Below, piece after piece: positions 1-25,765 of a stretch of DNA of 25,765 nt (its first letter is position 1; every line of letters starts with the position of its first letter). Source of the DNA: a virus; IMG/VR virus record IMGVR_UViG_3300047564_004667, positions 1-25,765 of that record; one strand, 5' to 3'. The position numbers were made by a program, and so were the translations under genes. The notes under the pieces were generated by a model that was not told where the DNA came from, searched no databases, and worked only from the letters and a program-made list of their open reading frames with translations.

Positions 1-354
1 GATGATGATGCTCTAGAGGCAATTTGGAAGAAAGAACACTCTTTGTCTGCAATTGTTGCTCAAGATCAATTTAAGTCTTATGATGATCTTGAGAAGCGTC
101 TGAATTCAGTTCTTGGTATTGGTAAGGTTGCTCCTAAGTCATCTACTGCAGATGAAGAAGAAGAGTATGAATCTTATACCCCTAAGAGAAATACTGAAGA
201 GAATGTAATGCAGGAACTTGAAGAGTCTTATCGTAAAAGTAAGTCTGCTCCTCCAGTCCCTGATGATCTCAAGGCACAGTTGAATAGTCTATCATCAACC
301 GATGATGATGAAGATGATGCTCTTTCTTATTTCCAGAAACTTGCTAGTGATTGA
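1..354 (+). CDS. 32: gp32 ssDNA-binding protein, C-terminal part (5' truncated)
   Basis: This is the last 117 codons of a gene whose start lies left of the window. The reading frame is open from base 1 and ends at TGA 352-354. T4 gp32 binds single-stranded DNA cooperatively in replication, recombination and repair. The segment with KKEHSLSAIV, then QFKSYDDLEKRLNSVLG, matches in order and spacing the T4 gp32 stretch with [25 protein letters not shown]-type sequence, which lies just before the acidic tail. After it comes a low-complexity, Glu/Asp/Ser-rich tail ending in DDDEDDALSYFQKLASD. This resembles the acidic C-terminal domain with which gp32 recruits other replication proteins. The OB-fold DNA-binding core and the zinc site are outside the window. 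The gene is convergent with gene 53: the two stop codons abut and form the palindrome TGATCA. A likely terminator lies downstream, inside gene 53. Confidence 0.85.
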   Translation, partial: DDDALEAIWKKEHSLSAIVAQDQFKSYDDLEKRLNSVLGIGKVAPKSSTADEEEEYESYTPKRNTEENVMQELEESYRKSKSAPPVPDDLKAQLNSLSSTDDDEDDALSYFQKLASD

Positions 355-1020
355 TCAATAATATAATCTGATATTATCAGCACGTTTTAAGGTGGGGTTC
401 ACATACTGATCCCCATCTTTTTTGTATGTCATAATATCTTCTATATCATTAAATACTACACCTAAGTATAATGGTTTAAGAATAAAAATTCCTCTTTTTT
501 GATCTTCTACGGAAGATTCATATTCATAGTTAGTGACAGGAACTACAACATCTTGTTCAAAAATTATAACTTCATTTTCATTATATTCTACGGTGAAATC
601 AGGATCTACCCAAATACCAGAAGGAACAATTGTAACTCCTGCTGAATTTTTTACTTCTATTGATTCATAATGATGAATTCCGTTGTAAAGATTATTATAA
701 GATCCATATTTTTCTAACATCACTTTATCAAAGGTTCTTTGAGTCATTGGCCATTCACTGTAGATATTCAAAATATTATTTGAAAGAAGAATTACCCAAT
801 CTAAAGTTGAGTCATTATAAAATTTAAATGCTACGTTGTCTGGTCTTTCGTCACCAATAATTTGATACTTTTCAAAGAAAGAAAGATCTTGGAAAATATC
901 TTCTCTTAATTTTCCTTTTTTAAAAAGATTTTTTACTGGAACATAATCCGATAGATTTTTTTCATCGGGGTTCCTTGATACATATTCAAAATTTGGAACT
1001 TGTCTGAAGTATGATGCCAT
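355..1020 (-). CDS. 53: gp53 baseplate wedge protein
   Basis: The 221-residue product starts MASYFRQVPNFEYVSRN. It resembles T4 gp53 (196 aa), a baseplate wedge component that helps join wedges around the hub. The family pattern is visible. An N-terminal segment ends in a phrase of the type 'Y.I.GDERPDNVAFKFYND', followed by 'LDWVILLSNNILNIYSEWPMT'; T4 has 'IKGSPRPEELANAIYGN' followed by 'LYWVLLMCNDNYDPYYGW'. Residues 115-175 hold a beta-rich region, and the C-terminus is IRLYY. It is the last gene of the leftward block; its start is 1 nt past the gene 48 stop, so it is probably co-transcribed with gene 48. Its final codons carry the terminator of gene 32 on the opposite strand. The LysM-like fold known for gp53 cannot be confirmed by eye. 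Confidence 0.85.
   Translation of the reverse strand: MASYFRQVPNFEYVSRNPDEKNLSDYVPVKNLFKKGKLREDIFQDLSFFEKYQIIGDERPDNVAFKFYNDSTLDWVILLSNNILNIYSEWPMTQRTFDKVMLEKYGSYNNLYNGIHHYESIEVKNSAGVTIVPSGIWVDPDFTVEYNENEVIIFEQDVVVPVTNYEYESSVEDQKRGIFILKPLYLGVVFNDIEDIMTYKKDGDQYVNPTLKRADNIRLYY
391..423 (+). terminator. Rho-independent terminator for gene 32, inside antisense gene 53
   Basis: GGTGGGG (391-397) can pair with CCCCATC (411-417), giving seven base pairs including one G-U, with a 13-nt loop. Six T follow (418-423). This is the shape of an intrinsic terminator reading rightward, 37 nt after the gene 32 stop codon. There is no intergenic space between genes 32 and 53, so the hairpin lies within gene 53 codons on the other strand. 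On the minus strand no T-run follows it, so it should not stop gene 53 transcription. Confidence 0.7.
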
Positions 1021-1021
1021 T

Positions 1022-2389
1022 TTAGTAACCTATATGATCGAGTCCAAGTGAATCATATTCATCATCATATAATGGATCAATCTCACCAAATGATAGAGTT
1101 AAACTATATTGTGTCATAGCTCCATCCTCATAAGTAGCATAATTACCATCAGGTGTGTAGTTAACTGAACAATTTTGAAGAGCACAAGTTTTAATTTTGT
1201 TTATATATTTGTGAGGAGCATTTCTATGGAGATACTCAATGTCAAAAACATTTGGTGCTTTTAGAAAAAGATTTCCATCTGTTCTTTTTACACTCATACC
1301 TTGTTTGAAAAATCTTATAATTTTTTTTATTTGTTCACTTTCTTTTGGTTCTCTTGCTGACATTAAAAACGTAAATGAAAATGTTCTTAAGGATGGACCT
1401 TGGAATAGTAATTCAACATTATTATTTAAAATAGCACCAGTTGTTCTACTTAAAAAGTTTTCATTGGCTCCCACTGCTGCTCCAGCAAATTTAGCTGCCA
1501 AAGCTGCAGTTATATTTCCTTTTTGTTCTCCTATTTCCGTACTTATTTCTTCTGCAGTTTTTGCTATTCCCTCTCCACCTTTTGTTATTGCGGCATAAGA
1601 AGCAGCAGCCGCTGCTGCTTGTAAAGCATTCATATTGTCTTCCCCCCAGGTAACGGTATTAGAATCTGTAATCTGAGGTTGAATAGGAAGAGTAACTACT
1701 CCTAGTTTTGTCCCTTTATTTGATCCAGTAAATCCTCCAAGACCAGAACCAGATCCAAATCCTTTAGGTGCATATTCATACATTGTAAATTTAATACAAT
1801 CTTGATCTTCCTTCATATTCAAAGGGTATCTATTATCAGATCCATAGTCTTTTCTAAGTTTTCCTGCTCCTATACCTTGCGATATTTCACTAGCATTAAA
1901 AGATTCTGCCCCTACTGACCCTGCTTGTTCAGAATTTGGATCTTGTTTAATTGTATTTGATAAAGATTTATACCCTTCTGTAGATGATATTTTTGCTTTA
2001 TTTTCATTTGTTGAAGTTGGATTAATTACTCCATTTATTGCTCCTTGTTTTGCTTGATTTTGTAATTTTTGAACTCCATCAACTCCTATTTTATTTTGTA
2101 TTTCATTAAATGCTTGAGGATCATTAGATGGTGATTCCCATTTACCTGTAGATGGATTAAAGGTATTGAATAATCTATCTCCTAAAGGTTCCCTTGTTTC
2201 ATATAGTTGTATTGCACCAGTTTCATTATTTACTATTGCTCTTACTCTTTGATTTGTATTTTGACTTGTTCCTGAAGAGGATGCTGTTTGAACTACTGCC
2301 GATGGTTTTTTTGGAACACTTAAAGTTGCTTTAAAAGTATTATCTGTATTTTTTTCCCACCCTTGTCCAGGTTTTTTTTCTTCATCCAT
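1022..2389 (-). CDS. 48: gp48 baseplate tail-tube cap protein
   Basis: The 455-residue product is longer than T4 gp48 (364 aa). In T4, gp48 sits on the hub and with gp54 forms the platform on which the gp19 tail tube polymerises. The C-terminal 170 residues look like the tube-fold part: 'ELLFQGPSLRTFSFTFLMSA', a basic 'IKKIIRFFKQGM', 'LFLKAPNVFDIEYL' and 'YSLTLSFGEIDPLY'. This alternation is typical of tube and tube-initiator proteins. The N-terminal 180 residues are polar, rich in Asn/Ser/Gln and probably disordered, which explains the extra length. A central Ala/Gly-rich stretch (about residues 255-320) may be helical. The start ATG at 2387-2389 is preceded by an unusually strong Shine-Dalgarno sequence. 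It is the middle gene of the leftward block. The gp48 label rests on gene context and the cyanophage-type C-terminus; gp54 is the main alternative. Confidence 0.78.
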   Translation of the reverse strand: MDEEKKPGQGWEKNTDNTFKATLSVPKKPSAVVQTASSSGTSQNTNQRVRAIVNNETGAIQLYETREPLGDRLFNTFNPSTGKWESPSNDPQAFNEIQNKIGVDGVQKLQNQAKQGAINGVINPTSTNENKAKISSTEGYKSLSNTIKQDPNSEQAGSVGAESFNASEISQGIGAGKLRKDYGSDNRYPLNMKEDQDCIKFTMYEYAPKGFGSGSGLGGFTGSNKGTKLGVVTLPIQPQITDSNTVTWGEDNMNALQAAAAAASYAAITKGGEGIAKTAEEISTEIGEQKGNITAALAAKFAGAAVGANENFLSRTTGAILNNNVELLFQGPSLRTFSFTFLMSAREPKESEQIKKIIRFFKQGMSVKRTDGNLFLKAPNVFDIEYLHRNAPHKYINKIKTCALQNCSVNYTPDGNYATYEDGAMTQYSLTLSFGEIDPLYDDEYDSLGLDHIGY

Positions 2390-2394
2390 TAGAA

Positions 2395-2402
2395 CTCCTC
2401 CC
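2395..2402 (-). promoter_or_regulatory. Strong Shine-Dalgarno of gene 48
   Basis: Read on the minus strand this is GGGAGGAG, 5 nt before the ATG of gene 48. Most other starts in the window have weak sites or none, so this full match suggests high translation and fixes the start codon. Confidence 0.8.
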
Positions 2403-2470
2403 TAACAAGGAACCCGAGAATGCAAGTTGGATTCTTTTTATATTGCATTAGAATAGAAGTTCTTTATAAT

Positions 2471-2480
2471 TTATTTATTA
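2471..2480 (-). promoter_or_regulatory. Putative late promoter of genes 48-53
   Basis: On the minus strand the sequence is TAATAAATAA, continuing to TAATAAATAAATTA. It overlaps the stop codon of gene 4. The same 14-mer lies at the end of gene 27 upstream of cp12 (12458-12471). It resembles the T4 late promoter TATAAATA. The distance to the gene 48 ATG (about 80 nt) is longer than at the other promoters in this window, so the call is weaker. Confidence 0.4.
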
Positions 2481-2938
2481 CGATACTTAATCCCTAAATC
2501 ATCTTCTGTAAGTATTTTAAATATCAATCCTCTATCTTTACACCACTCTTCTGCATATCTCCACTTACTTAAATTTTTTTCATAGGTGATCATTTCATTA
2601 ATATAAGTTTTTTGTCTTTTTCTTGAAGTCTGTTCTGGTGGTTTTGTTTGTTTTTTTGGTTTTATTTCTACCACATAGTTTTTAATAGATCCTTGATTAT
2701 CTTTTACTTTTATGAAAAGATCTGGAAAATATCTTCTAACTCTTCTTGTAGTTTCATCAAAATATGGAATAAAAAATTCTTCAGATCCATATTCTAATAC
2801 ATCTGGGTTTCTATCACACCATTGAAGTGCAACCAACTCCCAAGAACTTCTGTAAATTATATTGTTAATATCTCCTTTATATTTTTCTGGATTTTGTGGT
2901 CTAAATTTACCTTGATGATATTTTTCTTCTCTTCTCAT
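2471..2938 (-). CDS. 4: gp4 head-completion protein, TnsA-like nuclease fold
   Basis: The 155-residue product matches T4 gp4 (gp50/gp4 head-completion protein, about 150 aa), which acts on filled heads before tail joining. The opening 'QGKFRPQNPEKYKGD..NIIYRSSWE' is characteristic of the family. The residues of a PD-(D/E)XK nuclease are visible: E34 in RSSWE, D73 in RRYFPD, and E91-x-K93 in VVEIKPK. This agrees with the known relation of the family to the TnsA endonuclease, and with a role in trimming or processing DNA ends at the portal. All three catalytic positions are kept, so it is probably active. The gene diverges from the gp54-type gene. Its start codon (CAT on the plus strand, 2936-2938) lies inside the late promoter of that gene. 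There is no clear Shine-Dalgarno sequence. Confidence 0.88.
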   Translation of the reverse strand: MRREEKYHQGKFRPQNPEKYKGDINNIIYRSSWELVALQWCDRNPDVLEYGSEEFFIPYFDETTRRVRRYFPDLFIKVKDNQGSIKNYVVEIKPKKQTKPPEQTSRKRQKTYINEMITYEKNLSKWRYAEEWCKDRGLIFKILTEDDLGIKYRNK

Positions 2939-2943
2939 AAATA
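2934..2943 (+). promoter_or_regulatory. Late promoter of the gp54-type gene
   Basis: CTCATAAATA is identical to the decamers at 4191-4200 and 18121-18130 and resembles the T4 late element TATAAATA. Its last A is 27 nt before the ATG at 2970, within the narrow spacing range seen at the other sites. Bases 2936-2938 are also the reverse complement of the gene 4 start codon. Confidence 0.7.
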
Positions 2944-2958
2944 CAATATAAACAAAGA

Positions 2959-2968
2959 ATATTTATTC
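2959..2968 (-). promoter_or_regulatory. Putative late promoter of gene 4
   Basis: On the minus strand the sequence reads GAATAAATAT, a T4-late-like element 22 nt before the gene 4 start. It faces the plus-strand promoter at 2934-2943, so the two transcripts would overlap at their 5' ends by a short stretch. Confidence 0.5.
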
Positions 2969-2969
2969 T

Positions 2970-3824
2970 ATGGCAGCGCCAGGTCCAAGAACTAGGAAGA
3001 TATTGGATATTAAGAGAATCATAATGCAACCTGCATTAACTTCTCATTATGAGGTTTATATAACACCACCTCCCGCAGCAGAATCATTCATTAAGCAAAG
3101 CGGATTTCCTGGAGAAATAACAGATATTCTTACATTAACTTGTTCTGATGCAAGTCTCCCTGGATCTACTCTTACGACTCACGAATTAAATAATGATTAT
3201 ACTGGGGTTACTCAAAGACACGCATATAGAAGAATTTATGATGATAGGGCAGACTTTACCTTTTATGTAAATCAATCTTATGATCAAATCCGTTACTTTG
3301 AAGCTTGGTTAAGATGGATTTCTGGAGAACAAGTTTCTAATGCTTCAGATATTCATAATTTTTATAGGATTAGATATCCAAAAGATTATAAGACTAACTT
3401 TATTAGCATTACAAAATTTGAAAGAAATATTGGAACAAGAGAAACTTCAAAAACTATGGTATATGATTTTATTAATGCATTTCCTGTATCTATAAATTCT
3501 ATGCCAGTTTCTTATGAATCTTCTCAGTTACTTAAGGTTACAGTTGGATTTTCTTTTGATCGTTATGTTGCAGGTAATGTAAAAGAAAATCCTGGAGTTT
3601 CTGAGCCTGGTCAAACTACTTCAAAGACTACTCCTAAAAATCCATTTGATTTAACTCAAGCAGATCAAGCTAAAATTAATACAAATGCTTTTCAGCAAGG
3701 TCTTAACCTTGGAAACTTTTCTCCAGGAACTCTTACTAATACTAATTTTACTAATTTTAATGATAGTACATTACCCAATCCTTTTTCTGGAAATACTAAT
3801 GCACTCAATACTCAATTATTTTAG
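2970..3824 (+). CDS. 54: gp54-type baseplate tail-tube initiator
   Basis: The 284-residue product is close in length to T4 gp54 (320 aa), the protein on which the tail tube starts. From about residue 20 it shows the tube-like beta pattern: 'ALTSHYEVYITPP', 'ILTLTCSDASLPGSTLTTHE', 'DRADFTFYVNQSYDQIRYFEAWLRWISG', 'FINAFPVSINSMPVSYESSQLLKVTVGFSFDRYV'. The 'SDASLPGSTLTT' to 'tFYVxxxY' alternation is what tube and tube-initiator proteins of T4-like phages show. The last 75 residues are Asn/Thr/Ser/Phe-rich and probably flexible. It lies next to genes 4, 48 and 53, as expected of a tube-base protein, but on the opposite strand. It is a monocistronic unit with a late promoter upstream and a strong terminator downstream. 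It could also be another tube-fold baseplate protein. Confidence 0.68.
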   Translation: MAAPGPRTRKILDIKRIIMQPALTSHYEVYITPPPAAESFIKQSGFPGEITDILTLTCSDASLPGSTLTTHELNNDYTGVTQRHAYRRIYDDRADFTFYVNQSYDQIRYFEAWLRWISGEQVSNASDIHNFYRIRYPKDYKTNFISITKFERNIGTRETSKTMVYDFINAFPVSINSMPVSYESSQLLKVTVGFSFDRYVAGNVKENPGVSEPGQTTSKTTPKNPFDLTQADQAKINTNAFQQGLNLGNFSPGTLTNTNFTNFNDSTLPNPFSGNTNALNTQLF

Positions 3825-3833
3825 ATAAAAAAA

Positions 3834-3864
3834 GAGGGGGATGTTTCTCCCCCCGATCTTTTTT
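3834..3864. terminator. Bidirectional rho-independent terminator
   Basis: GGGGG (3836-3840) pairs with CCCCC (within 3849-3854) around an 8-nt loop. An A-run lies on the left (3827-3833) and a T-run on the right (3859-3864), so each strand carries a U-tract after the stem. It separates the convergent gp54-type gene and the small membrane-protein gene and should stop both. Confidence 0.88.
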
Positions 3865-4106
3865 CAATTATCTTTTAGACTCCTTGAAAGTCCAATCGCA
3901 CTAATCACTCCAGTAAGTCCATAAATACCTCCCCATAGACCTAACCATAGTGAATTGTCCCTATGAATTTTAGATACTTCTGGGGATACTTTATGATACT
4001 TGTAAGCAGCATCGTATTCTTGGACATACCAAACAAAACACGCACCAGTTGCTACTGTGGTAACAGAAAGAGCAGAAGCTAAGTAAAAATTGAGAAGAAA
4101 TTTCAT
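3864..4106 (-). CDS. Small two-helix membrane protein, unknown function
   Basis: The 80-residue product has two hydrophobic segments, about residues 5-28 (FYLASALSVTTVATGACFVW) and 52-73 (SLWLGLWGGIYGLTGVISAI). They are joined by a charged loop with KYHKVSPEVSKIHRD. The glycine-rich second helix suggests tight helix packing in a membrane. I do not recognise the family. It is the only leftward gene right of position 2938. It ends in the bidirectional terminator and sits between tail genes, which suggests separate control. Small two-helix proteins in phages can be holins, lysis regulators or superinfection-exclusion factors; nothing in the sequence decides among these. The ATG at 4104-4106 has no clear Shine-Dalgarno sequence. 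Confidence 0.6.
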   Translation of the reverse strand: MKFLLNFYLASALSVTTVATGACFVWYVQEYDAAYKYHKVSPEVSKIHRDNSLWLGLWGGIYGLTGVISAIGLSRSLKDN

Positions 4107-4190
4107 TGTCTGGGAATTAACTGGATATATTCTAACCCTATTAAAGAAAAATTTAAGGGCAAAATGGACACTTTGTAATCTGGCACAACC

Positions 4191-4200
4191 CTCATAAATA
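4191..4200 (+). promoter_or_regulatory. Late promoter of the gp26-gp51-tape measure cluster
   Basis: CTCATAAATA lies 28 nt before the ATG of gene 26, followed by the Shine-Dalgarno AAGGAG at 4220-4225. It is the best promoter/RBS combination in the window and probably drives the long hub operon. The rest of the 122-nt gap (4107-4190) contains TGGACAC and TGGCACA, a near-repeat 16 bases apart, whose meaning I do not know. Confidence 0.75.
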
Positions 4201-4228
4201 AAGTACCTGAGTTTATTGTAAGGAGATT

Positions 4229-4948
4229 ATGCCTTTACCAAAAATTGCTACACCAACTTATGAACTTGAATTGCCTTCAACTGGACAGACAATTAAGTAT
4301 AGACCTTTCTTAGTTAAAGAAGAAAAACTTTTGGTCATTGCTTTAGAGTCTGAAGATACTAAACAAATTACTACTGCAATTAAAACAGTAATTAAAAACT
4401 GTGTTGAAACAAAAGGAATTAAAGTAGAATCTTTGCCTACCTTTGACATTGAATATTTGTTCTTAAATATTCGTGCAAAATCCGTTGGTGAAGAGATAGA
4501 GTTAAGTGTTATTTGTCCAGATGACGAAGAGACAAATGTAACTGTTAAAATAGATGTTGATGATATTAAAGTTAAAACTAATCCAGATCATACTAACAAA
4601 ATTAAGTTAGATGATTCTTTGATGATGGAAATGAAGTATCCTTCTCTAGAACAGTTTATTAAAAATAACTTTGATATGTCTAGTAATAATGCAATGGAAC
4701 AATCATTTGAACTTGTTGCATCTTGTGTGGATAAAATCTATAATGAAGAAGAAGTTTGGTCTGCTGCTGATGTGACTAAAAAAGAACTAATAGATTTTCT
4801 TGATCAAATGAATTCATCTCAATTCAAAGAAATTGAAAAATTCTTTGAGACTATGCCAAAACTTTCTCATACAATTAATGTGACAAATCCTAACACTAAT
4901 GTTGAAAATGAAGTCATTCTTGAAGGGTTATCAAGTTTTTTCGCATAG
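4229..4948 (+). CDS. 26: gp26 baseplate hub protein / tail assembly chaperone
   Basis: The 239-residue product has the phrase 'YELELPSTGQTIKYRPFLVKEEK' at residues 11-33 (given here only to mark the family). That phrase characterises T4-like baseplate proteins annotated as gp26 (Pfam T4 bacteriophage base plate protein). gp26 takes part in assembly of the baseplate hub. Residues 90-120 form a beta-rich part with 'EEIELSVICPDDEE'; the C-terminal half is helical and acidic. The start is set by AAGGAG 3 nt upstream of ATTATG. The last sense codons are AGT TTT TTC GCA followed by TAG, and they contain a -1 slippery heptamer. The next frame is open into gene 51, so a gp26-gp51 fusion is possible. 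The position directly before gene 51 and the tape-measure gene is that of lambda G/GT-type chaperones. Confidence 0.8.
   Translation: MPLPKIATPTYELELPSTGQTIKYRPFLVKEEKLLVIALESEDTKQITTAIKTVIKNCVETKGIKVESLPTFDIEYLFLNIRAKSVGEEIELSVICPDDEETNVTVKIDVDDIKVKTNPDHTNKIKLDDSLMMEMKYPSLEQFIKNNFDMSSNNAMEQSFELVASCVDKIYNEEEVWSAADVTKKELIDFLDQMNSSQFKEIEKFFETMPKLSHTINVTNPNTNVENEVILEGLSSFFA
4936..4942 (+). promoter_or_regulatory. Candidate -1 programmed frameshift site
   Basis: The heptamer T TTT TTC is in the correct X XXY YYZ phase relative to gene 26, two codons before its TAG. After a -1 slip the frame reads CGC ATA GCA ATG and continues in gene 51 without a stop. GAAGGG at 4922-4927, 8 nt upstream, could act as an internal Shine-Dalgarno stimulator as in dnaX. 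GATTCA (4953-4958) and TGAATC (4968-4973) can form a 6-bp stem that starts 10 nt after the heptamer. Gene 51 has no Shine-Dalgarno sequence of its own. Confidence 0.55.
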
Positions 4949-4950
4949 CA

Positions 4951-5133
4951 ATGATTCATATGGATCTTGAATCCTATTTCAAATTAAATTTTTCGTTAAT
5001 GCAATATCATAAATATTCATTGACGGAAATTGAAAATATGATTCCTTGGGAAAGGGATATTTATGTTGAATTATTAAAGCAACACATAGAAGAAGAAGAA
5101 TCTAAACAGAAGCAACAAAGTAATGGCTGGTAA
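4951..5133 (+). CDS. 51: gp51-type baseplate hub assembly catalyst
   Basis: The 60-residue product contains 'YSLTEIENMIPWERDIYVELLKQHIEEEE'-type sequence: a short helix, the PWERDIY turn, and an acidic helix. This pattern occurs both in proteins annotated as gp51 in T4-like cyanophages and in the T part of tail assembly chaperones of other phages. It is placed directly after gene 26, as in T4 (26-51). The ATG at 4951 is 2 nt after the gene 26 stop and has no Shine-Dalgarno sequence; a second ATG is at 4960. Expression is therefore likely by translational coupling, by -1 frameshift from gene 26, or both. Its 3' end overlaps the tape-measure start by 11 nt, which again suggests coupling. Confidence 0.68.
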   Translation: MIHMDLESYFKLNFSLMQYHKYSLTEIENMIPWERDIYVELLKQHIEEEESKQKQQSNGW

Positions 5134-8080
5134 TCAAAAAGTTGCTACAGAAAATATCAATGAAGTAATTTTAAGATTACTAAAGATCAATTCTGGATTG
5201 GAACTTGATTACCAGACTTATTATGAAATTATAAAGAAAAAATTAGCATCTGCTAGATTAGTAGGAAAAGAACTTCCTGGGGAAGAAGATGAACTTTTAA
5301 GAAATGAATTTAAGAGAGTTAAAAATAAGAAAGGTAGATTTAAAGTAAAGACCTCAAAGGCAAAAGTATCAGCTTCTCCTCCTCCATCTGCACCTCCTTC
5401 CCCTTCATCTGGAGGAGGAAATCAACCAGGAGGGGGGAAAATTGCTAGATCTCCTTCTGGGAAAATAATAGCAAGCAATTCTTTTTTCCAAAAATACATT
5501 GATCCAGTAAAAGTTAGAGACATTACAGAAAAGTCTACTAAAATTTCTAGATCATCATCTGATAATTCTGAATCATTAAAAATTTCTTTAGATAATATTA
5601 ATAAAACTCTTGATTCAATTGTTAATACTTTAAAGGATATTAATGATCGAAATAAGAATCAATTAGAAGAAAAAAGAAAAGAAGAAGAAAATAAAAAAAG
5701 AAAATCAAAAGAAGGTGAATTAGAGTCTAAAACTTTTGATGGAATAAAGAAAGCAATATCTGCAATTACTAAACCATTTCAATCTATTTGGGATAAGATA
5801 CTTAATTTTATTGGTAATATAATTCTTGGAAGAATATTAATTAAACTTGTAAATTGGATTGCCGATCCAAAAAATCAAGGAAAAATAAAAAGTATTATTA
5901 GATTTTTTAAAGATTGGTGGCCAGCATTACTTGGATCTTATGTTCTATTTGGAACAACCTTTGGCAAATTTGTCAGAGGAACTGTTGGTATGCTTGGAAG
6001 ATTTATCTTCCAAATTGGTAAGGTTGCCATACCACAACTTTTAAAGTTTATAAGAACTCCTTTAGGAAAAGGAATTGCTCTATTTACTGCTGGGGCAACA
6101 ATCCCTGCAATGTTTCCTCAAACTGTAAATGAGCAGGAAAGAAAAACTGAAAAGGCGCCCGGAATCAAAGAAGATAAGATAAAACAACTTCAAACACAAA
6201 AAGCGAATCTTAATGTTTTTGAAAGATTGCAAGGAAAGGGATCTGAAATTGATGAACAGATTTATTTCTTACAAACAGGAAAGACAAAACAATATGGATT
6301 TAGTGGTGGAGGATTTTCTGGGGGATTAGGTAGTGGATTAATAAATGGACCAAAGGGAAGAGATAGAGTTCCTGCAATGCTTACTGATGGGGAATTTGTT
6401 ATGTCAGTTGGTGCTGTTAATAAGTATGGAGTAGAGACCTTAGAAGCAATGAATGCTGCAGGAGGTGGTACAAACCAACCTCAAGTAGTTGGAGGAAAAA
6501 CTTATGCTTATGGTGGAGGAGAAATTGATAAAAATAAAAATCAACCTTTCTCTAAAAATCCTATAGATGCTGTAGAAAGATTTTTGAGGTATAAATTTGG
6601 AGTAAACCTTAATAATAAGAGCACTTGGGGACCATCTCAAAATAATTTTAATACTAATGCTCCCACTAGTAATACATCTTTCAATTCTGCCTCTACAGGG
6701 TCTTTACTTACAAATCCTTTAGGTGCAATTAGTAGAATTGCATCTAGATCTGGACTTCCCTCTTTAGGTATGAAAGGACCATCTGTATCTCCATCTCCAT
6801 CTAGACCTAGTTCTGTTCCCCCTAGTAATACTAAAGGATCTTTATTTACAGATCCTTTAGGTGCAATTAGTAGAATTGCATCTAGATCTGGACTTCCCTC
6901 TTTAAGTTCTTTAGGTAGACAAAATACAAGATCTCAAAGTCCAAATAAAGCAACTCCTAAAAGTCCAACTTCTACTAATAAAAAAGACGAAAAAATTTCT
7001 GATTATTTTAAAAGTTCTACTTATAGAGATGCTGGTGCAATTTATGCTAAACAAATGCTTGGTGGATTAGGTGGTTCAATAAGTGAAGCAGATTTATCAA
7101 AAGAATCAAAATCAGAATTACAAAAAGCAATTCAAAGAGCAAAAAAAAGAACAGGGCAAGAAATAAGAAAAGCAGAAATGAAAATTGCGGACCTTGAAGC
7201 ATCTGGGGCTTCTAAAACCCCTAAAGGTAGAGAAGCATTAGCAACTCAAAGAAGTTTCTTAAAAAAATTAAAAGATGGTGGTATAAGAGTTCAATACACT
7301 GATTATAATGATGAAAAGGGGAATTTAACTCCTGCTGCCAAAGGAGCAAAAACTATATTAGGACAGTTTTGGGCAAATGAAAGATCTAAAGAAGAGGGTG
7401 GAGGATATAGAATAGAAGATAATTATGATTTTGATAGACTTAAAATTAAAGATAGTAAAACTAATAAAATGCGTGATATGACAAATGCTGAACTATTTTC
7501 TCAAGGGGTACTTGGGAAAGGAAAATCATTTCAAGAAAGATTACAAGCAGCACATCTTTTAAATCCCTTTAAAGGAAAAGGTGATGTTGATATGGTCTTA
7601 GGTGGTAAAAGAACTACTTCTGAGAAAATGGGTCTTATTGCAGGAAAAACACCAATAGGATCAATGCTTGGAATTACTGGGAAACCAAAAACACCTAATC
7701 AAAAAGCATTAGAAAAGAAAAGGCCTTGGTGGGATAAAATGGGATGGTTTGGTGGTGCGTCTAAACAAATGCAAGAGAATAAAAATAAAGAAGAAGAGTT
7801 TAAAAAGAAAAATAAGTCAGTAAACCTTTATGATAAACCACAAAAAAATACAAAACAATCTAATAAATCTAGGTTCACTAGACCAAAAACAGCAACTAAA
7901 ACTCCGGTAAAACCCATACCAAAACCAGCAGCAAAGAAAAAAACATCTCAATATAAAGGAGGTCAAAGATCTAGTAATAGAAATAAGTCTAAATCAGGAA
8001 CTAAACCACCATCATTTTCTCCGAATCATAGTGCTAAATCTACAAAAACTGCAAGAAGCACTTTGGGAGTTAAGAAATAA
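5123..8080 (+). CDS. Large tape-measure-like tail protein 1
   Basis: The 985-residue product is predicted to be a tape-measure or tube-lumen protein. In order it has: an N-terminal helical part (1-75) and a Pro/Ser/Gly-rich linker (85-115); a coiled-coil segment with Lys/Glu-rich helices (about 145-200); a hydrophobic region (about 210-340) with several possible membrane-inserting helices (NFIGNIILGRILIKLVNWI and further); a Gly-rich part with 'RDRVPAMLTDGEFVMSVGAV' near 412-431, a phrase typical of tape-measure C-terminal regions; and a repeat-rich, then very basic, low-complexity tail (520-985). It follows gp26/gp51 as tape measures follow chaperone genes. T4 gp29 is 590 aa and shows no similarity I can see, so the name gp29 is not used. 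The next gene has a similar architecture and may be a paralogue. Confidence 0.7.
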   Translation: MAGNQKVATENINEVILRLLKINSGLELDYQTYYEIIKKKLASARLVGKELPGEEDELLRNEFKRVKNKKGRFKVKTSKAKVSASPPPSAPPSPSSGGGNQPGGGKIARSPSGKIIASNSFFQKYIDPVKVRDITEKSTKISRSSSDNSESLKISLDNINKTLDSIVNTLKDINDRNKNQLEEKRKEEENKKRKSKEGELESKTFDGIKKAISAITKPFQSIWDKILNFIGNIILGRILIKLVNWIADPKNQGKIKSIIRFFKDWWPALLGSYVLFGTTFGKFVRGTVGMLGRFIFQIGKVAIPQLLKFIRTPLGKGIALFTAGATIPAMFPQTVNEQERKTEKAPGIKEDKIKQLQTQKANLNVFERLQGKGSEIDEQIYFLQTGKTKQYGFSGGGFSGGLGSGLINGPKGRDRVPAMLTDGEFVMSVGAVNKYGVETLEAMNAAGGGTNQPQVVGGKTYAYGGGEIDKNKNQPFSKNPIDAVERFLRYKFGVNLNNKSTWGPSQNNFNTNAPTSNTSFNSASTGSLLTNPLGAISRIASRSGLPSLGMKGPSVSPSPSRPSSVPPSNTKGSLFTDPLGAISRIASRSGLPSLSSLGRQNTRSQSPNKATPKSPTSTNKKDEKISDYFKSSTYRDAGAIYAKQMLGGLGGSISEADLSKESKSELQKAIQRAKKRTGQEIRKAEMKIADLEASGASKTPKGREALATQRSFLKKLKDGGIRVQYTDYNDEKGNLTPAAKGAKTILGQFWANERSKEEGGGYRIEDNYDFDRLKIKDSKTNKMRDMTNAELFSQGVLGKGKSFQERLQAAHLLNPFKGKGDVDMVLGGKRTTSEKMGLIAGKTPIGSMLGITGKPKTPNQKALEKKRPWWDKMGWFGGASKQMQENKNKEEEFKKKNKSVNLYDKPQKNTKQSNKSRFTRPKTATKTPVKPIPKPAAKKKTSQYKGGQRSSNRNKSKSGTKPPSFSPNHSAKSTKTARSTLGVKK
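6714..6904 (+). repeat. Direct repeat pair, 53 bp identical
   Basis: Bases 6714-6766 and 6852-6904 are identical over 53 bp (offset 138 bp, in frame). Similarity extends upstream to about 6699 and 6837. The encoded repeat centres on PLGAISRIASRSGLPSL. The spacer is Ser/Pro-rich. Confidence 0.95.
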
Positions 8081-8085
8081 GATCA

Positions 8086-11000
8086 ATGGCAAAACTACTT
8101 CCTCCATCAAAGTCATCTATCATTAAGTCTTTAAGAACTTCTGTAATTAAAGCAGATAAGTTTTTAAATTTTAATAAGCCTTCAGTTAAAATATCAAAGT
8201 CATCTTCTATATTAGATACTGTAAAGAAAATTGAAAATAAAGTTATTCAGGTTGATAAACTTCTGAAAGATTCTTTATTACTTTCAAAAAAGGAAGATAA
8301 AAAAACAAGAATTAAAAAGGAAGGAGAAGAATTCTCTGAAAGAGAAAAAGAGTTAGAAAAGAAACTTCCAAAACCTGAAAAAGAAGTTAAACTACCATCT
8401 GCTCCAAAACTTGGTTTTTTTGGATGGATTAAAAACTTTATCACTCAAACTGTTCTTGGATTTCTTGCAGTTAGGTTGATCGGATTTCTTCCTCAATTAT
8501 TAAAAATACTTCCTGTTATTATTAATGTAAGTGATTTTATTATTGATTGGGGAGGAAAATTATTAGATGGTCTAGTAACTTTTATTGATTGGGGATATAA
8601 AACATATGATGCAACTAGAGGATTTGTAAAAAATATTTTTGGGGATGATGGAGTAAAAAAATTCGATGAATTATCTGGAGTATTAAATAAATTTTTAAAT
8701 CTGGCAATCATTGCCGGAATGGTTGCTGCTGGTTCTGGTGGATTTGGTGGAGGAGGAAAAGGAGCATCTCCAAAAATTTCTGGTGGAACACCTAAAGTAA
8801 CTACAAGTGGTGGGGGAGCAGCAGGTAGACTTGATGTAAGAAATCCACTTCGTCAAAGACCTACGGTAACTACAAGTGGTGGTGGGGCAGCAAATGGACT
8901 TGATATAAGAAATCCACTTCGTCAAAGACCCATTGTAACTACAGGTGGTGGAGGAAAAGGAGCACTTTTATCTTCAGTTAGACCATTTTTAAAAAGAATA
9001 CCACTTCCAGTAGTTGGGGCATTAATTGATTTTGGATTGTCCGTTGCTCTTGGGGAGAATCCTGGTAGGGCAGCATTTAGAGCAATTGGAGCAGGTCTTT
9101 TAGGTGCTCTTGGGGCAGTTATAGGATCTGTAGTTCCAGTTGCTGGAAATTTTATTGGTGGTATGATTGGAGGAGTTACTGGAGATTTGGCAGGGGGTGC
9201 TTTATATGATTTATTTTTTGGAGGGAAACCTCCTAAAAAAGGTAAAGTAAATAAACTTGCTGGAGGAGGAATTCCAAAAACTTCTAGATCAAAATCAGCA
9301 AGAAGAACTCTTAAGAAGAAAAAACCAAAAAGAACTGTATCTTTTATTCCTAGAAAAATAAAACCCGGTGCTGATACTGGTGGAGAAAAGAAAGTAAGAA
9401 AAGTATTTCCAAATCCTGAAAAAGCTTGGTGGGATCCTTTTGGGATATTTACTGGAAAAAGTAAAGAACAAACTCAGGAACCTAAAAAACCAACAGAAAA
9501 AACAACAAACCCTCAAGAATTTTTAGTCAAAAGTAATAATAATTTAGGAAAAGCAGACTTCTTTGGTCCATTCTTTACTATTGCTTTAAAGAGTGTTTTG
9601 GGACAAAAGCCTGATTTGCTTGATTATAAAAATGCAGGTAGAGGATTAAATTCTTGGATTCAAACTACATTTAAATCAAGTCCTCTTGGATTTTCTGGGG
9701 GAGGAGAAGTTGATGCTCAAAAATATTTTGGTGGAGAAGATTATACAAATGTAATAGCAAAGTCTGTTGAAGACTCTGTATCTAAAGAAGTTAATACTAC
9801 TATTCATAATTTGAGTAGAGAATTATCTTTAAGACCTGTTGGTAGAGAAGAGATGCTTGAAAAAAATAATGAGCAGAGACCAGGAGAAGAAAATTTGGAA
9901 GACTTTGATGGAGAACTTTCTGGATCTGGAATGGAAATGGCTAGAGGCATTTATAAAAAATTAATTATGGATGGAATACCAGCATCTGCTGCTGCTGGTA
10001 TTGTAGGAAATATTGGTGCGGAATCAAATTTTGATCCTGCAATTATTGAAAAAGGTACTGGAATTGGTAGGGGATGGATACAATGGTCGTATGGAAGAAG
10101 AACTGCCTTTGAAAATTGGGCAAAACGAAATAAAATAAATCCAGATACTCCTGAAGCAAATTATGGGTATTTGTTATATGAAATGAAAGGGAATGATGGT
10201 AATCATTGGATGCCAAGAGTAGATACTCCTCAAAATTTGAGAGTTACTAGTTTAGATCAATATATTAAAAAAGCTACTGATCCAGAAACAGCAGCAAAAC
10301 TTTTTATGTATAATTATGAAAGACCAAGATCTGATGTCCAACATTTAGATCGCAGAATTAAATATGCTAAAGAAGTTTCTAGCATGAAAGATATAGATTT
10401 AACTAGTAATAATTCTTATCGAAAAGGAAAAGGTCGTGCTCAAAAAGGATTTCCTACAAGATTTCCTCCTTCTTCTCCTGGAAAATTTAATTCTATTGAA
10501 TATATAACAGGAGACCCTAAACATTCAAATTTTGAATTAAAAGGTCATGGATTACCTTCAAATTATCATGATCATATTGCTTTCAAAACAATTGCCGATA
10601 AAGAAAGAGCAAAAAGAGCATTGAGATCAGCAGGAATTAAAATAGGGAGTGAACTTAGGCCTGGTGATCGTGGGTATCACGGAATTAATTTAGCTATTGA
10701 TGTTCCAGGATATCAGTGGGGAGGAGGTGGTTCTATTGGTAGAAAAGAATTTGAAGGTTCTAAAAAAGTTAGATCTATTTTAGGTTTTTATGAAAAAGGA
10801 GGTGAAACTTTAGATAAACCTCATTTAGCAATGATTGGTGAGAAAGGAACTGAATATGTAATTGATGCAGATTCTTACAAAGAAACTGAAAAAGTTGCTC
10901 CAGGACTTCTTGATATATTAAATTATGATATTCACGATAGAAATTCATTGAAAAAGTATATGCCTTCAATTATAAATTCTTTAAATACATATATGGACTA

Positions 11001-11160
11001 TGAGCAACCATATGCTGAACCTGAAATTGTTGAAGTTCCCATTGAAATAGAAGTTCCTCTTCCAATTGGAGGTGAAGGTGGAACAGGAACTTCTATTTCA
11101 ATGATGCGTGATATAGATAATAGTGTTCCAGGAATGGATATTTTAGACGCAATAGGTTAA
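8086..11160 (+). CDS. Tape-measure-like tail protein 2 with tail-lysozyme domain
   Basis: The 1024-residue product has an N-terminal basic and coiled-coil region (1-105), then a hydrophobic helical segment 'FGWIKNFITQTVLGFLAVRL' (about 109-128) and more helices to 210. A Gly-rich repeat part (225-290) and a glycine-zipper hydrophobic region (305-375, with GAGLLGALGAVIGSVVPVAG) follow. Residues about 616-765 look like a phage tail lysozyme: 'GIPASAAAGIVGNIGAESNF' with the likely catalytic E646, then 'GRGWIQWSYGRR'. Residues about 800-880 have H828-D829-H830 and 'YHGINLAIDV' (H865, D872), which suggests a second, peptidase-like module that I cannot assign. Near the end 'HLAMIGEKGTEYVIDADS' is a tape-measure hallmark. 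It would digest peptidoglycan during DNA entry. It follows the previous gene by 5 nt and precedes gene 27. Confidence 0.72.
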   Translation: MAKLLPPSKSSIIKSLRTSVIKADKFLNFNKPSVKISKSSSILDTVKKIENKVIQVDKLLKDSLLLSKKEDKKTRIKKEGEEFSEREKELEKKLPKPEKEVKLPSAPKLGFFGWIKNFITQTVLGFLAVRLIGFLPQLLKILPVIINVSDFIIDWGGKLLDGLVTFIDWGYKTYDATRGFVKNIFGDDGVKKFDELSGVLNKFLNLAIIAGMVAAGSGGFGGGGKGASPKISGGTPKVTTSGGGAAGRLDVRNPLRQRPTVTTSGGGAANGLDIRNPLRQRPIVTTGGGGKGALLSSVRPFLKRIPLPVVGALIDFGLSVALGENPGRAAFRAIGAGLLGALGAVIGSVVPVAGNFIGGMIGGVTGDLAGGALYDLFFGGKPPKKGKVNKLAGGGIPKTSRSKSARRTLKKKKPKRTVSFIPRKIKPGADTGGEKKVRKVFPNPEKAWWDPFGIFTGKSKEQTQEPKKPTEKTTNPQEFLVKSNNNLGKADFFGPFFTIALKSVLGQKPDLLDYKNAGRGLNSWIQTTFKSSPLGFSGGGEVDAQKYFGGEDYTNVIAKSVEDSVSKEVNTTIHNLSRELSLRPVGREEMLEKNNEQRPGEENLEDFDGELSGSGMEMARGIYKKLIMDGIPASAAAGIVGNIGAESNFDPAIIEKGTGIGRGWIQWSYGRRTAFENWAKRNKINPDTPEANYGYLLYEMKGNDGNHWMPRVDTPQNLRVTSLDQYIKKATDPETAAKLFMYNYERPRSDVQHLDRRIKYAKEVSSMKDIDLTSNNSYRKGKGRAQKGFPTRFPPSSPGKFNSIEYITGDPKHSNFELKGHGLPSNYHDHIAFKTIADKERAKRALRSAGIKIGSELRPGDRGYHGINLAIDVPGYQWGGGGSIGRKEFEGSKKVRSILGFYEKGGETLDKPHLAMIGEKGTEYVIDADSYKETEKVAPGLLDILNYDIHDRNSLKKYMPSIINSLNTYMDYEQPYAEPEIVEVPIEIEVPLPIGGEGGTGTSISMMRDIDNSVPGMDILDAIG
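8797..8955 (+). repeat. Tandem 69-bp repeat, 2.3 copies
   Basis: Units start at 8797, 8866 and 8935 (the last partial), period 69 bp, in frame (23 residues). Each encodes VTT(S/G)GGG followed by a spacer and (D)(V/I)RNPLRQRP. It lies in the Gly-rich linker of tape-measure-like protein 2. Confidence 0.93.
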
Positions 11161-11161
11161 T

Positions 11162-12460
11162 ATGACTTCTTTAGATCAATCAAAAGGAAACGTTTCAGTT
11201 TTTGATATTTACCCAAATGCAGGGGGAGAACCACTTGCATTCAACAAAGGTTTAGTTGAATTATATTATTATGAAAGCATATTATCAGAAACTGTAAGAA
11301 TGACGATAGCATTTATTGATACAGGAAATGCTGCGGGAGGAAATGATGGAACTGGGGGAAAAGTTTCGGCATCAAATGCCGTTAGAATTTCTAGAGGTGA
11401 AAAAGTTTATATTGAAATTGAAGATGCAAATAAACAGAAAATACCTTTCAAGAGTGAAATAAACCCATTACATATTACATCAAAAGATAAAGGAAGTGAT
11501 AAGTTAAAAGAATTTGAAATTATAGAATTAGTTTCAAAAGAATATTTAAAAAATGAAAGTGTAAGAGTAATAAAAAGATATGATGGAAAAATATCAGATT
11601 CTGTAGTTAAAGTATTACTAGAAGATTTAAAAACACCAAAAGATTTTGATATAGAACCCACAAAAAATGAAAGGTCTTTTATTGGGACTACTAAGAAACC
11701 CTTTTGGTTTATAATGTGGTTGGCATCACAAGCAATCAAAGAAGGAACAAGTGCTCTTGGATTACTTGCTGGATACTTCTTTTTTGAAACAAAAAGTGGA
11801 TATAAATTCAAGTCTGTAGATGGATTGTTTGAACAAGAATATACAAAGAAATTTATTTACAACAATACAGTATCGGTTCCTCCTCCAGGATATACAGGAA
11901 AAATATTAAACTTTGAAGTTGTAAGTGATAATGATCTCAAAGATCAATTGCAGATGGGTACTTATAATTCTTCAGTTAACTTGTTTAATTCTCAAGAAAG
12001 TGTATACAATTGTAATCCATTAAGCATTACTCAACAAGCACCAGTGACAAGTTCTCAAGCTACTGAGTTTGGAACAAATATGAATACTGAATTCATTGAT
12101 AGTCCTTCTCGATTTTTTACAAGTCTTGAGTCTGTTGGAAATTTAAAACCTATAGAACAATCAAAAGAATTAGATACTGAAAAGAAAGATTATCTTTCTG
12201 CTGCATCTGCTAGATACAATCAAGCATTTACATTAAGAATACAGATAACAATTTATGGCGATTTTAGTCTAGAAGCAGGGCAATTAATATTTTGTGATTT
12301 TCCAGAACAGTCAACAAAACCAAATCCAACATATGATCCAAGAATGAGTGGAGTGTATCTCATATCAAGTTTGTGTCATAGAATAGACCCTAGTAGTCAA
12401 TGTTATACTTCTTTGGAGTTGATTCGTGAAACATACGGAAGAAAACCAATGAAAATGTAA
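11162..12460 (+). CDS. 27: gp27-type baseplate hub protein
   Basis: The 432-residue product is close to T4 gp27 (391 aa), the trimeric hub protein that holds gp5 and forms a torus at the tube end. I base this on position (directly before the gp5 gene, after the tape-measure genes) and on the N-terminal phrase 'VELYYYESILSETVRMTIAFID', typical of the first tube-like domain of gp27-type hub proteins in cyanophages. There is also the later 'FTLRIQITIYGDFSLEAGQLIFCDF' (about 360-384), which resembles the C-terminal tube-like domain. Trp-rich 'KKPFWFIMWLASQAI' is in the middle. The stop of the previous gene is 1 nt upstream of the ATG (TAATATG), so translation is coupled. Its last codons contain the promoter of cp12. 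Confidence 0.72.
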   Translation: MTSLDQSKGNVSVFDIYPNAGGEPLAFNKGLVELYYYESILSETVRMTIAFIDTGNAAGGNDGTGGKVSASNAVRISRGEKVYIEIEDANKQKIPFKSEINPLHITSKDKGSDKLKEFEIIELVSKEYLKNESVRVIKRYDGKISDSVVKVLLEDLKTPKDFDIEPTKNERSFIGTTKKPFWFIMWLASQAIKEGTSALGLLAGYFFFETKSGYKFKSVDGLFEQEYTKKFIYNNTVSVPPPGYTGKILNFEVVSDNDLKDQLQMGTYNSSVNLFNSQESVYNCNPLSITQQAPVTSSQATEFGTNMNTEFIDSPSRFFTSLESVGNLKPIEQSKELDTEKKDYLSAASARYNQAFTLRIQITIYGDFSLEAGQLIFCDFPEQSTKPNPTYDPRMSGVYLISSLCHRIDPSSQCYTSLELIRETYGRKPMKM

Positions 12461-12466
12461 TAAATA
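12457..12466 (+). promoter_or_regulatory. Late-type promoter of cp12
   Basis: GTAATAAATA overlaps the stop codon of gene 27, and its last A is 27 nt before the cp12 ATG. The sequence continues as TAATAAATAAATTA, identical to the 14-mer upstream of gene 48 on the other strand. Confidence 0.55.
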
Positions 12467-12492
12467 AATTAAGTAAGTATATCTTTCGTTCT

Positions 12493-12708
12493 ATGAATAG
12501 AACACTCCAACAACACATTGAGGATGATCGAAATGAATTAGATAGTCCCAATGTCAGCAGTCAAAGAAGAAGACATCTAAATGATGAACTTGAAAATCTT
12601 GAAAAATATCAAGAGAATCATCCAGGGGATAGTTACGATCCAACCCCACTTGAAGTTTACTGTGATTTAAATCCAAATGCTTTAGAGTGTAGAATTTATG
12701 AAGATTAA
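12493..12708 (+). CDS. cp12: CP12-like Calvin-cycle inhibitor (auxiliary metabolic gene)
   Basis: The 71-residue product ends in 'PLEVYCDLNPNALECRIYED'. This is the CP12 C-terminal signature: two Cys (C58 and C67) separated by eight residues, followed by the ECRxYED-type end that contacts GAPDH. The N-terminal half is a charged helix with 'RRRHLNDELENLEKY', in the place of the AWD..EEL core of cellular CP12. No N-terminal Cys pair is present. CP12 ties GAPDH and phosphoribulokinase into an inactive complex and so blocks the Calvin cycle. In cyanophages it is thought to divert host carbon and reducing power to the pentose phosphate pathway and nucleotide synthesis. It lies between two hub genes (27 and 5), has a late-type promoter, and ends 2 nt before the gp5 start. 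Confidence 0.85.
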   Translation: MNRTLQQHIEDDRNELDSPNVSSQRRRHLNDELENLEKYQENHPGDSYDPTPLEVYCDLNPNALECRIYED

Positions 12709-12710
12709 TT

Positions 12711-15575
12711 ATGTCTGATGTAACTACTGGTTCTACTTTTAATCCTCAATTTTTTGTCAATCCCCCTTGGTGGTTAGGCAGAGTAGAAACAAAAGAATCT
12801 TGGCAAGACAATATTGAAGCAGAAACATTTACAAATATTTCCTCCATTAAAGGATGGGGGCATAGATATAAAGTAAGAGTTTTTAATTGGCACACTGGGG
12901 ACTTAGATAAACTTCCACCAGAACAGATGGCATTCTGTCAGGTGATAATGCCTGTCACTGCTGGTTCTGGGCACGGTGGAGCATCAGTAACTCCATCCAT
13001 AGAACCAGGATCTGTGGTCTTTGGATTCTTTATGGATGGAATGGCAGGACAGGAAGGTTATATTGTTGGTGTTGTAGGAAATTCAAATAACAATGTTCCA
13101 AAGGAAAGAGGAGTTGTTCCTCCACCTCCACCATCTCCCCCTAATGGTCCTGGAAGTTTATCAAACACTGTTCTGCCTCCAGACGTTGATAATTTAAGTA
13201 TTCCTCAACTATCAAGACTTCTTAATCCCGCAAGAACCCCAACCAGAGAAGAATTTAATGCTGCTTCTAAAGCAAGATCTGAAGCAAGAGCAAAAGGACT
13301 TCCCCCACAAGAAGTAGAAAGACAAGTCTTAGTTGCTACTGCAAAAGCTTCAAGACAAGCAGCAACACAACCTCCAGGAAATTGTAATCAAGGATATCAA
13401 CAATTTAATAATACATTCAGTGATTCAAATAAAGCACCAGCATATGTTCCTGATAATTTAAATGTTTATAATGTCCCTCTACAAGTTACTGAGGGTCTTC
13501 ACTTAACTACATTAGCTTGGGACACTCAGGATCAAGATAAAAAGGTAAAACGACCTTTAAGAAATGCTTGTGAAGGTAGTGATTCTGATCTTCAAGGAAT
13601 TGCAAAAGTTATTAATAATTTAATAGCACAGGCAGATCAAGTTAAGAGACTTGCTGGTGAAGTTTCTTTAGCAGCAGCTTCTATACAATCACAATTAAAT
13701 AGTATAATTCAAGCAGCATCTAGTTTTATTTCTTCATATATGACCAATTTACTTGGTCTTATATTAGAACAATTAGAAGTTGAGATTACAAATCTTTTAC
13801 AAAAAGAAGTAATTCCATTTCTTTTCCCAAGTGAAAGACCAACATATAATAACATTGTATCAGAAGCAATTGAAATTCTTTCTTGTATCTTTAAAAAGAT
13901 AATTTCATCTCTTGTTCCTACATTTGCGAAGTTGCTTACTGATTCAATTGAAAAATTAGTTAGTGGTCCAGTTTGTGCAGTTCAGCAATTACTTTCTGAT
14001 TTTTTAAATCCAATCTTAGGAGAAATAACTTCTGCTCTTTCTGGAGTTCTTGGAGCAATTGGCAACATTGCTTCTATAGTTGCTTCTGCTTTTGATATTT
14101 TATCTGGAATATTAAAGTTCTTTCTTTGTGAGGAGGATCAAAGTTGCCCAGAATATGATGAAATTGATTTGGCAGGTCCAGCAAAACCTGCTATACAAAT
14201 TGGAGATTTTTCTTCTGAGATTATTAAAACACTTGCTCCTCCAGGAAAAACTCCCGCAAGAGCCGTAAATTGTGAAGTTGGTCCAGTTCTTTGCGGTCCA
14301 CCCACAGTTAATTTCTTAGGAGGGGGAGGTTCTGGAGCAATAGTAAATCCAATTGTAAGTTCAAATTCATCAATTATTGGTTTTGATATTATTAATCCTG
14401 GATCATTTACTTCTACTCCCACAATTAGTCTTCAGGATGCTTGTGGAAATGGAGCAGGAGGTTCTTTTAAAGCAATAATGGAACCTGATGAAGAAAATCC
14501 TGGTAAGTTAAAACTAAAAAATATTGCAGTAAAATCTCCTGGAACTGGATATTTACAGAAACCTGATGGTAGTATGGGAGGTGATGGATTTACTTGGAAG
14601 CAACCTGATGAAGGATACATTAGAACCCGAGATGGTAGATATAGAATTGTCGGAATTAATAAACCAGTAGTTTTAAATCCAGGAGATGTTTATTATCCTC
14701 CAGTTGGACCACCAGAAACTGTACCTCTTAAGTTTAATAAGTTTGAAGTAAATATAGAGCAAACAGTGGCATCTGAAGAAGAACCAATTCAGATGAAAAT
14801 TACTAACCTTGAAGGGGAATCTAAAAAATATTATGGATTTATTTCTAATAATCAACTATCTTTGAATACTATTCCAAATAGAATTGCTAGAGGAGGATCT
14901 ACAGTTGTTGGAGAAGATGTTATTGAAGGAACAATTATAGTTCTAGATCAAAGTATAGGAATAGGAACCACTGGAAATCTAGGTATAGGAACCACTGGAA
15001 ATCTAGGTATAGGAACCACCGGAAACAATCTAGGTATAGGAACCACCGGAAACAATCTAGGTATAGGAACCACCGGAAACAATCTAGGTATATCAACTGA
15101 CACTTCAGGAATAGGAACTGACAGAAAGACTATTGATCTTCCACTTCTCCCAGTAAAACCACCAAATATACCAGTAGTAAATGACTTTGCAATAACAGAT
15201 TCTTCTGAAGAAGGTGGGGGTAAAGTCTCTTATAATGTAGTATTGTGCGTAGAAGAGATTGAGGTTCTTCAAAGTGGATACGGATACAGACCAGAAGATG
15301 AACTCATTATTACACCTAGCAATGGTGTTGTTGCAAAACCAATAATTAATGAGTATGGACAAATCACTGGTGTTAGAGTGTTAAATAGTGGTTGTGGTTT
15401 TGATGATATTCCAGAAATCAAAACAAATTCTTCTACGGGATTTAATGCTTTACTTGCTCCAATACTTACAGTGAAGAGATTATCTAAAGATGAAGAGTTT
15501 GATGTTCCAAAAGATTCAAGAGTTATTAACGTAGTTGATTGCACTGGATGTATAAAATGCTCAGGAGGAAATTAG
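12711..15575 (+). CDS. 5: gp5-type baseplate hub protein with N-terminal OB fold, no lysozyme domain
   Basis: The 954-residue product begins like T4 gp5: 'WWLGRVE', a beta-rich part, then 'LPPEQMAFCQVIMPVTAGSG' and 'EPGSVVFGFFMDGMAGQEGYIVG' (to about residue 125). This is the OB-fold of the hub. A Pro-rich linker follows (140-150). T4 gp5 has its lysozyme next; here there is instead a helical, hydrophobic region (about 293-475). After it come several beta units of the pattern 'IxVxNxGxGYxxxPxIxI' (about 535-600 and 840-915), a tandem Gly-Ile-Gly-Thr-Thr-Gly-Asn repeat (750-792) and a C-terminal C944-x2-C947-x2-C950 cluster. The lysozyme seems to be carried by the tape-measure-like protein, and a beta-helix by the next gene. 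It would bind gp27 in the hub. Confidence 0.82.
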   Translation: MSDVTTGSTFNPQFFVNPPWWLGRVETKESWQDNIEAETFTNISSIKGWGHRYKVRVFNWHTGDLDKLPPEQMAFCQVIMPVTAGSGHGGASVTPSIEPGSVVFGFFMDGMAGQEGYIVGVVGNSNNNVPKERGVVPPPPPSPPNGPGSLSNTVLPPDVDNLSIPQLSRLLNPARTPTREEFNAASKARSEARAKGLPPQEVERQVLVATAKASRQAATQPPGNCNQGYQQFNNTFSDSNKAPAYVPDNLNVYNVPLQVTEGLHLTTLAWDTQDQDKKVKRPLRNACEGSDSDLQGIAKVINNLIAQADQVKRLAGEVSLAAASIQSQLNSIIQAASSFISSYMTNLLGLILEQLEVEITNLLQKEVIPFLFPSERPTYNNIVSEAIEILSCIFKKIISSLVPTFAKLLTDSIEKLVSGPVCAVQQLLSDFLNPILGEITSALSGVLGAIGNIASIVASAFDILSGILKFFLCEEDQSCPEYDEIDLAGPAKPAIQIGDFSSEIIKTLAPPGKTPARAVNCEVGPVLCGPPTVNFLGGGGSGAIVNPIVSSNSSIIGFDIINPGSFTSTPTISLQDACGNGAGGSFKAIMEPDEENPGKLKLKNIAVKSPGTGYLQKPDGSMGGDGFTWKQPDEGYIRTRDGRYRIVGINKPVVLNPGDVYYPPVGPPETVPLKFNKFEVNIEQTVASEEEPIQMKITNLEGESKKYYGFISNNQLSLNTIPNRIARGGSTVVGEDVIEGTIIVLDQSIGIGTTGNLGIGTTGNLGIGTTGNNLGIGTTGNNLGIGTTGNNLGISTDTSGIGTDRKTIDLPLLPVKPPNIPVVNDFAITDSSEEGGGKVSYNVVLCVEEIEVLQSGYGYRPEDELIITPSNGVVAKPIINEYGQITGVRVLNSGCGFDDIPEIKTNSSTGFNALLAPILTVKRLSKDEEFDVPKDSRVINVVDCTGCIKCSGGN
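14958..15086 (+). repeat. Tandem repeat, two 24-bp and three 27-bp units
   Basis: Units begin at 14958, 14982, 15006, 15033 and 15060. The first two encode GIGTTGNL (8 residues), the last three GIGTTGNNL (9 residues). The three 27-bp units are identical to each other. The array is in frame in gene 5, so copy-number change would not break the gene. Confidence 0.96.
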
Positions 15576-15578
15576 TAA

Positions 15579-16160
15579 ATGTCAAAAAATTATGAAACTA
15601 AAGATATAAGAACTAAAGATGGTGCCTTAAGATTTGGTCATATACATAAAGATCAAGTTAAGTCATCAATTCTTTTACAGGGGCAGGGAGGACTTGAATA
15701 CATCACTATAGATCAAACAGATCCAAGATCTGGTTGGATTACAAATAGATGTAGGGGAAGATATAATATTAAGTGCGGAGACAATATTGAAAAAGGTCAA
15801 CCTGCATTTTGGTTAGATGCTGCTAATGGGGACATTGTAATTTCTACCCGTGGAAGAATTAGAATGGAAGCAGAAAACATTGACCTCATTGCATATGGGC
15901 CCGATAATAATAATGGCAATGTTAATATAAATGCTTCTCAAAAAATAAATATTATGGGCAAAGATGTTGAACTTAATGGGAAACATTCTTCAAGTTTATA
16001 CACTAATGGATCTATGCAAATTACTTGCACTAATATATTGAAAATGTATACAGGAGAAATGCAGAGTGTAACCTCTGCAAGTGCAATTAAACCTCCAATT
16101 GAATTTGAAAAATCTATTGTTGAAAGAGCATTACCATCATTTCCATTTAATTTATTTTAA
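15579..16160 (+). CDS. Beta-helical spike-like protein (gp5 C-terminal needle type)
   Basis: The 193-residue product consists of short, regularly spaced beta strands: 'ILLQGQGGLEYITIDQ', 'GDIVISTRGRIRMEAENIDLIAYG', 'GNVNINASQKINIMGKDVELNG', 'GSMQITCTNILKMYTGE'. This pattern fits the triple-stranded beta-helix of T4 gp5 C-terminal domains and VgrG needles. It follows gene 5 with a 3-nt gap and a good Shine-Dalgarno (GGAGG inside the end of gene 5). I infer that it supplies the membrane-piercing needle as a separate chain, or stabilises one. There is no signal peptide or membrane segment. A short fibre protein is the alternative. Confidence 0.6.
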   Translation: MSKNYETKDIRTKDGALRFGHIHKDQVKSSILLQGQGGLEYITIDQTDPRSGWITNRCRGRYNIKCGDNIEKGQPAFWLDAANGDIVISTRGRIRMEAENIDLIAYGPDNNNGNVNINASQKINIMGKDVELNGKHSSSLYTNGSMQITCTNILKMYTGEMQSVTSASAIKPPIEFEKSIVERALPSFPFNLF

Positions 16161-16175
16161 TAAAGAGGCAAGTTT

Positions 16176-16970
16176 ATGGCAACTTTTGATGATATCTATG
16201 TAAAAGGGCAATTTTTTAATGTTAAAGATCCAGTAGGACCAGAAATATTAGGAAGAGGACCATTAAAAATACAAGGATCTTCATATACACAAGGCCCAGC
16301 AATTATTGGAAATCACGCAACATTTCCAAATGTTTGGGCATCATGCATGATTTCTCCTTTAACAAATAGTGATTCTCCTCCTGCAGTTATTCCAGGAGTT
16401 CTTCAAGCTGGATGTGTTCCTATTAATAATTCTCCATACTCACTTGCAGTAATTGGAGATGCTGCAGTTTTTCAAAACTTAGATGTTAATTTAAGTGTAA
16501 ATGCAGGATTATTAGTTAGAGCAGGCGCGTTAGTTATTTCTTCTGGTGATGTTTGGGCATTTTGTGGTGATGATAAATTATCTGCAAAGAAAAACTTTGA
16601 TATTCCTCATCCTACAAAAGAAGGTTGGAGATTAAGGCATACCTGCCCAGAAGCACCTTCTAATGATGTGTATGTACGTGGAAGAGTTACAAATAAGACA
16701 GTGATCCAACTTCCAGAGTATTGGAAAACTTTTGTTGACACTCAATCAATTACAGTGTCTTTAACCCCTGTTGGTGCTCATCAGGATGTAATTGTAAAAA
16801 GAATTGATAAAACTCAAATACATCTTCAAGCAAAAGGGGGAATGCCTATTGATTGTTTTTATCATGTTTATGGAACAAGAACTGATGGGGAAGATCTTAT
16901 TCCCGAATATCAAGGCTTGACACCAGATGATTATCCAGGAGATAATAGTGAATATAATATAAACACATAA
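16176..16970 (+). CDS. Structural/tail-fibre protein with conserved C-terminal 'HPTKEGWRLRHT' module
   Basis: The 264-residue product has a beta-rich N-terminal half with 'GPAIIGNHATFPNVWASCMI' and 'GLLVRAGALVISSGDVWAF', probably a short beta-helical shaft. Residues 142-240 contain 'FDIPHPTKEGWRLRHTCPE', 'VYVRGRV', 'IQLPEYW', 'ITVSLTPVGAHQDV' and 'CFYHVYGTRTD'. This is a compact module I recognise as common at the ends of marine phage fibres and structural proteins. The Shine-Dalgarno AAAGAGG is 12 nt before the ATG. It follows the spike-like gene and precedes the oxygenase by 1 nt (TAATATG), so the two are translationally coupled. Whether it is a tail fibre, a spike tip or a baseplate ornament cannot be told. 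Confidence 0.62.
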   Translation: MATFDDIYVKGQFFNVKDPVGPEILGRGPLKIQGSSYTQGPAIIGNHATFPNVWASCMISPLTNSDSPPAVIPGVLQAGCVPINNSPYSLAVIGDAAVFQNLDVNLSVNAGLLVRAGALVISSGDVWAFCGDDKLSAKKNFDIPHPTKEGWRLRHTCPEAPSNDVYVRGRVTNKTVIQLPEYWKTFVDTQSITVSLTPVGAHQDVIVKRIDKTQIHLQAKGGMPIDCFYHVYGTRTDGEDLIPEYQGLTPDDYPGDNSEYNINT

Positions 16971-16971
16971 T

Positions 16972-17640
16972 ATGAAAGTTCATGAGGTATTTCCTATATT
17001 AGTTGCTCAAGATATAGTAGAAGCACATCGAGAATTTAAAGATAAATATTTTGAAGAATTAAAAAAATTATGGTTTAATGGTTATGAAAATGAAACTCCA
17101 GAAAATTCTGGAAAATGTTCTTTGCATTTGAATTGTAATTATCACATTCTTTTCAAATCTTTAAAAGAAAGTATATGCAATTACTTGAATTTATTAGAAG
17201 TAGATCATAATAAATTGAATATCAACTTTATAAAATCCTGGGTGGGATATCATAATAAAGATATCCCTCAATTAAAACCTCACATACATAATGGTTCAGA
17301 TATTTCTTTTTGTTATTATTTGTCTTCTGATGATACTTCGGATAAATTTTGTGTTCATAGTTCAACCAATTTAAATGAAGTATCTGGAAATATCTTTGAG
17401 ACAAGCAACAAATATAATTTAATTAAAAAGTTTAATAAGTATAACTGTGGAAACTATACAATAACACCTCACGAAGGAACAGTTGTAATATTTCCAAGTA
17501 ATCTATCACATTCTACTCTGAAAAAAGAAAATTTAAATGATAGATATGTAATTGCTGGTGATGTTAAATTATGTTTAAAACCAGAATACAATTTACACCA
17601 CCAATCTATGCCCCATCCAAGTCTTTGGTTATCATTATAG
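16972..17640 (+). CDS. 2OG-Fe(II) oxygenase family protein
   Basis: The 222-residue product has the features of a 2-oxoglutarate/Fe(II) dioxygenase of the family seen in many cyanophages. An N-terminal 'HEVFPILVAQD' leads in. The metal site is in 'KPHIHNGSDISFCYYLSS' (H104/H106, D110), with a distal H180 in 'GTVVIFPSNLSHST' and the 2OG-binding R191 in 'DRYVIAGD', 11 residues after H180. These enzymes hydroxylate proteins, nucleic acids or small molecules; the substrate cannot be read from the sequence. Its start is 1 nt from the stop of a fibre-type gene and it is embedded in fibre genes. Modification of a virion protein is therefore one possibility. I see no unusual composition. Confidence 0.75.
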   Translation: MKVHEVFPILVAQDIVEAHREFKDKYFEELKKLWFNGYENETPENSGKCSLHLNCNYHILFKSLKESICNYLNLLEVDHNKLNINFIKSWVGYHNKDIPQLKPHIHNGSDISFCYYLSSDDTSDKFCVHSSTNLNEVSGNIFETSNKYNLIKKFNKYNCGNYTITPHEGTVVIFPSNLSHSTLKKENLNDRYVIAGDVKLCLKPEYNLHHQSMPHPSLWLSL

Positions 17641-17650
17641 GAGAGTTAAA

Positions 17651-18118
17651 ATGTCTGTAGGTATTGCATCAACTGAAATTAGTGGGTTTATTACCCAAGA
17701 AGTACCTAAAAGACCAGAAACCAATGATCCATTTACTATCAATGATGATGGTACAATTGATTTGGATCTTAACGGGCAAGCAATAATAAGGGAAACTTTA
17801 CAAGTAGATCAAGATTTGCAAGTTTTAGGTAATGCAGATGTTGATGGGAATTTAATTGTTGATAGTAAAATTGGAATTGGAACTACTCAACCTCAACAAG
17901 AATTAGATGTTGCTGGCAGTATAAAAATAGATAAAAATATCTATGACTCTGTAAATATGCCAGCCAAAAATGGATATCTTTTATCTGTAGATCAAAATGG
18001 TATACGTTGGATTCCTGCTATTACTGACCCCATAGGTAACGGAATTGAAGAGATTCTTGGAATTGGAACTGCTGGAATCTTTGTTCTCGATGAAGGAGTT
18101 CCTCTTTATCCTAGTTAA
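17651..18118 (+). CDS. Short fibre-like structural protein
   Basis: The 155-residue product has 'TIDLDLNGQAIIRETLQVDQDLQVLGNADVDGNLIVD', a run of alternating strands, then 'IGIGTTQPQQELDVAGSIKI', the 'GIGTxxPxxxLDVxGxI' phrase common in tail fibres. It ends with 'NGYLLSVDQNGIRWIP', also shared with other fibres in this window (compare 'GVLWIDKGIGG' and 'GVSWRPPG'). No membrane segments. The Shine-Dalgarno GGAGAG is 5 nt before the ATG. It probably forms a trimeric beta shaft or an adaptor for longer fibres. A late promoter follows it, so it ends a transcription unit or lies in the middle of an overlapping one. Confidence 0.6.
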   Translation: MSVGIASTEISGFITQEVPKRPETNDPFTINDDGTIDLDLNGQAIIRETLQVDQDLQVLGNADVDGNLIVDSKIGIGTTQPQQELDVAGSIKIDKNIYDSVNMPAKNGYLLSVDQNGIRWIPAITDPIGNGIEEILGIGTAGIFVLDEGVPLYPS

Positions 18119-18120
18119 TA

Positions 18121-18130
18121 CTCATAAATA
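18121..18130 (+). promoter_or_regulatory. Late promoter of the fibre gene cluster
   Basis: CTCATAAATA, identical to the sites at 2934 and 4191, ends 30 nt before the ATG at 18160. It stands in the 41-nt gap after the previous stop codon. No terminator hairpin is seen in the gap. Confidence 0.75.
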
Positions 18131-18159
18131 TTTAATATCAAAATTGATAAAATGATAAG

Positions 18160-20373
18160 ATGACAAGATTTTATATTCAAGACCAAGGAGTATTTATTCC
18201 AACTAATGATCTAGCTCAAGCATTTGCAGCTCTTAATTTTAAACAAATAAACAGTCTTGGAGTAGGAACAGATACTTTAATACCAATAGTTAATCCAGAT
18301 AATCCAAATTGGATTGCTGATATTCAAACTCAAGACTTGTGGGGATTTTCTGGATCTGGAAATTCTGCTTCAATTTATAGATTAACTAATGTTGGAATAG
18401 GTATTGCTAATCCGACATTCAAATTAGATATATCTGGAACTTTACATGCAACTCAGGGAGTTCAATTTGACTCAACATTGAATGTAAATGGTGCCACAAC
18501 ACTTAATAGTACATTAGATGTAGATGGTGCCACAACACTTAATAGTACATTAGATGTAGATAGTGCCACAACACTTAATAGTACATTAGATGTAGATAGT
18601 GCCACAACACTTAATAGTACATTAGATGTAGATGGAGAATCTGTTTTTAATGATACTGTAGAACTTAATTCATCTTTGATTGATATTAATGGTGAAATTG
18701 CTGGACCTTCTGTAGGAAAAACAGATTATCGTTTATCATCTGTAGGCACTGGAGTTTCTTGGAGACCCCCTGGAGTAGAAACTCAAAATACCATTTGGGT
18801 TACAAAGGATGGTGATGATTCAAATAGTGGACTTTTAGAAGGTGATGCAAAAGCAACTGTAGGTGCCGCAGCTTCTATAGCTCAACCTGGAGATACTATT
18901 GTAATTCGTCCTGGAATCTATAGTGAAAATAATCCAATTGGACTTCGCACAGATGTTACCGTAACAGGGCAAGATTTAAGACTAGTTACTATTAGACCTA
19001 TTAATACAAATAGAGATGTTTTTCATGTTAGAAGAGGGTGCCTGATTGAAAATATAAATTTTGCTGGGTCTAGTGTATCAGTAGATCATACTGGATGTGC
19101 TGCAGTTGCATTTCCACCAACAACTCCATCAAATTATGCAAGATCAGGATATATTGCTCCAGGACCTGCAAATGCTGGTTCTACTGGAAGATGGAGAAGT
19201 CCTTATATTAGAAACTGTACAAACTTTATGACCAAAAGTATTGGCATGAAGATTGACGGCAACCATGCAACAGCAACAAATTTAGGAAATGATCTTAAAT
19301 GTATGGTATGTGACTCATTCACTCAATATAATGAAAGTGGAATTGGAGTATCAATTACAAATAATGGTTATGCTCAATTAGTTTCTATTTTCACTATTAA
19401 TTGTGATATTGGAATTTATTGTGATAGTGGAGGATCTTGTGACTTAACGAATTCCAACTCTTCATTTGGAAATTATGGATTATATGCAGTTGGCATCGGG
19501 TCTACGGAATTTACTGGAACTGTTGGAACTTATCCCCCAACAAGAAGTGAAGCAGGAGTTGATGCTGAAAGTGATATAGTTACTTTTGAGAATGTTGGAA
19601 ACTCAAGAAGACCTTATGATGGTCAAGCATTATTTTTTAAAATAGATCTAAGTAATTATCCGGATGCTGATGGATCTGGAGTAATTCAAGAACCTATGAC
19701 TGAAGTTCAAGAGATTAAAGTATTAAATGGTGGATCGGGATTTAGTGCTGGATCTCCTCCAACAGTTATTATTCGGGATTCTAGTGATTTATCTCAACAA
19801 CCAAAAGGTCCTCAAGGTATTATTGCAGAATTAAGTCCAACTATTGATGAGGTTACTGGTAGTATTGTAGCAATTGATGTTATTAATAGTGGAAGAAATT
19901 ATCTTTCTTCTCAAAATTTAGAAGTTTTTGTTGATGGAGGAGATTTAGTTGGAGTAAATGCAGTTGTAGTTACAAAACCAATTTATTATACAGTAGATAC
20001 TGCAACGGAAAATTCTTCCGGTATTACTACCGTAACATTTAATGAATTTATTCCTTATGAATTATTTGGAGGAGAACAAGTATCATTTAGAAGAATTAGT
20101 AGAATACTTACAAGTTCTCACTCTTTTGAATATATTGGTACTGGAGTAGACATAAATAACTCGACTCCATTCCAAGGAGGTGTCCCAATTAAAGCAAATG
20201 AAATAGTTGCATTGGACGGGGCACAAATTCCATTTACTAGCACAGATCAAAAAGGTAATTTTGATATTGGTGAAGGATTCCAAATCAACCAACCAACATC
20301 AACAATTAGAGGAAGAGATTTTAGTAAAGCAATACAAGCAGAAGTCACACCATTAATTCTAGCATTGAGGTAA
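18160..20373 (+). CDS. Large tail-fibre protein with beta-helix and repeat shaft
   Basis: The 737-residue product has several parts. An N-terminal head (1-80) includes 'VGIGIANPTFKLDISGTLHA'. A repeat shaft (about 105-160) is made of 12-residue units GATTLNSTLDVD. Residues 205-450 form a right-handed beta-helix-like region beginning 'IWVTKDGDDSNSGLLEGDA' and 'AQPGDTIVIRPGIYSENNPI', the phrasing of pectate-lyase-type folds, with many short strands. The C-terminal part (from about 510) has 'IKVLNGGSGF' and 'IDVINSGRNYLSS', a beta unit also present in the gp5-type protein. Such beta-helices bind or cut polysaccharide, but no catalytic residues are evident. It probably recognises the cell surface. 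A 2-nt gap separates it from the next gene. Confidence 0.68.
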   Translation: MTRFYIQDQGVFIPTNDLAQAFAALNFKQINSLGVGTDTLIPIVNPDNPNWIADIQTQDLWGFSGSGNSASIYRLTNVGIGIANPTFKLDISGTLHATQGVQFDSTLNVNGATTLNSTLDVDGATTLNSTLDVDSATTLNSTLDVDSATTLNSTLDVDGESVFNDTVELNSSLIDINGEIAGPSVGKTDYRLSSVGTGVSWRPPGVETQNTIWVTKDGDDSNSGLLEGDAKATVGAAASIAQPGDTIVIRPGIYSENNPIGLRTDVTVTGQDLRLVTIRPINTNRDVFHVRRGCLIENINFAGSSVSVDHTGCAAVAFPPTTPSNYARSGYIAPGPANAGSTGRWRSPYIRNCTNFMTKSIGMKIDGNHATATNLGNDLKCMVCDSFTQYNESGIGVSITNNGYAQLVSIFTINCDIGIYCDSGGSCDLTNSNSSFGNYGLYAVGIGSTEFTGTVGTYPPTRSEAGVDAESDIVTFENVGNSRRPYDGQALFFKIDLSNYPDADGSGVIQEPMTEVQEIKVLNGGSGFSAGSPPTVIIRDSSDLSQQPKGPQGIIAELSPTIDEVTGSIVAIDVINSGRNYLSSQNLEVFVDGGDLVGVNAVVVTKPIYYTVDTATENSSGITTVTFNEFIPYELFGGEQVSFRRISRILTSSHSFEYIGTGVDINNSTPFQGGVPIKANEIVALDGAQIPFTSTDQKGNFDIGEGFQINQPTSTIRGRDFSKAIQAEVTPLILALR
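18490..18633 (+). repeat. Four tandem 36-bp repeats in fibre gene
   Basis: Units start at 18490, 18526, 18562 and 18598; the period is exactly 36 bp (12 residues). Units 1-2 begin GGTGCC and units 3-4 AGTGCC (Gly to Ser); otherwise they are almost identical. A degenerate half-unit precedes the array (from about 18472). Confidence 0.97.
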
Positions 20374-20375
20374 AT

Positions 20376-21044
20376 ATGGCAATCGCACCACTTAATAAAT
20401 TTCTTACAATTGCAGTTCCAGTTGCACCTGGAGAACAAACTGTATATACAACTCCTACAGGAGTTTCTGCAGTTCTTCTTTATGCTCAAGTTGCAAATGT
20501 TGGAGTTAACACATATCCAACTGTTACAGTTACACATCGTAGAAAAAGTACTTCTTTAAGAACATCAGGAAATACTAGAAATATACGTCTTATAAAAAAT
20601 GCTGAAATTCCTCCAAATGACTTTATCATTATTGTTGATGGAAGATTAGTTTTAGAAAAATCAGCAGTAATTACAGATTCTCTTGTTATTCAAGGAACAC
20701 AATCTGGTACAATAAATATAACTAATTGTCAATATGACAATAATACAGGAATAACTACTATAACAACTTTGGTTCCTCATAATTTTTCTCCTAATGATGA
20801 AGTTACTATGAGTGGACTTGAATTTACTTGTACTGGATCAACTGGATTAACAACATCAATTTTTCCTTCTCCACAACAATCTTTCATTGTAAATTCTATC
20901 GTTGGTAATGTTGGAACCTCCAGAACTTTCGTAACAAATTCCGGAATAGTTAATGGAATTGTGCATACATATGTAAGTGGAGGAAAAGTTGCTCCATTGC
21001 AGATGGAATTTATTTGCAGTATTTTGGAAAACAGTAATACTTAA
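20376..21044 (+). CDS. Structural protein of the fibre cluster
   Basis: The 222-residue product is nearly all beta: 'TIAVPVAPGEQTVYTTPTGVSAVLLYAQVAN', then 'YPTVTVTHRR', 'DFIIIVDGRLVLEKSAVI', and a C-terminal part with 'ITTITTLVPHNFSPNDEVTMSG'. The phrase 'TTxxPHxFxxGDxVxxxG' recurs in marine phage structural proteins, where it probably forms small beta domains. I recognise it as a protein typical of the fibre region of T4-like cyanophages but know no defined function. It sits 2 nt after the large fibre gene and 2 nt before the next paralogue pair, so it is clearly part of the operon. It could be a fibre adaptor or a neck/whisker ornament. Confidence 0.58.
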   Translation: MAIAPLNKFLTIAVPVAPGEQTVYTTPTGVSAVLLYAQVANVGVNTYPTVTVTHRRKSTSLRTSGNTRNIRLIKNAEIPPNDFIIIVDGRLVLEKSAVITDSLVIQGTQSGTINITNCQYDNNTGITTITTLVPHNFSPNDEVTMSGLEFTCTGSTGLTTSIFPSPQQSFIVNSIVGNVGTSRTFVTNSGIVNGIVHTYVSGGKVAPLQMEFICSILENSNT

Positions 21045-21046
21045 TT

Positions 21047-22123
21047 ATGGCTAATTATTTTTCTAAAAAAGTAAAAACAACTCCAAATAGTGGACTTTCT
21101 ACTGATAGGCATTTATTTTTAAACTTAGAGCAAGCAGAACCAAATCTTGGGTATCCTGGAGAAAAACCTGGTGGGGTTCCTTTATCTGAAAATTACTATA
21201 AATTAGTCACTATTGATGAAGGAACTCTTAACGATAGATATTGGCTAACAGAATCTCCTGTGAATTTTTCTGCCAATGGAATCAGTATCTATGATGAAAA
21301 TATTTTAGTAGGTACTGCTGATAGTGTATCAAAAATTAATTTTAATGGGGATTTTATTAGAGTAACTGCTAGTGGTAGTATATCAACAGTTACTTTTGGT
21401 CCTCCAGAGGGAAATGAAGGAAGAGTTGTTTTTGCTGATGGTGCAGGTAGTTTTTCTTTATCTAACAAATTATTATTTAATCCTTCATCGGGAATTTTAA
21501 CTGTCGGCAATCAAATTGACGTAGGTGTTGGCGGAACTATTTTCACTATCAAAGATGGTAATGTTGGAATTAATATATCAACCCCAACCGAAAGGTTACA
21601 CGTAAATGGAAATGCTTTGATTGATGGGTTATTAGACACAAAAAGCATTAATAGTGGAATAGGAACTTTCACAACAATAAAAACCACGTATTTAATAGAT
21701 TCAAATAATAGTCCTGGAAGTCCAAATCAAGTTTTATCTTCAACTCCTAGTGGAGTTCTTTGGATTGATAAAGGAATTGGTGGAAATTGGACTGATAATG
21801 GTTCAACTAAAAATCACAATGTAACCTATACTAACAACACCGGATCTTTATTATATGTAAGTGCAACTCCAGGAATTGATAGAGATGCTAGAGGTTTAAC
21901 AGCAGTTCAAATAGCAGGATCTTATGCTATTGCTGAAGTCGATGGAATTGAGGTTGCTAGAACAAGAGACAATGGAACCGCAAATACTGAATTTTTATTT
22001 TTAAATGTTAAATTTTTTGTTCCAAATGGAAGTGAGTATGTAGTTAGAGTTTATGATACTATAGGAACTCAATGGTTATCAAATATCACTACATACGCAT
22101 GGAGTGAATTTAAATTCATATAA
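21047..22123 (+). CDS. Fibre/adhesin paralogue A
   Basis: The 358-residue product starts MANYFSKKVKTTPN. An N-terminal attachment part (1-85) is shared with the next gene. A beta shaft (90-225) follows, with 'GILTVGNQIDVGVGGTIFTI' and 'NVGINISTPTERLHVNGNALI'. A small hinge ends 'GVLWIDKG', and a 95-residue C-terminal module (about 262-358) contains 'LLYVSATPG' and 'GIEVARTRDNGTANTEFLF'. The C-terminal module resembles receptor-binding heads with a jelly-roll pattern. The start codon follows TTAATT with no Shine-Dalgarno sequence; the same context (TTAATTATG) occurs before the next gene, which supports both starts. It is probably a trimeric fibre that binds the host surface. Confidence 0.62.
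   Translation: MANYFSKKVKTTPNSGLSTDRHLFLNLEQAEPNLGYPGEKPGGVPLSENYYKLVTIDEGTLNDRYWLTESPVNFSANGISIYDENILVGTADSVSKINFNGDFIRVTASGSISTVTFGPPEGNEGRVVFADGAGSFSLSNKLLFNPSSGILTVGNQIDVGVGGTIFTIKDGNVGINISTPTERLHVNGNALIDGLLDTKSINSGIGTFTTIKTTYLIDSNNSPGSPNQVLSSTPSGVLWIDKGIGGNWTDNGSTKNHNVTYTNNTGSLLYVSATPGIDRDARGLTAVQIAGSYAIAEVDGIEVARTRDNGTANTEFLFLNVKFFVPNGSEYVVRVYDTIGTQWLSNITTYAWSEFKFI
21841..22117 (+). repeat. 277-bp 3' module, copy 1 (fibre paralogues)
   Basis: Aligns without gaps to 23501-23777 (offset 1660). By hand count there are 17 mismatches in 277 positions, about 94% identity. It encodes the shared C-terminal head module. Flanking parts of the two genes are much more divergent. Confidence 0.93.
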
Positions 22124-22130
22124 TTTAATT

Positions 22131-23780
22131 ATGACTAATTATTTTTCTAAAAAAGTAAAGACTACTCCGAATAATAAACTTTCTTCTAATAGAGATTTAT
22201 TTTTAAATCTAGAACAAGTAGAACCAAGTCTTGGTTATCCTGGGGAAACCCCCATTAAAGAATCTCAAAACTATTATAATCTTATAACAACAGATAATTC
22301 ATCTCTTTCTGAAAGATTTTGGGTTTCTAATTCTGATATTACATCAGTAAGTGGAATAAGTATTTTTAAAGATCGTGTTTTAGTTGGAACTGCTAATAGT
22401 ATTAATAAAATTAATTTTAAAGGAAATATAATAAATTCTTCTGCATCAGGAAATATTTCTACTATAACTTCTACCGTTAATGTCCCTGGTAGTTCTTTTG
22501 GAAATTTAGTTTTTATTAATAACAATGAATTTACAACTTCTTCAAAACTATCTTTTAGTCCTTCCGCAGGAATTCTTACGGTAAGTAATAAACTTTCTGT
22601 AGATTATTTATTTACTTCTACAATTGATGGAGTTAGTATTGGGGCAGATTACACCACAGAAAAATTGTATGTTAATGGTAATTCTTTAATTGAAAATAAT
22701 ACTGAGTCTGAATATTTGTTATCTGACGATGGAAATATAGAAACAATAAAAACTACCTATTTGAAAGACTCCAATGATAGTGTTGGAAATACAAATGAAA
22801 TTTTAACATCAAGTACAACTGATATAAAATTTGCTCTACGCATTTACAAATATGAAGGATATCTTGGTGTATCAACATTACCTAATTTTGATGATTCAAC
22901 CGATGATGTAAATTATGTTGATAATCTTACTCCAGTAGAAGGTCCAATTTATCTATCAGAAGTTAATGGATTTAATATAGATTCTTATATTTCTAACATT
23001 GTTTCTAATCCATTTTTTAATAATAAAACATGGTTAGTTGATGGATATTTTCTAGCACCAAAAACAGGAAGTTATACATTTTATATTGCTTCTGATGATG
23101 CAGGGTATTTATGGGTTGGAGATACTGCAATAGAAGGATATACAAGAGAAAATGCTCTTGTAAATAATGGAGGAAAACATCCTATTTTTGAAAAAAGTAA
23201 TTCTATTTTTTTAAACTCTGGAGTTTATTATCCAATTAGAGTCCTTTATGGAAATCACAATACGAGTAATCCATCCGGATTTAACCCAACTCAACTTTCA
23301 ATTTCATTTAGTGGCCCAGGAATTGGCAAAACTACAAATGGATTCGGATATTATTTCAACACGGATGAAATTCTTACATTAGAAAATTATCAAGAGCAGT
23401 TGAATGGAATTTCTTGGGGATCTCCAATAACTGATATTTCTGGAACTTGGGGAGGGGAAACTGGTGTTAGAACTGATAAAGTAAGTTTTGTTAATACTAC
23501 CGGATCTTTATTATATGTAAGTGCAACTCCAGGAATTAATAGAGATGCTGAAGGATTAACAGCAGGACAAATAGCAGGATCTTATGCTATTGCAGAAGTT
23601 GATGGAATTGAGGTTGCTAGAACAAGAGACAATGGAACCGCAAATACTGAATTTTTATTCTTAAATGTTGATTTTTTTGTACCAAATGGAAGTGAGTATG
23701 TAGTTAGAGTTTATAATACTACAGGAACTCAATGGTTATCAAGTATCACTACATATTCATGGAGTGAATTTAAATTCTAA
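22131..23780 (+). CDS. Fibre/adhesin paralogue B with PA14/GLEYA-like domain
   Basis: The 549-residue product starts MTNYFSKKVKTTPN. I chose the ATG at 22131 over one at 22104 because it aligns with paralogue A and keeps the TTAATTATG context without a gene overlap. The N-terminal attachment part and shaft resemble paralogue A. Between shaft and head lies an extra domain (about residues 235-400) with 'WLVDGYFLAPKTGSYTFYIA', 'SDDAGYLWVGDTAI' and 'SGVYYPIRVLYGN'. This is the core pattern of PA14/GLEYA sugar-binding domains. The C-terminal 95 residues nearly repeat those of paralogue A. A glycan-binding adhesin is the natural reading; calcium-binding loop residues cannot be fixed by eye. Confidence 0.68.
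   Translation: MTNYFSKKVKTTPNNKLSSNRDLFLNLEQVEPSLGYPGETPIKESQNYYNLITTDNSSLSERFWVSNSDITSVSGISIFKDRVLVGTANSINKINFKGNIINSSASGNISTITSTVNVPGSSFGNLVFINNNEFTTSSKLSFSPSAGILTVSNKLSVDYLFTSTIDGVSIGADYTTEKLYVNGNSLIENNTESEYLLSDDGNIETIKTTYLKDSNDSVGNTNEILTSSTTDIKFALRIYKYEGYLGVSTLPNFDDSTDDVNYVDNLTPVEGPIYLSEVNGFNIDSYISNIVSNPFFNNKTWLVDGYFLAPKTGSYTFYIASDDAGYLWVGDTAIEGYTRENALVNNGGKHPIFEKSNSIFLNSGVYYPIRVLYGNHNTSNPSGFNPTQLSISFSGPGIGKTTNGFGYYFNTDEILTLENYQEQLNGISWGSPITDISGTWGGETGVRTDKVSFVNTTGSLLYVSATPGINRDAEGLTAGQIAGSYAIAEVDGIEVARTRDNGTANTEFLFLNVDFFVPNGSEYVVRVYNTTGTQWLSSITTYSWSEFKF
23501..23777 (+). repeat. 277-bp 3' module, copy 2 (fibre paralogues)
   Basis: Second copy of the module at 21841-22117, gap-free, about 94% identical. 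The identity stops at the end of the coding sequence: copy 1 ends ATTCATATAA, copy 2 ATTCTAA. Confidence 0.93.
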
Positions 23781-23788
23781 TATAAAAT

Positions 23789-24007
23789 ATGAACCCATAC
23801 AAAATTAATTATAATATGCTATACGAACCACCCGTGAAGACAACTCCAGAAAATGTAAAGGAAGCAAACGAAGCATTATTTTCTTGTGCAATGACTCTTC
23901 CTGCAGCAGCAAAGCATTGTGGAATGACCCAAAAAGAAATGAAACTTACTTTTTTTGAGTATCTCAAATATCACCCACCAACATATAAAAATCCAATAAA
24001 TAATTAA
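23789..24007 (+). CDS. Small conserved-type protein with possible helix-turn-helix
   Basis: The 72-residue product reads MNPYKINYNMLYEPPVKTTPE, followed by 'ANEALFSCAMTLPAAAKHCGMTQKEMKLTFFEYL'-type sequence. The segment LPAAAKHCGMTQKEMKLTF has the spacing of a helix-turn-helix: a small helix, the Cys-Gly turn, and a recognition-type helix. I associate proteins of this form with cyanophage structural clusters but know no function. The gene starts 8 nt after the fibre stop codon and has no strong Shine-Dalgarno sequence. A DNA-binding regulator is conceivable; so is a plain three-helix protein. Confidence 0.58.
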   Translation: MNPYKINYNMLYEPPVKTTPENVKEANEALFSCAMTLPAAAKHCGMTQKEMKLTFFEYLKYHPPTYKNPINN

Positions 24008-24023
24008 TCTAACATCAAGTCAA

Positions 24024-24302
24024 ATGAAGTATAAGATTACTACATCTTATAATTGGTATAAAACTTCATATGAAACGTTCATCATTAAAACTTATTATAT
24101 AAACAATATACCTTTTACTTTTGATGAAATTCCAGACATTGCTCAAGATGATCCTGAAATAATTCAAAAAGCAAATGAACAACTTACAATGACCCCTGAA
24201 ATATTCTATCATAAATCATTTTATTTAATTGATGAAGAGGTTCATCCTTGTTTGTTTGAAGTTGAGTTAGAAAATCCAGAGGTTCTTGACGAAATTCTTT
24301 AA
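24024..24302 (+). CDS. Hypothetical acidic protein
   Basis: The 92-residue product begins MKYKITTSYNWYKTSYETF and is followed by an acidic part with 'FDEIPDIAQDDPEIIQKANEQLTM' and 'LFEVELENPEVLDEIL'. I do not recognise it. No membrane segment, no cysteine motif. It lies 16 nt after the previous gene on the same strand and precedes two further small genes, and reads as a member of a small-gene cassette between fibre genes. The alternation of aromatic residues at the start suggests a beta sheet, followed by helices. Confidence 0.5.
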   Translation: MKYKITTSYNWYKTSYETFIIKTYYINNIPFTFDEIPDIAQDDPEIIQKANEQLTMTPEIFYHKSFYLIDEEVHPCLFEVELENPEVLDEIL

Positions 24303-24325
24303 ATGCTCTATGCTTATTATTTTAT

Positions 24326-24481
24326 ATGTCATTAATTTCCCAATCAGATAGAGATCTTGCAATTGAATCAATTGATTTTTATCTATTCAATAAAAAATTT
24401 GATTTAACAGAAGAAAAAATAATGCAATTAAATGCACTTTTAAATTGGATTAAACTAGAAAAATATAAAAATGAAAATTAA
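24326..24481 (+). CDS. Small hypothetical protein, 51 aa
   Basis: The reading frame ATG 24326 to TAA 24479-24481 encodes MSLISQSDRDLAIESIDFYL, then a Lys/Glu-rich helix 'KKFDLTEEKIMQLNALLNWI' and a basic end. It looks like two amphipathic helices. It overlaps the next small gene by 11 nt. No Shine-Dalgarno sequence is evident. Its acceptance rests on the dense packing and on the overlap with a more convincing neighbour. Confidence 0.45.
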   Translation: MSLISQSDRDLAIESIDFYLFNKKFDLTEEKIMQLNALLNWIKLEKYKNEN

Positions 24482-24635
24482 TCTTTGGTGGTGTGAGTCT
24501 ATGAATCAATGGAGATGGACTCTCACAGATGATCACCGACCAATAATAAAACAAGAGTCGGGGCAAAGACCTGAACTTAGAGATGCAATGAATGATATTG
24601 CAAATACAGTTGAATATCTTATAGGAGAAAAGTAG
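24471..24635 (+). CDS. Small conserved-type protein, 54 aa, Trp-rich N-terminus
   Basis: ATG 24471 to TAG 24633-24635 encodes MKINLWWCESMNQWRWTLTD, followed by 'QESGQRPELRDAMNDIANTVEYLIGEK'. The N-terminus with four Trp and one Cys in sixteen residues, then an amphipathic helix, reads like a small beta hairpin plus helix. I have an impression of similar proteins in T4-like cyanophages, without known function. It starts inside the end of the previous small gene, so it is probably translated by coupling. Confidence 0.55.
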   Translation: MKINLWWCESMNQWRWTLTDDHRPIIKQESGQRPELRDAMNDIANTVEYLIGEK

Positions 24636-24645
24636 ATTTCATCTA

Positions 24646-24654
24646 TGATAAATA
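24646..24654 (+). promoter_or_regulatory. Late-type promoter of the right-end structural gene
   Basis: TGATAAATA ends 31 nt before the ATG at 24685, the same geometry as the other late promoters here. A second AT-rich element TATAAAATAA lies at 24671-24680. It stands in the 49-nt gap after the 54-aa gene. Confidence 0.5.
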
Positions 24655-24684
24655 ATCATTAACGGAAATCTATAAAATAATAAG

Positions 24685-25765
24685 ATGGGTCTTTCAAGAT
24701 TAGAAGCATTTTTGAAGTCTGTTCGTGGCAATTTACTTCACGTAGATCCAAATGCTCTAGATTCTACAGATAGTATAGAAAATGACGGAAGCAGTCAAAT
24801 GGTTCCGTTTAAATCATTAAACAGAGCACTCGCAGAAGCAGCAAGATTTTCATACCAGGCAGGATTAGATAACGATAGATTTGGAAGAACCACAATATTA
24901 ATTTACCCAGGACAGCACATAGTAGATAATCGTCCTGGAGCAGTAATCGAAGATGATGGAAATATTAAACTTAGAAGTGGGGTAGATTCATCAATACCCC
25001 AATGGTCTTTAGAGACAATTTATGATCTAACATTATCAAATAATGATCTCTATAAATTAAATTCAGTTCACGGAGGATTAATTCTTCCTCGTGGTGTAAG
25101 CATTGTTGCAAAAGATCTTAGAAAGACCATTATAAGACCTTTATACGTTCCAGATCCAACTAACAATAATATAGAAAGATCTGCAATTTTTAGACTTACT
25201 GGTGCATCATTTTTATATGGGTTCTCTATTCTTGATGCAGATCCAAATGGAATTGCTTATAAAGATTATACATCTTTAAGAGAAACTCCAACTTTTTCAC
25301 ATCATAAATTAACTTGTTTTGAGTATGCTGATGGAGTTAATAATGTTGTAATTAATGATGTCGTTAATAATATAACAACTTCAAGAACTGATCTTGAAAT
25401 GTATTATGAAAAGATCTCATTAGTATATGGAGATTCATCTGGTAGACCAATTGAAGATGTTGTTTATTCAACTGGTGCTGCTGTAGATATTCAACCAGTT
25501 GTAGATGAATTTAGAATCGTAGGTTCAAGAGGAAAAGATTTCCAAATATCTGAAATCAGAGCAGGAAATGGATTTACTCCTACAACAACAATTACAGTCA
25601 CAACCACAGAACCTCTTGAGGGAATTAGTGTTGATACCCCAATACAAGTATCTGGAGTCAATGTTAATGGATATGATGGTCAGTTTGTAGTTTTTAGAGT
25701 ATTAAGCACCAATCAATTACAATACAAGTCTAAGATTCTACCTGAAGTTGCTGCACCTCAAGTAT
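24685..25765 (+). CDS. Large virion structural protein, N-terminal 360 residues (3' truncated)
   Basis: The frame is open from ATG 24685 to the window end with no stop. The start MGLSRLEAFLKSVRGNLLHV, 'ALDSTDSIENDGSSQMVPFKSLNRALAEAARFSYQAGL' (parts quoted) and 'FGRTTILIYPGQHIVDNRPGAV' is a phrase I recognise from very large structural proteins of T4-like cyanophages, usually near gp25/gp6-type genes. The repeated short strands, and 'FRLTGASFLYGFSILD' with 'VNNVVINDVVNN', suggest a right-handed beta-helix. The 'PFKSLxxALxxA...' opening is also typical of phage beta-helix depolymerase or fibre proteins. It has its own late-type promoter. Tail fibre or baseplate-attached structural protein are both possible; no enzymatic residues can be named. 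Confidence 0.68.
   Translation, partial: MGLSRLEAFLKSVRGNLLHVDPNALDSTDSIENDGSSQMVPFKSLNRALAEAARFSYQAGLDNDRFGRTTILIYPGQHIVDNRPGAVIEDDGNIKLRSGVDSSIPQWSLETIYDLTLSNNDLYKLNSVHGGLILPRGVSIVAKDLRKTIIRPLYVPDPTNNNIERSAIFRLTGASFLYGFSILDADPNGIAYKDYTSLRETPTFSHHKLTCFEYADGVNNVVINDVVNNITTSRTDLEMYYEKISLVYGDSSGRPIEDVVYSTGAAVDIQPVVDEFRIVGSRGKDFQISEIRAGNGFTPTTTITVTTTEPLEGISVDTPIQVSGVNVNGYDGQFVVFRVLSTNQLQYKSKILPEVAAPQV

Follow-up and report, generated by a model that had tools for sequence, protein, structure and literature searches.

Comparative evidence for a -1 frameshift joining genes 26 and 51 in a T4-like probable cyanophage and its relatives

The junction of genes 26 and 51 raises the question of whether the two are independent genes or a single gene read in two frames. 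The window, that is, the whole stretch of DNA analysed, is a 25,765-base IMG/VR virus record with a GC content of 33%. It derives from a T4-like phage, probably with a cyanobacterial host, and among the matches listed the isolates nearest to its gp26 are cyanophages, e.g., SynMITS9220M01 and P-TIM68. The initial annotation proposed that gp26 and gp51 are joined by a programmed -1 frameshift, and this proposal is strongly supported by the heptamer, its phase, the open frame, the loss of gp51 starts and the structured region that follows. Based on sequence comparison, genes 26 and 51 very probably constitute one frameshift gene, giving a short product (TAC-N) and a gp26-gp51 fusion (TAC-NC). The elements of the junction are the following:

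4229-4948, plus strand: gene 26, putative tail assembly chaperone of 239 residues, short form (TAC-N); matches PF12322 and phrog_150, with a modelled N-domain resembling an HK97 chaperone
4922-4927, plus strand: GAAGGG, Shine-Dalgarno-like, a possible stimulator, 8 nt upstream of the heptamer
4936-4942, plus strand: slippery site T TTT TTC in the reading phase of gene 26, kept in nearly all relatives
4942-5133, plus strand: -1 frame extension, R-I-A followed by gp51, putative C-terminal domain of TAC-NC, the long form; matches phrog_634 and phrog_150
4946-4948, plus strand: gene 26 stop TAG, one codon 3' of the heptamer
4951-5133, plus strand: gp51 ORF, with its ATG at 4951
5123-8080, plus strand: ORF of 985 residues adjoining gp51, candidate tape-measure protein with weak profile matches

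The 3' end of gene 26, stop included, reads GGG TTA TCA AGT TTT TTC GCA TAG, and the -1 frame continues as CGC ATA GCA ATG ATT CAT ATG into gp51. The window letters agree with the sequence statements of the initial annotation: the heptamer lies in the gene 26 phase close to TAG, the -1 frame is open through CGC ATA GCA ATG, GAAGGG is found 8 nt upstream, the 3' end of gp51 (5133) overlaps the next ORF (start at 5123), and gp51 lacks a Shine-Dalgarno sequence, no such 4-mer being present at the usual distance. Since the GC content is low and the ORFs of the window contain several further in-phase T TTT TTN heptamers, the site could, from the window alone, be due to chance; it is its conservation in relatives that places it far above chance.

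Relatives were collected from five viral-contig scans and from phage records of several T4-related groups. A complete gp26 end was available for 327 loci, and dereplication at 90% identity left 162. In this collection, whose viral-contig part is biased toward gp26 relatives having conserved peptides in common with the queries (KVP40, used as a query, returned two relatives only), T TTT TTN is in phase in 324 of the 327 complete relatives, in 79/79 near relatives and, after dereplication, in 162/162 loci. The stop stands one codon 3' of the heptamer in 142 of these 162. All 327 relatives have an open -1 frame, which is cut by the contig end in two. The heptamer is missing, with the -1 frame still open, from three distant relatives, of which two are Ackermannviridae: at the end of the gp26 ORF of Vibrio phage VAP7, Vibrio phage D504 and Serratia phage Kevin, GTTTTT, CTTTTC or GTTTTC takes its place. 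Given the open, gp51-like -1 frame, this suggests a different mode of slippage in these phages. In 146/162 loci a Shine-Dalgarno-like 4-mer precedes the heptamer by 8-10 nt, where it is forced by Glu-Gly codons.

In all 162 dereplicated loci the -1 ORF is open from the heptamer onward, with no start codon conserved among the loci, and the extension measures 55-76 codons; the other two frames close early, with medians of 6-7 codons. These data bear on translational coupling, the alternative that survives best, according to which gp51 would be a separate small protein made by ribosomes re-initiating just past the gene 26 stop. An ATG does occur in the window 2 nt past that stop, so some independent initiation may take place in this phage. 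Furthermore, gp26 and gp51 are annotated as separate CDS in the public phage records examined, and those in which the two genes are neighbours all lack an annotated fusion. However, 30 of the 162 loci contain no ATG, GTG or TTG for gp51 in the interval from the upstream -1 stop to 14 codons past the heptamer, and frameshifting is consequently the only route to gp51 in those loci. Where the usual gp51 ATG is present (74/162), a Shine-Dalgarno-like 4-mer precedes it in 0/74 cases, compared with 96/162 at gp26 starts. Coupling also leaves the invariant heptamer unexplained, and we consider it highly improbable.

The frameshift reading is further supported by the RNA downstream of the heptamer. 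When compared with a null in which synonymous codons are randomised, predicted structure reaches a clear maximum of the region scanned in the 40-nt segment that begins 5 nt past the heptamer, at +5 to +45 (mean z -2.3, paired t -17). In the clade of the window, the candidate elements are:

4949-4969, plus strand: hairpin 3' of the heptamer, with covariation of its inner stem in 67 sequences
4953-4957/4962-4966, plus strand: inner stem GATTC/GGATC with loop ATAT (AUAU in RNA), covarying
4949-4951/4967-4969, plus strand: optional outer stem CAA/TTG, weak

For GATTC/GGATC, 86.9% of cells in this clade are paired and two-sided changes occur at all five pairs; both its score and its pairing are matched by no shuffle. 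Under a coding-aware null, in which synonymous codons were shuffled within each codon column, the pairing of the inner stem was reached in 0/2000 trials, and all five inner pairs form in 42 of the 67 sequences, where the null gives 27 on average. The outer stem was reached in 51/2000 trials of the same null. Taken singly, the short stem of the window is not significant when set against shuffled copies (z about -0.4). Two other clades possess different, longer stems at the same position, and strong folding 3' of the heptamer is also observed in S-PM2, Atu_ph07 and others. The inverted repeat GATTCA/TGAATC, which had been suggested to begin 10 nt downstream, is indeed present (4953-4958/4968-4973) but is not conserved as a stem, being 48% paired, a value that does not exceed that of slid controls. 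In the jumbo Agrobacterium phage Atu_ph07 (locus L095, 2140-2200), an in-phase T TTT TTC and an open -1 frame precede a strong 11-bp hairpin; the -1 extension carries no gp51 annotation.

The position of the structured region also bears on transcriptional slippage, in which mRNAs one base off, produced on the T6 run, would encode the fusion. The site is indeed a run of six T, whereas slippage of this kind usually requires longer runs, and the run reaches seven T in just 11 of the 162 loci. Moreover, the conserved structure lies 3' of the run and is still untranscribed while the polymerase sits on it, which makes this explanation very unlikely.

The returned question of chance can be addressed through codon usage. 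From the amino acids and the codon use of gp26, the heptamer would be expected in about 68 of the 162 loci and is observed in 162, although the loci are related by descent and treating them as independent overstates the significance of this excess. At comparable Phe-Phe/Leu pairs elsewhere in gp26, T TTT TTN occurs in 7/294 cases. At the final heptamer position C stands in 140 loci, T in 11, A in 10 and G in 1, Leu replaces Phe in 11 loci with T TTT TT kept, and the preceding codon is any of eight, all ending in T (AGT, TCT, AAT, GAT, GCT, CAT, GGT or ACT). The variation of the preceding codon and of the last base indicates that nucleotides, and not residues, are kept; on this comparison, selection acts on the nucleotides of the heptamer. 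The expectation that heptamer and phase persist while flanking codons drift is therefore borne out. That the heptamer is incidental, a product of a conserved gp26 Phe-Phe pair and AT-rich codon use, would fit the 33% GC and the other in-phase T6 heptamers of the window, but it is the least likely explanation, scarcely credible against 162 observed sites for about 68 expected and the T TTT TT retained where Leu substitutes Phe.

With regard to protein identity, gp26 matches PF12322 (T4_baseplate; E 3.9e-76) and positions 1-232 of the 282 of phrog_150. It belongs to the family of T4 gp26, which matches the same PF12322 model (E 8.8e-64). The -1 extension matches phrog_634 (E 4.7e-30) and also the end of the gp26 family profile phrog_150 (positions 241-280), which suggests that phrog_150 includes fused members. 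T4 gp51 aligns with positions 13-280/282 of phrog_150, its residues 1-201 match PF12322, and against a profile of the virtual gp26-gp51 fusion it covers positions 74-282/298, spanning the junction. Consequently, a single T4 gene appears to encode what the phage of the window would make by frameshifting. T4 genes 26 and 51 lie on opposite strands. Frameshifting reportedly appears conserved in several T4-like groups, and the T4 group is said to use separate genes 26 and 51.

The predicted model of gp26 has a pLDDT of 87.6 for the whole chain, with an N-domain comprising residues 1-96. Among 796 structures compared, the top three solved matches of this domain are 2ob9 (the HK97 tail assembly chaperone), 3fgx and 3klu (YqbN, an XkdN-like phage chaperone), with Z 7.4-7.9; the next match has Z 4.9. 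The similarity to 2ob9 is moderate, with Z under 8 (7.8; residues 1-86 of gp26, rmsd 3.9 over 84 residues). The predicted model of gp51 matched no solved structure, and sequence searches of solved structures returned no credible match. The earlier suggestion that gp26 and gp51 are equivalents of lambda G and GT thus finds support in the homology to T4 gp26 and gp51 and in the fold of the gp26 N-domain, and a chaperone function is probable by the same reasoning.

The ORF of 985 residues beside gp51 shows weak tape-measure family matches only (phrog_37649, E 0.0016), and its location suggests that it may be the tape measure. In the second large ORF, 8086-11160, weak tape-measure profile matches accompany a phage tail lysozyme domain (PF18013, E 7e-31); both large ORFs accordingly stay candidates. 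Elsewhere in the window, the adjacent ORFs 21047-22123 and 22104-23780 have a near-identical C-terminal stretch (TGSLLYVSATPG...WSEFKF), likely a local duplication in tail-fibre-like proteins, and a short in-frame tandem repeat, GIGTTGN, is found at 14930-15110 within the 954-residue ORF 12711-15575.

We infer that slippage takes place, at a rate such that the majority of ribosomes would translate gene 26 as far as TAG and release the short chaperone, TAC-N. In a fraction of ribosomes, with both Phe-tRNAs on U UUU UUC, a backward slip of one base would occur, aided by the downstream mRNA hairpin and perhaps also by the upstream Shine-Dalgarno-like GAAGGG. For these ribosomes the gene 26 stop would be out of frame, and translation would continue for about 63 residues in the -1 frame, generating the gp26-gp51 fusion, TAC-NC. 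On the model of lambda G/GT, both chaperone forms may coat the tape-measure protein and deliver it during tail assembly.

The slippery sequence of lambda is G GGA AAG. The present site, U UUU UUC, differs from it, is followed by a hairpin, and lies in genes whose products belong to different protein families by sequence. In other respects the systems are alike: as for lambda G/GT (Levin 1993; Xu, Hendrix and Duda 2004), a short chaperone and a -1 frameshifted long one are predicted, the slippery heptamer falls close to where the upstream ORF ends, and the genes stand just before the tape-measure gene, here a candidate ORF. In the Vandenendeviridae and Andersonviridae (PMC12846349), a -1 frameshift likewise occurs at the end of TAC-N, on a T-rich site, with the -1 frame open throughout; the motif there is GTTTTT, compared with T TTT TTN here.

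The initial annotation erred in regarding such a frameshift as undescribed in T4-like phages. According to citing papers, the chaperone genes of T4-like phages were identified by Vladimirov, Gautam and Davidson (Virology 2022, 566:9-15), the genes and proteins being the same as here; poly-T frameshift signals in T4-like TAC-N genes are credited to them (PMC12846349), and some T4-like phages are described as having two separate genes instead, a short one and a long, fused one (PMC10885494, citing Vladimirov et al. 2022). The core claim is already known in kind. T4 itself has two genes for the purpose, and the phage of the window would use a frameshift. The same gp51 ORFs were called reduced by Sullivan et al. 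2010 (PMC3037559), who noted that gp51 of cyanophages and marine vibriophages lacks roughly the N-terminal 200 residues present in T4-type gp51; frameshifting would account for this truncated look, with gp26 supplying what these ORFs lack. In the searchable literature, which covers few subscription papers, no cyanophage-specific description and no description of hairpin covariation were found, and the covarying, lineage-swapped hairpin is possibly new.

Collectively, the findings have implications for annotation and for the evolution of these genes. The long chaperone is absent from the public records examined, as gp26 and gp51 are annotated separately. A -1 frameshift at U UUU UUN may be ancestral across T4-related phages, stimulated by a downstream hairpin for which each lineage has substituted an unrelated stem in the same position, and with T4 genes 26 and 51 as a derived duplication that took over from the frameshift, a scenario to which we give an even chance; if it is true, neither the hairpin nor its turnover would have been described before. 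The downstream stems would represent a natural series of stimulator hairpins acting on one fixed heptamer.
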